From positions 1-64,000 of the IMG/VR virus record IMGVR_UViG_3300031857_013798: a DNA stretch of 64,000 nucleotides; one strand, given 5' to 3'. Of the stretch, positions 1 through 64,000 are shown piece after piece. The position numbers were made by a program, and so were the translations under genes. Numbering within the stretch: position 1 is the first letter of the stretch; the number at the start of each line of letters is the position of its first letter. The notes under the pieces were generated by a model, which was not told the origin of the DNA, did no database searches, and was given only the letters and a program-made list of their open reading frames with translations. The stretch comes from a virus.

Positions 1-2
1 GT

Positions 3-263
3 GTGCGTCCTACACTACACTACTCAGTTAGTCGTGAAGACTGCCTTGTTGACCACTCTCGCACAGTAAAGCCTGACTTGAGTGCGCTGTTGGCACAGGG
101 CTACAAAAAGCAAAAACTGCGAGCCCATAGTGACTTTTATTGGAACGAAGCAGTGAATGACTGGGCCTTGACATTTGCTGATCAATTCAACATTCAGTGC
201 GAGGCCAAAGGCAAGAACTTGGCCCGAGATCAATTGTACCAGCAATGGCTGGCCACTCGATGA
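3..263 (+). CDS. hypothetical protein, probably 5'-truncated by the window edge
   Basis: An open frame enters from the left edge and ends at the TGA at 261-263. The first visible start is a GTG at position 3, but there is no room to see a ribosome binding site, so the real start probably lies outside. The 86 visible residues are soluble and rich in charged and aromatic residues. I recognise no family. The next gene starts inside its stop codon (ATGA), so the two are probably translationally coupled. Confidence 0.6.
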   Translation: MRPTLHYSVSREDCLVDHSRTVKPDLSALLAQGYKKQKLRAHSDFYWNEAVNDWALTFADQFNIQCEAKGKNLARDQLYQQWLATR

Positions 264-550
264 ACAACATTTTAACTGGCATCTTTGAATGGATCAAAAG
301 TGATTACAAGACCCACCCTTTTAGGTTTGTCATGGAAGTATTGGCTTGGGCTATCAGCATTGGTTGCAGTGTTGCAATGGCAGCCACTGTACCAACTCCA
401 CCCTTACTGGCTCTTTACCCTGTGTGGATCACTGGTTGTGCTATCTATGCCTGGGCTGCTTGGACTCGCAGAAGTTTTGGGATGTTGGCTAACTATGTGT
501 TGCTCACGACTATTGACACCATTGCGTTGATCCGAATGTTGACATTGTAA
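260..550 (+). CDS. small integral membrane protein (about 96 aa)
   Basis: The start is the ATG at 260, overlapping the previous stop. An earlier in-frame start at 197 would run deep into the upstream gene and is less likely. After a charged amphipathic start the chain has hydrophobic segments near residues 25-45 and 50-65 and a third C-terminal stretch ending in ALIRML. This fits a two- or three-pass inner membrane protein. It has a vague PnuC-like look, but no motif is strong enough for a name. It lies just before pstS, though a late-type promoter separates them. Confidence 0.7.
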   Translation: MNNILTGIFEWIKSDYKTHPFRFVMEVLAWAISIGCSVAMAATVPTPPLLALYPVWITGCAIYAWAAWTRRSFGMLANYVLLTTIDTIALIRMLTL

Positions 551-573
551 CAAAATTGTAATGTGATTCGGCC

Positions 574-579
574 TAAATA
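574..579 (+). promoter_or_regulatory. late-type promoter motif before pstS
   Basis: The hexamer TAAATA lies 24 nt before the pstS ATG at 604, with a strong AAAGGAG ribosome binding site between them. It matches the core of the T4-like late promoter (TATAAATA). Identical hexamers sit before many other genes in this window. Confidence 0.5.
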
Positions 580-603
580 GTTGTGAACTACAAAGGAGAA
601 ATC

Positions 604-1608
604 ATGTTCAAACACTTACTGACACTACTGACCGCTTTCACGGTTACAGCACAAGCAGCCGACATCACAGGGGCAGGTGCAACTTTCCCTTATCCTATCT
701 ACGCTAAATGGGCTGAAGCCTACAAGAAAGAAACTGGCGTGGGACTTAATTATCAATCAATTGGTTCATCAGGCGGCATTCGCCAGATCAACAACAAAAC
801 AGTGGCCTTTGGTGCAACTGATGCACCAGTAAAAGGTGAAGATTTGGATCGACTAGGACAAGTGCAATTTCCTGCTGTTATTGGTGGCACAGTGCCGGTG
901 ATCAACTTGGAAGGATTCCGCCCCGGTGAATTGCAAATCACAGGTGCAGTGATGGCAGAAGTGTTTATGGGCAACATTGTGAAGTGGAACGACCCAAAAT
1001 TAGCGGCGTTGAATCCCGGCAAAAAGTTACCTGATGCCAACATCACTGTAGTGCATCGTGCAGATGGATCAGGCACAACATTTAACTGGACAGACTATCT
1101 CACAACTGTCAGTCCTGAATGGGCCAGCCGAGTGGGCCGTGGTGCCGCAGTAAAATGGCCGGCTGCATCATCAGTGGGCGGCAAAGGCAACGAAGGTGTT
1201 GCAGCCAATGTGAATCGTGTGAAAGGTGCCATTGGATATGTTGAGTATGCTTATGTTAAAAAGAACAACATGACATTCATGCAGTTGCAAAACAAGTCAG
1301 GCAAATTTGTCAGTCCAGATGACTTGACTTTTGCTGCCGCGGCTGCAGGCGCTGACTGGTTCTCAGTGCCAGGTATGGGCATTAGTATTGTGGACCAAAA
1401 GGGCGACACAGTGTGGCCTGTGACCACTGCTAGTTTTATTATCATGTACAAGGACCCAGCTGATAAAAAAGCATCGGCTGAAGTACTAAAGTTCTTTAAC
1501 TGGTCATTCAAGAATGGCAAGAAGATGGCTGAAGAACTGGACTATGTGAGTTTGCCTGATGTGTTGACCAAGCAAATTCGCGAGCGTGTGTGGAGTCAGA
1601 TTAAGTAA
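604..1608 (+). CDS. pstS: PstS periplasmic phosphate-binding protein
   Basis: High-affinity phosphate-binding protein of the Pst ABC transporter, acting in the host periplasm. From the ATG at 604 (AAAGGAG site just upstream) it has 334 residues, normal for PstS. An 18-residue signal peptide ends at AQA, and the mature protein begins with the family motif GAGATFPYP (residues 23-31). Phosphate-contacting segments SIGSSGG, GATDAP and HRADGSGTT are all present. Phage pstS is a known auxiliary gene thought to raise phosphate uptake during infection. phoH lies at the other end of the window. It is followed by a strong terminator, so it appears to be a single-gene unit. Confidence 0.96.
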   Translation: MFKHLLTLLTAFTVTAQAADITGAGATFPYPIYAKWAEAYKKETGVGLNYQSIGSSGGIRQINNKTVAFGATDAPVKGEDLDRLGQVQFPAVIGGTVPVINLEGFRPGELQITGAVMAEVFMGNIVKWNDPKLAALNPGKKLPDANITVVHRADGSGTTFNWTDYLTTVSPEWASRVGRGAAVKWPAASSVGGKGNEGVAANVNRVKGAIGYVEYAYVKKNNMTFMQLQNKSGKFVSPDDLTFAAAAAGADWFSVPGMGISIVDQKGDTVWPVTTASFIIMYKDPADKKASAEVLKFFNWSFKNGKKMAEELDYVSLPDVLTKQIRERVWSQIK

Positions 1609-1654
1609 ACAAACCGACCTCAACGATTGAGAGGTGCTGGAACTCGTAACCAGC

Positions 1655-1683
1655 ATAATAGGACTACACAGTCCTATTATTTT
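1655..1683 (+). terminator. intrinsic terminator after pstS
   Basis: A perfect 11-bp stem (1655-1665 with 1670-1680), a 4-nt ACAC loop and a following run of T. It lies 46 nt after the pstS stop. Confidence 0.85.
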
Positions 1684-1698
1684 GGCTGTAAATAAGGC

Positions 1699-1929
1699 AT
1701 GTGGCCCACAATGTTTATGCTTGTGTTTGCGCCCATGCAATCATGGGCCGTAAACCTAAATGATTGCACCAAGATCAAAGATCCTGAGCAAAATGCCATG
1801 TGCATGGCTCAAGCAACAGTAAGTATTCATCACTGTGATAAAATCAAAAATCTGTCACTGAAAGAAGATTGTATGCATTGGGTGCGCAAAGAACAGCGCA
1901 GACTGGTCTGGAACTATAACAAAAAATAA
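1699..1929 (+). CDS. small secreted Cys-containing protein
   Basis: 76 residues. A short hydrophobic N-terminus ending in QSWA looks like a signal peptide, leaving a mature domain of about 60 residues with four Cys, suitable for two disulfides in the periplasm. The charged C-terminus is rich in Lys and Arg. The start could be 1699 or the in-frame ATG at 1711. A TAAATA motif ends 4 nt before 1699. I do not recognise the family. Confidence 0.65.
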   Translation: MWPTMFMLVFAPMQSWAVNLNDCTKIKDPEQNAMCMAQATVSIHHCDKIKNLSLKEDCMHWVRKEQRRLVWNYNKK

Positions 1930-1984
1930 ACAATTAACTTTATCATGTTTGAGCTCAATTAAATACTTCAAAAGGACACAGCCT

Positions 1985-2119
1985 ATGAGTTGGTTCAAGC
2001 ACAAACCGCCCCGATATCCTTCGACCCCCCGCCCCACTACTCCGCACAGATCAAGCCCGGCTTCAGAAAAAGCTAAACAAAAAGCCAAAGAATCTGCTCC
2101 AAACCCCCCCAATAAATAA
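1985..2119 (+). CDS. 44-aa Pro/Lys-rich small protein
   Basis: A short frame starting at the ATG at 1985 with an AAAGGA ribosome binding site and a TAAATA motif at 1960-1965. The peptide begins MSWFKHKPPRYP and continues with Pro, Ser, Lys and Ala only, so it is probably disordered. Spacing and signals favour a real gene, but it is short and has no recognised relatives. Confidence 0.5.
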   Translation: MSWFKHKPPRYPSTPRPTTPHRSSPASEKAKQKAKESAPNPPNK

Positions 2120-2122
2120 TTG

Positions 2123-4171
2123 ATGTTGAAAAAAATTCTACTAAGTCCATGGACTGCTCTAATTACATTGGCACTTATTTTAAGTATAAGAATTGCTGAT
2201 CCTAGCTTTGTAGAAAGTATAAGACTACGTTACTTTGACATGCTGATCACTGATCGTGCTGTTACAACAAGTGAGCAAATTCATGTGGTCAACATTGACG
2301 ACCGTGCTATTGCTCAACGTGGGCAGTTTCCTTTTCCCAGAAATCAGTATGCTGACATTATTCGTCAGTTAGAAGATCGCAATGCAGGTGTGATTGTGTT
2401 TAACATATTCATGCCCGATGTGGATCGTTTTGGGCAAGACTCTGCACTGTCTCGGCAACTCAAAGAGAGTTTAGTAGTGTTGCCACACATGGCCACCAAC
2501 GAAAACACTGTGTCCAAGTACGCACCTTACAGACCTGGTGTGTCTGTAATAGGCACTGGTTTGCCGGGCATAGCGTATCAAAGTATTCAACCCAACGTGA
2601 GGTCATTAAATGAAACAGCAAGCGGCATTGGCATTGTTAACACTTTGCCTGAAATCGACGGCGTTGTACGCCGAGTCCCCCAAGTCGTCACAGTTGGAGA
2701 ACAAGTCTATCCCTCCATCAGTCTTGAAACGCTTAGAGTCCTTGCCGGAGATCCCAGCTTCCAGGTCCGAGTCAATGACGGAAGCGTTGAAGCAGTTAGA
2801 ATTCCACAGTTTGGAAAAATTCCAACAGACAGTTACGGTAGAGTTTGGGTGGATTGGTCATCCCAACCGCAAGAATACTCCCTGGCTGATTTGCCAGAGG
2901 ACTTCCAAGGTGGAATTGTCATTGTCGGACTCACAGCTCGCGGGCTCAACAACCCCGTCGCAACTGCAAGAGGAGAAGTCTATCCGCACTACTTGCAAGC
3001 CAGTGTACTAGAAACTGTGGCAGCAGGCACCAATATTGTGCGTCCAGACTACGCTGATGGAGTTGAAATACTTGTTATCTTGGCAGCAGGCGTGTTATTA
3101 TTAATTCTTACAAGGTGGGTGTATGTTGGTCTTATCTCGTTGGTTGGAATATGCGCTGTACTTGCGTATGGCAGTTACTTTAGTTTTGTCAATTACCTTT
3201 GGTTATTTGACGTTACCCTCCCAGTCGCGGGCATTGTCCTTGTCGGGCTACACGCCTACGGAGTCAAGTTTGTCTCAGAGTTCCTCCAAAAACAAGCAAT
3301 CAAAAAACAATTTGCAGGCTACTGTTCCAAGGAAGTTGTAGAGCTACTGCAAAAAGATCCAGACTTGATCAAGCGTGGCGTGCGTAAAGACGTAAGTGTC
3401 ATGTTCAGTGACTTACGTGGTTTTACACCAATTGGGGAACACTACGGCGATGATGTTGCTGGACTTGGCCGGTACATGAACGGCTACATGGACAGCATCA
3501 GCCGCCCTATACTAGACAACAAAGGCATGGTCATAAAGTATGTGGGTGATGCGAGTATGCACATACACGGTGCTCCAATTGAAGATCCTAACCATGCTAG
3601 AACTATTGTTCAAGTAGGATTAGAAATGTTGGATGCTGTAGATGCTTACACTAAAGAGATGGAAGCTCAGGGCTTACCACCAGCTGCAATGGGTTGGGGC
3701 TGTAACACAGGCGTCGGCTTTATTGGTGAGATGGGTTCAACAGAACGACACAGTTATGACATCTTGGGTGACATGGTGTCAACAGCCGCACGACTAGAAG
3801 CACGTTGTAAGGCTTATGGTGTGTTGGCCATTGTTGGTGCTGAGACATACAACAGAACTCGAGATGACTTCTTCTACTTGCTATTAGATAACTTACAACC
3901 CAAAGGCAAAACAGTAGCAGACTTGATCTACACCGTGCTACGCACTCGTGGTGAGGATTATACTAAAGAACGTGCTACGCACAACAAAATGCATGCCTTA
4001 TACAAAGAAAAACAGTTTGATGCGGCTGTTATCTTGTGTGAAGAATTGCACGGCAAGTTTGGTGGGCAAATGGACAAGTACTATAAAATGTGGATTGAAC
4101 GTTGTGCGTTCATGAAGCAACAGGACCTAGGCGACAACTGGAACGGTGAGTTTGTTGCCCATGAAAAGTAA
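2123..4171 (+). CDS. CHASE2-domain class III adenylate/guanylate cyclase
   Basis: A membrane-bound nucleotide cyclase of 682 residues (ATG at 2123; a TTG at 2120 is the alternative). An N-terminal anchor is followed by an extracytoplasmic CHASE2 sensor (about residues 25-290, with NIDDRAI and FPRNQYA), two or three membrane segments (about 310-375) and a class III catalytic domain (about 420-600). Metal-binding Asp are D430 (MFSDLRGFT) and D476 (KYVGDASM). The base-selecting pair K472 and D546 suggests ATP. The transition-state Arg is R557, but the usual Asn three residues after the GD of GDxVN is Ser553 (GDMVSTAAR). Codon use shifts inside the gene: the Val codon GTC dominates about 2640-3000, whereas GTG dominates before it. 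It would make cAMP in the infected host in response to an unknown periplasmic cue. Confidence 0.9.
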   Translation: MLKKILLSPWTALITLALILSIRIADPSFVESIRLRYFDMLITDRAVTTSEQIHVVNIDDRAIAQRGQFPFPRNQYADIIRQLEDRNAGVIVFNIFMPDVDRFGQDSALSRQLKESLVVLPHMATNENTVSKYAPYRPGVSVIGTGLPGIAYQSIQPNVRSLNETASGIGIVNTLPEIDGVVRRVPQVVTVGEQVYPSISLETLRVLAGDPSFQVRVNDGSVEAVRIPQFGKIPTDSYGRVWVDWSSQPQEYSLADLPEDFQGGIVIVGLTARGLNNPVATARGEVYPHYLQASVLETVAAGTNIVRPDYADGVEILVILAAGVLLLILTRWVYVGLISLVGICAVLAYGSYFSFVNYLWLFDVTLPVAGIVLVGLHAYGVKFVSEFLQKQAIKKQFAGYCSKEVVELLQKDPDLIKRGVRKDVSVMFSDLRGFTPIGEHYGDDVAGLGRYMNGYMDSISRPILDNKGMVIKYVGDASMHIHGAPIEDPNHARTIVQVGLEMLDAVDAYTKEMEAQGLPPAAMGWGCNTGVGFIGEMGSTERHSYDILGDMVSTAARLEARCKAYGVLAIVGAETYNRTRDDFFYLLLDNLQPKGKTVADLIYTVLRTRGEDYTKERATHNKMHALYKEKQFDAAVILCEELHGKFGGQMDKYYKMWIERCAFMKQQDLGDNWNGEFVAHEK

Positions 4172-4172
4172 T

Positions 4173-4877
4173 TTAAGTTCTTAATTTGGCAAGATACAGT
4201 GCTCTAAACACTGTGAGCCACATCCATCCTGCATCAAACTCAAACCAACGACGACTCAGTCGAGCGTTAGCAGGATCCAGATGATGGTTATTATGCAGGC
4301 ATTCCCCACCAACAATAATATCCCAAGGAACAATGTTTCTGCTGTGATCTTTAGTTTCACCATTTCTATATCCCCACCAGTGACCTAGACCGTTGATTAC
4401 CCCTGCAGCCCAGAATGGAATCCAGATCATTTGTATGCCCCAGATTAAGATGCCCCACCAACCAAATATCAAGGTGTTGAGCACAAAGAGAATGCCAATG
4501 CCAAGTCTACTGTGAGGAGTGTATAAGTGAAGCTCCACCCAATCAGCAGGAGTACCAACACCGTATGCGTCAACCATGATTTTATCTTTTGATGCTTCAT
4601 GATATAATCCTGCTCCTTTAAAGAAAACTCTCTTGATGCCATACACATGTGGGCTGTGTGGATCACCTGGTTGATCACTGTGCCTATGATGCTTGCGATG
4701 TATAGCCACCCATTGCTTGGTAACCATGCCTGTTGTGAGCCATAACCAGGCTCGCATAAAGTGTTCGAGTATGGGATGAAATTCTATACTTCGATGAGCT
4801 TGTCCACGATGCAAATACAAAGTGACGCAAACTATGGTAATGTGTGTCATTACCAGGGTTGCTATTAGTTCTGTCAT
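4173..4877 (-). CDS. membrane fatty acid desaturase (acyl-CoA/delta-9 type)
   Basis: A di-iron membrane desaturase of 234 residues. All three histidine boxes are present: HRGQAH (residues 23-28), HRKHH (60-64) and HNNHH (195-199), with hydrophobic segments between them. It would introduce a double bond into membrane or thioester-bound acyl chains. It is shorter than typical bacterial delta-9 enzymes (about 300 aa) but has the full catalytic set. It converges on the cyclase gene, with one base between their stops, and is last in a minus-strand run with three small membrane genes. A second desaturase is at 35487-36236. Confidence 0.9.
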   Translation of the reverse strand: MTELIATLVMTHITIVCVTLYLHRGQAHRSIEFHPILEHFMRAWLWLTTGMVTKQWVAIHRKHHRHSDQPGDPHSPHVYGIKRVFFKGAGLYHEASKDKIMVDAYGVGTPADWVELHLYTPHSRLGIGILFVLNTLIFGWWGILIWGIQMIWIPFWAAGVINGLGHWWGYRNGETKDHSRNIVPWDIIVGGECLHNNHHLDPANARLSRRWFEFDAGWMWLTVFRALYLAKLRT

Positions 4878-4885
4878 TAAAGTAC

Positions 4886-5227
4886 TTAACTTCCGCCTGG
4901 CTTGGTAGTAGTTTTATCTTGCACTACACTCTTGAACGTTTTTTCAGCTTCATGATCTACTTTGTGTGCTTCCATCACACGATCACTTTCAATCATCTTG
5001 CCACGTAGGTGCAACACTGTGTTGACCTTTTGATTCAAACGAATAAGATCATTGTCCAACATTCTAACGCGGTCAATGAGAGCAATCAACACAGTGTTGG
5101 CATCATTGATAACAGGTTTGACTTCTTTTGTGGCCCATTCCCAAACATACTTGATGATGTAGCCCATGCCCACAGCCATCACAATAGGAAAGCCATATTT
5201 GTTTACTAGTTCAACTACTTCGCTCAT
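4886..5227 (-). CDS. small membrane-anchored coiled-coil protein
   Basis: 113 residues: one N-terminal membrane segment (YGFPIVMAVGMGYIIKYVW) followed by a long helical, heptad-like region (LIALIDRVRMLDNDLIRL). It shares its plan (GFPI plus coiled coil) with the gene at 5409-5690, so the two look like divergent paralogs. The start overlaps the upstream stop (ATGA). The layout recalls small phage holin-like proteins, but function is unknown. Confidence 0.7.
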   Translation of the reverse strand: MSEVVELVNKYGFPIVMAVGMGYIIKYVWEWATKEVKPVINDANTVLIALIDRVRMLDNDLIRLNQKVNTVLHLRGKMIESDRVMEAHKVDHEAEKTFKSVVQDKTTTKPGGS

Positions 5228-5409
5228 TTGACAGATCCTTCCAATACAAATTGGACCATGGGATCCACCTGGTGTAATCTTATTTTTCCATTGACTTCAA
5301 TCATCTGCCAGAACTGTCCAGGCTTCCAGCCCAGTCTTTCAGTGTCTAATTCTTTGTCTGGCACAATATATCCAGGGCCCAGGTCCCAGTTGTAATCAAG
5401 ATGTAACAT
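5224..5409 (-). CDS. 61-aa conserved phage-type hypothetical protein
   Basis: Start at the ATG at 5409, overlapping the upstream TGA (TGATG). A small, soluble, aromatic-rich protein beginning MLHLDYNWDLGPGYIV. I recall similar small proteins from T4-like marine phages but no function. It sits between two paralogous membrane proteins in a coupled three-gene block. Confidence 0.65.
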   Translation of the reverse strand: MLHLDYNWDLGPGYIVPDKELDTERLGWKPGQFWQMIEVNGKIRLHQVDPMVQFVLEGSVK

Positions 5410-5690
5410 CAATCTCTCCTTGCATCATTCTTACCATCTGCTCGTGCAATACGATCCACATCGGGTTTGAGGCCCAGCGCATTTGACACAATGGTATCAA
5501 TGCGAACCACATCATGATTCATGGTCTTTACGCGATTGTCGAGTGCTGTGATGATGCCAGCCATGCCTTTGATTGCACTTAGTACACCGGCTAACAACAG
5601 TTTGATTGTGAGATAAACAAAGTATCCACCTGCTAATGCCACTGCTATTGGAAATCCTAGATCACCAATTAACTTGAAGATGTCCCCCAT
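5409..5690 (-). CDS. small membrane-anchored coiled-coil protein, paralog of 4886-5227
   Basis: 93 residues with one hydrophobic segment (GFPIAVALAGGYFVYLTI) and then a helical region (ITALDNRVKTMNHDVVRI). It aligns by eye with the 4886-5227 protein (GFPI; ALxDRV; ND/HD..RI). A good AAGGAG site precedes the ATG, and a TAAATA motif (minus strand, 5715-5720) lies 24 nt upstream. It is first of a coupled block. Function unknown; a holin-like or envelope role is possible. Confidence 0.7.
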   Translation of the reverse strand: MGDIFKLIGDLGFPIAVALAGGYFVYLTIKLLLAGVLSAIKGMAGIITALDNRVKTMNHDVVRIDTIVSNALGLKPDVDRIARADGKNDARRD

Positions 5691-5717
5691 GTTGGCTCCT
5701 TATTTTTATAGTAGTAT

Positions 5718-6794
5718 TTATTGACTTTGGACAATGGTAATTGTGGTGGTTCCACCTGTGTTGATTTTTTGATATACAGGAATGCCGTCCTGTTGGAGAT
5801 CCAGTATTGCCCCTTGCTCTTTGGGAACAGTTAGTTCAAAAATATGAGTGCTGTATCTGGTTAAACCCAGCTGTTCTTGATCATCTACCCGCCATTTTAA
5901 TCCTGAGCCAGCGTCATAGCCTGGCAGCATGCTCAGTGTAGTTGACATGGCTTCTTGCGTGGCCGACAAGGCTGCATTTACGGCATCCAACACATTGGGC
6001 AACAGCTCATCTTCTAGTTCATTGCGATCCAGTCGGTTGAATGCATCCAACCGATTGTCTAAATCTGCAGGTTTTAAAAAGTCTCGATCAAGAAAGTTAA
6101 CGTCTAACGCTGTTCGAACATCTTTTTTGTTGTCTCTATGTTCTTCGCTAATTTCTCGGGGCCGGCTGATGATCAGCATGTTGTTGATGTTGGCCTGATC
6201 AATGGTCAACACAACTGGTCTGGTTGGCGGTGTATCTACTGTGGAAACTAAAGTAGCTTGATAGGCCTGTGTCATTAGTATGCTACCAGATTGATTGGAT
6301 ACTTCAATAGCACCTGTTACACATGTTTTGTCATCACAACTGGGCAACAGCATTATTAGACTGCGCCCAAGCTCGTCCACGGTCATTGAAAAGTCTGTGC
6401 CACGCACAGCAATAGAAGCTGTGGGTGTGCTGACTGCAACCTGTTGTGGAGAGTTCTTGGCAATCTGTCCTGATGCATATCTAGCCGTGCCCAGAGCCAC
6501 TTTCATGGCCAACTTGCCTGTGCCTGACTTTGGGTCATACACAAAGTCATCAATTATCAGCTTTGACTGTTCAGTAATTTTGACTTTGGTAGCATCATCA
6601 AATGTAAGTTCAGCTCGGGATCGGGCTGTGACAATGGTGTCATTCATTTCCACTGCGGTATTTACAGCACTGGATATGCTTTTTCGAGCCCGTACTATTT
6701 CAGTAGGGCCAGTTTGTTCAGTGACCTTGCCTACTCCAGCCCAAGTATTAGTCAGACTGAATAATACTGATATTAATGTTATTGCCCGAAGCAT
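5718..6794 (-). CDS. FecR-domain secreted protein in the curli-type operon
   Basis: 358 residues from the ATG at 6794; an upstream GTG at 6806 would overlap the curlin gene more. A signal peptide ends near TNTWA. The FecR domain fills about residues 20-190 and carries the signature TPTASIAVRGTDF. The C-terminal half is helical and charged, ending in a short beta-rich tail. FecR domains act as envelope sensors or cell-surface binding modules. Last of four coupled genes with csgF, csgG and the curlin-like gene, it overlaps the latter by about 47 nt. It may be a surface or adaptor part of the secreted structure. Confidence 0.8.
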   Translation of the reverse strand: MLRAITLISVLFSLTNTWAGVGKVTEQTGPTEIVRARKSISSAVNTAVEMNDTIVTARSRAELTFDDATKVKITEQSKLIIDDFVYDPKSGTGKLAMKVALGTARYASGQIAKNSPQQVAVSTPTASIAVRGTDFSMTVDELGRSLIMLLPSCDDKTCVTGAIEVSNQSGSILMTQAYQATLVSTVDTPPTRPVVLTIDQANINNMLIISRPREISEEHRDNKKDVRTALDVNFLDRDFLKPADLDNRLDAFNRLDRNELEDELLPNVLDAVNAALSATQEAMSTTLSMLPGYDAGSGLKWRVDDQEQLGLTRYSTHIFELTVPKEQGAILDLQQDGIPVYQKINTGGTTTITIVQSQ

Positions 6795-7374
6795 TGACGG
6801 TTGCACTTTGAGTATTCATACCACTCTGTGATACAGTGATTGCATTTGGGGTAGCACCTGAGCCTGACCCAGTAACATTGATTGTGGCTGAGTTGGCGCC
6901 TGATCCTGAACTGCTATGAGTCACATGGTTGTAGTCACCTAGCACTGTGATGTTACTGGTATGCGCTCCACCATTGGTACCTAGGATACTTTGCACATCA
7001 TTGTTGTCACCTGTTATGGTATGCGTGATTGCAGATCCGCTACAGCTGGCGCTGATGCTGGTTCCGCATGTGATGGTCTGTTGGTTGCTGTCGCCTGTGA
7101 TTGTTAACGTCACATTAGTGCCAGCGCCGTTGACCAACATGGCCAGTTGATTGCTACTGCCAGATTGTTCAACGTAAACTACGTTTTGGCCGCCACCAAT
7201 AAAGGCCGGTGCTAGGGCAGAGCCAATGGTATTGTTGCTGCCTGCTTGTTTTAAAGTCACTGTGGCATTATCACCAACTTGCTCTATGTAAATTTCATTT
7301 GAAGCTTGAACATGCGATAAAGCCATCATGCTCAATGCAAATATTGTCCCTTTGAGAGATCTTGTTATTTTCAT
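6748..7374 (-). CDS. curlin-like (CsgA/CsgB-type) repeat protein
   Basis: A secreted 208-residue protein. A signal peptide ends near SHVQA, followed by the curlin-type repeat NEIYIEQVGDNATVTLKQAG and further imperfect units with regularly placed Asn, Gln, Gly and Ser (VYVEQSGSSNQ, ITGDSNQQ, ITVSQSG). The spacing of x-I-x-Q-x-G-x-x-N fits amyloid-forming curlin repeats. Two close Cys (CGTSISASC), absent from E. coli CsgA, could form a disulfide loop. It overlaps csgG by 4 nt. It is the likely substrate of the CsgG/CsgF channel next door. Repeat identity is good by eye, though the middle units are degenerate. Confidence 0.82.
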   Translation of the reverse strand: MKITRSLKGTIFALSMMALSHVQASNEIYIEQVGDNATVTLKQAGSNNTIGSALAPAFIGGGQNVVYVEQSGSSNQLAMLVNGAGTNVTLTITGDSNQQTITCGTSISASCSGSAITHTITGDNNDVQSILGTNGGAHTSNITVLGDYNHVTHSSSGSGANSATINVTGSGSGATPNAITVSQSGMNTQSATVNASGNNINISIIQSD

Positions 7375-8195
7375 TTTTGTTTTGTGGGCAAGTTACTATC
7401 CTCATCCGCACTCCTTGGGCTTGTGCCCTTTTTGTATGACCAAAGTTTCCGTTTTGCTCCTTCTTGGATCATTTCGTACACCGCTTGCTCGATGGCTATT
7501 CGAACAGCGTATGTGGTGGGCTCGTTAATAGCAGCCCCGTTCTCAAGTTCAACACTGGTTGTGCCAAGGTCAACAAATTTGAGAACACCTTGATTGTGAG
7601 CTGTGCTAAACACCGTCTTGCTCACAGCCGTATTCAGCAACACTTCTCCAGTGTTGACTGAAATCACTCGCATGGATATCACAATCTCGTCCACACGATA
7701 TTGAGTACTGGCACCAATGCCTAGCACTCTGGCTCCTCGACCACCAGACGTTATGTTGGTGTCATAACCAATGATGCCACCTTCAATCATGAGTCCAGCT
7801 ACCAACAAAGGCTTGAGCGGCTTGGCATCTTTGCCTTCGTACACTTCACGTTGATTGCGAATCAGTTGACGCTCTTTGATCAAGTTGTCCAGGCCTACAC
7901 GTTCAACCACTGTGAACCAGTTTGGGGTGTCTTGCAAGGCCTTGATCAAAAACACTTCAGCACCTTGTGTTACCGCTGTAGAAAATAACGCCAGCTTGTC
8001 GTTGTTTTTTTTCTGACCAGTCTTGTCCATGAATCCATATACAGCAACAGGTATTCTTGGACCATCTAACTCGGGCAACACAGCCAACAAATTTTGTCGT
8101 GGCACCAATTGAGGTGGCTGTACATCAAATTGAGTTTGATCCAAACTGGCACACCCAGACACAGCCAACAGCAATGATAAAAACAGTGCTTTCAT
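7371..8195 (-). CDS. csgG: CsgG curli secretion channel lipoprotein
   Basis: The outer membrane nonameric export pore for curli subunits. From the ATG at 8195 (TGATG with csgF) it has 274 residues, close to E. coli CsgG (277). The lipobox VSGC puts the lipidated Cys at residue 15. Family landmarks are clear: IPVAVYGFMDKTGQ, FTVVERVGLDNLIKERQ, a GGRGARVLGIGAS stretch, and IVISMRVISVNTGEVL before the second transmembrane hairpin. The C-terminus is a short polar tail. It is flanked by csgF and a curlin-like gene in a coupled operon, strong support for true CsgG function. Confidence 0.95.
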   Translation of the reverse strand: MKALFLSLLLAVSGCASLDQTQFDVQPPQLVPRQNLLAVLPELDGPRIPVAVYGFMDKTGQKKNNDKLALFSTAVTQGAEVFLIKALQDTPNWFTVVERVGLDNLIKERQLIRNQREVYEGKDAKPLKPLLVAGLMIEGGIIGYDTNITSGGRGARVLGIGASTQYRVDEIVISMRVISVNTGEVLLNTAVSKTVFSTAHNQGVLKFVDLGTTSVELENGAAINEPTTYAVRIAIEQAVYEMIQEGAKRKLWSYKKGTSPRSADEDSNLPTKQK

Positions 8196-8635
8196 CAAAA
8201 TGCAAAACTCGCTAGTGGCACAGTGATCTCTGTGCGATTGCCATTGCTTTCTAGAATGGTCATGGTTACATCAGTAGAAGTTTTGACCCAACTGATGTTG
8301 GTGCCTTGGAAATCCATGCTGCCTGTGGTGCCCCCACCGCTGAACAGCGAGTCTGCCAACTGTTTGCTCAACTGAGCGTAGATGCGACTTTCTACGTTGA
8401 CTAGAAATTTAGCTATATTGGTTTGTTTGGCAGCAAGCTCGGCTTTGGCTATCCTGCTTGCTTCTTCTTCTCGTAGTTTCTGACGGCGTGTTGCCTCTAG
8501 TTGTTCGATTGTAAGGACGTGACTACTGTAACCGATACCACTGAACGACGGCGAATTAAATTGATGTACTAGTTCAGTGGCGGTGGCTCCAGCTGTAACC
8601 AGCATCAAGGCTAATGTTGTTATTGTTGTTTTCAT
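8195..8635 (-). CDS. csgF: CsgF curli assembly factor
   Basis: A secreted protein of 146 residues. A signal peptide ends at ATA (residue 19). The mature N-terminus TELVHQFNSPSFSG matches the CsgF segment that inserts into and narrows the CsgG pore (E. coli: TMTFQFRNPNFGG). A helical region (residues 45-95) and a beta-rich C-terminal domain follow (ISWVKTSTDVTMTILESNG), as in CsgF. It is first gene of the curli block, preceded by a terminator hairpin whose loop contains a TAAATA motif. Confidence 0.9.
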   Translation of the reverse strand: MKTTITTLALMLVTAGATATELVHQFNSPSFSGIGYSSHVLTIEQLEATRRQKLREEEASRIAKAELAAKQTNIAKFLVNVESRIYAQLSKQLADSLFSGGGTTGSMDFQGTNISWVKTSTDVTMTILESNGNRTEITVPLASFAF

Positions 8636-8639
8636 AGAA

Positions 8640-8669
8640 AAGCCCCATATAGTATTTACACGGGGCTTC
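8640..8669 (-). terminator. hairpin terminator with a late-type promoter in its loop
   Basis: On the minus strand GAAGCCCC pairs with GGGGCTTTTC around a 15-nt loop. It lies between the 8690-8959 gene and csgF. The loop holds TAAATA (8653-8658), 17 nt before the csgF start. One element may therefore end the upstream transcript and start the curli operon late. Confidence 0.65.
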
Positions 8670-8689
8670 TATGATAATATAACGCGAGT

Positions 8690-8959
8690 TTATTGTTTAG
8701 GTGCTTTTTTTGCCCTAGGTTTAGCAGGTGCCTTGGGTGCAACAGCCTTCTTTACAGCAGGAGCTCGTTTGGCTTTTGGTGCTGACTCAACTGGTGCAGT
8801 GGCTTCTACCCTTACATGGTCACCAACAGGTGCTGGTTCACTCACTTTAACAACTGGTGGTGGTTCAACTTTGTAAGGTGCAGATTCAGCTTTTACAACA
8901 GGTGCTTCTGTGCCTGGAACTGGCTTGCTGGTAAACCAATTAAAAATAGCTTTTAACAT
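8690..8959 (-). CDS. Ala/Pro/Lys-rich small basic protein
   Basis: 89 residues. A short N-terminal amphipathic helix (MLKAIFNWFTSKP) leads into a disordered Pro/Val/Glu region and a strongly basic C-terminus of AKRAPAVKKA type repeats, like histone H1 tails. It may bind nucleic acid or anchor at a membrane. Start at the ATG at 8959 after AGGAG, with a TAAATA motif (minus, 8977-8982) upstream. Confidence 0.65.
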   Translation of the reverse strand: MLKAIFNWFTSKPVPGTEAPVVKAESAPYKVEPPPVVKVSEPAPVGDHVRVEATAPVESAPKAKRAPAVKKAVAPKAPAKPRAKKAPKQ

Positions 8960-9033
8960 TTCAATCTCCTATGTTGTATTTAGTATGCCGTTTTTGGATT
9001 TGGTTTTTAGTGACCATCCACTAGAAATAATTG

Positions 9034-9063
9034 TTGCAATGCAACATAATTATCATATATAAT
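9034..9063 (+). promoter_or_regulatory. sigma70-like promoter with TGTTG..CAACA palindrome
   Basis: -35 TTGCAA (9034-9039) and -10 TATAAT (9058-9063). The -35 lies in an inverted repeat TGTTGC-AAT-GCAACA (9032-9046). The promoter at 18803-18831 has the same arrangement. It drives the gene at 9125. Confidence 0.65.
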
Positions 9064-9124
9064 AGCACATAGGACGCTGGATAGGCCGGGTCCTATCGCA
9101 ACTTGCTTAATTAAGGAGAACACT

Positions 9125-9397
9125 ATGTTTACAGCAGACGCATTCATCGACACCGTACAAACCGGGAAAAGAACTTGGGTTAACACTTTCGTCACAAACG
9201 AATTGGTAAAAGACGCAATGATCAAGTTCATTGACAATCAAGCCGAATACACCAAGAAAGCATTCAAAGCTACCACAGACGCCGCAACCACTGTTGCCAG
9301 CGAAACTGTCAAAGCCGTGCAAGAAACCACCAAATTTGACTATGTGAAATTTGGCGAAGGCATCATGAAGGCTTACACAGCAACTTCTAAAAAGTAA
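9125..9397 (+). CDS. phasin-like small helical protein
   Basis: 90 residues, nearly all helical, with FVTNELVKDAMIKFIDNQAE and a stretch of Ala/Thr/Val/Lys helices. This resembles phasin-type granule surface proteins and small conserved proteins I recall from T4-like phages. A strong TAAGGAG site precedes the ATG. It has its own promoter and terminator, so it is a high-expression single-gene unit. Function unproven. Confidence 0.75.
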   Translation: MFTADAFIDTVQTGKRTWVNTFVTNELVKDAMIKFIDNQAEYTKKAFKATTDAATTVASETVKAVQETTKFDYVKFGEGIMKAYTATSKK

Positions 9398-9442
9398 TAC
9401 TCAAGTATTACAATAGCCCTACTGCATGTAGGGCTTTTTTTT
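9395..9442 (+). terminator. intrinsic terminator
   Basis: An 8-bp stem (9415-9422 with 9428-9435), 5-nt loop and a run of eight T. A second inverted repeat GTAATACT-CA-AGTATTAC (9395-9412) lies just before it. The same pair of elements recurs near 26928-26975. Confidence 0.85.
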
Positions 9443-9445
9443 GGG

Positions 9446-9474
9446 TTGACCGGAAATTCTCGATCTGCTATACT
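9446..9474 (+). promoter_or_regulatory. early sigma70-type promoter
   Basis: TTGACC (9446-9451), 17-bp spacer, extended TGC and TATACT (9469-9474). A leader of about 30 nt with AAAGGAG leads to the ATG at 9505. It is a member of the repeated promoter cassette family of this window. Confidence 0.85.
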
Positions 9475-9504
9475 ATGGACATGTTAACGCAAAAGGAGCC
9501 CAAA

Positions 9505-9831
9505 ATGCTTGCACTAGACAATATTGAATCTGTCCATAACACTGCTACCGCCGCCGCAGAACGTGCCGAAGCAGACTTCCGTGCCCAACACGGTGAACCT
9601 GGTTACTGTGGTTTTGCCTGGGTGCATGTGAGCGAAAAGGCTTCGACCAAGTTGGGTCGTGCGCTCAAAAGTGTGGGCTTCCGCAAGAGCTACCACGGTG
9701 GCCTGGATCTGTGGAACCCCGGTGGTTCAGGCACCCAGAGCATGGACATCAAAGAAGCAGGCGCCCAAGCCTATGCTGACGTTCTGCGCAGTTTTGGTAT
9801 CAATGCATACATGAGCTCACGTGCCGATTGA
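9505..9831 (+). CDS. hypothetical early protein (108 aa)
   Basis: Start at the ATG at 9505 after AAAGGAGCCC. A soluble protein: a helical Ala-rich N-terminus, then CGFAWVHVSEK and a Gly-rich central part (SYHGGLDLWNPGG), then a helical end. I recognise no enzyme family. Its TGA stop lies inside the -35 box of the next promoter. Confidence 0.75.
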   Translation: MLALDNIESVHNTATAAAERAEADFRAQHGEPGYCGFAWVHVSEKASTKLGRALKSVGFRKSYHGGLDLWNPGGSGTQSMDIKEAGAQAYADVLRSFGINAYMSSRAD

Positions 9832-9856
9832 CCAATAAAAGCCAATCTGCTATAAT
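9828..9856 (+). promoter_or_regulatory. early promoter, leaderless type
   Basis: TTGACC (9828-9833), 17-bp spacer, TGC-TATAAT (9851-9856). The next ATG is at 9863, 6 nt after the -10 box, so the transcript should begin at or next to the start codon. The -35 contains the stop codon of the upstream gene. Confidence 0.85.
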
Positions 9857-9862
9857 TACATC

Positions 9863-10015
9863 ATGAAGACACTAAGTTTCAAGCTCGAAATACCTCGCCA
9901 GCGCCGTCGTGCGGTGGAGTTGTACTCACGCGATACCCCTTTCAGACTCAAAGTAGAAAGGTTGCGGGTGGCGTACACTCGCAAAATCAAACACCGTCAG
10001 CGCGATGAACACTAA
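9863..10015 (+). CDS. 50-aa Arg/Lys-rich protein, leaderless
   Basis: A short frame starting 6 nt after a perfect TATAAT box. The peptide begins MKTLSFKLEIPRQRRR and is very basic, like small nucleic-acid-binding proteins. Its end overlaps the start of the lipoprotein gene at 10005. Promoter position and base composition favour a real gene. Function unknown. Confidence 0.65.
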   Translation: MKTLSFKLEIPRQRRRAVELYSRDTPFRLKVERLRVAYTRKIKHRQRDEH

Positions 10016-10256
10016 ACATCTGGCACCTTTGCTATTGATCACATTGATAGGGTGTGCATCAGCACCTAGACCCATGCCAATAGATGTGGCCATCATGCCA
10101 GATGACTGTGCCAATAGGTCTGCCATTGCCAGGTGGATCGAAAGTCAAGATTTAATTCCTCGTCAATCATTTCAAAGTGAGCAAGATTATGCACGTCAGC
10201 GATCGCAAATTCGCCACCGTCTTTGGACTCTGCGTTACAATTGTCAGCCTGTGTAG
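10005..10256 (+). CDS. small lipoprotein
   Basis: 83 residues with a signal peptide and lipobox LIGC (lipidated Cys at residue 17), then Ala/Pro-rich linker and a helical C-terminal domain with two Cys. Outer membrane or periplasmic lipoprotein of the host envelope. It overlaps both neighbours in a tight block of exported proteins. Confidence 0.7.
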   Translation: MNTKHLAPLLLITLIGCASAPRPMPIDVAIMPDDCANRSAIARWIESQDLIPRQSFQSEQDYARQRSQIRHRLWTLRYNCQPV

Positions 10257-10533
10257 TGGGTGCGCCGTTACCAATGTCAGTCGCATGCCCATGTCCGAGC
10301 GTGATCTAAATTTTTTCCAGCCCAACTGTCGTATCAAAGAACAACAGATTGCGATGTTGCAAAGCATGAGGCAATCAGAAGATGAGATGCTGTTTGCTGG
10401 ACTAGGAAACATTGGCAATTTTTGGACACAAATAACTGACCCAGACGGCTATCAACGCAGACAAGAAATTGCATCTGGTGCCATAAACAAACAGATAAAT
10501 TGGAATCTGCAACATTTAAAACACTGCTCATGA
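10189..10533 (+). CDS. small lipoprotein
   Basis: 114 residues from the ATG at 10189 (an upstream GTG at 10177 is possible). The N-terminus VTIVSLCSGCAV contains a lipobox (CSGC), and the mature part is helical. It overlaps the previous lipoprotein gene by 68 nt in another frame. Nested overlapping lipoproteins recall Rz/Rz1 spanin pairs, but the first protein is itself a lipoprotein, so that reading is weak. Confidence 0.65.
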   Translation: MHVSDRKFATVFGLCVTIVSLCSGCAVTNVSRMPMSERDLNFFQPNCRIKEQQIAMLQSMRQSEDEMLFAGLGNIGNFWTQITDPDGYQRRQEIASGAINKQINWNLQHLKHCS

Positions 10534-11090
10534 AAAAACTAGTCATTGCTCTCATGTTACCTGCGGCAGTAGCAGCCGGTGAATGCGTTTTACAAAGCAA
10601 AACAGCCACTAATGGTCGTGCGCAGATACTTGAGAGATCTGCGTTGACACAGACTGTAACTCCAGAAATTAATGGAAAGAAACGATGCATTGTGAGTTTC
10701 CGTGCAAGGATTGGAAACCAGTGGCTTACTGCTCACGGTGACCAGTCTTTTGATCTTTCTCAATCCGAACAGTCAGCATGCAATATTGCACTAACTCGAG
10801 CAGAAGCAGAAGTGCAAAGTCGAAGCGGACAAACGTCTGTAGCTACAGAATCCGTTGTGGTGTGTTCGGATAGACCCGAACACCAAACAATTCGAAAGAC
10901 CACAGTGGGCACAGTGGGCCTGGTAAGCCAGTTTAGACCGCATCCAGACCGCAATAGAGAGTTTTGGCACAACGGCGCTCGGTGCCGTTGGTTTTTGGAT
11001 ACTGAATTCCAAGCACAAGACATTGCTGTGGTACAAGGAATCATTTGCCAAATGCAAGATGCAAAGTGGATAGTGGTTGACAAATTTTAA
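10530..11090 (+). CDS. secreted protein of unknown function (186 aa)
   Basis: The ATG at 10530 overlaps the previous stop. A clear signal peptide MKKLVIALMLPAAVAA is followed by a domain with several Cys (CVLQSK, KRCIVSF, ACNIAL, VVCSDRP, ARCRWF, IICQMQ), suggesting a disulfide-bonded periplasmic protein. I do not recognise it. The -35 of the promoter for the next gene lies inside its 3' end. Confidence 0.7.
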   Translation: MKKLVIALMLPAAVAAGECVLQSKTATNGRAQILERSALTQTVTPEINGKKRCIVSFRARIGNQWLTAHGDQSFDLSQSEQSACNIALTRAEAEVQSRSGQTSVATESVVVCSDRPEHQTIRKTTVGTVGLVSQFRPHPDRNREFWHNGARCRWFLDTEFQAQDIAVVQGIICQMQDAKWIVVDKF

Positions 11091-11105
11091 TCAATCTGCT
11101 ACAAT
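11077..11105 (+). promoter_or_regulatory. strong sigma70-type promoter
   Basis: Consensus TTGACA (11077-11082), 17-bp spacer, TGC-TACAAT (11100-11105). It drives the LPP20-like lipoprotein gene at 11138 with an AAAGG site. The -35 is inside the end of the upstream gene. Confidence 0.85.
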
Positions 11106-11137
11106 GCTTTATCCGTTAACTAACCTGAAAGGTGTGT

Positions 11138-11977
11138 ATGAAACTCGTTAAACTTTCTGTTGTGGCAATCAGTGCCGGTCTTGTGGCTTGTGCCAGTGCT
11201 CAAAAAGCCGAAGTGCCCGTGCCACAGGTGGTAGCACAACCAGCACCACAAGTGTATCAAGCCCCGGTACATCCGTATGCCATGCCAGCCCAGCCTCAGC
11301 GTGTGATACCCCGTGCGCCAGAATGGTTTGTACGCCTGCCTGAAGATACCGCAGAGATGACCTTTGCGGCTGGTACAGCAGTCAGCACAGACGAACAAAT
11401 GGCCTACGACAAAGCTCGTATGGCAGCTGAACGCAAGTTGATTGAGCAGATGTATGCTCGTATTACCACACAGACCAATAACTTTAGATCTGATCGTGGC
11501 CAAGCTCTGGTTGAAAACTTCCAGCAGGTCACTCGCAAGAATGCCAATGGTGAGTTGAGTGGAGCTCAACGGGTAGACAGTCAAGCCACCCATGACGGGC
11601 AGTACTACAAGGTCTATGTGTTGTTGCGTCTGCCCCTTGGAGCCGCAAACACAATTCAAACTCGACGAGAACAAACTCAGTTGACACGCGAACTTGAAAT
11701 CCGCAGTCGGGCCGCTGAACAAAACATGGATCGTAACGAAGCAGTTGAGCGCAAAACTCAGCAAGATACTGATGCCAATCTTGAACGTAGCTTGGTTCCG
11801 CAAAGTCGAATTGAACCTGTAAAAGTGGAAACGGAACCAAAACCGGCTCCTAGTGTAGTAAGCACCACACAAGGTGAACTAAAATTACTGGACGTGGACA
11901 ATGAGGAATACAAGCGCAAACGAGCAGAAGCATTGGCCAAGCCTAATGCAGTGGTTGGACAAATTACCCTGCAATAA
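11138..11977 (+). CDS. LPP20-like outer membrane lipoprotein
   Basis: 279 residues from the ATG at 11138. The lipobox LVACAS is followed by a Pro/Gln/Val-rich linker (residues 25-60) and then an LPP20-type domain: PEWFVRLP, AAGTAVSTDEQMAYDKARMAA, and a beta end with YYKVYVLLRLP. The C-terminal 100 residues are charged and probably disordered. LPP20 relatives such as FlgP form outer membrane structures. It ends the run of exported proteins and is followed by a TTCG-loop terminator. Possible role: modifying the host outer membrane. Confidence 0.8.
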   Translation: MKLVKLSVVAISAGLVACASAQKAEVPVPQVVAQPAPQVYQAPVHPYAMPAQPQRVIPRAPEWFVRLPEDTAEMTFAAGTAVSTDEQMAYDKARMAAERKLIEQMYARITTQTNNFRSDRGQALVENFQQVTRKNANGELSGAQRVDSQATHDGQYYKVYVLLRLPLGAANTIQTRREQTQLTRELEIRSRAAEQNMDRNEAVERKTQQDTDANLERSLVPQSRIEPVKVETEPKPAPSVVSTTQGELKLLDVDNEEYKRKRAEALAKPNAVVGQITLQ

Positions 11978-11983
11978 ACGGCG

Positions 11984-11991
11984 TATAAATA
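11984..11991 (+). promoter_or_regulatory. T4-type late promoter TATAAATA
   Basis: An exact match to the T4 late promoter octamer, 36 nt before the ClpP-like gene. The terminator stem starts at its last base, so the late mRNA would begin inside or just after the hairpin. Confidence 0.6.
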
Positions 11992-12013
11992 AAGGCAGCT
12001 TCGGCTGCCTTTT
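11991..12013 (+). terminator. intrinsic terminator, TTCG loop
   Basis: GGCAGC-TTCG-GCTGCC flanked by AAA and TTTT (stem 11994-11999 with 12004-12009). It ends the lipoprotein transcript. Confidence 0.85.
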
Positions 12014-12027
12014 CCTACATTCAAATT

Positions 12028-12603
12028 ATGACCACAGATAACTCCCTACAAATTGAGCAGACTCACACCCAAGCCTTGGCCGACGCTGGAATGTATGTTT
12101 TTATGGGCGAGGTTGATGATGATAACATCAAACCCATAATTGAATGGATCCTGCACGAGAACTTTGTGGCCAAGAAAAAACGCAAAGAACTCTTGCTAAT
12201 GATTTGCTCAGAAGGTGGAGACATGAGTTCAGCATTTGCCTTGATTGATGTCATGCGCAGTTCGGTCATTCCAATCAAAGCTGTGGGGCTGGGGCAAATT
12301 GCCAGTGCCGGATTGTTGATCTTTTTGGCAGGAACACCAGGACGCAGAACACTCACTCCTAATACGTCAATCATGAGTCACCAGTATGCCTGGGGCAGTG
12401 ATGGCAAACATCATGAACTATTGGCCACAATTAAAGAGTTTGAGCTCACACAAAAACGCATGGTACAGCATTATATAGATTGTACAGGTCTAAGCGAAGA
12501 CCAAATCAAGCAACATCTGTTGCCACCGCATGACGTTTATTTGGGTGCGGATGATGCCCTGCGGCTGGGTATCTGTGATCACATCAGCCAAGTGACTCGT
12601 TAA
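12028..12603 (+). CDS. ClpP-family serine protease, divergent
   Basis: 191 residues, the usual ClpP core length. The catalytic triad can be placed at S93 (GQIASAG), H118 (MSHQY) and D169 (HDVYLG). The fold-typical ICSEGGDMSSAFALIDVM strand-helix is present. It is clearly more diverged than the second ClpP at 14232: GQIASAG instead of GQAASMG, and SHQ instead of IHQ. Two ClpP types could form a mixed barrel or act in different steps such as prohead maturation or host protein turnover. Converges on the 12600-14180 gene. Confidence 0.88.
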   Translation: MTTDNSLQIEQTHTQALADAGMYVFMGEVDDDNIKPIIEWILHENFVAKKKRKELLLMICSEGGDMSSAFALIDVMRSSVIPIKAVGLGQIASAGLLIFLAGTPGRRTLTPNTSIMSHQYAWGSDGKHHELLATIKEFELTQKRMVQHYIDCTGLSEDQIKQHLLPPHDVYLGADDALRLGICDHISQVTR

Positions 12604-14180
12604 TTACGTCTGCGTTCTCTGCCCAACACTTCAGCAGTCACCTGAGGTTGTGCTGGGTTTCTAGCTGTTTTCACGCCCGGACCTGTGAGTCTACCAACAG
12701 GCGCCACAGCAGGTGCCACAGCAGGTGCCACTGGCTGCACGGCCCCTCTTGGAACCAACTGTGGAAATTGGCGTTCTAGTGCAGGAATAATTTGCTCTTT
12801 TGGTGTTTTGTTAGCTATCATGTTCAAGGTTGACTTGGCAATTTGCGCTATTAACTTTTGATTGTTGATGCCACGTCTGCCTGCCAATGTCATGACCCAA
12901 TCAGTCAACGCAGAATTGAATGTTGAAGCTGCCATAGGATTTTTTCCTTTGGACAACTGTGTCAATCCTTGTCGAGCCGCGTCACCACCAAATGATGTTT
13001 GTTGAACTCCAATCTGTGGATACACTGATCTAACAGGATCTTTTGTGGCACTAATGTATGGAGTACTGGCGTGGAATCTCAGTCCTTGTGCCAGTAATTG
13101 TTCTGCATCATTGTAGTATATGAATACTTTGCTGTTCAAGTTAAGATAGAGCACGCCGTCGTCTTCTTTTTTGCTCATGTAATAATTGAAACTGGCCTGA
13201 CTCCATTGTTGTGCAGCCGATCCGCTGTCGCCAGTTTCGATAGCTGTCATAATGCCATTTATATTTTTTTTCAATCTTGTGGCATACTCTTTTCTACTGC
13301 CTTTGATATTGCCAAATATGAGAGATATACACCGTTGAGTCAGTGCCAGGAATTTATCACTGTCTGCTGGAGAAAGAAGTTTGTTAAAGTCTATGGCCTG
13401 GTTCAAATTCATGCCGCTGCCGGACAATTTGCGTTTGAGATTTTTGTATGCCTTGTGAGATTTCACAAAATTATTCAACGTCACTGCGGATGCTTCAAAT
13501 CCTTCTGCTGGCCTAACTTCTTGATCTCCAAATCTGGCAGCACCACCCATTTCAGTTTTTAATTCTACTTGGTAAACTTTACCACCTGACTTGATTTGTA
13601 AGTCACCCTTTTTAGATCCGCTGTCCTCGTCATTGTCTTGTTTTGAACTTTTGCCTGCCACAGTAATACTTTTGCTCAGTACGTTCAATCCAAATTCGCC
13701 TCGTCCCATGCCTAATTCCTGGATCATCATAACTTCGTCAACAAATTCTTTTGTGACTGGATTTTCAGTATAACCAGTGAATACCACAGGAAAGTCAACT
13801 TTTTCATTGCTCAGCAGGGCCTGGGTGTTGACCAACCGATCGCTTTTCCAGGTATTGAAAAAATCAGCACGTTGCAACGGCGTGGCACCAACTTCTTCCA
13901 TGATGTTCATTGCTAGTCTTGCCAGAACTTTTTTAGCATCTTGCACAGCTTGATCTTGCACAGCTTCAATTTCTTTACTGATTGATCCCATTCTTCCACC
14001 ATGTGAAATATGCGACAGCAGATCTTCAATTTCTTTAAGAGCTTTTGCAGTAGCAGGGTCGTCTGGAAGATCCTTGATTCTTCTAGAAATCACGTCTTTC
14101 ATGCCTTCAAGTTCAGGGGCAAATTGAGCGTTGACTTCTTCAGTCAGTATGTTGTCGAGTAAATTGAGTAGATCACGCAT
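12600..14180 (-). CDS. large phage protein with PD-(D/E)XK nuclease-like motif
   Basis: 526 residues, no signal peptide. A helical N-terminus (1-150), then [11 protein letters not shown] (E162), KKGDLQI (D193) and VYQVELKTE (E206, K208). This reads as the E..GD..ExK pattern of PD-(D/E)XK nucleases, followed by [17 protein letters not shown]. The long helical second half has a [14 protein letters not shown] region and ends in a Pro/Ala/Val repeat ([11 protein letters not shown]) from tandem 12-base units. I recall similar proteins in T4-like phages of unknown role. It lies between two clpP genes on the other strand. Nuclease activity is inference from the motif. Confidence 0.7.
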
Positions 14181-14208
14181 TGTTTTCTTCCGAGAATAAT
14201 GCTATACT
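14180..14208 (+). promoter_or_regulatory. probable promoter for clpP
   Basis: TGC-TATACT (14203-14208) with a weak -35 TTGTTT (14180-14185) at 17 bp. It lies in the divergent gap before clpP. Confidence 0.55.
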
Positions 14209-14231
14209 TATGCAATCAACCAGGAGACCCC

Positions 14232-14819
14232 ATGTCAAATCTAGTGCCAATTGTTATCGAAAACACTTCCCGAGGCGAACGCAGTTACGACCTTTACAGC
14301 CGCTTGCTCAAAGATCGTGTGATCATGCTGGACGGAGAAGTCACCCAACACACAGCCAGCTTGATCTGTGCGCAGTTATTGTTTTTGGAAAGTGACAACC
14401 CCGACAAAGCCATCAGCTTGTACATCAACTCACCCGGCGGATCAGTCACAGCAGGTATGGCCATTTACGATACCATGAACTTTATCAAGCCCAAAATTCA
14501 CACTATTGTGATGGGGCAGGCTGCCAGCATGGGCTCGTTGTTGGCCGCTGCTGGCGACAAGGGCAATCGCTACATCCTGCCCAATGCACGCCACATGATC
14601 CATCAACCCCTGGGCGGCGCATCGGGTCAGGCCACAGACGTGGAAATTCAAGCTCGAGAACTATTGCGTTGGAAAACTGTGTTGACTGATATCTATGTCA
14701 AACACACTGGCAAACCCCACAAACAACTCAAAGCTGATATGGAACGTGACAATTTCATGACTGCTGGCGAAGCAGTTGAATATGGCCTTGCTGATAAAAT
14801 ATTAATCAAACGAGATTAA
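14232..14819 (+). CDS. clpP: ATP-dependent Clp protease proteolytic subunit
   Basis: A canonical ClpP peptidase of 196 residues. Start at the ATG at 14232 after CAGGAGACCCC. Triad S99 (GQAASMGS), H124 (MIHQPLGG) and D173 ([10 protein letters not shown]); [18 protein letters not shown] is intact. It would assemble as a tetradecamer and needs a Clp ATPase, presumably from the host because none is seen here. Second ClpP-family gene within 2.2 kb. Confidence 0.95.
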
Positions 14820-14920
14820 TAGTACCAGGTACGACTGGCGCGGCTCATTCTGTACTCATGCACAGTGTCGCCCCAGGCTACCAACAGTTCAAACACACGA
14901 TTAAAAAATTTAGCAATCAT
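14816..14920 (-). CDS. 34-aa small protein
   Basis: A short frame coupled by ATGA to the gene upstream (14917-15084). The peptide is [16 protein letters not shown] followed by a polar Arg/Ser/Tyr-rich end, probably an amphipathic membrane-associated helix. Its 3' end overlaps the clpP stop. Supported by coupling and composition only. Confidence 0.5.
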
Positions 14921-15084
14921 AAAAATCCTTTAAATTCTTGGCTGAACTCTTTTTGGAATCGTTCAACATCAAATACGTCACATGGACGTCTGCCGGCAAT
15001 GTATGCTTCCAATCGGGATTGGTAGCCCGAGCCTGGAAACATCTCGGCCAAGCGTTCTACTAATTTTTGCATTAGTTCTGACAT
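14917..15084 (-). CDS. 55-aa DUF3563-like small protein
   Basis: Start at the ATG at 15084 after AAGGAGAAAA. Beginning MSELMQKLVERLAEMFPG, with YQSRLEAYIAGRRP and DVFDVERFQKEF, it resembles the small DUF3563-type family (LxxYI...P....DVE) found in proteobacteria and phages. Function unknown. A TAAATA motif (minus, 15102-15107) lies 17 nt upstream. Confidence 0.65.
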   Translation of the reverse strand: MSELMQKLVERLAEMFPGSGYQSRLEAYIAGRRPCDVFDVERFQKEFSQEFKGFL

Positions 15085-15148
15085 GGTTTTCTCCTTCTCA
15101 GTATTTACCACTAGTACTAATGGTTTCTACTAATATATAACGGCCTGG

Positions 15149-15177
15149 TTGACCAATAATTCCCAATTTGCTATAAT
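15149..15177 (+). promoter_or_regulatory. early sigma70-type promoter
   Basis: TTGACC (15149-15154), 17-bp spacer, TGC-TATAAT (15172-15177), with the cassette spacer AATAATTCCCAATT. Drives the gene at 15208. Confidence 0.88.
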
Positions 15178-15207
15178 TTGGGCATACAGACACAAAAGGA
15201 GCTGGCA

Positions 15208-15414
15208 ATGGGTTACAAAGTCTTTGAAGTTGACAACATGCGCGAAAAATACAGTGCTCGTGCCGGGCTAGAAGGCCCGTTCAACTTCTCAGGCAGAGTG
15301 TTGTATTATGACAACAAAGAGGGTGCCTACTATGACCCCCGTACTGACTTCTACGTGAGTCAGGCGGAAATGGATGCGCTCAACCAGCAATTTTACGAAA
15401 TCCTCAAAAAGTAG
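15208..15414 (+). CDS. hypothetical early protein (68 aa)
   Basis: Start at the ATG at 15208 after AAAAGGAG. A small soluble protein beginning MGYKVFEVDNMREKY with a Tyr/Asp-rich middle (YYDNKEGAYYDPRTDFYV) and a helical end. No recognised family. Own promoter and terminator. Confidence 0.75.
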   Translation: MGYKVFEVDNMREKYSARAGLEGPFNFSGRVLYYDNKEGAYYDPRTDFYVSQAEMDALNQQFYEILKK

Positions 15415-15436
15415 TACTACAAAAGTACTACTTTTT
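15409..15436 (+). terminator. intrinsic terminator abutting the next promoter
   Basis: A 10-bp stem of AAGTAGTACT with AGTACTACTT around a 5-nt loop, running into TTTTT. The -35 of the next promoter starts 3 nt later. Confidence 0.75.
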
Positions 15437-15438
15437 GG

Positions 15439-15467
15439 TTGACCAATAATGCCCAAACTGCTATAAT
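15439..15467 (+). promoter_or_regulatory. early promoter, leaderless type
   Basis: TTGACC (15439-15444), 17-bp spacer, TGC-TATAAT (15462-15467), ATG at 15474. Six bases separate the -10 box from the start codon. Confidence 0.88.
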
Positions 15468-15473
15468 TAAGGT

Positions 15474-15707
15474 ATGAAATTAGATACTAACGAAATTTTG
15501 CAGTGGGCAGGTGCCGTGTTTATTGTAGCAGGGCACAGCCTCAACGCTATCGGGCCCGCGGCCTATCCCTACAATATCCTTACATTTTTTATAGGAACCA
15601 TACTGTTTCTGATATGGTGCATCCGTGTTGCAAATAAACCACAGATGTTTGTGAATCTTGTAAGTGTAGCAATTGGACTTACGGGGCTTGTGAAAGCATT
15701 CGGTTGA
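15474..15707 (+). CDS. three-pass small membrane protein, leaderless
   Basis: 77 residues with three hydrophobic segments (WAGAVFIVAGHSLNAIG; ILTFFIGTILFLIWCI; NLVSVAIGLTGLVKAF). The ATG is 6 nt after the -10 box and has no Shine-Dalgarno. Its TGA stop lies in the -35 of the next cassette. Unknown function, perhaps an early inner membrane protein. Confidence 0.75.
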   Translation: MKLDTNEILQWAGAVFIVAGHSLNAIGPAAYPYNILTFFIGTILFLIWCIRVANKPQMFVNLVSVAIGLTGLVKAFG

Positions 15708-15732
15708 CCAATAATGCCCGATTTGCTATAAT
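15704..15732 (+). promoter_or_regulatory. early sigma70-type promoter
   Basis: TTGACC (15704-15709) containing the upstream TGA stop, 17-bp spacer, TGC-TATAAT (15727-15732). Drives the block starting at 15763. Confidence 0.88.
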
Positions 15733-15762
15733 ATAGCATAGTTTAACAAAAAGGAGCCCAAA

Positions 15763-16041
15763 ATGTCATACGTAATTGTCGCAAAAGGTACAGGTCTTAT
15801 TGTTACAGACGGTCCTATTAAAAACCGTGCATACAAAACTTTTGGTGCCGCCCATGCCACTCGCACTCGTCTTTGCAATAAAGCAGGTTGGTCAGTGAAT
15901 GATTTGAGCATTGTTGCTCGTGACACTTATGTTGCACCCAAGATCACTGTTCGCAATTTGATGTCAGGTAAGCCTGTAGAAATTGACGCAGACACTCCAT
16001 GGTGTTGCAACCCTGCCAGCGAAACTTACTGGAGCATGTGA
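15763..16041 (+). CDS. hypothetical early protein (92 aa)
   Basis: After AAAAAGGAGCCC, 92 residues beginning MSYVIVAKGTGLIVTDG, with a basic helical middle (AYKTFGAAHATRTRLC) and a Cys pair near the end. No recognised family. First of six tightly packed small genes (15763-17032). Confidence 0.75.
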   Translation: MSYVIVAKGTGLIVTDGPIKNRAYKTFGAAHATRTRLCNKAGWSVNDLSIVARDTYVAPKITVRNLMSGKPVEIDADTPWCCNPASETYWSM

Positions 16042-16042
16042 T

Positions 16043-16186
16043 ATGAAAGTTATCTATAACAGCGTTTTGGCAGGTTGGTTTATTGTGCGCGGCGCACACC
16101 AAACACCCATTAGTGGTAGATTTGAAACCAAAGAAGCCGCACTGGCCCATCTTCGCAAACGCAACCCTTTCCACACCGGACTCTAA
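16043..16186 (+). CDS. 47-aa small protein
   Basis: Starts at the ATG at 16043, one base after the upstream stop. MKVIYNSVLAGWFIVRG then a basic helix with FETKEAALAHLRKR. This resembles the fold-back strand-helix pattern of other small early proteins here. Function unknown. Confidence 0.65.
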   Translation: MKVIYNSVLAGWFIVRGAHQTPISGRFETKEAALAHLRKRNPFHTGL

Positions 16187-16189
16187 ATA

Positions 16190-16306
16190 ATGACACTCTA
16201 CACCATCCGCTGGACACAGCCCTACACTGCCTGGGAACCCTTGGAGTTCGCCATCACAGACTTGAGCGCGGCGCAGGAAGTGTTGTCAAGGATCATGGCA
16301 AAATGA
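16190..16306 (+). CDS. 38-aa small protein
   Basis: A short frame in the packed block, start at the ATG at 16190 and stop overlapping the next ATG (ATGA). Begins MTLYTIRWTQPYTAWEP and ends in a helix with LSAAQEVLSRIM. No family recognised. Confidence 0.55.
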   Translation: MTLYTIRWTQPYTAWEPLEFAITDLSAAQEVLSRIMAK

Positions 16307-16455
16307 AAGAACAATTACTAGCCCTTGCTTACAAGCAGGAAGATGAAGTGTTTGGCTCTAGTGAGCGTGACGAGTTTAATTGCTTGATTGAATTGATTGA
16401 AGACGGCACCATTGATACCTTTGAAGAACTTTCCAAGTATGGAGTTGAAGAATGA
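16303..16455 (+). CDS. 50-aa acidic small protein
   Basis: Coupled by ATGA at both ends. Acidic and helical (LLALAYKQEDEVFG, LIELIEDGTIDTFEEL). No family recognised. Coupling supports translation. Confidence 0.6.
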   Translation: MKEQLLALAYKQEDEVFGSSERDEFNCLIELIEDGTIDTFEELSKYGVEE

Positions 16456-16685
16456 CAAAATACGTACACATCGTTTATGTCCACCCCGTGGAACTTGGTG
16501 AACCCAACCTGTACAAGGTCAAGCGTGAGGAAGAGTTTAACACCCGTGAAGATGCACTCATGTGGGCGGGATTCTACAACCAGCACCGTGATAACTGGAA
16601 CATAAATGGTTGGCTTGAGAACGGCAACGGATTCGAGGCTGTCTACTACGGCAAGGTCAACGATGCAACAGGAGAATTGGTATGA
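16452..16685 (+). CDS. hypothetical early protein (77 aa)
   Basis: Coupled by 4-nt overlaps to both neighbours. Soluble, with MTKYVHIVYVHPVE, a REDALMWAGFYNQHR helix and an aromatic end. The strand-helix-strand look is shared with other small proteins here. Function unknown. Confidence 0.7.
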   Translation: MTKYVHIVYVHPVELGEPNLYKVKREEEFNTREDALMWAGFYNQHRDNWNINGWLENGNGFEAVYYGKVNDATGELV

Positions 16686-17032
16686 AATGGTTTGCCGAAA
16701 CAACTGACTACCGGGATGCCATCAAGAACGGCGTTTACCTGTTGGATGACTCCAAGAGCAAGATGTATGCTTTCCGCAGTCCAGTGACCAACAGCATCAA
16801 AGTGTTTCGGAATCCCATCCGCATGGACATGCGTGGGCGCAAGTTCATGGTGAATCCTGTGCAGTTTCCAACCCAAGTGGCTGAACCCGAGCCCGAAGGT
16901 CGCGTGATTGAAGTGCAGGGCAGCCGGGGAGATGTTTACAAATTGACTGAAATCAACGGCAACTGGTCTTGCACATGTTCAGGGTTCAAATTCCGTGGTG
17001 AATGTAAACATGTGAAAGAACTGCGCAGTTAA
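16682..17032 (+). CDS. SWIM zinc-finger protein
   Basis: 116 residues. The C-terminus carries a SWIM zinc-binding motif: C97-x-C99 and C108-x-H110 (CTCSGFKFRGECKH), preceded by the usual strand NGNWS. The N-terminal part contains a beta region (SKMYAFRSPVTNSIKVFR). SWIM domains bind DNA or proteins. The small size suggests an adaptor or regulator. Last gene of the packed block, followed by a terminator. Confidence 0.85.
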   Translation: MKWFAETTDYRDAIKNGVYLLDDSKSKMYAFRSPVTNSIKVFRNPIRMDMRGRKFMVNPVQFPTQVAEPEPEGRVIEVQGSRGDVYKLTEINGNWSCTCSGFKFRGECKHVKELRS

Positions 17033-17050
17033 TGACCAAACCCCACCATA

Positions 17051-17079
17051 ATCTGGCCTAAACGGGCCAGATCTCTTTT
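17051..17079 (+). terminator. intrinsic terminator
   Basis: ATCTGGCC (17051-17058) pairs with GGCCAGAT (17065-17072), followed by CTCTTTT. Confidence 0.75.
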
Positions 17080-17086
17080 GCTTCCT

Positions 17087-17124
17087 TAAATATTTGTCCG
17101 CAAGCCTTCGAGGCTTGTTTTTTT
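17087..17124 (+). promoter_or_regulatory. TAAATA motif followed by TCG-loop hairpin in the leader
   Basis: TAAATA at 17087-17092. Then CAAGCCT-TCG-AGGCTTG (17101-17117) runs directly into TTTTTTT and AAGGAG before the ATG at 17139. The hairpin has terminator form but sits in a 5' leader, so it may protect the mRNA end or attenuate. Confidence 0.5.
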
Positions 17125-17138
17125 AAGGAGTCTATTTT

Positions 17139-17369
17139 ATGGACAATGTGTTATCTAAGGCCAATGGCCTATTGGTCGGTATCATCGATATCGGCATCAA
17201 GCTGATTGCCGCTGGCGTGGTTCTGCAAATCCTTTTTGGTGCCGCAGTTCCGTTCTTGGCAATCGATGTGACCGCAAGTCTTATCAAATTCGTGGGTGCT
17301 TTAGGCTCTCAAGGTTTGGTTGGTTTGGTGGCATTGGCAGTGATCTATTGGTCCTTCAACAAGAAGTAA
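17139..17369 (+). CDS. two-pass small membrane protein
   Basis: 76 residues, strongly hydrophobic: segments GIKLIAAGVVLQILFGAAV and LVGLVALAVIYWSF, with a Gly/Leu-rich link. Strong TAAGGAG site. It could be a holin-like or structural membrane protein; no family is certain. Own terminator follows. Confidence 0.75.
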   Translation: MDNVLSKANGLLVGIIDIGIKLIAAGVVLQILFGAAVPFLAIDVTASLIKFVGALGSQGLVGLVALAVIYWSFNKK

Positions 17370-17387
17370 ACTCCGATAGCGCAAACT

Positions 17388-17411
17388 AAAAAGCCCCTTG
17401 CGGGGCTTTTC
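17388..17411. terminator. bidirectional terminator
   Basis: A 9-bp stem AAAAGCCCC-TTGC-GGGGCTTTT (17389-17397 with 17402-17410), between convergent genes. Confidence 0.85.
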
Positions 17412-17415
17412 TTTT

Positions 17416-17643
17416 TTACGCTTGGTCTATAAACTTCTTGAGTTCTTCTGCCTTGCTGATAATGTCCGTTGTGGACGGAAAGTCTGGCATGGTTGGGAAC
17501 GGTAAGTGTTCACGGTTTGCGTCGGTCAACTTGGAATGATATTCATTGGTAAGTTCACTGCGTTTTTCGTAAATTGGCGCCTGGAGGATTTCCTTGGCCA
17601 AGGTAAGAAGTTCGAGACGGATCTCGTAAGGTGTTTTGCTCAT
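17416..17643 (-). CDS. hypothetical protein (75 aa)
   Basis: After GGAGAAAA, an all-helical acidic protein beginning MSKTPYEIRLELLTLAKE and ending in EELKKFIDQA. I recall similar small proteins in T4-like marine phages. Function unknown. Confidence 0.75.
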   Translation of the reverse strand: MSKTPYEIRLELLTLAKEILQAPIYEKRSELTNEYHSKLTDANREHLPFPTMPDFPSTTDIISKAEELKKFIDQA

Positions 17644-17715
17644 GTTTTTCTCCTGTGTAATGTGTGTGTGATCAAGCCCCGCCCCTTGCAGGACAAGATT
17701 GCTACACGAGCAAAA

Positions 17716-18147
17716 TTACTTATAGATGTAATTAACGGTGGTAGAATTTTCTCGCAGTTCTCGAGCACCATTCTTCAGGTGAAATTTTCGAGCCATTTCG
17801 GTCTTTGGACTTAGAGTCACATAAGTTTCAATGCCCGGAAACTCTGATTCAATGCTTTTAGTAGCTTCCAAGATCAATGTACGACCCGCGCCAGCAGTGT
17901 ATGACCAAATAGTGTAAAATACCGCAGTTGTGGCACTCCCGACCAAGTCAACCATGTCGTCTACTGCGGCTGGAATGCTTTCCAAAAACTTCACACACAC
18001 CACGGCCGCAGGTTGGTCATCCTGTTTCCAAACGTAAATTCTAGAGTTTGAATTCACACGATCACTGGCTGGAATTTCAGGACGCACTGGGTCATCTTTG
18101 ATCAATGTGATCAAACCGTCATCGGGTGTTGTTATGGTATGCAACAT
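17716..18147 (-). CDS. GNAT-like acyltransferase
   Basis: 143 residues from the ATG at 18147. The second half (AVFYTIWSYTAGAGRTLI, then VTLSPKTEMARKFHLKNGA) looks like the acetyl-CoA-binding and C-terminal strands of a GNAT acetyltransferase: a GAGR pyrophosphate loop and a helix leading to KNGA. The substrate cannot be guessed. A TATAAATA late-type element lies upstream on the minus strand. Confidence 0.65.
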   Translation of the reverse strand: MLHTITTPDDGLITLIKDDPVRPEIPASDRVNSNSRIYVWKQDDQPAAVVCVKFLESIPAAVDDMVDLVGSATTAVFYTIWSYTAGAGRTLILEATKSIESEFPGIETYVTLSPKTEMARKFHLKNGARELRENSTTVNYIYK

Positions 18148-18173
18148 AGTCACGCTCTCTTATGTTATAAGCC

Positions 18174-18181
18174 TATTTATA
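18174..18181 (-). promoter_or_regulatory. T4-type late promoter TATAAATA
   Basis: Exact late octamer on the minus strand, 26 nt before the ATG at 18147 of the GNAT-like gene. Confidence 0.6.
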
Positions 18182-18206
18182 TCTTTGTATGTTAAACTAA
18201 AATGAC

Positions 18207-18230
18207 AAAGCCCGCCGAAGCGGGCTTTTT
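18207..18230 (-). terminator. intrinsic terminator
   Basis: A 9-bp stem AAAGCCCGC-CGAA-GCGGGCTTT, T-rich on both sides. It lies just after the minus-strand coding region that ends at 18240. Confidence 0.7.
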
Positions 18231-18239
18231 GGCAAAATC

Positions 18240-18458
18240 TTATGAAGTTACTTCACGAAACTTTTCCATGGCCCTGAGCCTTGCAATCCACAGTCTAACT
18301 GCCACATGGTCTGAAACTTCTTCATCGTTGTCTGAGTCTTGTACCATTCTGGGTCTTGAATACCCACGGTGCAGACCAAATTCGCCATAATCAATTACTT
18401 CAGAATCATCTAGCAGATTGGGATCAATGAGAACTAGGTGGGGCCTACGAACCAGGAT
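18240..18458 (-). CDS. probable small CDS without a canonical start (about 72 aa)
   Basis: After the TGA of the 18459-18662 gene, the same frame stays open for 72 codons to a TAA at 18240. The translation looks like real protein (VIDYGEFGLHRGYSRP, VSDHVAVRLWIARLRAMEKF) and resembles a small phage family I recall. There is no ATG, GTG or TTG near its beginning. Options are a CTG or ATT start, an internal ATG giving only 35 aa, or readthrough of the upstream TGA. A sequencing error in the start region is also possible. Confidence 0.5.
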   Translation of the reverse strand: MLVRRPHLVLIDPNLLDDSEVIDYGEFGLHRGYSRPRMVQDSDNDEEVSDHVAVRLWIARLRAMEKFREVTS

Positions 18459-18662
18459 TCACTTCTTGGCGTCGGCTTTCTTTTCATCTTTCTTGGCAGC
18501 TGGTGCAGGAGCGGCAGCAGGAGCGGCAGCAGGAGCGGCAGCAGGTGCCTTGGCTTCAACCTTGTCAGCAGGCTTTTTGGCTTCTTCTTTTTTGGCAGCA
18601 GGTGCCTGGGCAAAAGCGGTAACTGCAACGGCAGCGGCAATGAGAGCGATCAATTGTTTCAT
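18459..18662 (-). CDS. secreted Ala/Lys/Pro-rich protein
   Basis: 67 residues from the ATG at 18662 (CAAGGAGATACC just upstream). Signal peptide MKQLIALIAAAVAVTAFA, then only Ala, Lys, Glu, Pro, Asp and Val: a disordered basic/acidic low-complexity tail. The core is encoded by a 12-base tandem repeat (AAAP units) near 18506-18548. Similar short alanine-lysine proteins occur in betaproteobacteria. Role unknown. Confidence 0.7.
   Translation of the reverse strand: MKQLIALIAAAVAVTAFAQAPAAKKEEAKKPADKVEAKAPAAAPAAAPAAAPAPAAKKDEKKADAKK
18506..18548 (-). repeat. 12-base tandem repeat coding Ala-Ala-Ala-Pro
   Basis: Three to four near-perfect copies of GCAGCAGGAGCG (plus-strand reading) in the low-complexity secreted protein gene. 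Confidence 0.75.
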
Positions 18663-18802
18663 GGTATCTCCTTGAGTTAGAAACTTGTAGACCAAGACCT
18701 TCCTGGCTACACATATATAACGCGGCAGCCTGGCAAAGGGTTTACTGAGTTTGGGCATGTTGCCAATCTAAAATACTTTGGCAAATGACTTGCCAAACTG
18801 TG

Positions 18803-18831
18803 TTGCATTTACAACAAGGATCCTATATAAT
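18803..18831 (+). promoter_or_regulatory. sigma70-like promoter with TGTTG..CAACA palindrome
   Basis: -35 TTGCAT (18803-18808), 17 bp, TATAAT (18826-18831) within TATATAATAG. TGTTG-CATTTA-CAACA (18801-18816) overlaps the -35, as in the promoter at 9034. Drives the gene at 18874. Confidence 0.65.
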
Positions 18832-18873
18832 AGTGAAATGCTGACGCAACAGCTACACTTATAGGAGATAAAA

Positions 18874-19140
18874 ATGCGTATTAGTGAAACCACCAAAACC
18901 TTTAAATTGTTCACCGCCTTGCAAAATGGCGAAGCAATTACCCCTGCTGCCGCTGAAAAGCGATTTGGCATCAAGAACATGAGTGCTGAAGTCAGCCGTG
19001 TTCGTCAAGCCGGCTTTGCCGTGTATGCCAACAGCCGTAAAGCCGGCAATGGCCTGCAAGTTACCGAGTACGTGATTGGCAAGCCTTCACGCAAGTTGGT
19101 AGCCGCTGGTTACAAAGCAATGGCTCTTGGTTTGGCCTAA
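18874..19140 (+). CDS. HTH-type small DNA-binding protein
   Basis: 88 residues. ITPAAAEKRFGIKNMSAEVSRVRQAGF reads as a helix-turn-helix with a recognition helix, followed by a wing-like strand region (VTEYVIGKPSRKLVAAGY). I recall close relatives in T4-like marine phages. Probably a regulator or nucleoid protein. Strong AGGAG site, own promoter and terminator. Confidence 0.78.
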   Translation: MRISETTKTFKLFTALQNGEAITPAAAEKRFGIKNMSAEVSRVRQAGFAVYANSRKAGNGLQVTEYVIGKPSRKLVAAGYKAMALGLA

Positions 19141-19179
19141 ACCAAACTCGCTGTCCAAATCCCACTGGACACACTGACA

Positions 19180-19207
19180 AAAGCCCTACTTACGGTAGGG
19201 CTTTTTC
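19180..19207 (+). terminator. intrinsic terminator
   Basis: A 10-bp stem AAAGCCCTAC with GTAGGGCTTT (19180-19189 with 19195-19204), then T-rich. Confidence 0.85.
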
Positions 19208-19236
19208 TTGACTGAAATTGACTTTTCCTGTATAAT
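19208..19236 (+). promoter_or_regulatory. sigma70-type promoter, leaderless type
   Basis: TTGACT (19208-19213), 17-bp spacer, TATAAT (19231-19236), ATG at 19243 after 6 nt. It abuts the preceding terminator. Confidence 0.78.
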
Positions 19237-19242
19237 AGCTGT

Positions 19243-19698
19243 ATGCTTAAAAAATTCTTCCAGCGTTTGGGTCGATATCGCATAATCATGGACCGTGTGA
19301 ATGGTGAGCCGTATTTGGAACGCTACTATGTGTTTCTCAAGGATCGAAAACGATTCCCATTCAATGTGTTTGTACACAAGTTTCTAAAGTCAGATCCAGA
19401 CGATGTGCATGATCATCCATGGCCCTATGCCACCTTGATCCTCAAAGGTGGATACTGGGAATGGCGCCCACAGTTTGATGAGAATGGTATGAAGATCAAC
19501 GAAGTGGCTCGTTGGTGTGGTGCGGGCAGTTTTAGATGTGCAGGTGCCAATACCTATCACAGAGTTGAATTGGATCCGGCGGTAGAATGTTGGACCTTGT
19601 TCATGCCCGGTATCAAGCAAAGAGACTGGGGCTTCTTGGTTCGTAATCAATGGGTGCAGTGGGAACAATATTTGGCAAACAGAAAGGCTGGCGTATGA
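19243..19698 (+). CDS. cupin-like phage protein, leaderless
   Basis: 151 residues. The core DPDDVHDHPWPYATLILKGG, GSFRCAGANTYHRVELDP and WTLFMPGIKQRDWGF has the His pattern of a cupin barrel (HDHP, then H in TYHRVE). Similar proteins are common in phages, and the function is unknown. The start codon lies 6 nt after the -10 box with no Shine-Dalgarno. It overlaps the next gene by 4 nt. Confidence 0.8.
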   Translation: MLKKFFQRLGRYRIIMDRVNGEPYLERYYVFLKDRKRFPFNVFVHKFLKSDPDDVHDHPWPYATLILKGGYWEWRPQFDENGMKINEVARWCGAGSFRCAGANTYHRVELDPAVECWTLFMPGIKQRDWGFLVRNQWVQWEQYLANRKAGV

Positions 19699-20009
19699 TT
19701 AGGTACATTTGGAGTTTTATCATGAAGTGGGGTTGGGATTTCAACCGTGATCTCCGCGATGGCAACGTGCCAGTAGACACTGTGCGTGGAAGCAAAGTAT
19801 CTCGACTGCTAAGAGGATCCGATGATATAGACAGTGAGCAAGGACTCAACATCACAGTGCGCAACGCCATGGGCGGCAAGATCATTACATTCCGCACTTA
19901 TGATCACAAGACTGATCGCCACACGCACAGACTGTATGTGATTCACGACGAACTGGACTTTGAGCGTGAATTGGGCAAGATGATCACCCTAGAATCCATG
20001 CGAGGCTGA
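19695..20009 (+). CDS. hypothetical protein (104 aa)
   Basis: Start at the ATG at 19695 overlapping the stop before. A soluble basic protein with an aromatic N-terminus (MIRYIWSFIMKWGWDF) and a central beta region ITVRNAMGGKIITFRTYDH. Unrecognised. Second gene of the leaderless transcript. Confidence 0.7.
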   Translation: MIRYIWSFIMKWGWDFNRDLRDGNVPVDTVRGSKVSRLLRGSDDIDSEQGLNITVRNAMGGKIITFRTYDHKTDRHTHRLYVIHDELDFERELGKMITLESMRG

Positions 20010-20022
20010 AAGTAAATATACT

Positions 20023-20430
20023 ATGGAAATTGCTGAATTTTTAATGTGGTTGGGCGAAGTGGCAATGGTAACGGCCCTGGTCATTATGGCATTCAACTTG
20101 TTGGTGTTTTGGATAGCCCGACGAATTGAGGCTCGAATTGAAGCCCGAATGGCGGAAGAACTGGGTGACATTGCCCAGGACCTTGAAGAGGAAAAGCTAA
20201 TTGCACTCACAGTAGAGGTTGACGGAGATCAATTTTTGTGCTACAATGCACAGACCATGGTGTTTGTGTGTCAGGGTCGGGACTTGGAAGAAATACGCGA
20301 ACGGTTCCGTGAACGGTTCCCCAGCAAAAGTGCCGCAATTTACAATGGTGATGAGTCAGCCCTAACAGTGCTCAAAAAGCAATTGAAAGAAATGAATGAA
20401 AATAGCAGTAGCGTCGGATCTGCATCTTGA
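20023..20430 (+). CDS. membrane-anchored coiled-coil protein
   Basis: 135 residues: a membrane segment (about 8-30), a charged helix with ARRIEARIEARMAEEL and QDLEEEKL, then a small beta/helix domain (LTVEVDGDQFLCYNAQT). TAAATA ends 4 nt before the ATG. Overlaps the phosphoesterase gene by 35 nt. Function unknown. Confidence 0.7.
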   Translation: MEIAEFLMWLGEVAMVTALVIMAFNLLVFWIARRIEARIEARMAEELGDIAQDLEEEKLIALTVEVDGDQFLCYNAQTMVFVCQGRDLEEIRERFRERFPSKSAAIYNGDESALTVLKKQLKEMNENSSSVGSAS

Positions 20431-21283
20431 ATTTGGAGACTTGTATTTTGACAACAAGGACCATGCTGATGTGTTGATCCTGTCAGGCGACATTTGTGTT
20501 GCGGCTGATATTAGCCGCCCGGACCCGCATGGCATTTTGGAAAGTGCTAGAAGCAATAGAATTGTGGATTTTTTCAAACGTTGTTCGTTTCAGTTTCCGC
20601 ATGTGATTTATATCTTGGGCAACCACGAACACTACCATGGAGACTTTGCTACCACTTACAACAAGATCAAGAGCATGTTGGAGTCAAACATGCTGAGTAA
20701 TGTTTACCTGTTGGACAATGAAATCAAACAGATTGATGATGTCACTTTCATTGGTGGCACCTTGTGGACAGACATGAATAAAGAAGATCCCACCACACTG
20801 TATCACATGAAGAGCATGATGAATGACTTCCGCTGTGTAACCAACAGCAACAGAGTTGTCAACTACAAAACCTACGAGCAGATCAACGGTGTGGACAATA
20901 GAGAACGACCTGTATTCCGTGAGCGTGTGGGCAAGTTTTCGCCTGAGGATGCTGTGGATGAATTTAAAAAGTTTACCAGTTATATTCAGCAAATTGTCGA
21001 AGGCAAGTTTGATCAAAAGTTTGTGGTGGCAGGACATCATGCACCCAGCAGGATGTCAACTCATGCGCGGTATGCAGATGATGCCGTCATGAATGGTGGC
21101 TACTCCAGCAGTCTAGATGACTACATCATCGATCATCCACAGATCAAACTGTGGACACATGGGCACACACATCACGACTTTGACTACCGGATTGGGTCAA
21201 CCCGTGTGGTGTGCAATCCCAGAGGCTATATTAACTATGAGGAATCAGCAGACAGATGGCAACTGATCACAGTAGATATCTAA
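20396..21283 (+). CDS. calcineurin-like metallophosphoesterase
   Basis: 295 residues. The five metal-site motifs are in order: SDLHLE (residues 7-12), GD (SGDI), GNHEHY, AGHHAP and HGHTHHD. Cytoplasmic phosphodiesterase or phosphatase; substrates in this family range from cyclic nucleotides to DNA and nucleotide polyphosphates. Because a cyclase is encoded at 2123, cNMP breakdown is one possibility, but nothing in the sequence selects it. Overlaps both neighbours. Confidence 0.9.
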   Translation: MKIAVASDLHLEFGDLYFDNKDHADVLILSGDICVAADISRPDPHGILESARSNRIVDFFKRCSFQFPHVIYILGNHEHYHGDFATTYNKIKSMLESNMLSNVYLLDNEIKQIDDVTFIGGTLWTDMNKEDPTTLYHMKSMMNDFRCVTNSNRVVNYKTYEQINGVDNRERPVFRERVGKFSPEDAVDEFKKFTSYIQQIVEGKFDQKFVVAGHHAPSRMSTHARYADDAVMNGGYSSSLDDYIIDHPQIKLWTHGHTHHDFDYRIGSTRVVCNPRGYINYEESADRWQLITVDI

Positions 21284-21462
21284 AGTGGATTCGATACAGT
21301 GGTGCCGCAGTGATTGTTTCACTGAACCCACTGCATTGGAGCTTGATGCCGCGGGCTCGCCGTGAATATAATGATGGCTGGCCCAGTCCCAACGAACGCA
21401 CCTGGCGTGCAAGTTGGTTGTTTGTGACTGTGCGTTTTTGGGTAGATGATGGAAGCTGGTAA
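21256..21462 (+). CDS. hypothetical protein (68 aa)
   Basis: Overlaps the phosphoesterase end by 28 nt. Basic, Trp/Arg-rich (RARREYNDGWPSPNERTWRAS), with a hydrophobic N-terminal stretch (YSGAAVIVSL). Unrecognised. Supported by coupling (TAATG) to the next gene. Confidence 0.55.
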   Translation: MATDHSRYLKWIRYSGAAVIVSLNPLHWSLMPRARREYNDGWPSPNERTWRASWLFVTVRFWVDDGSW

Positions 21463-21659
21463 TGTTGCCTCGTGAACAAAGTTTTTGCTATCTCAAGCAG
21501 TATATTGTGGCTCAAACAGCAACGCCTTGGATTGCCAAGATGAATCACGTAGAAGATCGAGCTCGTTGTGCTTTACAACACTTGGGTGGCATGGCAGGAG
21601 ATTGGTTTCCTTATCGTCATGAATGTCAATATTATTATCCGCAAAAGGTAAAAGAATGA
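21462..21659 (+). CDS. hypothetical protein (65 aa)
   Basis: Start at the ATG at 21462 in a TAATG overlap. Beginning MLPREQSFCYLKQYIVA, it contains VEDRARCALQHLGG and an aromatic end. Unrecognised, in a packed block. Confidence 0.6.
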   Translation: MLPREQSFCYLKQYIVAQTATPWIAKMNHVEDRARCALQHLGGMAGDWFPYRHECQYYYPQKVKE

Positions 21660-21757
21660 AGTATCACACTGCAAAAATGTATTGCCCCAAGTGTTGGGAT
21701 CGCTTCTCTCAAACGCTCCGAGACGGAACATGGCATTCAAATCACAAGTGTAAATAA
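21656..21757 (+). CDS. 33-aa zinc-knuckle-like peptide
   Basis: Coupled by ATGA. Contains CPKC followed by H-x-x-x-x-x-H-K-C at the end (HSNHKC), a possible small zinc knuckle. Too short for a family call. Confidence 0.5.
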   Translation: MKYHTAKMYCPKCWDRFSQTLRDGTWHSNHKCK

Positions 21758-21772
21758 TTAAGGAGTTAACAA

Positions 21773-22501
21773 ATGAAGGTTTACATTAGCGGTTATAGAG
21801 ATCATTGGATCTCACCTTACACCATGCTAGACTATGCGTTTTTCTGGACTGACTGGTCAAAGTGTGCTCGTGATAAAACTGTGATCCGTTCACTAGAAGA
21901 AGAACGCAAACACAAATACATTGAACGTCCAGAGTGGGCGGAAAAGTGGGCGGACCGCCTTACACCCGTCAGTCGTGCAATTCAATGGGTATGGGATCGT
22001 GTGCATCCGGCTATCAAGTATGTGAAGATTGATCGCTATGACACCTGGAGCATGGATCACACTCTTGCTGATATTGTGTTGCCCATGCTGAAACAACTGA
22101 AAGAAAAACAACACGGCGCTGGATTTGTGGATGATTCAGATGTGCCCGAAGGAATTGGCCTACGCAGTACCGAAGCGGCCCCCAAAGAAAACGAGTATGA
22201 CACTGATAGCAACCACTTTGCTCGCTGGAACTGGGTCATGGATGAAATGATTTTTGCGTTTGAATGCAAGGTAGATGACTCATGGCAAGATGCGTTCCGT
22301 GAAGGTGAGCATGACATACTGTGGGTGCCTGTGGATGCAGACGGTAATGAAGTGCCCAAAGGTGAACACAAGTACACTGAAATGAGACATGGTCCTAATG
22401 ATACCTACAAATGCGATTACGATGGTATGAAAAAAGTAGAGGAGCGTATTCAAAACGGCTTCCGCTTGTTTGGTCGGTACTATCAGAATCTCTGGGATTG
22501 A
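21773..22501 (+). CDS. conserved phage-type hypothetical protein (242 aa)
   Basis: After TTAAGGAG, beginning MKVYISGYRDHWISPYTML. Rich in Trp, Asp and Lys, soluble, with the central YDTWSMDHTLADIVLPMLKQL and an acidic end. I recall homologs across large T4-like phages, annotated as unknown. Possibly a nucleotide or DNA metabolism accessory. Confidence 0.8.
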   Translation: MKVYISGYRDHWISPYTMLDYAFFWTDWSKCARDKTVIRSLEEERKHKYIERPEWAEKWADRLTPVSRAIQWVWDRVHPAIKYVKIDRYDTWSMDHTLADIVLPMLKQLKEKQHGAGFVDDSDVPEGIGLRSTEAAPKENEYDTDSNHFARWNWVMDEMIFAFECKVDDSWQDAFREGEHDILWVPVDADGNEVPKGEHKYTEMRHGPNDTYKCDYDGMKKVEERIQNGFRLFGRYYQNLWD

Positions 22502-22523
22502 TTTTTTAACTCTAAAGGTGTGT

Positions 22524-22778
22524 ATGGGCGAAACTGTGTTTGCAAATATGGTCAATGACATGACTACAGAATATCATTTACCAACTGAAGACAATAGTGT
22601 CAGCATAGAACTCTATGAACAATGGCAGCGTGAATACACTTGGGACGCATTGGTCAATATCAGATATGGACAAAGTTTCTGCAATCACTTCAACATACAA
22701 GACAATCGACTGTATTACGAACGAGATTGGGTCAAGTGCGATAGCATTATCCGAGCGGACTGGCTTGCAAGACCCTGA
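22524..22778 (+). CDS. hypothetical protein (84 aa)
   Basis: Start at the ATG at 22524 after AAAGG. Acidic N-terminal half, then YTWDALVNIRYGQSF and an aromatic end. Unrecognised. First in a run of small related-looking proteins up to 23530. Confidence 0.65.
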   Translation: MGETVFANMVNDMTTEYHLPTEDNSVSIELYEQWQREYTWDALVNIRYGQSFCNHFNIQDNRLYYERDWVKCDSIIRADWLARP

Positions 22779-23007
22779 TTTTTCACACGGAGCACACCTG
22801 GCCTGGGGCAGACCCTACGACACCATAACCAAGTGGGACGAAGTGGCCACATGGGGTATTGAAACGTTTGGCCTGCCCGGTGATCGTTATATCACTGAAA
22901 TCAATGTGAATGAAATGGTATGGTGGTTCCGTGATCCACAGGACCGCATGTTGTTTGTGTTGAGAAATGGACAGGCCCGATGCATAGAGTTGTCATTACA
23001 GACATAG
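22765..23007 (+). CDS. small protein of the F-x-D...F-x-L family
   Basis: A TTG at 22765 (QDPDFSHGAH) is the most likely start because an ATG at 22615 would overlap the previous gene by 164 nt. About 80 residues ending with MVWWFRDPQDRMLFVLR. The C-terminal motif (F-R-D-x-x-D-x-x-x-F-x-L-R) is shared with several other small proteins in this window. Confidence 0.6.
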   Translation: MQDPDFSHGAHLAWGRPYDTITKWDEVATWGIETFGLPGDRYITEINVNEMVWWFRDPQDRMLFVLRNGQARCIELSLQT

Positions 23008-23192
23008 AACCCATCGAAGCCTTATGGTTGAAAGACCAACTGGTGCGTGATGGCTTGGTCATGCATGAAGATTTTGAGTGGGAATGGCATCCGCCCATGT
23101 GGGATGGCTTCACTCAAGAACGCTCTAAGCATGTGACTTTTATTTTCCGCAGTCCGTCCTTGGCAACATTTTATCAGTTGAAATGGGCATGA
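22980..23192 (+). CDS. small protein of the F-x-D...F-x-L family
   Basis: 70 residues. N-terminal strand-helix (HRVVITDIEPIEALWLKDQL), a His/Trp-rich middle and C-terminus TFIFRSPSLATFYQLKWA, the family end motif. Overlaps the neighbours by 28 and 4 nt. Confidence 0.68.
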   Translation: MHRVVITDIEPIEALWLKDQLVRDGLVMHEDFEWEWHPPMWDGFTQERSKHVTFIFRSPSLATFYQLKWA

Positions 23193-23530
23193 ACATAGAA
23201 CAAGATATTATTGAAACAGCCGCCAAACAACTTGCCGCCGAGATTGACCGCAGTGTATTGAAAAGTATGGGCTACTACAAAGATGTGCAATTGGTGCGTG
23301 ATACTGGCACAGTGTTTGGCACTCAATATCACACAGTGGAACCACGCAATCTTGAATGGCAAGACAGTCGCCGACTGTGGGATGATATGATGCTGTGGTG
23401 CAATCATGCATTTGGAGAATTATCTTCACCTTGGCAGACTGAACCCAATGGGCGTTGGTATGCCAACAATGCTAAATTTTGGTTTAGAGATGAAAAGGAC
23501 CTGGCTTGGTTCATGTTGCGTTGGGCATAA
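23189..23530 (+). CDS. small protein of the F-x-D...F-x-L family
   Basis: 113 residues from the ATG at 23189. A helical N-terminal half, then RRLWDDMMLWCNHAFG and the family end KFWFRDEKDLAWFMLRWA. Coupled to the gene before. Confidence 0.7.
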   Translation: MNIEQDIIETAAKQLAAEIDRSVLKSMGYYKDVQLVRDTGTVFGTQYHTVEPRNLEWQDSRRLWDDMMLWCNHAFGELSSPWQTEPNGRWYANNAKFWFRDEKDLAWFMLRWA

Positions 23531-23537
23531 GTAAATC

Positions 23538-24356
23538 ATGCGATGGATTTTGATACTTGCGATGATGGCAAATGTGGCTGTGGCCAAGCCTGTCCGGCCC
23601 ACACCAAATTCAGAATCAGTACTACTACTAAACACCAGTACCAATCATATTGAACTCTCTCGCAATGCGGATCGTGTGCGAGCCATTGCGTCAATCACCA
23701 AGATCATGACTGCCATGGTTGCCTTGGACTATGACAAGGATCTCAGCAGACGACTCACACTGACCAAGCGTGTGGGCAGTTATTTGCCCAGGCAACAATA
23801 CACTAGAGAACAACTGCTGGAAGCCATGTTGGTAAAATCTGACAACGCGGCTGCCGAAACTCTAGCAGAAGATTATCCTGGCGGCAGAACTGCTTTTATT
23901 GCACGAATGAACAGTCAAGCTCAGGCTTGGGATCTCAAACACACACAGTTTGAAGATGCTTCGGGACTGGGTGCTGCCAACACCTCCACAGTGCATGATG
24001 TGGCTGCAATGATAACTTTGGCTTCCAACTATTGGTTTATCCGTGAGACCAGTACTAAAAAACAAGTGGCCTTGGAAACACGGCACAAAAAACAAATCCG
24101 AACCATTCGGTTAGACCACACTTCGGGCAACATCTTGTTCACATTCGACAACATTGTGGTAAGCAAAACTGGACTGACTTCGGCTGCTGGGTGGTGTGTG
24201 GGCTTGGTTGCCAATCAACGTGGACAACAGTATGTGATTGTGGTACTGGGCAGTAGAACAAAAATTGATCGATTGAACACAGTTAAAAACATCATGTACA
24301 ATCATGTGCTGGATCAAAATTTGCAACCACAGGAATTTGCCAATACATACTATTGA
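23538..24356 (+). CDS. D-alanyl-D-alanine carboxypeptidase (S11, PBP5-like)
   Basis: A periplasmic peptidoglycan carboxypeptidase of 272 residues. A signal peptide ends at VAVA (residue 16). The penicillin-binding signatures are intact: S52-I-T-K55, S101-D-N103 and K210-T-G212. It lacks the C-terminal beta domain and membrane anchor helix of PBP5 (about 400 aa), leaving a soluble catalytic domain. It would trim the pentapeptide donor and so change wall cross-linking during infection. This differs from the SleB-type lytic hydrolase at 33058. It sits among unrelated small early genes. Confidence 0.9.
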   Translation: MRWILILAMMANVAVAKPVRPTPNSESVLLLNTSTNHIELSRNADRVRAIASITKIMTAMVALDYDKDLSRRLTLTKRVGSYLPRQQYTREQLLEAMLVKSDNAAAETLAEDYPGGRTAFIARMNSQAQAWDLKHTQFEDASGLGAANTSTVHDVAAMITLASNYWFIRETSTKKQVALETRHKKQIRTIRLDHTSGNILFTFDNIVVSKTGLTSAAGWCVGLVANQRGQQYVIVVLGSRTKIDRLNTVKNIMYNHVLDQNLQPQEFANTYY

Positions 24357-24598
24357 TGAACCTGCTAAGACATCATTCTTCACAAGAAATACGCCCAGGG
24401 GACAGCTTCCGCTATGCTCGTGAAATTCTCAAACCCTACGGCGAACTGGATCGTGTGCTGGCTTGGTGCAAAACTGAACTGATAGATGAGTGGCGTTGGC
24501 AACTGATTGATGGCAGTTCGGATCACCGCCCTGGCAGATACATTTTTTACTTTGACTCTGACCGCGACTTCTTTGCGTTTGTGCTACACTGGGCATAA
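24356..24598 (+). CDS. small protein of the F-x-D...F-x-L family
   Basis: 80 residues, start in a TGATG overlap. WRWQLIDG, then the family end YIFYFDSDRDFFAFVLHWA. Followed by a promoter cassette. Confidence 0.7.
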   Translation: MNLLRHHSSQEIRPGDSFRYAREILKPYGELDRVLAWCKTELIDEWRWQLIDGSSDHRPGRYIFYFDSDRDFFAFVLHWA

Positions 24599-24617
24599 AC
24601 TAATACTTCAGTAGTAC

Positions 24618-24646
24618 TTGACTAATAATCTCATTCATGCTATACT
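24618..24646 (+). promoter_or_regulatory. early sigma70-type promoter
   Basis: TTGACT (24618-24623), 17 bp, TGC-TATACT (24641-24646). Leader with AGGAG to the ATG at 24672. Confidence 0.8.
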
Positions 24647-24671
24647 TAAAGCATGTTTTTAGGAGATTTGA

Positions 24672-24896
24672 ATGAACGACTGGGACCGCGACAATCTTAA
24701 CTTCTTGATGAACGCCAGCAAAGAAACGCTAGAAGAATGGCATTTCTACGCTGATGCAGATGATTACAAATATGCATTGGAACTGCTTCAAGCGGCTCGT
24801 ACAGAATTGGCCATGCAAGAGCTGGCGCTGGTAGACGACCAAGCAGTGGAAGACATAACCGAAGCGCAAGCCGTGTTGGCAAGGTTCCGACTGTGA
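24672..24896 (+). CDS. conserved phage-type helical protein (74 aa)
   Basis: Begins MNDWDRDNLNFLMNASKETL. Acidic, all helical, with DDYKYALELLQAAR. I recall close relatives in T4-like marine phages. Function unknown. Overlaps the next gene (GTGA). Confidence 0.8.
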   Translation: MNDWDRDNLNFLMNASKETLEEWHFYADADDYKYALELLQAARTELAMQELALVDDQAVEDITEAQAVLARFRL

Positions 24897-25219
24897 AACA
24901 CAATCGCTTTGCTGTGATGTGGGACTGCAATGGCCTTGAGGCCGTGGAACAACTGCCCGATCCTGCTGAAACCACCTTTGCCTTGCTCAAAGGTACAGAA
25001 CCGCCTAAACTTCCCAACATCTTGCACTGGCGCCTGCGGGCTCGGTACAACTCTCAGCGGCACTATGAAATCTATGTGTTTGAAACTGTGAAAGGCATCA
25101 CAGCCGAGGACATTCGCGAAATGTTTGAGGCATCGCCACAGCATGCCGCTGACACCATTCGAGAGATTGGCACGGTGTTCCACAGTGATCGCCAAACGCA
25201 AAAAGCGGCCATTGTCTAG
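24893..25219 (+). CDS. hypothetical protein (108 aa)
   Basis: GTG start overlapping the previous stop. Mixed alpha/beta with FAVMWDCNGLEAVEQL, LPNILHWRLRARYN and YEIYVFETVKGITAEDIREMF. Unrecognised. Second gene of the 24618 transcript. Confidence 0.7.
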   Translation: MKHNRFAVMWDCNGLEAVEQLPDPAETTFALLKGTEPPKLPNILHWRLRARYNSQRHYEIYVFETVKGITAEDIREMFEASPQHAADTIREIGTVFHSDRQTQKAAIV

Positions 25220-25220
25220 G

Positions 25221-25249
25221 TTGACCAATATTTCCCAATTTGCTATACT
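25221..25249 (+). promoter_or_regulatory. early sigma70-type promoter
   Basis: TTGACC (25221-25226), 17 bp, TGC-TATACT (25244-25249), two bases after the upstream TAG. Drives 25277. Confidence 0.87.
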
Positions 25250-25276
25250 ACATACATCTTAACCAAGGAGCCTTTG

Positions 25277-26401
25277 ATGATCCCAGCCTACGAAGAAGTT
25301 GTGCGCAAGCCGAATAAACTGAAAAATCTCAATCCTTTAAAAAATACCATTGCCACTGTGGTAGACCTTGAGACCAGAATTACTGAACTCCAGTCGTACA
25401 AAGAGTGGGTCAAGCTGATGGAATCATATCAGACTTCGGGAATTAAACTTAGCCCAAGTCTGCGTCCTATGATTAAAATGGTTAAACTTGGTTTATTGTT
25501 GATTGATGAAGACATCCAACGTGCATTGGATCCCAAGCATTGTCGCAAGATTTCTACCATTGGTATATTTGATCCTAGACTTCTCCAAGTTGTGTATTGT
25601 ATTAAAGCGCCGGGACTAGATGAATATCATGCAGTAGATGGTCAACATACTGCCACAATTGTAGCCGCTATGGTAGCCGCCGGCGTATTTGAAGGTGAAA
25701 CAGATTGGCGCAACGTTGAAGTTCCGGTGTTATACATCGAAACAGACAACAAGGCGTTTGCTCGCAAAGCCTTTGCATTGATCAACGGCAAAGGCAAAAA
25801 GAAAATTAGTCCCTGGTATGAGCACCGCACCAAAGTTATGAGTGTGCGAATCGATGGCAGTGAAGATGAAGATGACGTAGATGCAGAGCGTAAACAAACC
25901 ATTTGTGAAAAGTACAATTGTTATGCAGTGGACGAGGATAGCCCACATGCCGGTACTACTCCTGGCGCTTTCACCCACATGAAGGCATTTAGTTTGCCCG
26001 ATGCTACACTAGAATTGGCTTGTAAGTTTCACAATGAATATTTCCACTACGATCCTATCAATGGTTCTTTGTGGTTTATGTTTGACGACATTAAAACTGG
26101 GTTTGATGCGGCTAATATTAAAATTACCGACAATTTCTTAGGTGAGTTAGCAGGTCTACTGCAAGGGTGTTTTGCTGGTTTGGCAGAATTCCACGAAGCA
26201 GTTCATGCCGCTCACAAGCGTTGGGGCAAGGCAGTATACAATATTGAAAAGTTTCCTTGGCAAGATGACGCCATTGCGGTAGTGTTGTTGCACATGTATC
26301 AACGCATGGGGGGCACACAACAATTGCCACAACACATGTTGGACAGGTTTGAAAAGATCATGGATTTTATCGACGACGACATCAAAGCATTGTACGAGTA
26401 A
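25277..26401 (+). CDS. DGQHR/ParB-like domain protein
   Basis: 374 residues from the ATG at 25277 (AAGGAG upstream). The segment LQVVYCIKAPGLDEYHAVDGQHTATIV contains a DGQH motif like the ParB/sulfiredoxin-type DGQHR domain (here DGQHTA), followed by VPVLYIETDN and a basic GKGKKKISPWYEH loop. The second half is helical. Such domains act on DNA or nucleotides (ParB, DndB) and could mark or modify DNA. A weaker ParB-like protein is at 38717. Role unproven. Confidence 0.65.
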   Translation: MIPAYEEVVRKPNKLKNLNPLKNTIATVVDLETRITELQSYKEWVKLMESYQTSGIKLSPSLRPMIKMVKLGLLLIDEDIQRALDPKHCRKISTIGIFDPRLLQVVYCIKAPGLDEYHAVDGQHTATIVAAMVAAGVFEGETDWRNVEVPVLYIETDNKAFARKAFALINGKGKKKISPWYEHRTKVMSVRIDGSEDEDDVDAERKQTICEKYNCYAVDEDSPHAGTTPGAFTHMKAFSLPDATLELACKFHNEYFHYDPINGSLWFMFDDIKTGFDAANIKITDNFLGELAGLLQGCFAGLAEFHEAVHAAHKRWGKAVYNIEKFPWQDDAIAVVLLHMYQRMGGTQQLPQHMLDRFEKIMDFIDDDIKALYE

Positions 26402-26404
26402 ATT

Positions 26405-26713
26405 ATGTACTTTTATATTTTACCAGGACCTTATAGATTGGGCTTTGGCATTACATCCAATCATGAGCGCCGTGCCAAAGACTACACAGGTGCGTGGGGT
26501 GGTGAAGCAGAATTCAAATATCTGTTTGAAGGACCTACTGCACATGTTAAGCGTTTAGAAAACGTCATTAAAACTATTCATAGAGATATGCTTTGGAGAC
26601 TTGATGAGTGGCAAACCGAATGGTTAGACAACGGATGGAGTGCCGAGCAACTGCTAGATTTTGTTAAAGACATTGTGCAAGAACGACATCTCAAAGTAAC
26701 GCAAATTAGATAG
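26405..26713 (+). CDS. GIY-YIG-like small protein
   Basis: 102 residues. The start MYFYILPGPYRLGFGITSN with RAKDYTG and LENVIKTIHRDM resembles the compact GIY-YIG nuclease layout (strand, GxG turn, R in the first helix, later Glu/Asn). The central motif is degenerate, so activity is uncertain. Follows the DGQHR gene by 3 nt, probably same transcript. Confidence 0.55.
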   Translation: MYFYILPGPYRLGFGITSNHERRAKDYTGAWGGEAEFKYLFEGPTAHVKRLENVIKTIHRDMLWRLDEWQTEWLDNGWSAEQLLDFVKDIVQERHLKVTQIR

Positions 26714-26720
26714 TACCAAC

Positions 26721-26930
26721 ATGAGCATTTTACAATTTAACTCTCGACCGTACACTGTGTTTGATCCTGCCAACCGAGAACATCGACGTTGGTACAATCA
26801 ATTTGTCACGCACAAGTCTTGGGGACGATGCCCATATCGTTTTATTGTGCCCGAGGACCATGGGGACTTGATCACCATGTGCCAGCGAGCCTTGGTCAAG
26901 TACTATGTGCAACGCGAGTTCAAAAAGTAA
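26721..26930 (+). CDS. conserved phage-type protein (69 aa)
   Basis: Contains RPYTVFDPANREHRRWY, then WGRCPYRFIVPEDHGDLITM and YVQREFKK. I recall strongly conserved versions in T4-like marine phages. Function unknown. Ends at a terminator. Confidence 0.82.
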   Translation: MSILQFNSRPYTVFDPANREHRRWYNQFVTHKSWGRCPYRFIVPEDHGDLITMCQRALVKYYVQREFKK

Positions 26931-26976
26931 TACTCAAGTACTACAAAAGCCCTACAGATTGTAGGGCTTTTTTTTG
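26928..26976 (+). terminator. intrinsic terminator
   Basis: A 10-bp stem AAAGCCCTAC with GTAGGGCTTT (26946-26955 with 26961-26970) and T run. An imperfect inverted repeat like that at 9395 precedes it. Confidence 0.85.
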
Positions 26977-26978
26977 GG

Positions 26979-27007
26979 TTGACCAATAATTCCCGATCTG
27001 CTATACT
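26979..27007 (+). promoter_or_regulatory. early sigma70-type promoter
   Basis: TTGACC (26979-26984), 17 bp, TGC-TATACT (27002-27007). Nearly identical to the 9446 promoter through the leader. Drives 27038. Confidence 0.88.
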
Positions 27008-27037
27008 ATGGACATATTAACGCAAAAGGAGCCGCAA

Positions 27038-27223
27038 ATGGAAATCACTATCACTGTACCTAAGTCTGCTATCGAAGCTGTCAAAGAGTATGCCAAAGAA
27101 CTCACAGGCAAGACTCCCTCCAAGAAAGAACTAAAAGCCTTCTTTGAGCAAGACATCCCAGGCTACTATTCGGACACCTTTGAGGAAGGCATTGAAGGTG
27201 CCGTTGACAACTATTTTGGTTGA
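27038..27223 (+). CDS. hypothetical early protein (61 aa)
   Basis: Start at the ATG at 27038 after AAAAGGAGCC. MEITITVPKSAIEAVKEYA then an acidic helical end, a small strand-helix protein. Its TGA stop lies in the next -35 box. Confidence 0.75.
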   Translation: MEITITVPKSAIEAVKEYAKELTGKTPSKKELKAFFEQDIPGYYSDTFEEGIEGAVDNYFG

Positions 27224-27248
27224 CCAATAAATCCCAATTTGCTATAAT
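27220..27248 (+). promoter_or_regulatory. early sigma70-type promoter
   Basis: TTGACC (27220-27225) containing the upstream TGA, 17 bp, TGC-TATAAT (27243-27248). Drives 27277. Confidence 0.9.
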
Positions 27249-27276
27249 AGAGACTAGTTAACACAAAGGAGCCAAG

Positions 27277-27552
27277 ATGAAAGCACTGCAAGCCTACATT
27301 GATCGTCAGAACAAATACCAGGCCTTGTTCCGAGGTCAGCGTACAGAACCCTTGTACGAAATTCAAACTGAGGCAGGCCGCCTGCGAGTGGCCAAAATGA
27401 TTGACTGCGCTCTTAGCCCTGAGAATCTCAGCTGTGACGGTGAACTGCCTCGTGCAGAAGTCAATCGACGCTATCGCGAGCTTAATGCGGCCGCAACTGC
27501 CCTGGTTCAATTGGATCCCAGCATGGCCCAGCACATGTATGAATTTGGTTGA
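27277..27552 (+). CDS. hypothetical early protein (91 aa)
   Basis: After CACAAAGGAGCC. Helical, soluble: MKALQAYIDRQNKYQAL, RLRVAKMIDCALS, ending MAQHMYEFG. No family recognised. Its stop again lies in the next -35. Confidence 0.75.
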   Translation: MKALQAYIDRQNKYQALFRGQRTEPLYEIQTEAGRLRVAKMIDCALSPENLSCDGELPRAEVNRRYRELNAAATALVQLDPSMAQHMYEFG

Positions 27553-27577
27553 CCAAAAAATCCCAATTTGCTATAAT
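27549..27577 (+). promoter_or_regulatory. early sigma70-type promoter
   Basis: TTGACC (27549-27554) containing the upstream TGA, 17 bp, TGC-TATAAT (27572-27577). Promoter and leader nearly identical to the 27220 copy. Confidence 0.9.
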
Positions 27578-27606
27578 AGAGACTAGTTAACACAAAGGAG
27601 TCCAAA

Positions 27607-28104
27607 ATGGGTACACGTTCAAGAATTGGTGTTATGCACGGTGACAAAGTCAAATCAATTTACTGTCACTGGGACGGCTATCTAGAGCACAATGGTCAGA
27701 TCCTACAAAATCACTATGATAGTGCTCGCGCCAACCACTTGGTGTCTCTGGGTGACATGTCAAGCCTGGGCCCAGTGATAGGTCAAGCACATCCGTTCTC
27801 CCAGTTTGAGATCAAAGAAGATGACCCTGAGCGTGAAGCCAAATTGGCCTTGATGGAACTGGTCAAGAGCGAAGGCTGGTGCACCTTTTACGGTCGCGAT
27901 CGCGGCGAGACTGGCTGTGAGTGGAAAGTAGCCGACACCTTTGAAGAGTTCCTTGAGCAGGCTGATGGGTGTGGTGCTGAGTTCTACTACATCATGAAAG
28001 ATGGCGTGTGGTATGTTGGTACTACATACGAAAACACCCACCCCCTTAGCAAGCGCCTAACTCTGTTGAGCGAGGCTCTGCAGGCAGAAACGGTTGACCA
28101 ATAA
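27607..28104 (+). CDS. widespread phage protein, MGTRSRIGV family (165 aa)
   Basis: Begins MGTRSRIGVMHGDKVKSIYC and continues CHWDGYLEHNGQIL and HYDSARANHLVSLGDMS, a combination I recall from very many phages and some bacteria. C-terminal half: GCEWKVADTFEEF and AEFYYIMKDGVWYV. Function unknown despite wide distribution. Early promoter. Confidence 0.85.
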   Translation: MGTRSRIGVMHGDKVKSIYCHWDGYLEHNGQILQNHYDSARANHLVSLGDMSSLGPVIGQAHPFSQFEIKEDDPEREAKLALMELVKSEGWCTFYGRDRGETGCEWKVADTFEEFLEQADGCGAEFYYIMKDGVWYVGTTYENTHPLSKRLTLLSEALQAETVDQ

Positions 28105-28122
28105 TTGCCAAAATGCTATAAT
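28094..28122 (+). promoter_or_regulatory. early sigma70-type promoter
   Basis: TTGACC (28094-28099) inside the 3' end of the upstream gene, 17 bp, TGC-TATAAT (28117-28122). Drives 28153 and probably 28409. Confidence 0.88.
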
Positions 28123-28152
28123 ATGGACATGTTAAGCAAAAAGGAGTTCAAA

Positions 28153-28398
28153 ATGGAAATTGAAATTGAATACAACTTGACAGGCGGCATCAAAGACTAT
28201 GCTATGTTCACCGAACTTGGCAACGCCGCAGTTCATGCCGTGGTTGTGTCGGCTCGTGAAAACAAACTCACCTGGCCCCAGACTTATCGTGCCTTGTGTG
28301 CATTGAGTGAGCAGGCAGAATTTGGCGAAGCCACCGACACTGCTGTGCGCGAATGTGTGTACTCCGCCCTGGGTTTCCGCACACCTTTTTATTGCTAA
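28153..28398 (+). CDS. hypothetical early protein (81 aa)
   Basis: Start at the ATG at 28153 after AAAAAGGAG. An N-terminal strand MEIEIEYNLTGG, then helices (AVHAVVVSARENKLTW) and two Cys near the end. Unrecognised. Followed closely by an OB-fold-like gene. Confidence 0.72.
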   Translation: MEIEIEYNLTGGIKDYAMFTELGNAAVHAVVVSARENKLTWPQTYRALCALSEQAEFGEATDTAVRECVYSALGFRTPFYC

Positions 28399-28408
28399 GG
28401 AGCAGAAC

Positions 28409-29200
28409 ATGATGGCAGGTTTTATTGACGTCACTGGCTGGAGCACTCGAGAAGTGCAACGTCTAGGTCATGCTGATGATGACACCCCTGATGAGCTTCG
28501 CCCACGTCGTGGCGCACGCCGTTCTGTGCAAGTCACACCCGGTGGCGGGCATCCTGGCTATGCTGTAGAAAATGTGTGGGCCGCTGCCTGTGCCGCTCAA
28601 CGCATCAATGGTGAGTACCTGAAAGAGGGTCGCAACATCATGGGTGAGCAAGGCGAAGTGCTGAGTACCACGCCACGTAACCGTGATGTCATGTTGCAAT
28701 TCCTGCATCACCCTGAATGCCTGTTGCCAGAAGATATTGCACAAGGTGCGGAGTGCCAGAATTTCCTGCGCAATGATCTTACCTTCCGTGCGCTCAAGGG
28801 TCAGCTGAATGACTTTGATCAATCCACTCAGAAGGTGCTGGCAGTAACAGATCGCTTCTTTCCGCAACAACATCGATATGAACTGGCAGTGATTGCCTGC
28901 TTGCCCCAAAGCCATCTGCGCAGTATGGCTCGTCAAGAACAGCAAGCCCGCTTGAAGAAAGCAACTGGTGGCACAGTTGGCTCCGTGGGTGACAAGGTAG
29001 GCATGGATGTAGAAGTGGTGAGTGCCAGTTACAGCCAGAACTTCAACATCTACTGGGTCAATGCTGTGAATGACGCTGATCAGCCGGTGTTCTTTAGTTA
29101 CAAGGTCGCACTCAAGGCCGGTGATCGTCATACCATTACTGGTACTGTCAAGGGCTACCGCGATGGTAAAACTCAACTGAACCGTGTTAAAATTGTATAA
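28409..29200 (+). CDS. phage protein with C-terminal OB-fold-like domain
   Basis: 263 residues from the ATG at 28409 (TAAGGAG upstream; second ATG adjacent). The middle is helical. The C-terminal 80 residues (GSVGDKVGMDVEVVSASY, FNIYWVNAVNDADQPVFF, ITGTVKGYRDGKTQLNRV) show the strand pattern GxVGDxV...TVKxxxxxxxxTxLxRV of an OB-type module seen in many phage proteins. It could bind single-stranded nucleic acid. Early transcription. Confidence 0.7.
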   Translation: MMAGFIDVTGWSTREVQRLGHADDDTPDELRPRRGARRSVQVTPGGGHPGYAVENVWAAACAAQRINGEYLKEGRNIMGEQGEVLSTTPRNRDVMLQFLHHPECLLPEDIAQGAECQNFLRNDLTFRALKGQLNDFDQSTQKVLAVTDRFFPQQHRYELAVIACLPQSHLRSMARQEQQARLKKATGGTVGSVGDKVGMDVEVVSASYSQNFNIYWVNAVNDADQPVFFSYKVALKAGDRHTITGTVKGYRDGKTQLNRVKIV

Positions 29201-29209
29201 GGAAACATC

Positions 29210-29338
29210 ATGAGCAAACTCATAATTGGATTCATTTTAGGCTTGGTGGTCAGTGCTGTCGGCTTTTCGGGCATTGCTCGAATGTTTGACAAAGGTGTGC
29301 AAACCATCCAAACCCAAAGCAAGGAACTGGCCCAGTGA
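29210..29338 (+). CDS. 42-aa single-pass membrane protein
   Basis: ATG at 29210 after AAGGAAA. One N-terminal hydrophobic segment (LIIGFILGLVVSAVGFSG) and a short polar tail ending in QSKELAQ. I recall very similar tiny membrane proteins in T4-like phages. Confidence 0.7.
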   Translation: MSKLIIGFILGLVVSAVGFSGIARMFDKGVQTIQTQSKELAQ

Positions 29339-29374
29339 TTTGGGCAAATCAAATCAAAATTATTGCAAAAGTGG

Positions 29375-29403
29375 TTGACCAGAATCTGCTCTTTTGCTAT
29401 AAT
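29375..29403 (+). promoter_or_regulatory. early sigma70-type promoter with long leader
   Basis: TTGACC (29375-29380), 17 bp, TGC-TATAAT (29398-29403). The leader to 29472 is about 60 nt, longer than in the other cassettes. Confidence 0.85.
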
Positions 29404-29471
29404 ATTGATATGTTGAGCAGCGATGCAAAACATTTTTTAAACTCTGTAAGTAAACTTTGAAAGGCAACATT

Positions 29472-29828
29472 ATGTCCGCAACTGAAAAAACTTTTACCGT
29501 GGCTGGTACCGCAATCAACGCCGATGGCACCGTTAAGGCTCGTTTTGCAAACGACCTGGTAGCCCGCATCAAGATCCTAAACAAGGCTGGATGCACTGAG
29601 ATCAACTTGGTTGAGTTGCCCCGTGCAATGACCAAGATAGAAGCTCTGCAACACTTGCAGACCCTGGGTATCACCGAAGGTGATGCCGGCTACGTGGTAG
29701 CCAACAAGCTGGCCGAACGTGCCAAAGTCGCCAAGAAAGGCGAAGTCAAAGTGGCTGCTAAAGGTGTCAAAGCCAAAGCCACCAAGTCTGTTACTGCCGA
29801 GCAATTGGTTGAGGCTGCCAAAGCCTGA
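29472..29828 (+). CDS. conserved phage-type protein with basic tail (118 aa)
   Basis: From the ATG at 29472 (GAAAGG site). The N-terminal domain FTVAGTAINADGTVKARFAN and TEINLVELPRAMTKIEAL is one I recall from T4-like marine phages. The C-terminus is Lys/Ala-rich (VKVAAKGVKAKATK), possibly DNA-binding. Own promoter and terminator imply high expression. Confidence 0.8.
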   Translation: MSATEKTFTVAGTAINADGTVKARFANDLVARIKILNKAGCTEINLVELPRAMTKIEALQHLQTLGITEGDAGYVVANKLAERAKVAKKGEVKVAAKGVKAKATKSVTAEQLVEAAKA

Positions 29829-29847
29829 TAGTACACAGCACAAAAAC

Positions 29848-29876
29848 AGCGGCTCGAATTGGGCCGCTTTTTTTTA
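29848..29876 (+). terminator. intrinsic terminator
   Basis: AGCGGC pairs with GCCGCT around a 9-nt loop, followed by a T run. Confidence 0.78.
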
Positions 29877-29894
29877 TTTGTGCTAATTAATACT

Positions 29895-30152
29895 ATGCAA
29901 GACGAAGACGACAAAGTCTACCATTATGCAAAGAACATGCTGTTGGAGATCATGGCAGTGCTGTATGTTAATGGCCGACGAACCATGCATGTGGGTGCCG
30001 CTATGAGACTCATGGGTGTAGACGATGAAACTGCCAGCAAACATGATTCAGAGCGCATCGAAATAGAAGAAAATTTTGGTGAGATTGCCGCGCAATTAAA
30101 TATTGTTGAACGCCTAGCACCGCAAATTCCCAAAGGTGCCATAATCCACTAA
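29895..30152 (+). CDS. hypothetical protein (85 aa)
   Basis: Start at the ATG at 29895. Acidic helical protein: DKVYHYAKNMLLEIMAVLY, HVGAAMRLMGVDDE, IEIEENFGEIAAQL. Unrecognised. A helical regulator-like composition. Confidence 0.65.
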   Translation: MQDEDDKVYHYAKNMLLEIMAVLYVNGRRTMHVGAAMRLMGVDDETASKHDSERIEIEENFGEIAAQLNIVERLAPQIPKGAIIH

Positions 30153-30398
30153 ATGTCTATAACTCAGTTTCGTACAGCCGAACCGCTGTACATTGTGATT
30201 GTACGAAACAACAATCAAGCAGAAAGCCAGCTCAAGGCTTGGATCAAAGAACATAGAGTTGATCACGCCACCGTGTCAGGCAATCGAATGATGCTACATC
30301 ATCAACAAGCGTTTGATAGATTTTTAATTTCGTGGACACACAATTGGGACGCAGTGACAGTATGGGACACTTGGAACCGGCGCCACATCTACATCTAG
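30153..30398 (+). CDS. hypothetical protein (81 aa)
   Basis: Directly follows the previous stop. YIVIVRNNNQAESQLKAW, a His-rich middle and FDRFLISWTHNWDAV. Loosely like the F...F-x-L small family but without its exact end. Followed by a weak terminator. Confidence 0.62.
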   Translation: MSITQFRTAEPLYIVIVRNNNQAESQLKAWIKEHRVDHATVSGNRMMLHHQQAFDRFLISWTHNWDAVTVWDTWNRRHIYI

Positions 30399-30401
30399 GT
30401 G

Positions 30402-30425
30402 GAGTGCCAAAACTCCAAGTTTTTC
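30402..30425 (+). terminator. weak intrinsic terminator
   Basis: TGGAGT pairs with ACTCCA around a 6-nt loop, then AGTTTTTC. Confidence 0.5.
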
Positions 30426-30454
30426 TTGACATTGTGAGACGCACAATGTATAAT
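30426..30454 (+). promoter_or_regulatory. consensus sigma70 promoter with operator-like palindrome
   Basis: TTGACA (30426-30431), 17 bp, TATAAT (30449-30454). The spacer holds ACATTGTG-AGACG-CACAATGT (30429-30449), a perfect 8-bp inverted repeat touching both boxes. This is the layout of a repressor operator. Confidence 0.85.
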
Positions 30455-30478
30455 TAGTATTTTACAAAGGAAACATCT

Positions 30479-30664
30479 ATGACCAATCATGAACAACTCA
30501 AAACCGCTTTCGAAACTTATATTTCAGAGAACGAAAAATTTACTGGCAAGGGTGTGAAAGCCGCTGCCGCTCGTGCCCGCAAGGCCTTGCAAGAGATGAG
30601 CAAAGCCATCAAAGAGCGCCGTAAAGAAATTACCGCTGAGAAAGAAGCACTAGCCGCAAAATGA
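30479..30664 (+). CDS. small histone-like (Hc1-type) basic protein
   Basis: 61 residues after AAAGGAAA. Helical, Lys/Ala/Arg-rich: FTGKGVKAAAARARKALQEM and AIKERRKEITAEKE. Resembles Chlamydia histone H1-like Hc1 N-termini and small phage histone-like proteins. Likely binds DNA. Its promoter is fully consensus with an operator-like palindrome. Confidence 0.78.
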   Translation: MTNHEQLKTAFETYISENEKFTGKGVKAAAARARKALQEMSKAIKERRKEITAEKEALAAK

Positions 30665-30849
30665 CCAAGGATAAGGAACAGCAATTACATAAACCACATG
30701 AGGAATCTTGGCCCATGTTTATGTCCCGAGAGCAACGCGAGCAATTGATTCAAAACAAATTTGCTCGGGCTCACCATTATAGTAAACTTCGAGGAGAACA
30801 TCATGTACGAAGCAACCATACAGGAAACATCTTACAGAACAGCAGGTGA
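30661..30849 (+). CDS. hypothetical protein (62 aa)
   Basis: Coupled by ATGA to the histone-like gene. Basic, His/Gln-rich (QQLHKPHEESWPMF, SREQREQLIQNKFA). Overlaps the next gene's start by 47 nt. Unrecognised. Confidence 0.55.
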   Translation: MTKDKEQQLHKPHEESWPMFMSREQREQLIQNKFARAHHYSKLRGEHHVRSNHTGNILQNSR

Positions 30850-31498
30850 AGTCAATTCGGCCATGTTGCGTGTGTACAATCATATGCTCATGGCCATTGT
30901 GACCAGTGCCGTAGTAGCTGGATTAGTAGCATCCAGTCCAGCCGCAATGGCATTCTTTTTCACTGGAGTGATGAAATGGATCACGCTGTTCTTGCCCTTG
31001 GTAGCAGTATTTGGAGTTAGTTATGCACTGGCCAACAACCCACCACACCGAGTGGCTGTGGGACTGTTGCATGGATTCGCAGGTGTAATGGGCCTGAGCA
31101 TGGGCGCCATTGTGCATGTTTATACCACAGGTAGTTTGGTAATGGCGTTTGCTTCAAGTGCCATTCTGTTTGCTACCATGAGTTTTTACGGATACTTTAC
31201 CAAACGCAGTTTGGAGAGCTTTGGGCAATTTTTGATCATAGGACTTGTTGCCATAATCATTGCAAGTATTGTGAACATCTTTATTGGCAGTTCAGTGATG
31301 ACCATGGTTATCTCTGCCATTGCGATCATTATATTCCTGGGCCTCACAGCCTACGACACACAACAAATCCGTGAAATGGTATCCACAGATGACGCAGATA
31401 CACCTGCAGAAATCTTAGGTGCGCTCACATTGTACATGGACTTCATCAACATTTTTGTGAACCTACTGCAACTGTTTGGCATCAAAAATGATGACTAG
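30803..31498 (+). CDS. BAX inhibitor-1 (TMBIM/YccA-like) membrane protein
   Basis: 231 residues from the ATG at 30803 (CGAGGAGAA upstream). Seven hydrophobic segments and the family signatures GLTAYDTQQIREM and GALTLYMDFINIF with its acidic residues. Bacterial relatives (YccA, YbhL) act at the inner membrane; YccA inhibits FtsH protease. A phage copy could protect membrane proteins from FtsH or influence membrane integrity; this is inference. Overlaps neighbours. Confidence 0.92.
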   Translation: MYEATIQETSYRTAGEVNSAMLRVYNHMLMAIVTSAVVAGLVASSPAAMAFFFTGVMKWITLFLPLVAVFGVSYALANNPPHRVAVGLLHGFAGVMGLSMGAIVHVYTTGSLVMAFASSAILFATMSFYGYFTKRSLESFGQFLIIGLVAIIIASIVNIFIGSSVMTMVISAIAIIIFLGLTAYDTQQIREMVSTDDADTPAEILGALTLYMDFINIFVNLLQLFGIKNDD

Positions 31499-31655
31499 GA
31501 CTGTACAGGTAATTGAGGATCCCAACAACCCTGAAGAACTGTTGTTGGATCTTGGCACTGAATTGTGCGCCGAACTAGGCTGGGCCGTAGGCGACACCGT
31601 TCAGTGGATTGACAACAAAGACGGAACATGGCAACTTATAAAAACGACTGGGTAA
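31491..31655 (+). CDS. 54-aa AbrB-like small phage protein
   Basis: ATG at 31491 (another at 31488), overlapping the previous stop. DPNNPEELLLDLGTELC and LGWAVGDTVQWIDNKDG match a small phage family I recall (LxLGxELCxxLGWxxGDxLxW), similar to AbrB/MazE half-folds. Overlaps the next gene by 28 nt. Confidence 0.72.
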   Translation: MTRTVQVIEDPNNPEELLLDLGTELCAELGWAVGDTVQWIDNKDGTWQLIKTTG

Positions 31656-32164
31656 ACCTCAACCTCAAAGAATACGAATATAACGACCTAACAACCGACC
31701 CTTCTTACGGTGCTATTCCCCCATTGGTAAGTGCATTTGATGCAAATACCATGCCAACTGTAATCATAAGTGATACCACCAACATCACTGGCGGATACAC
31801 CATTGGTGGACTCAACGGTGCCACTGGCTCCAACACTGTTTGGACCACAAACAACACAACCACAGGCAGTTTTACAATTGGTGCAAATTACAGTGCAGTA
31901 GGATCTACGATTGAACAAGGTGGCAAGATGAGTCTTAGAGGGGACAAAGCTGATCTTGACATCAATGGCAAGAGTCTTAAAGACTGGATGGAAAAGGTTG
32001 AAGAACGCCTGAACATTCTCACACCAAATCCTGAACTGGAACGAGAGTGGGATGATCTGCGCCGACTGGGAGAACGCTATCGCAAGCTGGAAAAGAAATG
32101 CAAGGAAAAAGCAGAAGTATGGAACAAACTAAAAGCAATGCCCAAGCCGGAGGTCAAATGGTAA
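31628..32164 (+). CDS. conserved phage-type coiled-coil protein (178 aa)
   Basis: N-terminal Gly/Thr/Asn-rich beta-like region (30-100) and a C-terminal part LDINGKSLKDWMEKVEERL followed by ELEREWDDLRRLGERY and LEKKCKEKAEVWNKL, a coiled coil. I recall the second part in many phages. Possibly a virion or assembly protein. Its end overlaps nadE. Confidence 0.78.
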   Translation: MATYKNDWVNLNLKEYEYNDLTTDPSYGAIPPLVSAFDANTMPTVIISDTTNITGGYTIGGLNGATGSNTVWTTNNTTTGSFTIGANYSAVGSTIEQGGKMSLRGDKADLDINGKSLKDWMEKVEERLNILTPNPELEREWDDLRRLGERYRKLEKKCKEKAEVWNKLKAMPKPEVKW

Positions 32165-32970
32165 CACCAAAGCAACGTATCAAGCACATTGTAAAATGGA
32201 TCCGACAATACGCAACAAAAAACAAGATCTCTACACTAGTTGTAGGGATCTCAGGTGGGATTGACTCATCTGTTGTGAGTGCATTATGCGCCGAAACAGG
32301 ACTCACAACCATTGTGGTGCAAATGCCCATCCGCCAAAACAAGAAGCTGGACAATCGCAGTTCAATGCAGGCTACCTGGTTGATGGAACGCTACAAAAAC
32401 GTCACACACATGAGCATGGATTTGACGTCTGTGTTCTCTGCGTTTGAAAAGAAAACTGTGCCATTTTGTGATGCAGAAAATGCATCACAAGTTGAACTGG
32501 CTTTTGCCAACTCACGTGCTAGATTGCGTATGATGACCTTGTACCAAATTGCACAATGCCATGGTGGTATTGTAGTAGGCACCGGCAACCGAGTGGAAGA
32601 CTTTGGTGTGGGCTTCTTTACCAAGTATGGTGATGGTGGTGTGGATATCAGCCCCATCGGCGACTGCATGAAAACAGAAGTATGGGATATGGGTAGAGAG
32701 TTTGGGCTGCCACAAGAAATCATTGATGCCGCACCCACCGACGGCTTGTGGGATGATGGGCGCACAGACGAAGGTCAACTGGGCATGAGCTACCCAGATC
32801 TTGAGCGCATGATGGCCTTGGACTTTTTGCAACGATGCAAGGCTGTGGACTCCGACATGCCTGGCAGCGCCAAATTGTCAGCAGATGATAGAAAAAAACT
32901 CAAGCGGTACCAAGACATTCGTGCTAGAAACATGCACAAGATGCTGCCAATACCGGTCTGCAAGTTTTGA
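32158..32970 (+). CDS. nadE: NAD+ synthetase
   Basis: ATP-pyrophosphatase of 270 residues making NAD+ from nicotinate adenine dinucleotide. Start at the ATG at 32158 behind GGAGG. The P-loop S32GGIDSS38 is intact, as are NSRARLRMMTLYQIA, GTGNRVEDFGVGFFTKYGDG and DGRTDEGQLGMSY. It lacks an N-terminal glutaminase domain, so it should be the ammonia-dependent type. It would raise host NAD during infection. Confidence 0.95.
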   Translation: MVTPKQRIKHIVKWIRQYATKNKISTLVVGISGGIDSSVVSALCAETGLTTIVVQMPIRQNKKLDNRSSMQATWLMERYKNVTHMSMDLTSVFSAFEKKTVPFCDAENASQVELAFANSRARLRMMTLYQIAQCHGGIVVGTGNRVEDFGVGFFTKYGDGGVDISPIGDCMKTEVWDMGREFGLPQEIIDAAPTDGLWDDGRTDEGQLGMSYPDLERMMALDFLQRCKAVDSDMPGSAKLSADDRKKLKRYQDIRARNMHKMLPIPVCKF

Positions 32971-33057
32971 TAGTTAACTGCGCCGTTTGTTTAAAAACGG
33001 CACCATTTTGGCCCGGTAATTCCGGTGATAGCAACCATTCCAGTAAGTAAAACTACC

Positions 33058-33633
33058 ATGAAAGAAAAAACTATCTCTCTCAACAGGTGGGCCACATGGA
33101 GCTCACGCATCCTGAAAGCCCTAGGCTTCTGGTTGGTCGTTGCCACTGTGATTGCAGTGTGTCAAAGCCGACTGGATGCCTTGCGCGAACAAACAGGAAA
33201 TCTACCAGCAGGCTATGTGTCTGCTGCCGAGCGCACTCGACAACTGGACTGCCTTACCCGTAACATCTACTGGGAAGCAGCCTCAGAGCCTTTTGAAGGC
33301 AAAGTGGCAGTGGCTCAAGTCACAATGAACCGTGTGGAATCTGGACGTTTTCCTGATTCCGTGTGTGGCGTGGTTTATCAAAAAAATGTGTTTTATGAAA
33401 AGGTAGTATGCCAGTTCTCCTGGTACTGCGAAACCAATCACAAAACACGAGCAGTTTATACTCCACTGTGGCGCGAAAGCGAAGAAGTGGCCAAGAAGGT
33501 GCTGTTGGAAAACTTCCGATTGCCTGGCTTGAAAAACGCCCTATATTATCATGCAGACTATGTGAATCCCAACTGGGGCAAACCGCGTATTGAAAAGATT
33601 GGCCGACACATTTTTTACGGAGATAAACGATGA
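33058..33633 (+). CDS. SleB-type cell wall hydrolase (endolysin-like)
   Basis: 191 residues. A signal-anchor segment (ALGFWLVVATVIAVC) exports it. The catalytic domain starts LTRNIYWEAASEPFEGKVA and continues VAQVTMNRVESGRFPDSV and CQFSWYC, the cell wall hydrolase SleB family (probable lytic transglycosylase). The Glu of YWEA is the likely catalytic residue. It overlaps a three-pass membrane protein by 4 nt, so the pair may be an endolysin and holin. The start could also be a GTG at 33025. Confidence 0.9.
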   Translation: MKEKTISLNRWATWSSRILKALGFWLVVATVIAVCQSRLDALREQTGNLPAGYVSAAERTRQLDCLTRNIYWEAASEPFEGKVAVAQVTMNRVESGRFPDSVCGVVYQKNVFYEKVVCQFSWYCETNHKTRAVYTPLWRESEEVAKKVLLENFRLPGLKNALYYHADYVNPNWGKPRIEKIGRHIFYGDKR

Positions 33634-33944
33634 AATTTGACTTGCAACACACAGCCGAAATCCTGCAACTTTGGCTGAAAGATCACTTGCCAAAAATCTC
33701 CGCAGAAACACTAGGTTGGCTAGCGGCCATTGTGATTCATGCCGCAACCATTCCCACACTTTTGGCGCTGATGACCGGACTTAGTGATCGCACACCCAGT
33801 TTGGACATTGTGCTGTTTATGTGGGCCGGCCTGGTCCTGCTGTTCTTACGGGCAGTGGTGCTCAAAGACATGCTCAACATCATCACAGTGGGTGCAGGAT
33901 TCATTGTGCAAGCGGTTTTGATGGCCTTAATACTTTTTAAGTAA
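33630..33944 (+). CDS. three-pass membrane protein, holin candidate
   Basis: 104 residues, hydrophobic segments about 28-48, 58-78 and 85-103 (IVLFMWAGLVLLFLRAVV, ITVGAGFIVQAVLMAL), a short charged N-terminus and few loop charges. Coupled to the SleB-type hydrolase. Class I holin topology is plausible. I recall similar proteins in T4-like phages without proven function. Confidence 0.72.
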   Translation: MKFDLQHTAEILQLWLKDHLPKISAETLGWLAAIVIHAATIPTLLALMTGLSDRTPSLDIVLFMWAGLVLLFLRAVVLKDMLNIITVGAGFIVQAVLMALILFK

Positions 33945-33973
33945 TTGACCAATAAATCAGGATATGCTATACT
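33945..33973 (+). promoter_or_regulatory. early promoter, leaderless type
   Basis: TTGACC (33945-33950), 17 bp, TGC-TATACT (33968-33973). ATG at 33980, 6 nt later. Confidence 0.85.
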
Positions 33974-33979
33974 GCATGC

Positions 33980-34210
33980 ATGATTAAGATTTCTGCAAGC
34001 CGCCCCCACAAAACACTGCGTCAAAATGATTCAGATTTCACATTCTCGCCCGATGGCATTCGAGTAGTGCCTAGGGCTGGATTTGAAGTTAGTAATCATT
34101 GTCCTGCACAATATAAACAAGTCATTGCAGAATGCATCAACAACGGCTGGCTCAAGCCTGTTGCTCACATGCGAGATGTTGAGTACACCATGGAACTCCT
34201 ACGCAAATGA
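33980..34210 (+). CDS. hypothetical protein (76 aa), leaderless
   Basis: Starts 6 nt after the -10 box with no ribosome binding site. MIKISASRPHKTLRQ, a strand region FTFSPDGIRVVPRAG and a helical end. Unrecognised. First of a coupled block to 35192. Confidence 0.72.
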   Translation: MIKISASRPHKTLRQNDSDFTFSPDGIRVVPRAGFEVSNHCPAQYKQVIAECINNGWLKPVAHMRDVEYTMELLRK

Positions 34211-34389
34211 TACGTGACACATTGATAATGCTGGCTGTGGTTGCTCTGGCCATTTTGATGTTTGTTTTTATTGTGTGGAGTAATTCCTTGCAATCAAGTG
34301 AACGCAGGATTGACTGCACTTGGAGCGAAATCAGCCCTGATTTTTCAACTGCCATGCGCGAAGCATGTAGAAAGGCCAGAAGCAAATGA
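34207..34389 (+). CDS. small single-pass membrane protein (60 aa)
   Basis: Coupled by ATGA. One hydrophobic segment (LIMLAVVALAILMFVFIVW) then a polar tail with two Cys. Function unknown. Confidence 0.68.
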   Translation: MIRDTLIMLAVVALAILMFVFIVWSNSLQSSERRIDCTWSEISPDFSTAMREACRKARSK

Positions 34390-34538
34390 TCAATGATGAA
34401 AAAGACACTGCATATTCTGCGGAGCATGACGCTTACTACAATCCAGTGATCAATGAATGGATTGACTCCAAGTGTGACGATCCCACCTGTGAATTTTGTA
34501 CCACCCGCCCTGAGCGACCTTTGAAAGACCTACCATGA
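34386..34538 (+). CDS. 50-aa Cys-containing small protein
   Basis: Coupled at both ends. Acidic, with SKCDDPTCEFCTT, a three-Cys cluster that could bind zinc. No family. Confidence 0.58.
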   Translation: MINDEKDTAYSAEHDAYYNPVINEWIDSKCDDPTCEFCTTRPERPLKDLP

Positions 34539-34933
34539 GCATGCACCTCCACCACCCCAGTCTCAGTCTTGGCGGCAAGCGCAAAGGCAAAGTCAAGTTT
34601 CGCAACGCCGAGGAAGCAAAAAAAGCCCGCGAGCTTGATGCTTCGTGGAAAGAACTGCAAAAGAAGTGGGAAGTGGATGCTGACCAAAAGCGCCGCACTC
34701 GTGCCATGAAAGCACCTGCACTGGACTACAAATTGAGCACACCTATAGGCCGTCCCACAGGACACAACATTCCTAGTCGTGCTGACTCTGTGTTGGGCCC
34801 TGTGTCCAGCAAGGCAATTCCGCAGTACACTGGCACCAAGATGATTGGTGTGGGTACCATGCACAAGTCCAATGCTGTGCCCATCTTCTCAAATGAAGAA
34901 GCACATGATATAGCAACCATGCGCCGTGGCTAA
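34535..34933 (+). CDS. conserved phage-type protein (132 aa)
   Basis: Basic N-terminus MSMHLHHPSLSLGGKRKGK, a helix with NAEEAKKARELDASWKEL, and a C-terminus with YTGTKMIGVGTMHKSNAVPI and EEAHDIATMRR. I recall this C-terminal motif from many phages. Function unknown, possibly virion-linked. Confidence 0.82.
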   Translation: MSMHLHHPSLSLGGKRKGKVKFRNAEEAKKARELDASWKELQKKWEVDADQKRRTRAMKAPALDYKLSTPIGRPTGHNIPSRADSVLGPVSSKAIPQYTGTKMIGVGTMHKSNAVPIFSNEEAHDIATMRRG

Positions 34934-35192
34934 CAACGACTTGTATTCAACGCCGGAAAAAAGACTAGACACCATTCTAGGTGATGCTGGCTTTTGGGTA
35001 CGAATGCAAAAGTGTCGACAGTCAGAAGAAGGCAGAACGCATTGTAAAACTGATATGGATACAATAGCATGGTTCCGGGACACATACGGCATCCGGTTGT
35101 TGCCATCGGACACTCACATGAATGGATACAGTCGAGAAGTTGAGATTGTGGATGAGAAAAAGTATCTTGTATTTTTGTTAAAATTTGCATGA
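34926..35192 (+). CDS. small protein of the F-x-L-x-(W/F)A family
   Basis: GTG start overlapping the previous gene. 88 residues ending VEIVDEKKYLVFLLKFA, the same end layout as the proteins at 22980-24598. The middle contains two Cys. Function unknown. Confidence 0.65.
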   Translation: MANNDLYSTPEKRLDTILGDAGFWVRMQKCRQSEEGRTHCKTDMDTIAWFRDTYGIRLLPSDTHMNGYSREVEIVDEKKYLVFLLKFA

Positions 35193-35211
35193 AATTATAG
35201 AAAGGTAAAAC

Positions 35212-35490
35212 ATGACACGCGACGAAGTCAAAACAGTTATTTTGAGGATTTGCAAAAAACAGTACGATCTAGACATTGACAACTTTGCAGAGGATGCACC
35301 TCTTGCAGACTTGCAAAATATCAATCCCAAGATTGATTCACTGTCTGTGATTGAAATGATATTTGATGTTGAAGATGAACTTGGCATCAAAGTAAACTCT
35401 GCTGACATGAGTCAGCCAGCTAACTTGGCAGAAATCATTGACAGTTTGACCGAAGCTGTGAACGATCCGGTCAATCGTGTTAAAAAATGA
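35212..35490 (+). CDS. acyl carrier protein
   Basis: 92 residues after GAAAGG. The phosphopantetheine site is Ser43 in PKIDSLSVIEMIFDVEDELG, the standard DSL context of ACP, within an acidic four-helix layout. It overlaps the desaturase gene by 4 nt, and that overlaps a ketoacyl synthase, so it probably supplies the carrier for a phage acyl-modifying pathway. A host synthase would attach the prosthetic group. Confidence 0.92.
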   Translation: MTRDEVKTVILRICKKQYDLDIDNFAEDAPLADLQNINPKIDSLSVIEMIFDVEDELGIKVNSADMSQPANLAEIIDSLTEAVNDPVNRVKK

Positions 35491-36236
35491 TTTGGCAAGG
35501 TGATCCTGACAGAACCAAACAGGTTCTCTCAGTTCAATTGATTGTTGCGATGCTGGGCATACCAGTATTGGTATATCAATGGCATTGGTGGTACGCAATA
35601 TACCTTGTGTTCTTTTACAGTTTTTTGTTGTTCATCTCACACCATGCAGGATTGCATAGATACTTCTCACACCGCAGTTACACAGTCACTCCGTTTTGGC
35701 ATGCATTTTTGTGTGTGAGTTCTTGTTTGGCCTGTTTTGGGTCACCAGTTGGTTATTCCATCATCCACCGAGCCCATCATGTACACACAGACACTGCACA
35801 AGATCCACATGCTCCAGACATTGGAATTCTCAATGTGATACTGTTCAATTGGAACTTGTCCAATCTCAGCATGTGGGATGGCATTAGAGATCTAAGAGAT
35901 CCTTGGATGAAGTTCACTCACAATTATTACGCATTGATTGTTTTGACGTTTGCATTGGTGCTATTGGCCATTGACCCCGTATTGTTTTTGTGCTATAGTA
36001 TTGCTAATGCAGGAGCATTGTTGGCCATGGGTTTTGTGAACACCGTGTGTCACACTCACGGTTTGACCACCTATCAGAATCATGCCACAAAGGATACCAG
36101 TTCAAATAGCTATCTAGCCCTAGTCATTGGAGAATGGCACAACAATCATCATGCCAATCCACAACGGTGGAATCAACGTGAGCAGTGGTGGGAAGTTGAC
36201 TATGCGGCACAATTTATTCGACTGATCAAAACATGA
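35487..36236 (+). CDS. fatty acid desaturase (membrane di-iron)
   Basis: 249 residues with histidine boxes HRYFSH (57-62), HRAHH (94-98) and HNNHH (218-222), the delta-9 type pattern, and four to five membrane segments. It is coupled between ACP and ketoacyl synthase genes, which suggests action on ACP- or phospholipid-linked chains. Distinct from the desaturase at 4173 (HRGQAH first box). Confidence 0.92.
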   Translation: MIWQGDPDRTKQVLSVQLIVAMLGIPVLVYQWHWWYAIYLVFFYSFLLFISHHAGLHRYFSHRSYTVTPFWHAFLCVSSCLACFGSPVGYSIIHRAHHVHTDTAQDPHAPDIGILNVILFNWNLSNLSMWDGIRDLRDPWMKFTHNYYALIVLTFALVLLAIDPVLFLCYSIANAGALLAMGFVNTVCHTHGLTTYQNHATKDTSSNSYLALVIGEWHNNHHANPQRWNQREQWWEVDYAAQFIRLIKT

Positions 36237-37393
36237 ATAGAGTAGTTATTACAGGAGTGGGTTGCATTACTCCATTGGGCAATAGTTATGATCAAGTTGT
36301 TGCTGCCATGTATGCAGGAACATCAGGCATCATTTTTAGTGAAACTCTCCAGGCCAACACTGCCAAGGTTGGATTAGGACACAGCAACATCAATGATCAA
36401 TTTGATCGTTATGATACTGCGGCCACAAGTTTGTTTGCTCGCGCCACCATGCTGGCATACCAACAAGCAAAAGCAGATGCAAAAACCAGTGTGGATGGTG
36501 TTTACATTGGTACAGGCGCAGGTGCTGCCTACGAAGTGAACAACACCATTCTTGAATTCCAGGATAAAGGTCGAGTGCGTCCAAACAGTTTGGTATCATC
36601 AATGAGCAGTGGCGCAGCCAGTTTTATTGCGTCAAAAGACAACATCACAGGTCCTGTGTTCACACACACAGCGGCATGTGCTTCCAGCAGTGTGTCTATT
36701 GGAGAAGCATACAAAGCCATCAAACATGGCGAGGTCAGCGTTATGGCAGCCGGCGGCGCCGAATTTTGCCTCAGTCCCATTTTAGTGGACCAATGGCGGG
36801 CCATGCGGGCCATGGGCACAAAGTCTGCACCATTCAGTGCCACACGAGATGGCATCATCTTGGGCGAAGGCAGTGTTGTTTATGTTCTAGAAAGTTTGGA
36901 TCATGCGCTGGTTCGAAATGCTGTGATACATGCAGAAATTGTGGGATATGGTATCAGTTGTGGCAGCGAAACTCTAACCAAGCCCAGTGAACAAGGTCAG
37001 ATCTCTGCCATGCAATCTGCACTGAATGGTATTGATCCAAGTCGTGTGACCTATATCAACGCACATGGCACAGGCACACCTGTTGGAGACTTGGTTGAAT
37101 TAAGTAGTATACAAAAAGTATTTGGCAGTGGCGTTCCCATCAGTTCAACCAAGGCACTGCACGGGCACTTGTTGGGCAACTCTGGAGCCATGGAACTGCT
37201 GGCTTGTTTGGCTGTGCTAAAAACAAATCAAATTATTCCCAATTGGAATCTAACTGATCCTGATCCTGCAATTCCTGAAGGTGTGTACCTACCAACTGAG
37301 GTTGTTGAGCATGAACAAGATGTGTGTTTGAACAACAGCTTTGCATTTGGTGGTACCAATGTGGTGCTGGCATTGACAAAATTTTTAGCATGA
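36233..37393 (+). CDS. fabF: beta-ketoacyl-ACP synthase II-like
   Basis: A 386-residue condensing enzyme (E. coli FabF 413). Cys149 (TAACASSS), His278 (NAHGTGTPVGD) and His312 (GHLLG), with Lys307, form the full catalytic set. GGTNV at the C-terminus is the usual end motif. It would condense acyl-ACP with malonyl-ACP, elongating chains. With ACP and desaturase in one coupled operon it suggests tuning of unsaturated chain length (temperature-type control) or synthesis of a special acyl group. Confidence 0.95.
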   Translation: MNRVVITGVGCITPLGNSYDQVVAAMYAGTSGIIFSETLQANTAKVGLGHSNINDQFDRYDTAATSLFARATMLAYQQAKADAKTSVDGVYIGTGAGAAYEVNNTILEFQDKGRVRPNSLVSSMSSGAASFIASKDNITGPVFTHTAACASSSVSIGEAYKAIKHGEVSVMAAGGAEFCLSPILVDQWRAMRAMGTKSAPFSATRDGIILGEGSVVYVLESLDHALVRNAVIHAEIVGYGISCGSETLTKPSEQGQISAMQSALNGIDPSRVTYINAHGTGTPVGDLVELSSIQKVFGSGVPISSTKALHGHLLGNSGAMELLACLAVLKTNQIIPNWNLTDPDPAIPEGVYLPTEVVEHEQDVCLNNSFAFGGTNVVLALTKFLA

Positions 37394-37431
37394 AGAAAAA
37401 ACGTCAATTAACTTATAGAGGAGAACTCCAA

Positions 37432-37818
37432 ATGGATATGGCTACATGGGAAAAACAAGAAGTGGTGCGACTGCTCAAGGGAGCGCCAGGCACACAATAT
37501 CAAGAGGCAGATGATGTCAACAAGGCCATCATCCGTGATTGGATCAAGAGCCTGCTACAAAAAAGTACCATCAAAGTGACCTTTGTCAAAGCAGATGGCA
37601 CCGATCGCGAAATGCTTTGCACACTCAACTGGGATTTCATTCCCTCAGCTGCAATAACTCCAGTATTACCAGTGGATGGTATTGTTAAAGAAAGCAAAAA
37701 ACCGCGCAAGGAACCTGATCCACATAGCCTTCGTGTGTTTGACCTAGAAAAACAAGAATGGCGCAGTTTCCGTTTTGATCGACTGAAGAAGATCACTGCG
37801 GAATTGAAATTCGAATAA
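37432..37818 (+). CDS. DUF2693-like phage protein
   Basis: 128 residues from the ATG at 37432, chosen for the strong AGAGGAGAAC site; an ATG at 37390 overlapping fabF is the alternative. IKVTFVKADGTDREMLCTLN is the core of the small beta family that I associate with DUF2693 in T4-like phages, and the C-terminus SLRVFDLEKQEWRSFRFD resembles its usual end. Function unknown. Confidence 0.72.
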   Translation: MDMATWEKQEVVRLLKGAPGTQYQEADDVNKAIIRDWIKSLLQKSTIKVTFVKADGTDREMLCTLNWDFIPSAAITPVLPVDGIVKESKKPRKEPDPHSLRVFDLEKQEWRSFRFDRLKKITAELKFE

Positions 37819-37830
37819 GTAAACACTTAT

Positions 37831-38052
37831 ATGGCCAAACAAGAAGAAACAATCAGTATGGAAGGAACAGTAGAGGAGATTTTGCCTGCCGCTATGTTTC
37901 GCATCAGATTAGATAGCATAGATAATGTGGTGATTGGATACCTGTCAGGGCGTATGCGGACCAACAACATCAAAGTTCTTCTTGGCGATCGAGTAGAAAT
38001 TGTATTCAGCCCATACGATCTATCACGAGGTCGTATCACAAGACGCAAATGA
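37831..38052 (+). CDS. infA: translation initiation factor IF-1
   Basis: 73 residues, the normal IF-1 length. SMEGTVEEILPAAMFRIRLD, GYLSGRMRTNNIKVLLGDRV and SPYDLSRGRITRR follow the S1-type OB-fold of IF-1 almost position by position. It would bind the A site of the 30S subunit at initiation. A phage copy could favour phage mRNAs, of interest because this genome has several leaderless-type starts. Confidence 0.92.
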   Translation: MAKQEETISMEGTVEEILPAAMFRIRLDSIDNVVIGYLSGRMRTNNIKVLLGDRVEIVFSPYDLSRGRITRRK

Positions 38053-38717
38053 TAGTTTCAAAAACCAACACAATACCAACTGTAGATGGATTGATCTTGT
38101 TGGATTGTTGGGAGCCTGCAGGCGGGCAATTTTTTAAAGACTATTTTTATGCAAATCTCATACATCAGTTGCGAGAATACAATTTCAAATGTATAGTCAA
38201 CAGCCTAACACACAATCGATTTGACTGGAACGATCGGAGTCTGCGTAACACTTTTCAGCGGTACTGTTGGACTTACAATAATGATCTACGAAACAATCCA
38301 ACAGAAACACCAACAGACGCAGATCTTTGGGTTGCATTAAATATCTTAAAAAGTTCAGGACAACATGAGCAAACATCACATCTTGTGCAACGATATTTGT
38401 TAGACAACGAACAAAGTATTTTTTTTAACAATGATGTTGATTTTTTACATCACACTTCCTTGTTACCGGAGCCTTGTAGACATTGGATAGTGGCCGGGCA
38501 CAGTTGGCAGATGTGTACTCACAATCATGGCCTGGGGCTTGAAAGATTAGCAAACATAAGTTATTTTACTGGAATGAATTTTTACGCAACAGAATATAGT
38601 TTTTGCAAACTGCATGGTGGCACAGCCATGCGAGAAGACTTTGAAGCAGACTCAATGTCATGGGAATTTGTCAAAGGTCTAGGTTATCGATTAATGCCAA
38701 CAAAGAGGGAACAATAA
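38049..38717 (+). CDS. hypothetical protein (222 aa)
   Basis: Coupled by ATGA to IF-1 and by overlap to the next gene. Soluble, aromatic-rich: ILLDCWEPAGGQFFKDYFY, a helical middle, and HWIVAGHSWQMCTHNHG with several His. It could be an alpha/beta enzyme but I recognise no motif. Confidence 0.75.
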   Translation: MIVSKTNTIPTVDGLILLDCWEPAGGQFFKDYFYANLIHQLREYNFKCIVNSLTHNRFDWNDRSLRNTFQRYCWTYNNDLRNNPTETPTDADLWVALNILKSSGQHEQTSHLVQRYLLDNEQSIFFNNDVDFLHHTSLLPEPCRHWIVAGHSWQMCTHNHGLGLERLANISYFTGMNFYATEYSFCKLHGGTAMREDFEADSMSWEFVKGLGYRLMPTKREQ

Positions 38718-39718
38718 TGTCAGTAAAAGAAAGCATACAATATCTTACCGATCAAAAAAACGGTCCAAGCTACATAGTTCGCAAATATGGAACCGGCTGG
38801 CTTGAAACCATGCCTGATCTCAAAATGTATTATTTGACTGGGATTCCCCAGGCGTTTTATGATTCATATGTAGAAACTTGTTTCAACAGTGTGGTCAAAA
38901 CTGCAATAGAGTCTGATGATGCTGATGCGTCAAGAAAAATTAGCAAAATAAACGACATGACATACAAGTACCGCCGAGAAAAGTTTTTCTTTCCTCCATT
39001 TGTGATGTGTGACACCGGCGATGTTACTGTGGGCAACAATCGACTGGCAGCGTTGATCTTGAATGGATTGCCAGCTGAAAATATTCCAGTAATTGTGTAC
39101 GGTACTCCTAAATCAAATTTTACGCAATGGGGACCTGGTACGTTGATCGAGTCAACTGAACATTTTGAACAGATGTTGGGACTAGACAATGTTGACCATG
39201 GAATAGAAATGCATTTTGATGATGTGGCTCAACAAATGCGCCTGGACCGTACAATTGTTCGTCATACCAAATACGATCCAGAATACATTCCTCAGTTTTT
39301 ACAAACACAGTTGGCCACGGGCATGCAAATACAAACCTGGTGGCGTCGTTTTTGTAAAGACTGGACTGAACAAAAACCCACACCCATCACCATCGAAGTG
39401 CATTGCACTGAAGAAACTGTGCCATTGATTAGATACAATCCAGAAGTTTGGAAAGTAAATTTTGTGCATCGAAAACCACAAGAGTGGAGTTTTAGTTATG
39501 GCATGTTGTTGGGGCAGTGGAACAGAGATTCAGTTAGATTGAAAAACGAACCTGTACAAGCATGGGTCTACAACATTGAAGAACCACTGGATTTAGAAAA
39601 ACTAGTACCTTGGGTGGACCCACAAAAAAGTTGTTATAAAACCCCTAACGAAAAACTGGTGTTTTTTTACACTGGCGAAATAACTGAGATTGCAGAAATT
39701 GCCGACATTGCAAAATAA
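38717..39718 (+). CDS. ParB/Srx-like hypothetical protein (333 aa)
   Basis: Start at the ATG at 38717. CDTGDVTVGNNRLAALILNG followed by IPVIVYG resembles the ParB-N/sulfiredoxin pattern (G-x-x-R-h-x-A, then strand). The C-terminal half is Trp/Tyr-rich. A DNA- or nucleotide-related role is possible. Weak motif only. Confidence 0.6.
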   Translation: MSVKESIQYLTDQKNGPSYIVRKYGTGWLETMPDLKMYYLTGIPQAFYDSYVETCFNSVVKTAIESDDADASRKISKINDMTYKYRREKFFFPPFVMCDTGDVTVGNNRLAALILNGLPAENIPVIVYGTPKSNFTQWGPGTLIESTEHFEQMLGLDNVDHGIEMHFDDVAQQMRLDRTIVRHTKYDPEYIPQFLQTQLATGMQIQTWWRRFCKDWTEQKPTPITIEVHCTEETVPLIRYNPEVWKVNFVHRKPQEWSFSYGMLLGQWNRDSVRLKNEPVQAWVYNIEEPLDLEKLVPWVDPQKSCYKTPNEKLVFFYTGEITEIAEIADIAK

Positions 39719-39726
39719 ATAAGTTT

Positions 39727-40275
39727 ATGGAAATTCGCAATCACATCAATCTTGTAGAAGCAAGCACACGTCCGGCAAAACTGGAAACCACTCCTTTGCC
39801 CTACGGCATCAAGGATCTTGAGCCTGTGATGAGCCGAGCCACAATAGACTATCACTTTGACCACTTGGCCAAAGGCTATGCAAAGCGTTACAACGCAGGA
39901 GAAGGCAATGCGGATTTTAATCGTGCTGGCAGTTTTTTACACAATAAGTTCTTCCCTCAGCTTAGGGCTCCTAAAGCTACCAACCGTCCCCGCGGCGCAG
40001 TACTCGCGTTGATAGAAGAAAAATTTAAAACTTGGGAAGACTTCAAGGAGCAGTTCAAAGAAACTGCCATGAAGATCCAAGGATCAGGTTGGGTGTATTT
40101 GAGTACTGGTGGTGACATCAAGACCATCGCCAATCATGCTGTACGCACAGACATCTGCTGTTTGGTAGACTGGTGGGAACATGCATGGGCGTTAGATTAT
40201 CAAGCGGACAAAGAAGGTTATCTCAACAACGTGTGGAAGATAATCAACTGGGACGTTTGCAACGAAAGACTATAA
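39727..40275 (+). CDS. Fe/Mn superoxide dismutase
   Basis: 182 residues (normal about 190-200). Metal ligands H43 (IDYHFDH), H72 (FLHNKFF), D148 and H152 (DWWEHAW) are all present, and the end [10 protein letters not shown] is typical. No signal peptide, so cytoplasmic. The first His cluster is reduced compared with cellular enzymes. TAAATA ends 5 nt before the ATG. Coupled by TAATG to the Fe-S carrier gene. Confidence 0.9.
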
Positions 40276-40595
40276 TGAATTTAGAAACTGGTGCTGTGTC
40301 AAAATTACGCGAACTGATTGCTGAAGAAAATAACCCTAATCTCATGCTCAGAGTGTTTGTGCAGGGCGGCGGCTGTTCAGGATTCAGTTATGGATTCACA
40401 TTTGAAGAAACCAAAAACGAAGATGATTTTGACTTTGCATATGATGAAGTCAAGGTAGTTGTGGATGCTATGAGCATGCAATATCTCAACGGCGCATCAA
40501 TTGACTACAAAGAAGATTTGATGAGTGCCAGTTTTGTAATCAACAATCCACAGGCTTCTTCAACCTGTGGTTGTGGATCTAGCTTTGCAGTTTAG
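40275..40595 (+). CDS. A-type Fe-S carrier (HesB/IscA/ErpA family)
   Basis: 106 residues from the ATG at 40275. Cluster ligands C34 ([12 protein letters not shown]), C98 and C100 (CGCGSSF) are in the canonical positions. It would deliver Fe-S clusters, for example to the two radical SAM proteins in this genome. Coupled to superoxide dismutase: an oxidative stress/Fe-S pair. Confidence 0.94.
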
Positions 40596-40824
40596 ATCGA
40601 TTTTTTGGGTTTGATGCCCAAGCCTTATACTGCAACAGAATTGAACTGTTTTTGGCCCACACAGGAACACCACCATCACCTTGCAGTATGTAAAGAAATA
40701 ATGGGACGTTGGGTATAATTTCATTATACTGAGCTGCGTTCTTGGTCACCTGTTCAAACACCTTGTCTTTTGTGCTGTCATCAAGCGCATGAAATTTCTG
40801 TGTAAGTTCTTGTATGGTAAACAT
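40579..40824 (-). CDS. hypothetical protein (81 aa)
   Basis: Start at the ATG at 40824 after [30 protein letters not shown] then a Tyr/Leu-rich centre ([16 protein letters not shown]). Converges on the Fe-S carrier with a 17-nt overlap and follows the adhesin gene on the same strand. Unrecognised. Confidence 0.68.
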
Positions 40825-40825
40825 A

Positions 40826-43033
40826 TTATTCCTTGTAATCAATAGTACTGGTCTTTTTAATTTTCTTTACAATATAACCAATGGCTTTGTTAACTGCAAG
40901 ACCCACAGTCACACATGCCCATCCTCCAATGCTGAATGGAATGTTGTGCCCAGCACGTCGAGCAATTTCTTTAGAGAATGCGCCACCGATGACTCGTGCT
41001 AGTGATATGGCCAACTGCTGACTCAATCGTTGTTGTTCATCAGCGGTTTTCCAGAATAACAATTTAGGCAACATGGGTCGACCTTGCCCTTTGACATATT
41101 GTACAAGTACATCAGCCCAGGCTCTGTAGCCACGATAAGACACAAAATCATTTTGATACAACCATAAACCATAGGCTTGGTCGTATTCAAATATTTCTTT
41201 TTCCATGTAGCCAAGTTCGTACAGTGCTGTACAGATCACTTTGCCACCACCACCTCCTCCACCACCGTCCCAACCGCCATACCCATCTCCGCCGCCACTT
41301 GGTGGAGGAGGTGGTGGTAATTCTTCAAAATCTGCTGGCAATGGATTTGTTCCAAGGCCAAGATAATTTGCAAACACCGGACTGGTTGATGCAATTGTTG
41401 GTACCCATTCGCCGTTTATTTTTATAAATTTTTTCTTAGCCAAGCGCCATAGTCCAGTATATTTTACAAAAGTTTTGGTCACTGGATTCCATGTGCCAGC
41501 AGTTTTTACATGTATGTCCGGCACTTCAAACACAAATACCGCATAGCCGTTTCTGCCATTTCCTTCAAGATTGCCAACAACGGCTTGAGACTGTCCACCT
41601 AATGCAACACCTGCTCGATAATAAATGTTGGTTGTGCCACCAGGAGTTCTACCCGAAGGATTTTGCACTTCAATTCCAGTGCTGCCACCAAATGATCCTG
41701 ATGTGCCGCCGTCGCCGCCTGCACCTGGGGATGCACCACCACGGCCACCTGTGATGCCGCCACCGCCTCCGCCGCAGCCACCGCCATTATAATACACTCT
41801 GCTGGTGCCATTTTGACCAGCAAAAAATCCTGCGGCATTCTGACCGCGTGCGCCCGGAGCACTAGCACCTGCACTGGTGATACCACCAGCTCCGCCTCCG
41901 CCTCCGCCACCGGCTGCACCAATTATCACATCATTCTTTAAAATTATTGTAGCGCCGCCGCCACCCCCGGCTCCGCCACCACCTGCTATTCCATCACCGC
42001 CCCGGGCACCGGCATAATTAACACCAGATCCAATAACTAATGCAACGGCGCCTCGTTTGCCGGTAGCAGCAGTTGACACTATTCTAATAGTTCTATTGCC
42101 AGCTGTAACAATAACTCCCACAGTCCAGGGAATTTGTGGATCATAACTGAATGCCGCAAATTCACCATCTACATAAAAATCTGCTCGTCCATTAGAGCAT
42201 ATGGTAAATTGATAGTTGCCAGTCGACGGAAATGCCACGGTATATGTTCTGTCAAACACTGATGCCGAAGGCGGGTCTACCCAAACTCCGTAATTGTTTA
42301 AAAATGTGCAGTAGGTCGGACTGAATTCACGATAAACAGGTGGGGAGGCAGTGTTAGTAACAGTGTTAAAAAGACTCGATGTAAGTAAACCAGCACCAGC
42401 TTCGCCGCCTGGTGTTATTCCAGAGGCCAATGCAGTGACGCCGCCGGCACCACCACCTTGTCCTACTGCAACATCAAGTATGTCACCTTCGTTGATGGTA
42501 AAATTAACCTGTGCATACGCACCGCCGCCGCCGGTGCCGCCTACTGCTGCGCCACTTGTGTACGTGGTATAATCAAAATCGTAAACTTTCACAAAATACG
42601 GAGACTGTACTCCATTTTGTGTGTATATTGTTACGCCTTGAAACGTTGTTGGGTTAGCCAGGATTGTGGGTGGTGGATTATTAAGTCTGGCTGGATTTGG
42701 TGCAGGTGGCGGTGGCGGAACTGGAGAACCATAAACTATAATTCCATTTATTACCACAACCCATGCTATTGGGTAATAGGTTTCTGGTCCTTCGTTAAAA
42801 ACGTTATAACCAAGTTCATAATAACCAGATTTATTTGGTATCAGTGGACCAAACCAAGGATCCTGCTGAATATCGCCTTGATAACTGGTTGTAAATGACC
42901 CAGTTGGCGCCCTAGCGCCGCCTGCACCACCACCGCCCCACAAGTATGCAGTCACAGGCACAGCGTTGCCATGCACCCAGGTCAATCTCTGGACAAACCC
43001 AGTGTACCCTGCTTCTCTTATTACTTCTGCCAT
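40826..43033 (-). CDS. glycine-rich tail adhesin
   Basis: 735 residues. The N-terminal 190 residues contain a beta region with a Pro tract. The middle (about 350-500) has long Gly-rich stretches (GGGGAGGGGG type) like T4-like gp38/gp37-tip adhesins, with a PA14-like strand region DRTYTVAFPSTGNYQFTI. A second Pro/Gly linker leads to an alpha-helical C-terminal domain KVICTALYELGYMEKEIFEY, recalled from other phage tail proteins, ending in a hydrophobic, basic segment. Likely receptor-binding tip or fibre cap. Confidence 0.82.
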   Translation of the reverse strand: MAEVIREAGYTGFVQRLTWVHGNAVPVTAYLWGGGGAGGARAPTGSFTTSYQGDIQQDPWFGPLIPNKSGYYELGYNVFNEGPETYYPIAWVVVINGIIVYGSPVPPPPPAPNPARLNNPPPTILANPTTFQGVTIYTQNGVQSPYFVKVYDFDYTTYTSGAAVGGTGGGGAYAQVNFTINEGDILDVAVGQGGGAGGVTALASGITPGGEAGAGLLTSSLFNTVTNTASPPVYREFSPTYCTFLNNYGVWVDPPSASVFDRTYTVAFPSTGNYQFTICSNGRADFYVDGEFAAFSYDPQIPWTVGVIVTAGNRTIRIVSTAATGKRGAVALVIGSGVNYAGARGGDGIAGGGGAGGGGGATIILKNDVIIGAAGGGGGGGAGGITSAGASAPGARGQNAAGFFAGQNGTSRVYYNGGGCGGGGGGITGGRGGASPGAGGDGGTSGSFGGSTGIEVQNPSGRTPGGTTNIYYRAGVALGGQSQAVVGNLEGNGRNGYAVFVFEVPDIHVKTAGTWNPVTKTFVKYTGLWRLAKKKFIKINGEWVPTIASTSPVFANYLGLGTNPLPADFEELPPPPPPSGGGDGYGGWDGGGGGGGGKVICTALYELGYMEKEIFEYDQAYGLWLYQNDFVSYRGYRAWADVLVQYVKGQGRPMLPKLLFWKTADEQQRLSQQLAISLARVIGGAFSKEIARRAGHNIPFSIGGWACVTVGLAVNKAIGYIVKKIKKTSTIDYKE

Positions 43034-43036
43034 ATA

Positions 43037-45304
43037 TTAAATTTGATACCAAACGTCGCCGTCATTACCACCAGTTGGAAGATCAAACGAAATGTATCTT
43101 ACACCATAGCCATTGCTGTTTGTTGCAATACTGAGTGTGAGATCAGATGCCAAGTTGCCGCCTCCAGCCAGCCCATTGCCTGTATTGATAGCTCTAGTTA
43201 ATGGAGGAACCCCTAGACTTGTTCTTGCGGCTGCTGCTGTGGCTCCATTTGTTCCACCAGATTCGATAGGTATTGGTGCAGTCAATGTAGTTATGTAGCC
43301 GCCAGTGATGGCCACACTATTGGCATTTTGAGTGGCCATTGTCCCTACTGTAGTAGTAGCGCCAGACTCTAACTGCAATGCAGTTCTTGCACCGGCCGCA
43401 GTGGTGGCACCTGTACCACCATTTAGAAGAGACAGTGGGAAATCAGGAATGCCAAGAGCTGCTCTAGCATTGCCTGCTGTGGACGCTCCGGTACCGCCAT
43501 TGGGAATTGTCAATGGAGTGATACCAGTAATAGAACCGCCTTCAATAGTTACTGCATTGGCATTTTGAGTGGCCATGGTGCCTACGTTTGTGGTAGCACC
43601 AGTTTCCAATCCCAAATTACTTCTAGCGCCGGCCGAGTCTGATGCACCGGTGCCACCTTGTGCAATTGACAACGGAGTGATGCCTGTGATGGTACCGCCA
43701 GTGATGGTGATGTTTGACGAATTTTGAGTGGCCATGGTACCAAGGCCCAAATTGGTTCTGGCTTGCACCTCAGTGGTTGCGCCAGTTCCGCCAGATACAA
43801 TTGCAATAGCACTGATACCGCTTATTTGACCACCAGTAATAGTGACATTGTCAGAAGCCTGTGTGGCCATGCTGTTAAGACCCAGATTAATTCGAGCATT
43901 AACATTACTGGTTGCACCAGTTCCGCCGCTGGCAATAGGCAATGGTGTTGCTAAACTTTGTATGGTTACACCTTCAATTGCACCACCAGTGATTGCAACT
44001 GCATTGGACTGCTGAATAGCAATAGTACCAAGTCCAAGATTGTCTCTAGCAGAAACAACGTCGAATCCCCCAGTACCACCTGCACTTATGGCCAATGGAG
44101 TGATGCCTGTAATTGTACCACCTGTGATGTTTACAGCAGTGGAATTTTGTGTGGATATTGTTCCTAGTCCCAAATTGGTTCTGGCGCCAGCTGCGGTACT
44201 TGCCCCAGTGCCGCCATCGGCCACTGCCAAGTCAATAATGCCAGTTATCTCGCCACCTGAAATTGCAACTGCGTTGGCATCTTGTTGTGATACTGATCCA
44301 AGTCCTAAACTGGATCTAGCTGTGGCAGCAGTGTTTCCGCCGGTGCCGCCATCAATAATAGCCAGTGGAGTGATACCTGTTATTGTTCCACCAGTGATTG
44401 CAATAGCGTTGGCATTTTGCTGACTGGCTGTTCCCAAGTTACCAGTTACACTGTAAACAAACCCAGTGGTGGCCAATTGAGTGTTGGCTGTGCCTACCAC
44501 TGCGGTTGGTGCTGTGGGCACTCCCAAAAATGCTGGACTTACTTTTTCGCCTTGAACAAAAGCAGTAGTGGCCAACTGCGAAGTGTTGGTTCCAGCGGCT
44601 GCGGTAGGCGCAGTGGGAATCCCAACCAACGCTGGACTGTCTTTTTGATTTTGCACAAACTCAGTGGTAGCCAATTGAGTGTTGTTAGACACATTTGCTG
44701 GTGTTGGTGCAGTGGGTATGCCTGCAAAGGCTGGTCCAGCAGTTACAAATGCTGTGGTTGCAATCTGTGTGGTTGCTGTACCCGATGAGGCAGTGGGTGC
44801 TGTGGGCACACCACTCAATTGTGGACTGTTGGAAACAAATGCTGTGGTTGCAATCTGTGTGGTTGCTGTGCCAGCCGCAGCAGTAGGAGCAGTGGGCACG
44901 CCACTTAATTGTGGACTGTTGGAAACAAATGCAGTGGTTGCTAATTGTGTGTTGGCTGTGCCGGCAGCGGCTGTGGGTGCTGTGGGAACTCCAGTAAAAG
45001 CAGGACTGATTTTTTGAGCTTGCACATAATCTTGGCTGGCCAATGCAGTGAAAGTATTGCCAGAACTGTATACAGAAATAACATCAGTACTGGAATTGTA
45101 CCAAAGTTGTCCTAAAATTGGTTGCAATGGTCCAGTATCATTGGCAAAGTTTTCCAACAAAAACACATAGTTTTCGTTTTCTGCCGTGCCATAACTAGAC
45201 ACAGCACGACCTACTAGATTCAAACTAGTGCTAGTGGTGTTAATAGTGCCGTCTGGGACCACAGCAATTGTTTGTCCTCTGCTGTTATTGATGATATATG
45301 ACAT
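43037..45304 (-). CDS. tail fibre with two kinds of tandem repeat
   Basis: 755 residues. After a 95-residue head (LGQLWYNSSTDVISVYSSG) there are six copies of a unit of G-[VI]-PTAPT...LATTAFV type, then about eight copies of an ITGGTITGITPLAI..GGTGA..A-R-x-N-L-G-L unit of roughly 45 residues. Such units form trimeric fibre shafts. The short C-terminal end is GNDGDVWYQI. Divergent from the fibre gene at 45373, with a TAAATA motif (minus, 45324-45329) in the gap. Confidence 0.88.
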   Translation of the reverse strand: MSYIINNSRGQTIAVVPDGTINTTSTSLNLVGRAVSSYGTAENENYVFLLENFANDTGPLQPILGQLWYNSSTDVISVYSSGNTFTALASQDYVQAQKISPAFTGVPTAPTAAAGTANTQLATTAFVSNSPQLSGVPTAPTAAAGTATTQIATTAFVSNSPQLSGVPTAPTASSGTATTQIATTAFVTAGPAFAGIPTAPTPANVSNNTQLATTEFVQNQKDSPALVGIPTAPTAAAGTNTSQLATTAFVQGEKVSPAFLGVPTAPTAVVGTANTQLATTGFVYSVTGNLGTASQQNANAIAITGGTITGITPLAIIDGGTGGNTAATARSSLGLGSVSQQDANAVAISGGEITGIIDLAVADGGTGASTAAGARTNLGLGTISTQNSTAVNITGGTITGITPLAISAGGTGGFDVVSARDNLGLGTIAIQQSNAVAITGGAIEGVTIQSLATPLPIASGGTGATSNVNARINLGLNSMATQASDNVTITGGQISGISAIAIVSGGTGATTEVQARTNLGLGTMATQNSSNITITGGTITGITPLSIAQGGTGASDSAGARSNLGLETGATTNVGTMATQNANAVTIEGGSITGITPLTIPNGGTGASTAGNARAALGIPDFPLSLLNGGTGATTAAGARTALQLESGATTTVGTMATQNANSVAITGGYITTLTAPIPIESGGTNGATAAAARTSLGVPPLTRAINTGNGLAGGGNLASDLTLSIATNSNGYGVRYISFDLPTGGNDGDVWYQI

Positions 45305-45323
45305 TGTTTACTCCGAGCTGGTG

Positions 45324-45329
45324 TATTTA
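45324..45329 (-). promoter_or_regulatory. late-type promoter motif for the tail fibre
   Basis: TAAATA on the minus strand, 19 nt before the ATG at 45304 with a GGAG site between. It sits in the 68-bp divergent gap between two fibre genes. Confidence 0.5.
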
Positions 45330-45372
45330 GCGGTGCACAGAGTTTTGGTAAATAGCTTACTAGGACTGGATT

Positions 45373-48300
45373 ATGGCACAACAATTTATTGATACTGGCA
45401 ATACTGCCAACGACGGCACCGGATCACCACTGAGAACAGCGTTCACAATTGTCAATGACAATTTTACAGAACTCTACAATATTGGTGGTATTTCGGGCAT
45501 TGCTAACGGTACTTCAAACATTCAAATTGTTGAAAATTCAACAGTTAGTGTGAGTGCAGCCAACGTTGCAAACGTGCTGGTTGTTTCGGGCACAGGTGCC
45601 ACAGTAAAAGGCACATTATTAGCAAACTCAGCAATCAGTGCCACTGGCAACATCAGCGCCGGCGGATTTTATATTGGTAACGGCAGTCAACTTACTGGTG
45701 TGGTTAGCCAGGCCAATGCAGCATTATTGACTGGAAATGTACTCAGTGCCAACGTAACTTCGGCCAGTTTTACCACAGTTGGCACACTGGCCAATCTCAC
45801 TGCTACTGGAAATGTGGTTGGCGGGAACCTAACCACAGCTGGAGTAGTTTCTTCATCTGGCAATATTATTTCACAAAACATAAACACTGGTATTGTGAAT
45901 GCATCTGGCAATTTAATAGGTGACAGTGCAATTTTGTCAGGTAGTGTGTTGGCCACTGGCACAATCAGTGCCGCAGGCAACGTTACAGGTGCATACGTCA
46001 TTGGTAACGGCAGTCAATTAACAGGCATCAGCGTTAGTTCAAATGCTGCGTTGCTTACAGGAACCACACTCAGTGCTAACGTGATCAACTCAAGTTTGAC
46101 CACGCTTGGTGATTTAAATTCATTGGTGGTAAGCAATGCGCTTGGTGGATCAGGAAATATTACCAGTAACAACTTGTCAACCAGTGCAACTGTATCAGCA
46201 ACAGGTAACATCATTGGCGCCAACTTTGTTACTGTTGGATTGATATCTGTTGGTGGCACAATCACTGCCAGCGGAGACATAACTGGCGCCAATATAGTTG
46301 CCAATGCCAACGTAACTGGCAACAACATCAGCTCAACCAACAACATCACCAGCACTATTATATCCGCAAGTGGCAACGTCACAGGCGGTAATTTAAGAAC
46401 AGCTGGTCAAGTTAGTGCCACAGGCGACGTCACTGGTAACAACATAATTGGGTTGGGATCTGCAAACATTGTGAACAGTGTGGTGGTAGGATCCACGTTG
46501 AGTGCAGTGAGCAATATCACTGGTGGCAACTTGCTTACTGGTGGAACTGTAACAGCAAGCGGTAACATAACTGCTCCAAATTTCATTGGCAATGTGGTTG
46601 GTAACATATCTGGAAATCTTTCAGTTGCTGGATCAAACACACAAGTTCTTTTTAATGATAATGGTTTGGCCAACGCCAGTGCTGGAATGACTTTTGACAA
46701 GACTTCCAATGTGTTTACCATAAGTGGTAACATAATTGGCGGCAATATTTCTACCGCAGGCAATGTAAATGGTGCCAATGTTGTGACTTCGGCGGGTCTT
46801 ATTGTGGGCGGTGACGCAGTAATTGCTGGTAACCTAACTGTGTCAGGCGACACAGAATATACCAATGTTACCACTCTAGCAGTTGAGGATCCAATCATTG
46901 GTATTGGTAGAGCTGCAAACAATCAACCATTGGTAACCAATGATGGTAAGGACCGTGGTGAACAACTTTGGTATTTTACCACAGCTGAAAGATCAGCATT
47001 TATTGGTTACGACAATTCTGCAGACAAATTGATTGCCGCAGTTCAAGTTACTATTGCCAGTGAAGTTGTTACTGTCAACAACTATGGAAATTTAGTTGTG
47101 GGCAACATTGACGCACAGGGCACAGTCAGCGCCACAGGTGATGTGCAAGCTGCTGGCGCTATTTCTGGCACAGGCAACGTAACTGGAGGAAACATACGAA
47201 CTGCTGGGTTGATCACGGCTACCGGTAACATCATTGGCGGAAATATTTCTGCTACAAATCACACTGGCACAACTGTCAGCGTGACAGCCAATGTGATTGG
47301 TGGAAACTTAACCACAGGTGGACTAATCACATCCACAGGTAACGTCACCGGCGGCAACATAAACACCGGCGGGGTAGTATCAAGTACAGGCAACGTGATT
47401 GGTGGCAACATTGTTACAGGTGGTAGCATGTATTCATCTGGCGTGTTTAGCTCTACAGGCAACGTGATTGGTGGTAATGTAACCACTGTGGGATTGGTCA
47501 CTGCTACTGGAAACATTACTTCAGCTGCAAACATCAGTGGTGGCAATTACACCGCTACTGGTCAGATTTCTGCTGCTGCCAATGTTATTGCACCGTTGTT
47601 TGTGGGTAATATTATAGCTACTACCGTCACAGGTAATTTGACAGCACCTGGCGGTAATACGTTTGTGCTGTTCAATGACAACAACACAGCCAATGCCACA
47701 TCTGGATTGCAATTTAATAAAATAACCAATAATTTGCTAGTGACTGGCAACATCAATGGTGCCAATATTGTCACCGGCGGTAGTGTTTCAGCATCTGGCA
47801 ACTTGTCAGCGTTAGGAAATGTGATTGCCAATAATGTTTCAGCAACCCAGGTCAGCGGATTACTAACTACATCAATACAGACCAACATCACACAATTAGG
47901 CACATTGGCCAATTTATCCGTTACTGGTAATGTCACTGGTGGCGGATTTGTTACCACAGGCGCTACTGGTAATATCACCGGCGCCAATGTAATCAGTGGT
48001 ACTACTATTTCAGCCTCTGCTAACGTAGTGGCAGCTCTATTCATTGGCTCAGGCGCTGGCTTGTCTTTCATTCCTGGTGCTAATGTTACTGGATCAGTAG
48101 CCAATGCTATTTTTGCAGCCAGTGCGTCATCTGCTACCACTGCTACTTCTGCTACTTCTGCTACCACTGCTGGTACAGTGACCACTGCGGCACAACCCAA
48201 TATTACTTCTGTAGGAACACTGACTAGCCTAAGTGTCACAGGTGAGACAAGTGCTGGGAATGTCACCGGTGGAAATGTACAGGCCACATCCAGAATGATT

Positions 48301-48414
48301 ATACCCGTTGCGTCTAGCGATCCAGCAAGCCCTGTTACAGGCCAACTTTATTACAGTACCAGCTTTGGCGCTTTGAGATTATGGACCGGGTCTGCTTGGG
48401 ACCAAATAGCTTAA
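45373..48414 (+). CDS. long tail fibre, TGN/GGN repeat shaft
   Basis: 1013 residues. Head: FIDTGNTANDGTGSPLRTAF and NDNFTELYN. Then dozens of short units of TGNVTGGNLTTGGLVSATGN type (beta-helix or fibre shaft), interrupted by NTQVLFNDNGLANAS blocks and one longer domain (TEYTNVTTLAVEDPIIGIG). End: GQLYYSTSFGALRLWTGSAW, a common phage fibre C-terminus. The same repeat type occurs in 53057-54553. Antisense frames here are artefacts of the repeats. Confidence 0.88.
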   Translation: MAQQFIDTGNTANDGTGSPLRTAFTIVNDNFTELYNIGGISGIANGTSNIQIVENSTVSVSAANVANVLVVSGTGATVKGTLLANSAISATGNISAGGFYIGNGSQLTGVVSQANAALLTGNVLSANVTSASFTTVGTLANLTATGNVVGGNLTTAGVVSSSGNIISQNINTGIVNASGNLIGDSAILSGSVLATGTISAAGNVTGAYVIGNGSQLTGISVSSNAALLTGTTLSANVINSSLTTLGDLNSLVVSNALGGSGNITSNNLSTSATVSATGNIIGANFVTVGLISVGGTITASGDITGANIVANANVTGNNISSTNNITSTIISASGNVTGGNLRTAGQVSATGDVTGNNIIGLGSANIVNSVVVGSTLSAVSNITGGNLLTGGTVTASGNITAPNFIGNVVGNISGNLSVAGSNTQVLFNDNGLANASAGMTFDKTSNVFTISGNIIGGNISTAGNVNGANVVTSAGLIVGGDAVIAGNLTVSGDTEYTNVTTLAVEDPIIGIGRAANNQPLVTNDGKDRGEQLWYFTTAERSAFIGYDNSADKLIAAVQVTIASEVVTVNNYGNLVVGNIDAQGTVSATGDVQAAGAISGTGNVTGGNIRTAGLITATGNIIGGNISATNHTGTTVSVTANVIGGNLTTGGLITSTGNVTGGNINTGGVVSSTGNVIGGNIVTGGSMYSSGVFSSTGNVIGGNVTTVGLVTATGNITSAANISGGNYTATGQISAAANVIAPLFVGNIIATTVTGNLTAPGGNTFVLFNDNNTANATSGLQFNKITNNLLVTGNINGANIVTGGSVSASGNLSALGNVIANNVSATQVSGLLTTSIQTNITQLGTLANLSVTGNVTGGGFVTTGATGNITGANVISGTTISASANVVAALFIGSGAGLSFIPGANVTGSVANAIFAASASSATTATSATSATTAGTVTTAAQPNITSVGTLTSLSVTGETSAGNVTGGNVQATSRMIIPVASSDPASPVTGQLYYSTSFGALRLWTGSAWDQIA

Positions 48415-48424
48415 GAAATAACAT

Positions 48425-51400
48425 ATGGCACAACCAACTTGGATCACTCCAGCAGGCGACCTAGGGGTCATACCCGAAGGTGTATTTTACCAGCAGTCCA
48501 TGCGGGCAACCACACCACCAGTGGGCGACCCAATAACTTGTACTACTACCACAGCTACTACCAATCTCATAACTTGCGACAGCACCACTGGTATGATAGT
48601 TGGTCAGGTTATTGTTTTTAATGGTACTAGTTTTGGTGGGTTGACGCAACTGGCACAATACTATGTTTTTACAATCAACAGCGCAACACAATTTTCTGTT
48701 GCAACCACTGCCACTGCCACCACTGCTGTAGCATTGACCACTGCTACTGGCTTGCTGGTAGCCAGACTGTACAAACCATTGTACTACAGAATGATTGCTG
48801 GCACACTGCCAGCAGGTGTTCAATGCAGTGCCACTGGATTGATTGCTGGAGTTCCGCAGGCTGTTGCCAGCTTACAAGGTGTTCCTACAGAAGTCAACGA
48901 GGATGTTACCAGTAAATTTACGCTAAGAGCATATACAGAAAAAATGGTAAACGGCATCGAAGTTCCTGACCGTATTGCAGATCGAACGTTTGAAATTACT
49001 GTGAGTGGCAATGATATTCCAGAGTTTGTGACTCCTGCTGGTGCGTTTGCAGACAATAATACTGCGAGCTTTATTGGCAGCATTTCAGGAACCACACTAA
49101 ACGTTACTTCATTGGTGTCTGGAACTGTGCAACTGGGCATGAGTCTCAAAGGGCCTGGCATCGAAGTAGGTACCACTATCATTGGGCTAATCAACGGTGT
49201 GGGCGGAACTGGTACCTACGCAGTTAGTATCAGCCAGTCAATGACCAGCACTCCAATCAACGGTGTGGTTGGTGAATACTATGATGGCGATAGAGTTGAA
49301 TTGCAAATTGAATACACCACTACTGATAACAATGAGGCTGTGATAATTAGAAAAATTGCTGGTGAGTTGCCGCCAGGATTGCGACTGAGCACCAGTGGAT
49401 TGATTTCAGGATATATTGCACCTGCACCCAACGAAGACGAAACTCCAGGATACGACCTCACACCTATAGCCACAGTACCTTTTGACTTTATCAGTGCAGC
49501 AGTGAGTCGTAACTATCAATTTACATTGGAAATCACTGATGGTAAAACCAGCAACATAAGAACATTCACTATATTTGTTTACAATCGTGAAGACCTTGTG
49601 GCTGATGACACATACATTACTGCTGACTCGGTGTTTGTTACTGCTGATGAAACTCCCGAACGTGCTCCGTTCTTGTTGAATTATGATCCTAGCGATCTTG
49701 GCATTGCTCGAGGAGACAATTACTATGCATACAGATTCATTGGACAAGACTACGACAAAGACGAACTTGACTACGTCATTTCGGTCAATCAAGGGTTTGG
49801 ACTACCACCAGGATTGACATTGGATCCAAACTCAGGATGGTATTATGGCTTTATTCCTGATCAAGGTGTTACAGAAGTAACCTACAGTTTTAATATTCAG
49901 GTACGGGCAAAAAGTGTAATTTGCACAGCAACCACAGCTGGCACAAACATAATAACTTGCAACAGTACTGCAAGAGCAGATTTTTATATTGGTGCCGAAG
50001 TGGTTTTTGAAGGAACCAGTTTTGGCGGAATCACTGCTGGCACCACATATTATGTTGTGGCCATTCCAACCACTACCACTTTCCAAATTGCTACCAGCAT
50101 TGTTGGATCGCCCATTACGCTGTCAACTGCCACTGGCGAACTTAAAGGCGTGCCAGTTGACATTCCACAAAGTCAGTTATATCCATTTACACTCACTATC
50201 TCAGGAGCAGTTGATGCCGAAGTTACCTGGCTCACTCCAAGCGATCTTGGATCAATAGAAAATGGATCAACCAGCTTGCTCAAAGTTGAAGCTGTGAATC
50301 GTGGTGGCGTAGAACTACTGTACAGACTCAAGAGTGGCGCATTCAATGAGTTGCCACAAGGTCTAGTATTGCTGCCGTCAGGAGAAATAGCAGGCCGTGT
50401 TACATTTAATACGTTTGCTATTGACTTAGGAGAAACCACATTTGATCGCAGCCAAAGCACCATATCAGGCACTCAAGAAACCACTTGGGACAGCTCGTTT
50501 ACATTCACAGTAAATGCCTATGCTGAAGACACTGAACAAATTATATACAAAGTCAGTGAAGTTATTGTCAACAGCGGCGGCATTGGTTACAGTTCGCCAA
50601 CTATAGAATTTAGTACTCCAATTGGTGCCACTGCGGTTCAAGCAGAAGGTACACTGACTGCAAGCGCAGGAGCAATTACTGCTGTGACAATTACTGAACA
50701 AGGTGCTGGATATACTAGCCCAGCAACATTCACAATAACAGGTGCAGGATCAGGAGCAAACCTCTCAGTAGTCATGGCACCCACTGGCACAAGAGACGTG
50801 ATTTCTGTGTTTAAAACATTCACAGTTCGAGTGATAAGAGAGTACAACAAACCCTACCAAAATCTCTTTGTGTTGGCTATGCCTCCACAGAATGATCGTG
50901 CGTTACTCAGACAACTGCTGACCAATACAGATATTTTTGTTCCTGACTATATATTTCGCCCAGACGATCCTAACTTTGGACTTAGCACTCGTGTGAAATA
51001 CGAACATGCATTTGGACTTGCTCCTGACAGTTTTTCAACTTATGTGGAAAGTCTGTATTTAAATCACTATTGGAAAAATCTAGTGCTTGGTGAAATTTCT
51101 ACTGCACAAGCAGTTGATCCAGTCACTGGTGAAGTTGTATACGAAGTGGTTTACAGCAAAATTATTGACAATCTAGTGAATGCCAGTGGACAAAGTGTTA
51201 ACAAGATAGTAACACTGCCGTATGCTATTATAGATCCCTTAGATGGCAGCACACAATTGACATCAGTGTATCCCAACAGTTTGATCAACATGAGAGATCA
51301 AGTGATTGATGTTGTGGGGCAAATTTCTACCAAACTACCACTGTGGATGACTTCCAAACAATCCAATGGTCGTGTGTTGGGATTTACACCTGCCTGGGTG

Positions 51401-53044
51401 ATCTGTTATGCCAAACCAAATCGCAGCAAACAAATTGCATATTACCTTGAAGAATACTTTGGCAATCAACTGAACAAAATTGATTTCAAAGTTGATCGAT
51501 ATGAGCTTGATGCAACACTAAGCCGTAACTGGGACACTACCACACAAGACTGGACTCCGCAACCAAATCTTACCACGTTTGATCGTGTGAACACCACTGG
51601 ATTTACTGATCTTGGTCTAGTGAACGGCGCAACTGAACTGGCATTTGCAGATGTTAACGGTCGCACCTTGGCCGAAATCAACGCCCTAGGTGGTATAGAT
51701 GGTACTACCGAAGTCATAATTGGCAGCTTCCCTGCGCCTGATGCTGAGGTGTATTTGGAAGATGGCAGCATAATAATATTTGTCAAACAAGAAGGCTACA
51801 GTGGATCACCTGGCAGCAACTACAGTGATCTCAACCAGGCTTGGTCCAACAACATTGACAGTTTTGACGAAGAAGGGTTTGACAGCGCCGCAAGCTCAGC
51901 TGTGGCCATTCCAGGAACTTATGACTATGGTCCATTGGTAAATGAAGGATATGCACAAACCTGCACAGCCACAACTGCCTCCACAAACGTAATTACTTGC
52001 GACAGTACACTAGGCATGACAGTTGGAGACAAAGTGTGGTTCACTGGCACCACGTTTGGTGGCATTGACAATGAAAATAGCAATGCACAAACAGAGGTAT
52101 ACTATGTAAGAACTGTGAGCAACGTTACCGCTAGTGCTACTTTAACAGGGTCAAATCGAATCACTGTGTCTAGCAGTACTCCGTTTGCAATAGGTGATGA
52201 AGTTTGGTTCAGCGGCACAGTTTTTGGAAATATTTCTCGATACGCCGCCACTGGACTGCCCAAACCCTATTATGTGGTTGACGTTCCTACAGCAACCACA
52301 ATTGTAGTCAGTGAAACTCTAGGCGGATCAGCATTGGGATTGAGTTCAGCTTCGGGATCTATGACTGTTTATTATGGAGCGTTTACAGTTACAGCCACAG
52401 CAGGATCCAGTACTGCTGTGACGTTGAGCACAGCGGCAGGCACCATGACTGCAAATTATGGCAATGACCGTATGAGCATGTACACTGTGAATCTTGAAAA
52501 TACCGGCGGAGATATAATTTGTACAGCAACCACCAGCATTGGAAATTGGATTACCACTGGTAGCATTGGGTTGCTTGGTATAAATTATCAAATTTATTTT
52601 ACCGGAACGTTGATTGGCGGCATCAGCAGTGATCAACTGTATTACATTGTGTCAATAGACGCAAGCAACAATCGATTTGCAATTAGCAATGTTCAAGGTG
52701 GGCCCACAGTAAATTTGGTTACTGCTACCGGAGTCATGAATGCCGAAGCCATAAACTACATTGTAAACCTAACAGAATACACGCAAACTGTGACCAATGA
52801 TTATGTGACCACCACGCAAGGGCAAAAATACACTGGTGGCACATACCTCTATAGACCTGGCAATGCACCGCAGGATCTAATCTATGTAAAATGGCTGCCT
52901 TTGATCACTGCTACCACTGTGGTTAGCACAGAAACAATATTTGATCAAGGTAGTTTGCAATTTATCGAACCAGTGGATATGTACGATCCGTCAGACCGCT
53001 CAGATAAATATCTCGTATTTCCCAAAGCCAATATTTTGGCTTAA
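48425..53044 (+). CDS. giant tail/baseplate protein with Ig-like and inserted modules
   Basis: 1539 residues. Starts WITPAGDLGVIPEGVFY. Putative-Ig (He_PIG) units are visible as LPAGVQCSATGLIAG, LPPGLRLSTSGLISG, LPPGLTLDPNSGWYYG and LPQGLVLLPSGEIAG. A separate module of about 75 residues (ITCDSTTGM..GxxVxFxGTSFGG..YYVxxI..) occurs at least five times. The C-terminal region is partly helical. I recall related proteins in T4-like marine phage tails. Host-surface interaction is likely. Confidence 0.82.
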   Translation: MAQPTWITPAGDLGVIPEGVFYQQSMRATTPPVGDPITCTTTTATTNLITCDSTTGMIVGQVIVFNGTSFGGLTQLAQYYVFTINSATQFSVATTATATTAVALTTATGLLVARLYKPLYYRMIAGTLPAGVQCSATGLIAGVPQAVASLQGVPTEVNEDVTSKFTLRAYTEKMVNGIEVPDRIADRTFEITVSGNDIPEFVTPAGAFADNNTASFIGSISGTTLNVTSLVSGTVQLGMSLKGPGIEVGTTIIGLINGVGGTGTYAVSISQSMTSTPINGVVGEYYDGDRVELQIEYTTTDNNEAVIIRKIAGELPPGLRLSTSGLISGYIAPAPNEDETPGYDLTPIATVPFDFISAAVSRNYQFTLEITDGKTSNIRTFTIFVYNREDLVADDTYITADSVFVTADETPERAPFLLNYDPSDLGIARGDNYYAYRFIGQDYDKDELDYVISVNQGFGLPPGLTLDPNSGWYYGFIPDQGVTEVTYSFNIQVRAKSVICTATTAGTNIITCNSTARADFYIGAEVVFEGTSFGGITAGTTYYVVAIPTTTTFQIATSIVGSPITLSTATGELKGVPVDIPQSQLYPFTLTISGAVDAEVTWLTPSDLGSIENGSTSLLKVEAVNRGGVELLYRLKSGAFNELPQGLVLLPSGEIAGRVTFNTFAIDLGETTFDRSQSTISGTQETTWDSSFTFTVNAYAEDTEQIIYKVSEVIVNSGGIGYSSPTIEFSTPIGATAVQAEGTLTASAGAITAVTITEQGAGYTSPATFTITGAGSGANLSVVMAPTGTRDVISVFKTFTVRVIREYNKPYQNLFVLAMPPQNDRALLRQLLTNTDIFVPDYIFRPDDPNFGLSTRVKYEHAFGLAPDSFSTYVESLYLNHYWKNLVLGEISTAQAVDPVTGEVVYEVVYSKIIDNLVNASGQSVNKIVTLPYAIIDPLDGSTQLTSVYPNSLINMRDQVIDVVGQISTKLPLWMTSKQSNGRVLGFTPAWVICYAKPNRSKQIAYYLEEYFGNQLNKIDFKVDRYELDATLSRNWDTTTQDWTPQPNLTTFDRVNTTGFTDLGLVNGATELAFADVNGRTLAEINALGGIDGTTEVIIGSFPAPDAEVYLEDGSIIIFVKQEGYSGSPGSNYSDLNQAWSNNIDSFDEEGFDSAASSAVAIPGTYDYGPLVNEGYAQTCTATTASTNVITCDSTLGMTVGDKVWFTGTTFGGIDNENSNAQTEVYYVRTVSNVTASATLTGSNRITVSSSTPFAIGDEVWFSGTVFGNISRYAATGLPKPYYVVDVPTATTIVVSETLGGSALGLSSASGSMTVYYGAFTVTATAGSSTAVTLSTAAGTMTANYGNDRMSMYTVNLENTGGDIICTATTSIGNWITTGSIGLLGINYQIYFTGTLIGGISSDQLYYIVSIDASNNRFAISNVQGGPTVNLVTATGVMNAEAINYIVNLTEYTQTVTNDYVTTTQGQKYTGGTYLYRPGNAPQDLIYVKWLPLITATTVVSTETIFDQGSLQFIEPVDMYDPSDRSDKYLVFPKANILA

Positions 53045-53056
53045 CAAGGACAAAAA

Positions 53057-54553
53057 ATGGCAAGTAATATTAACCCAAACAACATTGACGGATCATATCC
53101 TGTAGCTGGACAAGACAACAACAGTCAAGGATTCCGCGATAACTTTACCAACACCAAGCAGAATTTCCAGTATGCTGAAGACGAACTTAACGATCTCCAA
53201 GCCAAAGCAATTCTTAAAGCAGCCTTAACTGGACAAACCCTGGACAACAATATGGGTGGCAATCTGTTGTATGCTGCCCTGATAAAAGACTTTGCAGCCA
53301 CTAAAGTAGCTATAACTGGTACTTCGGGTGCTCTCACTGTTAATTACGCAACAGGACATTATCAAACTATATCTACCACTGGCAGCATCAGTTTATCATT
53401 CCAAAATTTTCCAATATCGGGCGAGTATGGATACATGCGTATACAGTTTAATATCACCAACATTGCACACACTCTCACACTGCCGGCTGCGGTGAGTTTG
53501 GGGCTGAGTGGTATTCAAGGCATCAGCCCTGGCACATCTGGAGTGAGCAATACCATTACATTTGGTGCCACAGGTTATTATGAGTTTGCATTTAGCACAT
53601 CTGATGGCGGCAGTACCATCACACTGTTTGACTTGAACCGTGCGCTGACCAACTTTACCAGTGCTGACATCAACACTGATGACATTACTGCTACAGGTAA
53701 TATTACCGCAACTGGCGCAGGCAAAGTTGCTGCTTTTACCACAGTAACTTCTACTGGTAATATCACTGCTACTGGCAACACAGCAGGTGGCAACTTGATC
53801 ACAGGCGGCCGAGTAGTTTCTACTGGCAACGTAGTTGGTGGCAACTTGACCACTGGTGGATTGATCACTGCCACAGGCAATATCAGTGGCCTAAACATCA
53901 ACGGTTACATGTATCCCAGCGCCGGCACAACATCAGCGGCAGCATTGGATTTTACAGCTGGATCATTGCTGACCACTCCAATAGCCGGTGCATTTGAATA
54001 TGACGGCACAGTGTTTTACGCAACACCAGTAGCCAGCCAGCGCGGGCAGTTGCAAAGTCAATTTTTACGAGTGCAAGTGTCCAACAACACGTTGACTGAC
54101 ACCACATCAGCACAAGCAGTATTTTCATCTCCAAGTGCAGTGAGTCTTGCTGCGTCAACCACATACGAATTTGAAGCGGTGTATTATATCACTCGAGCAG
54201 CTGGTACTACCAGTCATACCACATCCGTGTTGTTCAATGCATCCAGTGCGTTGACCAGTATTACATACACTGCAGATGTTACCACATCCACAGGTGTTGC
54301 ATTGACTGCTGTCAGCAGAATCTACGGCACATCAACCACAGCATTGGTGGTAACTGGAGCATCAACGTCGGCCACTGAGAACCTTGTGATCACTCTCAAA
54401 GGCATTATGAAAACCAATGCTGCCACAGCAATCACACCACAGTTCCTATATTCGGCGGCACCCGGCGGCGCACCAACTGTGTTGCCAAACAGTTACATCA
54501 AATTGATTCCATTAGGCAATAGTTCGATGATATCTGTGGGCAACTGGGCTTGA
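53057..54553 (+). CDS. tail fibre-like structural protein
   Basis: 498 residues after AAGGACA. Head: NPNNIDGSYPVAGQDNNSQG and FRDNF..TKQNFQYAEDEL, as in T4-like marine phage fibres I recall. The middle (about 210-280) has TGNITATG/GGNLTTGG repeats shared with the 45373 gene. The C-terminal beta domain ends in YIKLIPLGNSSMISVGNW. Last of the plus-strand tail cluster. Confidence 0.85.
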   Translation: MASNINPNNIDGSYPVAGQDNNSQGFRDNFTNTKQNFQYAEDELNDLQAKAILKAALTGQTLDNNMGGNLLYAALIKDFAATKVAITGTSGALTVNYATGHYQTISTTGSISLSFQNFPISGEYGYMRIQFNITNIAHTLTLPAAVSLGLSGIQGISPGTSGVSNTITFGATGYYEFAFSTSDGGSTITLFDLNRALTNFTSADINTDDITATGNITATGAGKVAAFTTVTSTGNITATGNTAGGNLITGGRVVSTGNVVGGNLTTGGLITATGNISGLNINGYMYPSAGTTSAAALDFTAGSLLTTPIAGAFEYDGTVFYATPVASQRGQLQSQFLRVQVSNNTLTDTTSAQAVFSSPSAVSLAASTTYEFEAVYYITRAAGTTSHTTSVLFNASSALTSITYTADVTTSTGVALTAVSRIYGTSTTALVVTGASTSATENLVITLKGIMKTNAATAITPQFLYSAAPGGAPTVLPNSYIKLIPLGNSSMISVGNWA

Positions 54554-54578
54554 CCTTGATGGTAATGCATGTTATAAT
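54550..54578 (+). promoter_or_regulatory. promoter, leaderless type, with palindrome on the -10
   Basis: TTGACC (54550-54555), 17 bp, TATAAT (54573-54578), ATG at 54584 after 5 nt. TAATGCAT-GTTATA-ATGCATTA (54563-54584) is a perfect 8-bp inverted repeat centred on the -10 box and reaching the start codon. The -35 overlaps the upstream stop. Confidence 0.82.
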
Positions 54579-54583
54579 GCATT

Positions 54584-54820
54584 ATGGAACATCCACTAAT
54601 CGGTGACATATCACATTTGACTCAAGAACAACTGAGTCAAACCGTGAGCGATTTACAAAAAAAATTGGGCATGGCACAAAGAACTGGTAACGGGCATGTT
54701 GCCGATCAGATACGCATGGCCCTTGAAACATACTACAATGCATATCAGGCCCGCCTGGCAGAAAGCTATAAAAAAGCAGCCGGCGATAACGACTTTTCAG
54801 ACAAAATTAATATCGGATGA
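54584..54820 (+). CDS. conserved phage-type helical protein (78 aa), leaderless
   Basis: Begins MEHPLIGDISHLTQEQLSQ; helical, with ADQIRMALETYYNAYQARL. I recall close relatives in T4-like marine phages. The start codon is 5 nt after the -10 box. Coupled by ATGA to the next gene and thus heads a run toward the clamp loader. Confidence 0.82.
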   Translation: MEHPLIGDISHLTQEQLSQTVSDLQKKLGMAQRTGNGHVADQIRMALETYYNAYQARLAESYKKAAGDNDFSDKINIG

Positions 54821-55434
54821 ATGTACGACTACAATATGATCTAGAGTTCTTGGCAGGCATCTACTACGAAGACCAGTTGCAACTTAACAGTTATTCAGTT
54901 AGTGTGAGTTTGCTAACTCAAACTGAAGATGCTGCCAGCAGTAACATTGCATTAGAAAGACTCAAATGCTTTGTGTATCACGACTTGGCCAATACTGTGT
55001 TCTTTGGTCCGTCAGATCATGACAAAGCAGAAATGTTTCAAATGCTAGGTACCAATGTCACCACCCTGCCTGAAGCACCAGTTGACCAGATTGTTGGCAT
55101 GATGTTATACTGCAAACTCAATGCTATCATGGAAGGCCGAATGACTGTGACCAGTTTGGATATCTCTAGTGTGCTGGGTGATTCTGTTTGGTACTCGCAT
55201 GACGACGAAGACAATCTTGGTGTGTTTGCACACTGGCCAGTGGCAGAAGATGCTTGGTGGCACAATCCTTCTGTTCAACACCATACCTTGGAAACAGAAT
55301 CAACGCCCGACAATGTGGTCAAAGTCACACCAAATGTTTGGCACGAATATGGCCTCATGTGGCCAGAAGATCGCATTGAACCCACTGGTAATACTGTAAT
55401 CTATCCCAACTTTCGCAAGCATGAAGCAAAATAA
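54817..55434 (+). CDS. conserved phage-type hypothetical protein (205 aa)
   Basis: Coupled at both ends. MNVRLQYDLEFLAGIYYEDQ, the Trp/His-rich VWYSHDDEDNLGVFAHWP and an acidic end. Unrecognised. Position before the DnaE-like fragment and clamp loader suggests a replication-linked role. Confidence 0.72.
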   Translation: MNVRLQYDLEFLAGIYYEDQLQLNSYSVSVSLLTQTEDAASSNIALERLKCFVYHDLANTVFFGPSDHDKAEMFQMLGTNVTTLPEAPVDQIVGMMLYCKLNAIMEGRMTVTSLDISSVLGDSVWYSHDDEDNLGVFAHWPVAEDAWWHNPSVQHHTLETESTPDNVVKVTPNVWHEYGLMWPEDRIEPTGNTVIYPNFRKHEAK

Positions 55435-55939
55435 TCACGGTGAACTGATATTCAACGAAGCAGACCTAGTTGACCTAGTCATGCGTGGGTTTGACCCGTC
55501 GGGCTTTGACGGCATGATAGTGGACTCGTCAGTGGACCTGGAAACAGCCGCACTCATGTTGGACAATGTGCCCAAGTTAATTGCCTACAATGACTTGATG
55601 GACATCATGCCCACAGAGGAATATGACCGAGAGTGCCAAAGCCGGTGGTACATGAGTGATCAATATCAGCAAATGGACATAGCAGAACATGTGCTGAGTC
55701 TATGCACTACAGATGCTGAACTACAACGATGTGGTGAAGAACTGTTGTTGTTTCAAGAACGCGACTTGTTTAATCTCTTGCGTTATCTCAAATACCTTGT
55801 GGATGTAATGACACAAAACAATTTGATTTGGGGCGTGGGCCGGGGATCTAGTACAGCCAGTTTTGTGCTGTACAAATTGGGTGTGCATCAAATCAACAGT
55901 TTATACTATGAATTAGATCCTGCGGAGTTTTTGCGTTAA
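55421..55939 (+). CDS. DnaE (Pol III alpha)-like fragment protein
   Basis: 172 residues. The C-terminal third (LIWGVGRGSSTASFVLYKLG, then LDPAEFLR) matches the palm-start motif of C-family DNA polymerase alpha subunits (GPGRGSAAGSLVAY..FERFL). The rest is helical. The catalytic Asp region and thumb are absent, so it cannot be a polymerase. It could mimic or bind part of the host replicase. I recall homologs in T4-like phages. Overlaps the previous gene by 14 nt. Confidence 0.75.
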   Translation: MKQNNHGELIFNEADLVDLVMRGFDPSGFDGMIVDSSVDLETAALMLDNVPKLIAYNDLMDIMPTEEYDRECQSRWYMSDQYQQMDIAEHVLSLCTTDAELQRCGEELLLFQERDLFNLLRYLKYLVDVMTQNNLIWGVGRGSSTASFVLYKLGVHQINSLYYELDPAEFLR

Positions 55940-55960
55940 ATATTGTTTTAGGAGATAATC

Positions 55961-56164
55961 ATGACAAAAAGTTTATATAAAACAGCTCAAGGAAAATCAA
56001 TTGACATGGGCGCATTGCGTCTGCAAAACGAAAAAGTTCGTGCAGTGGGCAATATGAAAGTCAACGCAAGAGGCGATGTAGTTGACGATCGCGGCGGTGT
56101 GGTTAACAGCAAGACAGCACAAGTCAATCGACAGTACAACCGGACACACAAGAAATCACCATGA
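55961..56164 (+). CDS. conserved phage-type protein (67 aa)
   Basis: After TTTAGGAG. MTKSLYKTAQGKSIDMGALR then NEKVRAVGNMKVNARGDVVD, highly conserved in T4-like marine phages as I recall. Basic, possibly virion-associated. TAAATA at 55937-55942. Coupled to the co-chaperonin gene. Confidence 0.82.
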   Translation: MTKSLYKTAQGKSIDMGALRLQNEKVRAVGNMKVNARGDVVDDRGGVVNSKTAQVNRQYNRTHKKSP

Positions 56165-56559
56165 AACTAGCATATTCCGCACATCAATTAAACAAGAATC
56201 AAATCCATCCACTGAATGATTCAGTGATTGTGACTGACATGACCTTTGACGAACGTTTTACCACAGGTGGTATTGTGTTGCTGAACGACAACGGCAAAAG
56301 CACCGGTATCCGTCCACGCTGGGGACAAGTGTATGCTGTGGGTCCAGAACAACATGAAGTCACTGTGGGACAATGGGTGTGTGTGGCACATGGTCGTTGG
56401 ACCAGGGGCATTGAAGTAGAAGATGAAACTGGCAAGCAAACCCTACGCAGAGTAGATCCAAAAGACATCATGCTGGTGAGTGACGAACAGCCGCAAGATG
56501 AAACATTTTCGGGTGCCATTCACGTGGAAGCCAAACCTAGTCATATGCAACACAACTGA
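56161..56559 (+). CDS. GroES/gp31-like co-chaperonin
   Basis: 132 residues. HPLNDSVIVTDMTFDERFTT and GGIVLLND form the first strands and mobile loop. WGQVYAVGPEQHEVTVGQWV corresponds to the GroES core, and LRRVDPKDIMLV to its last strands. It should cap host GroEL, as T4 gp31 does for capsid folding. The C-terminal 20 residues are an extra tail. Confidence 0.9.
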   Translation: MKLAYSAHQLNKNQIHPLNDSVIVTDMTFDERFTTGGIVLLNDNGKSTGIRPRWGQVYAVGPEQHEVTVGQWVCVAHGRWTRGIEVEDETGKQTLRRVDPKDIMLVSDEQPQDETFSGAIHVEAKPSHMQHN

Positions 56560-56560
56560 C

Positions 56561-56791
56561 ATGATAATCAACTGGGACGTGGACAAGGTCATTGCTGACT
56601 GTCAAAAAATGTACTATGGTGCAAACGACAATTATGAAACTGGTTGGAACAATTGGCCTTGTAAACAAGACTTGTATCGTGTGAAATTTGCTGTGGAAGA
56701 AATGCTCAAAGACACTGCTACCTTTACTGGTGAACAAGAGTGGCTGGAACAATTGGAAAAAGAAAAAATGTGGAAGGCTCTGAAGAAATGA
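56561..56791 (+). CDS. hypothetical protein (76 aa)
   Basis: ATG at 56561 right after the previous stop. MIINWDVDKVIADCQKMYYG, a Trp-rich middle (TGWNNWPCKQDLYRVKF) and a helical end. Unrecognised; coupled by ATGA to the next. Confidence 0.7.
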   Translation: MIINWDVDKVIADCQKMYYGANDNYETGWNNWPCKQDLYRVKFAVEEMLKDTATFTGEQEWLEQLEKEKMWKALKK

Positions 56792-56979
56792 GCAAAGGAT
56801 CAAGACCACGACAATCAACTGTCAGTCAAGAAGAACTAGCGGCCAGACATACTGAGATTTTTGGCAAAAAAGAACCCAAGCCGCGTTGGGTTCCGCCACC
56901 TTTACCTGATGAACTACAAACACAAAGTTCATTTGAGCGGCAATTGGGTACCAACAAACTACCGCCAGGACGCACATGA
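56788..56979 (+). CDS. hypothetical protein (63 aa)
   Basis: From the ATG at 56788. Basic and Pro-rich: SVSQEELAARH-like start helix, then KKEPKPRWVPPPLPDEL. Likely disordered with a short helix. Coupled both sides. Confidence 0.65.
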   Translation: MSKGSRPRQSTVSQEELAARHTEIFGKKEPKPRWVPPPLPDELQTQSSFERQLGTNKLPPGRT

Positions 56980-57182
56980 TGTTTACCGATCCGGATGCAA
57001 ACTATCAGTGTTTCTGCTATAATTGCAACAAGGACAGAGAAACAGAATCAGGTTGGTCCTGGGTGCTAACCAGAATGATTGTTTGTCCCACGTGTGGCAA
57101 CAAACGGTGCCCGCACTCCACAGATCACCACTTACAATGCACCGGATCAAATGAACCCGGACAACCAGGAAGCAGATACTAA
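56976..57182 (+). CDS. zinc-ribbon-like Cys-rich protein (68 aa)
   Basis: Cys pairs CFCYNC and CPTCGNKRC with later H and C (HSTDHHLQC) could bind two zinc ions. The end SNEPGQPGSRY is one I recall as highly conserved in phages. Function unknown. Its stop overlaps the clamp loader start. Confidence 0.8.
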   Translation: MMFTDPDANYQCFCYNCNKDRETESGWSWVLTRMIVCPTCGNKRCPHSTDHHLQCTGSNEPGQPGSRY

Positions 57183-58105
57183 TGAAAGAACTATGGGTAG
57201 AAAAATATCGTCCTAGCACAGTCGATGGCTATGTGTTTGTGGATGATGCACAACGTGAGCAAGTACAACAATGGATACGAGACAAAAGCATTCCACATTT
57301 GATGCTGTCGGGGTCGCCGGGCACAGGTAAAACCACACTGGCCAAACTGCTGATCAATGAACTGGGCGTGGATCAATTTGATGTGATGTACGCAAACGGA
57401 TCCAAGGAAGCTCGCAAGGTTGAGTGGGTAGACAAGCTGATCTCTTTTTGTCAGACCATGCCATTTGGAACTTTCAAAGTTGTGCTGATTGACGAAGCTG
57501 ACTACATGAACGTGAACTCAGTTCAGCCTGCACTACGTAACCTCATGGAAGACTACTCACAAACTGTGAGATTTATATTAACTTGCAACAGTCCCAGCAA
57601 GATCATGAAACCCATCCACAGTCGATGCCAGAGTTTTCATATCATCAAAACTGATCACACAGAGTTCACTGCTCGAGTGGCCACGGTGTTGGTCACCGAA
57701 GGTGTGGAGTTTGATTTGGACACCTTGGACACGTATATCAAAGCAACATACCCTGATCTGCGCAAGTGTTTGAATTTGGTACAGCCCAACAGTCAAAGTG
57801 GCACGTTGTTGCCACCAGGTCGAGCAGATGTTGGCACACAAGACTGGAGACTGAAATCAGTTGAACTGTTTAAAGCAGGACAGGTGCGCCAGGCTCGCAC
57901 ACTGATTGCACAAAGCACCAGCCCGGACGATGCAGACGAAGTGTTTACTTGGATGTACAACAACTTGGATCTGTGGGGCGACACACCTGAACGTCAGGAT
58001 CAAGCCATTGTGATCATACGCAACGGCATGGTGAATATTCCATTGAGTGCAGATCAGGAAATCAACTTGAGTGCCACTTTAATTGAACTGAGTAATATTG
58101 AATGA
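57182..58105 (+). CDS. sliding clamp loader large subunit (T4 gp44-like)
   Basis: AAA+ ATPase of 307 residues. Starts LWVEKYRPSTVDGYV as in gp44/RFC. Walker A GSPGTGKT with K50, DEAD-type Walker B (LIDEADYMN, D104-D107) and the SRC motif (HSRCQSF) are intact. It would load the phage clamp onto primed DNA; in T4 the loaded clamp also activates late promoters, which fits the TAAATA motifs here. The small subunit (gp62-like) was not identified. Confidence 0.95.
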   Translation: MKELWVEKYRPSTVDGYVFVDDAQREQVQQWIRDKSIPHLMLSGSPGTGKTTLAKLLINELGVDQFDVMYANGSKEARKVEWVDKLISFCQTMPFGTFKVVLIDEADYMNVNSVQPALRNLMEDYSQTVRFILTCNSPSKIMKPIHSRCQSFHIIKTDHTEFTARVATVLVTEGVEFDLDTLDTYIKATYPDLRKCLNLVQPNSQSGTLLPPGRADVGTQDWRLKSVELFKAGQVRQARTLIAQSTSPDDADEVFTWMYNNLDLWGDTPERQDQAIVIIRNGMVNIPLSADQEINLSATLIELSNIE

Positions 58106-58368
58106 GATACCTAATCCTGACCTACTATAAGAAGCCTACTGGCCAAATTGATGAAGTTATGGCTGTGGCCAAAAATCTCAAAACAAGAGATCATGCCACT
58201 GCCAATGTTATTCTTGATTTTAAAAAGCTAGAGGTAGTGAAGTGCAGTATGGGCGGAGTGCAAGTTCCTAGAGACTTTAACAAAATTGTAGAATACTACA
58301 TGAAACACTATGAATCAACCATAACACGGTTGTTCAACGAGAATGGATATGAAATTGTTGAGCCATAA
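58102..58368 (+). CDS. conserved phage-type protein after the clamp loader (88 aa)
   Basis: Coupled by ATGA. MRYLILTYYKKPTGQIDEVM then KTRDHATANVILDFKKLEVV and YMKHYESTITRLFNENGY. I recall similar proteins beside gp44 in T4-like marine phages. Perhaps clamp loader-related. Confidence 0.8.
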   Translation: MRYLILTYYKKPTGQIDEVMAVAKNLKTRDHATANVILDFKKLEVVKCSMGGVQVPRDFNKIVEYYMKHYESTITRLFNENGYEIVEP

Positions 58369-59500
58369 GAAAAAGTTTTTCTTATTCAAAGAGTCAAAAC
58401 ATTTTTGTGCAGTACCATGGAACCATTTTCAAATTTTTTCTGATGGTGCTGTTCGCACTTGCAGCAAAGGAATTCCGTTTGGCAATATAAATGATCAACC
58501 GCTGGATCAAATCTTACAGTCAGCAGATATACAGGCAATCAAACAAGATTTATTACAAGATACTTTCAATCAAAACTGCACAGCTTGTCATCGCCTGACC
58601 ACTGGTACTGAGCACTTTGATTTACGCAATCATTATAATCCCATGTTTAAAAACTTTGATATCAACTATGAAGATATCACTGCATTTGAACTTAATGGCG
58701 TTGATTTACATTGGGACAATACCTGCAATTTTAAATGTGTGTATTGCAATCCGGCTCAAAGCAGTTTGATTGCACAAGAACAAGGCATAACAACCAATCG
58801 AAGTGACAACAAGAATATTGATGACATTATTGCTAGGATTGAACAAAATCAGTATGTCATGAAAGAGATATATCTTTCTGGTGGCGAACCGTTGTTGATC
58901 AAACACAATGTTAAATTACTCAAAAAACTTGTCAATACAGAACTTCCAATAAGAATCAATTCAAACATCAGTCAAGCCACTGACTCTAATTCAGTGTTTG
59001 TCGAACTCAAACGATTTAAAAATGTTCTTTGGACTGTGAGTGCAGACTGTATAGAAGATAAATTCAATTATGTAAGACAAGGCGGCAACTGGAATCAGTT
59101 TCTTAACAATCTCAAAACTATCAAAACACTTGGTCATGACATACGATTAAATCTAGTATGGTTTGTGGGCAGTGTATCTGACTTGACTGATACTATCAAA
59201 TATTTTGTGCAAGAGCACGGAATTACAGACATCACAATCAATCAACTGTACAAACATCAATATCTACGTGCCAGGCATGCACCCACTGCAATCAAGCAAC
59301 TTGCTTGCACACAGATAAATCAATTGTTGACATCTGGACTGATTGAAAACAAATCAAACTCCTGGTTCAATATTGCAAGATGTACACAAGAATTAGAAAC
59401 AGTAGAGTCTGATCCTTCGGGATATGTCAAATATTTTGATCATTTGGACCAGCTGCGGGGCACCAATTGGCGCCGGGTGTTTCCGGAGCTGGTAGTATGA
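58343..59500 (+). CDS. radical SAM protein with N-terminal twitch-type cysteines
   Basis: 385 residues. The radical SAM core has C128-x3-C132-x2-C135 (NTCNFKCVYCNP) and the LSGGEPLL motif. Before it lies a Cys cluster (HFCAVPWNHFQIFSDG, TCSKG, CTACH) as in SPASM/twitch auxiliary cluster domains, here N-terminal. Such enzymes modify peptides or cofactors. It is coupled to an SDR enzyme, and a HAD protein follows, suggesting a small pathway. Substrate unknown. Confidence 0.9.
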   Translation: MDMKLLSHKKKFFLFKESKHFCAVPWNHFQIFSDGAVRTCSKGIPFGNINDQPLDQILQSADIQAIKQDLLQDTFNQNCTACHRLTTGTEHFDLRNHYNPMFKNFDINYEDITAFELNGVDLHWDNTCNFKCVYCNPAQSSLIAQEQGITTNRSDNKNIDDIIARIEQNQYVMKEIYLSGGEPLLIKHNVKLLKKLVNTELPIRINSNISQATDSNSVFVELKRFKNVLWTVSADCIEDKFNYVRQGGNWNQFLNNLKTIKTLGHDIRLNLVWFVGSVSDLTDTIKYFVQEHGITDITINQLYKHQYLRARHAPTAIKQLACTQINQLLTSGLIENKSNSWFNIARCTQELETVESDPSGYVKYFDHLDQLRGTNWRRVFPELVV

Positions 59501-60159
59501 AAACTTGTTTGATCATGGGCGGCGGATCAAAATTTGGCGCCAAATTGACTGAACAACTTGTGGCACACGACTATCATGTGTATCTTGTGACCAGCAATGC
59601 TAACGCTTGGGTCCACACCCCCAACGTGACTGTGATACCAGTTGAATGGAAAAAAATGCAATTGGCAAACATTCGACAATGCATTCCAAATTTACAGCAT
59701 ATTGACTTGGTATTTTTCAATCACAATGCATCAGCGTTGAGCGAATCAAAATTTAAAAAATCTACTGTGCAAAATCCTAGAGATTGGCAACAGAGTTATT
59801 TTGTATCTTGTCAATTTCCATTTTATCTTGTGCATGCGTTGGGCAATCGGATTGATCATAGTACCAAAATTGGTTGGATGTTGAGTGAGTTAATTGTGCA
59901 ACCAAAACTCAATCATGTTGGTTACGCAGATTACATTGGCAACAAGTTTACCAATGCTTGTATCATGAAGTCGTTTGCAATGAACTTTCCTGCTTGTTTT
60001 TTTGGTGTGCATCCTGACGGTGGGTTATCAAATCAACTTGACAACAAAGCCCGAGATATAGTACACTTGATTAACACAAAATCAACCACAGAACTAAACG
60101 GAAATATTTTTTCCACACAAGGCGAAATACTCAGACTCTATGAAAAAATACAACCCTAA
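59497..60159 (+). CDS. short-chain dehydrogenase/reductase-like protein
   Basis: 220 residues from the ATG at 59497, overlapping the radical SAM stop. The N-terminal nucleotide loop GGGSKFGAKLTEQL replaces GxxxGxG. NHNAS stands for NNAG, and Y-I-G-N-K supplies the catalytic YxxxK. It would be an NAD(P)-dependent oxidoreductase. Context suggests a partner of the radical SAM protein. Confidence 0.78.
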   Translation: MKTCLIMGGGSKFGAKLTEQLVAHDYHVYLVTSNANAWVHTPNVTVIPVEWKKMQLANIRQCIPNLQHIDLVFFNHNASALSESKFKKSTVQNPRDWQQSYFVSCQFPFYLVHALGNRIDHSTKIGWMLSELIVQPKLNHVGYADYIGNKFTNACIMKSFAMNFPACFFGVHPDGGLSNQLDNKARDIVHLINTKSTTELNGNIFSTQGEILRLYEKIQP

Positions 60160-60736
60160 ACAATTGATCCTAGTTGACGCAGATGGCGTGCTCCTTAACT
60201 GGGAGTATGCATTTGCCATCTGGATGGAACAGCACGGGCACGAACAACAGGCCGGCGGCGAATTTGTGTACGATATTGGTGACCGCTATGGCATCTCAAA
60301 AGACCAAGGCCGCAAGCTGATCAAACTGTTTAACGAGTCAGCTGCCATTGGGTTCTTGCCACCCTTGAGAGATGCCATGTACTATGTGAAACGCCTGCAT
60401 GAAGAACATGGCTATCGATTTCACTGCATCACAAGTCTAAGCTCAGATGTAAATGCACAGCGACTGAGAGAAATGAATCTTGCCAAACTGTTTGGAAAAA
60501 CAGCGTTTGAACAGATTGTTTGTTTGGAAACTGGTGCAGATAAGAATGAAGCACTGGAGCCCTACAGAGATTCCGGCTGTTGGTGGATAGAAGACAAACC
60601 GGAAAATGCTGAAGTTGGACACAAATTAGGGTTACGTAGCATCCTGGTGGAGCACGGGCATAATATGAATCATGTCAACGAACAAATTCCGGTCGTCAAA
60701 AATTGGCGGGAAATTTACGCGATAATCACCTCCTAA
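60140..60736 (+). CDS. HAD-superfamily phosphatase-like protein
   Basis: 198 residues. Motif I LVDADGVLLNW (D13, D15), motif II region CITSLSS and motif IV WIEDKPENA are visible. The size and cap insertion recall 5'(3')-deoxyribonucleotidases and phage HAD proteins, so nucleotide dephosphorylation is one option. Overlaps the SDR gene by 20 nt. Converges on phoH with a 4-nt overlap. Confidence 0.82.
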   Translation: MKKYNPKQLILVDADGVLLNWEYAFAIWMEQHGHEQQAGGEFVYDIGDRYGISKDQGRKLIKLFNESAAIGFLPPLRDAMYYVKRLHEEHGYRFHCITSLSSDVNAQRLREMNLAKLFGKTAFEQIVCLETGADKNEALEPYRDSGCWWIEDKPENAEVGHKLGLRSILVEHGHNMNHVNEQIPVVKNWREIYAIITS

Positions 60737-61503
60737 TCTGCGTACAACTTCAACACTGACCCAATTATCCGGTGACGTTGAACGTCCCGTGTTTCCATCT
60801 TACACACAGCAATACCATTCACATCACGATTCTGCAAGCGATTGCACAGATCCAATAGTCCATTATTGACAGTGCTACGATCAGCTTGCTCCACATCACC
60901 TGTGATCACAATCTTGCTGTTTTGCCCTATTCTAGTCATCAGCATTTTGGCCTGTGCGGGAGTTGCATTTTGCATTTCGTCCGCGATTATATAACTGTTT
61001 TTAAAGGTTCGACCTCGCATGAATGCCAGTGGCGAGATTTCGATAGTACCTTCTTCTATCATGGCCGTAATGTCTGCTGGGCGGTAAAATTCCCGCATGA
61101 CGTCAAACAAAGGTCTTGTCCATGGCTCCATTTTCTTTTCAAGAGTGCCAGGTAAGAATCCTATTTTTTCACCTTCTACCTCAACGGCAGGTCGTGTTAG
61201 TACTATGCGATCGCATACTCCTTCTTTAAGTGCTTTTACTGCGGCCAACATGGCTAGGTAAGTTTTACCTGTACCAGCTGGTCCAGCAGTGACAACAATA
61301 TGTTGATCAGGATCCATGAGAGCCAACACAAGAGCTTCTTGATTTCGTGTTCGAGGGATCAATTCTACTCTGCGTTGGGCCGCTTTGGGTGCTTGTGAAA
61401 AGCTGATGGTGTTTTCTACCGCCTGATTCATACGTTTTGCTTGTGCTTTTGCTGCTCGATTTCTGCTCAAAGTTTCTATACTCCTTTTGTCCTTGATGGA
61501 CAT
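60733..61503 (-). CDS. phoH: PhoH-family ATPase
   Basis: 256 residues. Walker A GPAGTGKT (K80) and Walker B YIIADEMQN, with LTRPAVEVEGEKIGFLPG and ITGDVEQAD, are all diagnostic of PhoH. The 45-residue N-terminal extension is basic. Common in marine phages; the biological role is still debated (phosphate stress, RNA metabolism). TAAATA (minus, 61507-61512) abuts the start. Confidence 0.96.
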   Translation of the reverse strand: MSIKDKRSIETLSRNRAAKAQAKRMNQAVENTISFSQAPKAAQRRVELIPRTRNQEALVLALMDPDQHIVVTAGPAGTGKTYLAMLAAVKALKEGVCDRIVLTRPAVEVEGEKIGFLPGTLEKKMEPWTRPLFDVMREFYRPADITAMIEEGTIEISPLAFMRGRTFKNSYIIADEMQNATPAQAKMLMTRIGQNSKIVITGDVEQADRSTVNNGLLDLCNRLQNRDVNGIAVCKMETRDVQRHRIIGSVLKLYAD

Positions 61504-61588
61504 GGATATTTACGGCCAGCACAACTTCAAGATATGTGGACTGATCTGGATGGATTCAATCACTAAATACTGACCAGGCGGAATTGCA

Positions 61589-62503
61589 TTGAAATACACA
61601 TTTGAAAACAAAGTAGAATTCTACATCACCAACGTATGCAATTTGACATGTGAAAATTGCAATCGTTTTAACAATCATCGATTCACTGGTTGGCAACGCT
61701 GGAGTGACTATGCTGACACCTATCGACGCTGGGGCGAATATATTGAATTAAAAAACATTGTGATCCTGGGTGGCGAACCCACCCTAAACCCCACACTGTC
61801 AGAATGGGTTGTGGGATTAAATGATATTTTTAAATGCAACATACAGATTCTTTCAAATGGATTGCAGTTAAAATCCAATCCTGATTTGTACAATGCTCTT
61901 GCCAATATAAAAGCCGACAACGGCCTGGCCTGCGGCAATATTGAAATAAGCCTGCACAACTTGGACCATTTTGATCAAATACGAAGCAATATAAAAAGTT
62001 TTTTACAGCCAATCAATGAAGAATATGGCACAGCAATTGATGTGGTTGACAAATACAACTCAGACAATCATGCTTTCTATTCAGCACGAGATGTGAACAA
62101 TGTGCTGGTCAGAATGCATTTGGCCAACAGTTTTCACGATGCAGCAGTGTACAGAAACAATCAAGGACAATTTGCACTGCATGATTCAGACCCTTTTTTT
62201 GCACATCAAGCCTGCGGGTTTGCTCAGTACAAATGCTATCATTTCATTCGTGGCCAACTGTACAAATGCGGGCCAGTGGCCCTGATGCCTGAATTTGACC
62301 AACAGCACAATCTAGCAATCAGCGACCAAGATCGACTGTTATTAAACAGCTATCAACCGCTGACAGTGAATGACTGGCCAGGTCCTGCTGTGGACTGGCT
62401 GGCACGATTAGATGACCCTATTGCACAGTGCAAATTTTGCCCTACTATTACCAAACAAAACATCACAATTTACCCCACGGTCAAAGGCCGCAATGCATCA
62501 TAA
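61589..62503 (+). CDS. radical SAM protein
   Basis: 304 residues starting at a TTG at 61589 (AGGCGG upstream). Cluster Cys C17-x3-C21-x2-C24 (NVCNLTCENC) and ILGGEPTLNP are intact. C-terminal Cys (HQACGFAQYKCYHF, YKCGP, CKFCPT) could hold a second cluster. Different architecture from the 58343 protein, where the extra cysteines are N-terminal. Substrate unknown. TAAATA at 61564-61569. Confidence 0.88.
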   Translation: MKYTFENKVEFYITNVCNLTCENCNRFNNHRFTGWQRWSDYADTYRRWGEYIELKNIVILGGEPTLNPTLSEWVVGLNDIFKCNIQILSNGLQLKSNPDLYNALANIKADNGLACGNIEISLHNLDHFDQIRSNIKSFLQPINEEYGTAIDVVDKYNSDNHAFYSARDVNNVLVRMHLANSFHDAAVYRNNQGQFALHDSDPFFAHQACGFAQYKCYHFIRGQLYKCGPVALMPEFDQQHNLAISDQDRLLLNSYQPLTVNDWPGPAVDWLARLDDPIAQCKFCPTITKQNITIYPTVKGRNAS

Positions 62504-62534
62504 AACCAAAAACCACAACACAGTGTTTTTGCCA

Positions 62535-62540
62535 TAAATA
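62535..62540 (+). promoter_or_regulatory. late-type promoter motif (CATAAATA)
   Basis: The NATAAATA form of the late motif, ending 5 nt before the ATG at 62546. Confidence 0.5.
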
Positions 62541-62545
62541 ATCAC

Positions 62546-63142
62546 ATGCAAACCAAGAACGCACACGGCATCAACGACAAAGAACTGTTCAAAAATCACG
62601 AAGATTATTGGCAGGTAGCCGACAATATTCGCAACATCTACATGAGCGACGGCAGTCTTACCACGCTGTTGGACTTTGAGCGTGTGCTGGACGAATTAGA
62701 TATCTATGCATTTCGCAACTGGGCCATTGGCGAACTGGTACAAGGCCCGGATATTGGCAAGTACACAGTGGGCTGTATTTTCATGTGGCCTGAAAAGCTC
62801 ATGCCCGACCCACGTGGTGGTCGACGCTTGTTGCCATTTGACTGCGAAATAAAGTACAAAAAGCAAAAGATCAAGATTCCCATCAAAATTACAGACCCAT
62901 CAGACTACCGCCCGGGTACCAAAAAAGCCAAGATCATGGAACGTGATGTATGGCTGGTAGAAATAGTCATGCCCAAGGCCTTAATGAGTGAAATACGTAC
63001 AGGTTCCATTGAAATGGAAGACGAGGACATTGACCTCGGAGATTTAGATGATGCCTACGAGCAGGATCTAGATCAAGAAGCCAATCAAAGTGATTCACAA
63101 GCAAATGATGCACAACAACAACTCTCACAACCCTCTGCTTGA
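62546..63142 (+). CDS. conserved phage-type protein with acidic tail (198 aa)
   Basis: NHEDYWQVADNIRNIYMSDG, FRNWAIGELVQGPDIGKYTV and CIFMWPEKLMPDPRGGRRLL are recalled from T4-like phages as a conserved unknown near structural genes. The C-terminal 40 residues are Asp/Glu/Gln-rich. Probably a virion or assembly protein. Confidence 0.85.
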   Translation: MQTKNAHGINDKELFKNHEDYWQVADNIRNIYMSDGSLTTLLDFERVLDELDIYAFRNWAIGELVQGPDIGKYTVGCIFMWPEKLMPDPRGGRRLLPFDCEIKYKKQKIKIPIKITDPSDYRPGTKKAKIMERDVWLVEIVMPKALMSEIRTGSIEMEDEDIDLGDLDDAYEQDLDQEANQSDSQANDAQQQLSQPSA

Positions 63143-63662
63143 AGGTCTACAGTATCGTGACCTCGACGGCATAATGAAGCCCACTATTCACGTGGATGAA
63201 TTCAGCTCAAAAATGGGCGACGACGAAGACATCATTGTGCTGAGCTTTTTTGTGCGTGACAAAGCCGCTGCCAAGGATCTTGTGGCGTGGTTTGAAAAAG
63301 GCTATGATTTTGTGCTGGACGCTGACCGTTCACCCGGCGAAATCAAACCCAACAGATACTTGGTTTATCTGGAAATACGCAGACGCAGTTCAGCCCCACA
63401 GCATGTGCAAACACTGCTGGATGATCTTTCCACGCTCACAGAGTATGAACCCGACGACTGGATGGTACACTACAACAATGGCAAATTTTCCTGGGACGAA
63501 CAGGTGTTTGCTGACACTGTGCCACTCACGCCAGACGCTTATAGAAAAAGCACAGATCAGGATCTAAATGAATGGCGAGCAGCCGCTGGCCTGCCTGAAA
63601 AACAAATTCACGCAGTCAAGCGTGATCTGCGCGAACTTCAAGCCGCTGCTGGTTTGCTGTAA
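63105..63662 (+). CDS. conserved phage-type protein (185 aa)
   Basis: Starts at the ATG at 63105 or 63108 (GTG at 63090 also in frame), overlapping the previous gene. EDIIVLSFFVRDKAAAKDLV, YLVYLEIRRRSSAPQH and WMVHYNNGKFSWDE, then helical repeats with RAAAGL. I recall this pair of genes together in T4-like phages. Function unknown. Confidence 0.8.
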   Translation: MMHNNNSHNPLLEGLQYRDLDGIMKPTIHVDEFSSKMGDDEDIIVLSFFVRDKAAAKDLVAWFEKGYDFVLDADRSPGEIKPNRYLVYLEIRRRSSAPQHVQTLLDDLSTLTEYEPDDWMVHYNNGKFSWDEQVFADTVPLTPDAYRKSTDQDLNEWRAAAGLPEKQIHAVKRDLRELQAAAGLL

Positions 63663-63817
63663 ACAAAATAAAGACGCCCCAATTCAGCGGGCTCTTTTTT
63701 GAACGTTTCCAATCGCAAATTGTAGCGTTCAGCAAATGCATTTACTATTTCAAATGTCCACAAAAAAGATTGTGATTCGTACAGCTGATGTGCCGCCTTT
63801 TCTGTCAGTGTTTTCAT
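63638..63817 (-). CDS. possible small CDS (59 aa)
   Basis: A minus-strand frame from the ATG at 63817 with protein-like composition (LYESQSFLWTFEIVNAFAER, ELGRLYFVYSK). It overlaps the previous gene's end by 25 nt and the beginning of the next plus-strand frame. No ribosome binding site. Only one of the two overlapping frames may be real. Confidence 0.4.
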   Translation of the reverse strand: MKTLTEKAAHQLYESQSFLWTFEIVNAFAERYNLRLETFKKEPAELGRLYFVYSKPAAA

Positions 63818-64000
63818 ACATAAAATTACGCACCAACATTGAACGACTGTTTCGACGCCTGCCCCAACCAGCAAATCAAGTGCATGAGTGTGAGTTGAAT
63901 TATCCTGTTGGCGCACTGCAACAGGCAGCTGAACAGGCTCTTGCACTGTATGGCAGCTACGGCTGGTTGAGCAGGCAAGGACGATCACGCAGTTCATATC
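63754..64000 (+). CDS. hypothetical protein, truncated at the right edge
   Basis: Open from an ATG at 63754 (also 63736) to the window end. The distal part (ELNYPVGALQQAAEQALALY, GWLSRQGRSRS) looks like genuine protein. The first 20 codons overlap the minus-strand frame. The true start is uncertain and the product continues outside. Confidence 0.55.
   Translation, partial: MSTKKIVIRTADVPPFLSVFSYIKLRTNIERLFRRLPQPANQVHECELNYPVGALQQAAEQALALYGSYGWLSRQGRSRSSY

Follow-up and report, generated by a model that had tools for sequence, protein, structure and literature searches.

A curli-type export module with a possible envelope sensor in a large T4-like phage

Curli-type gene modules of phages were published between 2020 and 2022 (PMC7029224, PMC9004378, PMC9599517). 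Members that combine curlin repeats with FecR and an adenylate cyclase have been known since 2022 (PMC9599517). The roles proposed for them include aggregation of cells ("sibling capture"), defence against superinfection, an uptake pore and a lysis pore (PMC7029224, PMC9599517, PMC9004378). In the T8SS of pelagiphages and methylophages (HTVC008M, Melnitz and HTVC023P-type podophages), the module is composed of a pair of small proteins designated here T18a and T18b, CsgF, CsgG, curlin, a FecR-domain protein and a CHASE2-domain cyclase. Bacterial operons from Caulobacteraceae (L088 and L090) and Hyphomonas (L099) have the gene order CsgF-CsgG-curlin-FecR-cyclase, and these genomes lack the T18 pair. 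Genes of a secreted FecR protein and an inner-membrane CHASE2 enzyme also adjoin each other in Burkholderia, where a FecR and CHASE2-kinase operon (BiofilmReg) controls biofilm with a histidine kinase as output (PMC5192318), and in Sinorhizobium, whose CHASE2 cyclases sense a protein via the outer-membrane barrel NsrA (PMC13001267).

We analysed a window of 64,000 nucleotides, which represents bases 1-64000 of the 286,229-base IMG/VR virus record IMGVR_UViG_3300031857_013798. A contig of 364,404 bases shares an identical 5-kb stretch of the locus. The source virus is a large T4-like phage, with a T4 gp23-type major capsid protein in the record (242722-243690, E = 5.6e-98) and a T4 gp44-type clamp loader encoded within the window. 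A search of the window for tRNAs, which could have been used for host prediction, found none. The window contains the same gene set as the HTVC008M and Melnitz modules, in line with the earlier remark that CsgG-like proteins occur in some marine phages, and its CsgG, CsgF and FecR proteins are 40-48% identical to those of the pelagiphage and methylophage modules. In contrast to the latter, the window module resides in a larger T4-like genome, has an inserted desaturase gene and one curlin gene instead of two, and carries the T18 pair after FecR rather than before CsgF and the cyclase on the opposite strand. This rearranged member of the module in a much larger T4-like phage is new; our literature search, which was incomplete and included work on large aquatic phages, found no report of curli-type modules in very large phages. 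Compared to the E. coli csgBAC-csgDEFG system, CsgG and CsgF are homologous and the curlin repeats are related, whereas CsgE was not found, there is no separate CsgA/CsgB pair, and FecR, the cyclase and T18 are added. The output enzyme in the window is a cyclase, unlike the kinase of BiofilmReg, and the channel is of the curli type, in contrast to the barrel input in Sinorhizobium. A PstS gene (583-1608) is present near the module.

The original prediction of four overlapping minus-strand genes was confirmed (ORFs 8195-8635, 7371-8198, 6748-7374 and 5718-6806), with overlaps of 4, 4 and about 47-59 bases (Table 1). CsgG gave a strong match to its Pfam family (PF03783, E = 4.5e-52), and its residues 4-257 align to the E. 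coli CsgG structures (E = 4e-48), which supports the full-length fold expected earlier. The anticipated lipobox was also found (SGC, Cys16), with the Cys residue invariant in 36 relatives. In the alignment with E. coli CsgG, Tyr51 is replaced by Asn and Asn55 by Leu, whereas Phe56 is retained; we take these three positions (E. coli numbering) to be the constriction residues of the E. coli channel. In some relatives, CsgG has a bacterial SH3 domain at the C-terminus, a fusion which is new here. CsgF was identified by both Pfam (PF10614, E = 1.1e-14) and PHROG (phrog_35372, E = 7.7e-45) profiles, and its family HMM aligns with residues 5-52 of E. coli CsgF, a span including the pore-inserting stretch GTMTFQFRNPNFGG. 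Hence, as proposed, CsgF is predicted to carry the pore-inserting N-terminus.

Table 1. Genes of the curli-type module and its immediate surroundings in the 64,000-base window.
Product	Position	Strand	Evidence
CsgF homologue, 146 aa, signal peptide, predicted pore-inserting N-terminal stretch ELVHQFNSPSFSG	8195..8635	-	PF10614, phrog_35372
CsgG outer-membrane export channel, lipoprotein, 275 aa	7371..8198	-	PF03783, E. coli CsgG structures
Secreted curlin-repeat protein, 208 aa, candidate export substrate	6748..7374	-	family profile, AF2
Secreted FecR-domain protein, curlin-like C-terminus	5718..6794	-	PF04773, Foldseek 6ovk, hhalign
T18a, single-TM + coiled-coil, 93 aa, C-terminal DARRD	5409..5690	-	phrog_18771 E = 5.5e-29
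Sm62, 62 aa, between T18a and T18b	5224..5412	-	in 12/36 full-flank loci
T18b, single-TM + coiled-coil, 113 aa, motif LIDRIRMLDNDLIRLNQKV	4886..5227	-	phrog_18771 E = 6.2e-29
Fatty-acid desaturase, between T18b and cyclase	4173..4877	-	PF00487 E = 7.3e-14
CHASE2-domain class III adenylate/guanylate cyclase, 683 aa	2120..4171	+	PF05226, PF00211

Of the profile searches suggested earlier, those for CsgF, CsgG and FecR were significant, whereas the curlin repeat profile (PF07012) remained below its cut-off on the single window sequence (E = 0.0067, 16.8 bits against 20.7). The profile of the 38-member curlin family, however, matched the E. coli CsgA fibril 8enq (E = 0.0011) and, more strongly, the solved curlin-repeat structure 8c50 (E = 6.7e-11), which upholds the earlier assignment of a secreted curlin-repeat protein. 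The AlphaFold2 model showed an all-beta structure with regularly spaced strands (mean pLDDT 87.4, pTM 0.80), but a Foldseek search with this model revealed no PDB match at E ≤ 0.001, the best being the functional amyloid FapC (E = 0.024). Repeats in the second half of the protein are degenerate, and Cys103 and Cys111 are near-invariant in the family. This curlin gene is the only one of its kind in the 286-kb record.

In E. coli, CsgE makes secretion more efficient. This protein was not seen in the locus originally, and the E. coli CsgE query matched none of the viral loci, whereas about 20 bacterial loci were matched by the same search. The idea of a CsgE present under another name was rejected on this result. 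CsgE is not universal in such systems, since the alphaproteobacterial relatives of the module lack it too.

A CsgG scan of viral contigs identified 80 loci, 36 of them with full flanks. The suggested survey of related phages thereby revealed a conserved set of five genes, with CsgF, CsgG, curlin, FecR and the CHASE2 cyclase each present in all 36 full-flank loci. T18b lies within the flank in 31 of these loci and on longer contigs in three more (L014, L030 and L033), so that the T18 pair is present in 34 of 36 and missing from two contigs (25 and 37 kb long). In a reciprocal scan seeded with T18b (46 loci of 20 kb), T18a was found in 46, the cyclase in 45, curlin in 44 and FecR in 42. Three arrangements occur, with the T18 genes located before CsgF, after FecR (as in the window) or convergent after the cyclase. 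Thus, the module is larger than the four genes first delimited; the CHASE2 cyclase (2120-4171, plus strand), which belongs to it despite its opposite strand, and the T18 pair (4886-5690) had been overlooked, and FecR had been given no role. Among 50,697 phage records, curlin, CsgF, FecR, T18a and T18b matched only those of Melnitz (four) and HTVC008M (two); CsgG matched these six and a 1.5-kb Salmonella phage record, and the cyclase these six and two Acinetobacter phage records (catalytic part). In an unrooted tree of 98 CsgG proteins, all phage sequences and the Caulobacteraceae and Hyphomonas operons form one clade (support 100/97), and all other bacterial CsgG proteins fall outside it. In these phages, the constant co-inheritance of the export genes with FecR, the cyclase and T18 indicates selection on the whole circuit rather than on a stray pore. 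The proposal of a working export machine gains from the operon structure, which unites a channel and CsgF with FecR and a candidate substrate, and from the conservation of the whole set across many phages, although the idea itself is not new (PMC9599517).

The FecR domain recognized earlier was confirmed (PF04773, E = 1.8e-10), but the start of the gene was moved from GTG 6806 to ATG 6794, which is likelier (MLRAITLISVLFSLTNTWA, signal peptide). After the signal peptide and the FecR domain, the protein continues with a linker of low confidence and ends in a beta region, and a Foldseek search with its model matched the cell-surface-signalling domain of PupR (6ovk, E = 3.7e-5). Classical FecR proteins have a cytoplasmic anti-sigma part, whereas the window protein has no N-terminal anti-sigma domain and no TM helix besides the signal peptide. 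Its last 55-60 residues or so align end to end with the C-terminus of the curlin protein (hhalign probability 70.7%, E = 3.8e-5, score 31.8). Column-shuffled controls (n = 300) gave a mean score of 10.6 (sd 2.1, maximum 19.7), the reversed alignment 13.2, and FecR blocks not reaching the tail at most 17.9. This similarity rests on profile-profile comparison, as the curlin HMM found the tail in none of 72 single FecR sequences. The idea that the tail was copied from CsgB or CsgA of E. coli was rejected for want of a significant match (hhalign scores 14.1 and 16.3), and the claim is therefore restricted to the phage curlin family. With moderate confidence, we describe the FecR tail as curlin-like, a feature which is new here.

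The cyclase has a CHASE2 domain (PF05226, E = 1.6e-37) and a class III catalytic domain (PF00211, E = 8.1e-15). Its metal-binding aspartates (D431 and D477), the adenine-specifying Lys473 and Arg558 show near-complete conservation across 108 sequences. The transition-state Asn position is occupied by Ser554 (N554S), as in about half of the family, and the activity predicted from these residues is therefore uncertain. We also surveyed 115 alphaproteobacterial genomes. Of the 100 CHASE2 genes with the best scores, 35 have a FecR gene no more than 3 kb away (about 0.6 expected), and in 25 of these pairs both genes share a strand. Based on this linkage and on the Burkholderia and Sinorhizobium precedents, FecR is likely to be the periplasmic partner of the CHASE2 cyclase, which gives this protein a testable role. 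The module may also explain the function of many alphaproteobacterial FecR-CHASE2 pairs.

In both T18a and T18b, a single hydrophobic helix at the N-terminus is accompanied by a conserved coiled coil. The best family for the 48 T18 members scanned is phrog_18771, which has no assigned function. In published phage modules, a histidine kinase, "sometimes two", was stated to always precede CsgF (PMC9599517). In Melnitz and HTVC008M, it is the T18 pair, annotated as hypothetical, that stands before CsgF, and from this gene position we infer that the published kinase corresponds to T18. None of the 48 members has a kinase domain (HisKA or HATPase), which excludes T18 as a histidine kinase and makes a correction of that annotation probable. 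T18 was also considered as a bacterial gene and rejected, with T4 gp23 present in four of the five checked MAGs that seemingly carry it, probably as mis-binned phage contigs. Since T18 is absent from the Caulobacteraceae and Hyphomonas genomes with FecR-cyclase curli operons and the T18-bearing MAGs are probably phage-contaminated, T18 is a phage addition. The constancy of the pair and its phage-specificity are new here.

In our tentative interpretation, the phage locus combines a type VIII (curli) export module with an envelope sensor, a reading which we consider quite possible though a little short of probable. Starting from what is established, namely which genes these are, the conserved set that they form, their domain architecture and the similarity of the tail, we infer localization, export, anchoring, signalling to the cyclase and benefit as follows. 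The curlin protein would be exported by Sec, cross the outer membrane through the CsgG-CsgF pore and end up exposed on the infected cell. Secreted FecR would reside in the periplasm, where its FecR domain would face the CHASE2 cyclase of the inner membrane. Its curlin-like tail may associate with curlin or reach into the pore, thereby anchoring or monitoring the exported protein. The cyclase would convert this state of curlin and FecR into cyclic AMP in the host cytoplasm, and the T18a/T18b coiled-coil pair might act as a phage-specific inner-membrane partner of the circuit. The Sec signals, the channel, the CsgF insertion stretch, the curlin substrate, the periplasmic FecR domain with its tail and the inner-membrane cyclase are the elements of this arrangement that have support from sequence. 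Counting against it are the absence of CsgE, the degenerate curlin repeats with their sub-cut-off single-sequence Pfam score and non-significant Foldseek match, the negative curlin HMM search of the single FecR sequences, Ser554 in the cyclase, and the lack of clumping in Melnitz-infected cultures (PMC9004378). The most likely benefit would be an altered cell surface during infection, through adhesion or aggregation or through shielding from other phages, with adhesion, aggregation and a superinfection block about equally likely.

In its most specific form, this export and sensor reading would make FecR a chimeric anchor-sensor, whose tail engages the exported curlin while its periplasmic domain drives the CHASE2 cyclase, so that the state of the cell surface is reported as cyclic AMP. 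CsgB engages CsgA, which offers a parallel for the tail and curlin. We consider this version rather unlikely; if true, it would represent the first viral outside-to-inside signalling circuit built around an exported amyloid.

The strongest rivals of this reading are plain regulated curli and a lysis pore. In the former, proposed previously (PMC7029224, PMC9599517), adhesive amyloid fibres would hold infected cells or siblings together or prevent superinfection, with FecR and the cyclase merely regulating expression. The set of channel, chaperone and curlin is complete for this purpose, but control of expression through FecR has no visible output, since FecR lacks an anti-sigma domain and neither a sigma factor nor a CsgD-like regulator was noticed in this region; in addition, regulation does not account for the curlin-like tail, and Melnitz gave no clumping (PMC9004378). 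We consider plain curli rather unlikely.

The second rival, put forward for Melnitz (PMC9004378), would have the CsgG-CsgF outer-membrane hole depolarize or weaken the envelope late in infection, with T18a/T18b as holin-like proteins and curlin as a plug that forms no fibre. The size and topology of T18 are holin-like, 15 of 48 members have a weak match to the holin family phrog_4898, and the SH3 domain on CsgG of some relatives could bind peptidoglycan. However, the match in T18b (E = 1.2e-4) is limited to residues 1-23, T18 has no significant full-length match to a holin family, and the bacterial relatives retain CsgF-CsgG-curlin-FecR-cyclase without T18. A lysis role for the pore appears unlikely and, since it leaves the constant FecR, curlin and CHASE2 cyclase unexplained, was rejected as the main model, as was an uptake-only reading. 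The latter, in which CsgG-CsgF without its CsgE gate would be an open channel for large nutrients, was proposed in PMC7029224 and fits the nearby PstS gene, but it is very improbable, as it requires no CsgF, curlin or FecR, yet all are constant and a signal-peptide curlin substrate always adjoins CsgG.

In the window, the T4 late promoter motif TATAAATA was observed twice (1.2 expected), and late promoters near the operon were dropped given this lack of enrichment; a sigma-70 promoter scan revealed no excess. An Rfam search of the window gave no match and thus no glutamine riboswitch like that of Melnitz. Sm62 has no Pfam match. A desaturase-like gene is found in 13 of the 36 full-flank viral loci and is thus a frequent neighbour, which probably lies outside the module.

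In about half of the 108 cyclases encoded with the phage curli-type export module, including the CHASE2 cyclase of the window (2120-4171, plus strand), Asp547 replaces the substrate-site Thr/Ser and Ser554 replaces the transition-state Asn. Because the counts of both replacements match, the sequences suggest that the two positions change jointly.

Two cysteines (103 and 111) are nearly invariant across the phage curlin family, represented in the window by the gene at 6748-7374, and possibly form a disulphide that staples a loop; the CsgA and CsgB of E. coli, in the translations used here, contain no cysteines. The second curlin protein of HTVC008M, a pelagiphage carrying the same module (L003:8567-9892, annotated as hypothetical), has a PA14 domain (E=2.7e-6) N-terminal to its curlin repeats, which may represent a carbohydrate-binding tip.

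The CsgG proteins of several related phages carry a C-terminal bacterial SH3 domain (SH3_3, best E=5.6e-9), which is absent from the window CsgG; this fusion could tether the pore to peptidoglycan. A CsgG sharing 41% identity with the window protein is also found in the 1.5 kb record OR851715.1 ('Salmonella phage S.Kent 1-2-1'), probably host curli DNA deposited under a phage label. Immediately ahead of the CsgF start codon, a hairpin (AGCCCC...GGGGCT) followed by TTTTCT (8636-8675) would either act as terminator of the gene upstream or serve to control translation.

The phage-type module is also present on contigs of GTDB metagenome-assembled genomes (L085, L086, L106, L108, L126 and L133), labelled Flavobacteriaceae, Rhodobacteraceae, Sphingobacteriales, Saprospirales and Synechococcus. 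Since T4 gp23, a major capsid protein, co-occurs in four of the five genomes checked, these contigs are probably wrongly binned phage DNA.

Elsewhere in the window, two ClpP-like serine protease genes (12028-12603 and 14199-14819) flank a 526-aa gene on the opposite strand (12600-14180) with no PHROG or Pfam family matches, and auxiliary genes are numerous.

Auxiliary genes of the window and CsgG-SH3 fusions at related loci ("order" marks genes matched to coordinates in sequence)
Feature	Location	Pairing
PstS-like phosphate-binding protein	583-1608	
Desaturase-like protein	4173-4877	
Desaturase-like protein	35487-36236	order
NAD synthetase	32098-32970	order
Radical-SAM QueE-like protein	58343-59500	order
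CsgG with C-terminal SH3	L048:9959-11137	
CsgG with C-terminal SH3	L014:10004-11146	
CsgG with C-terminal SH3	L066:9959-11206
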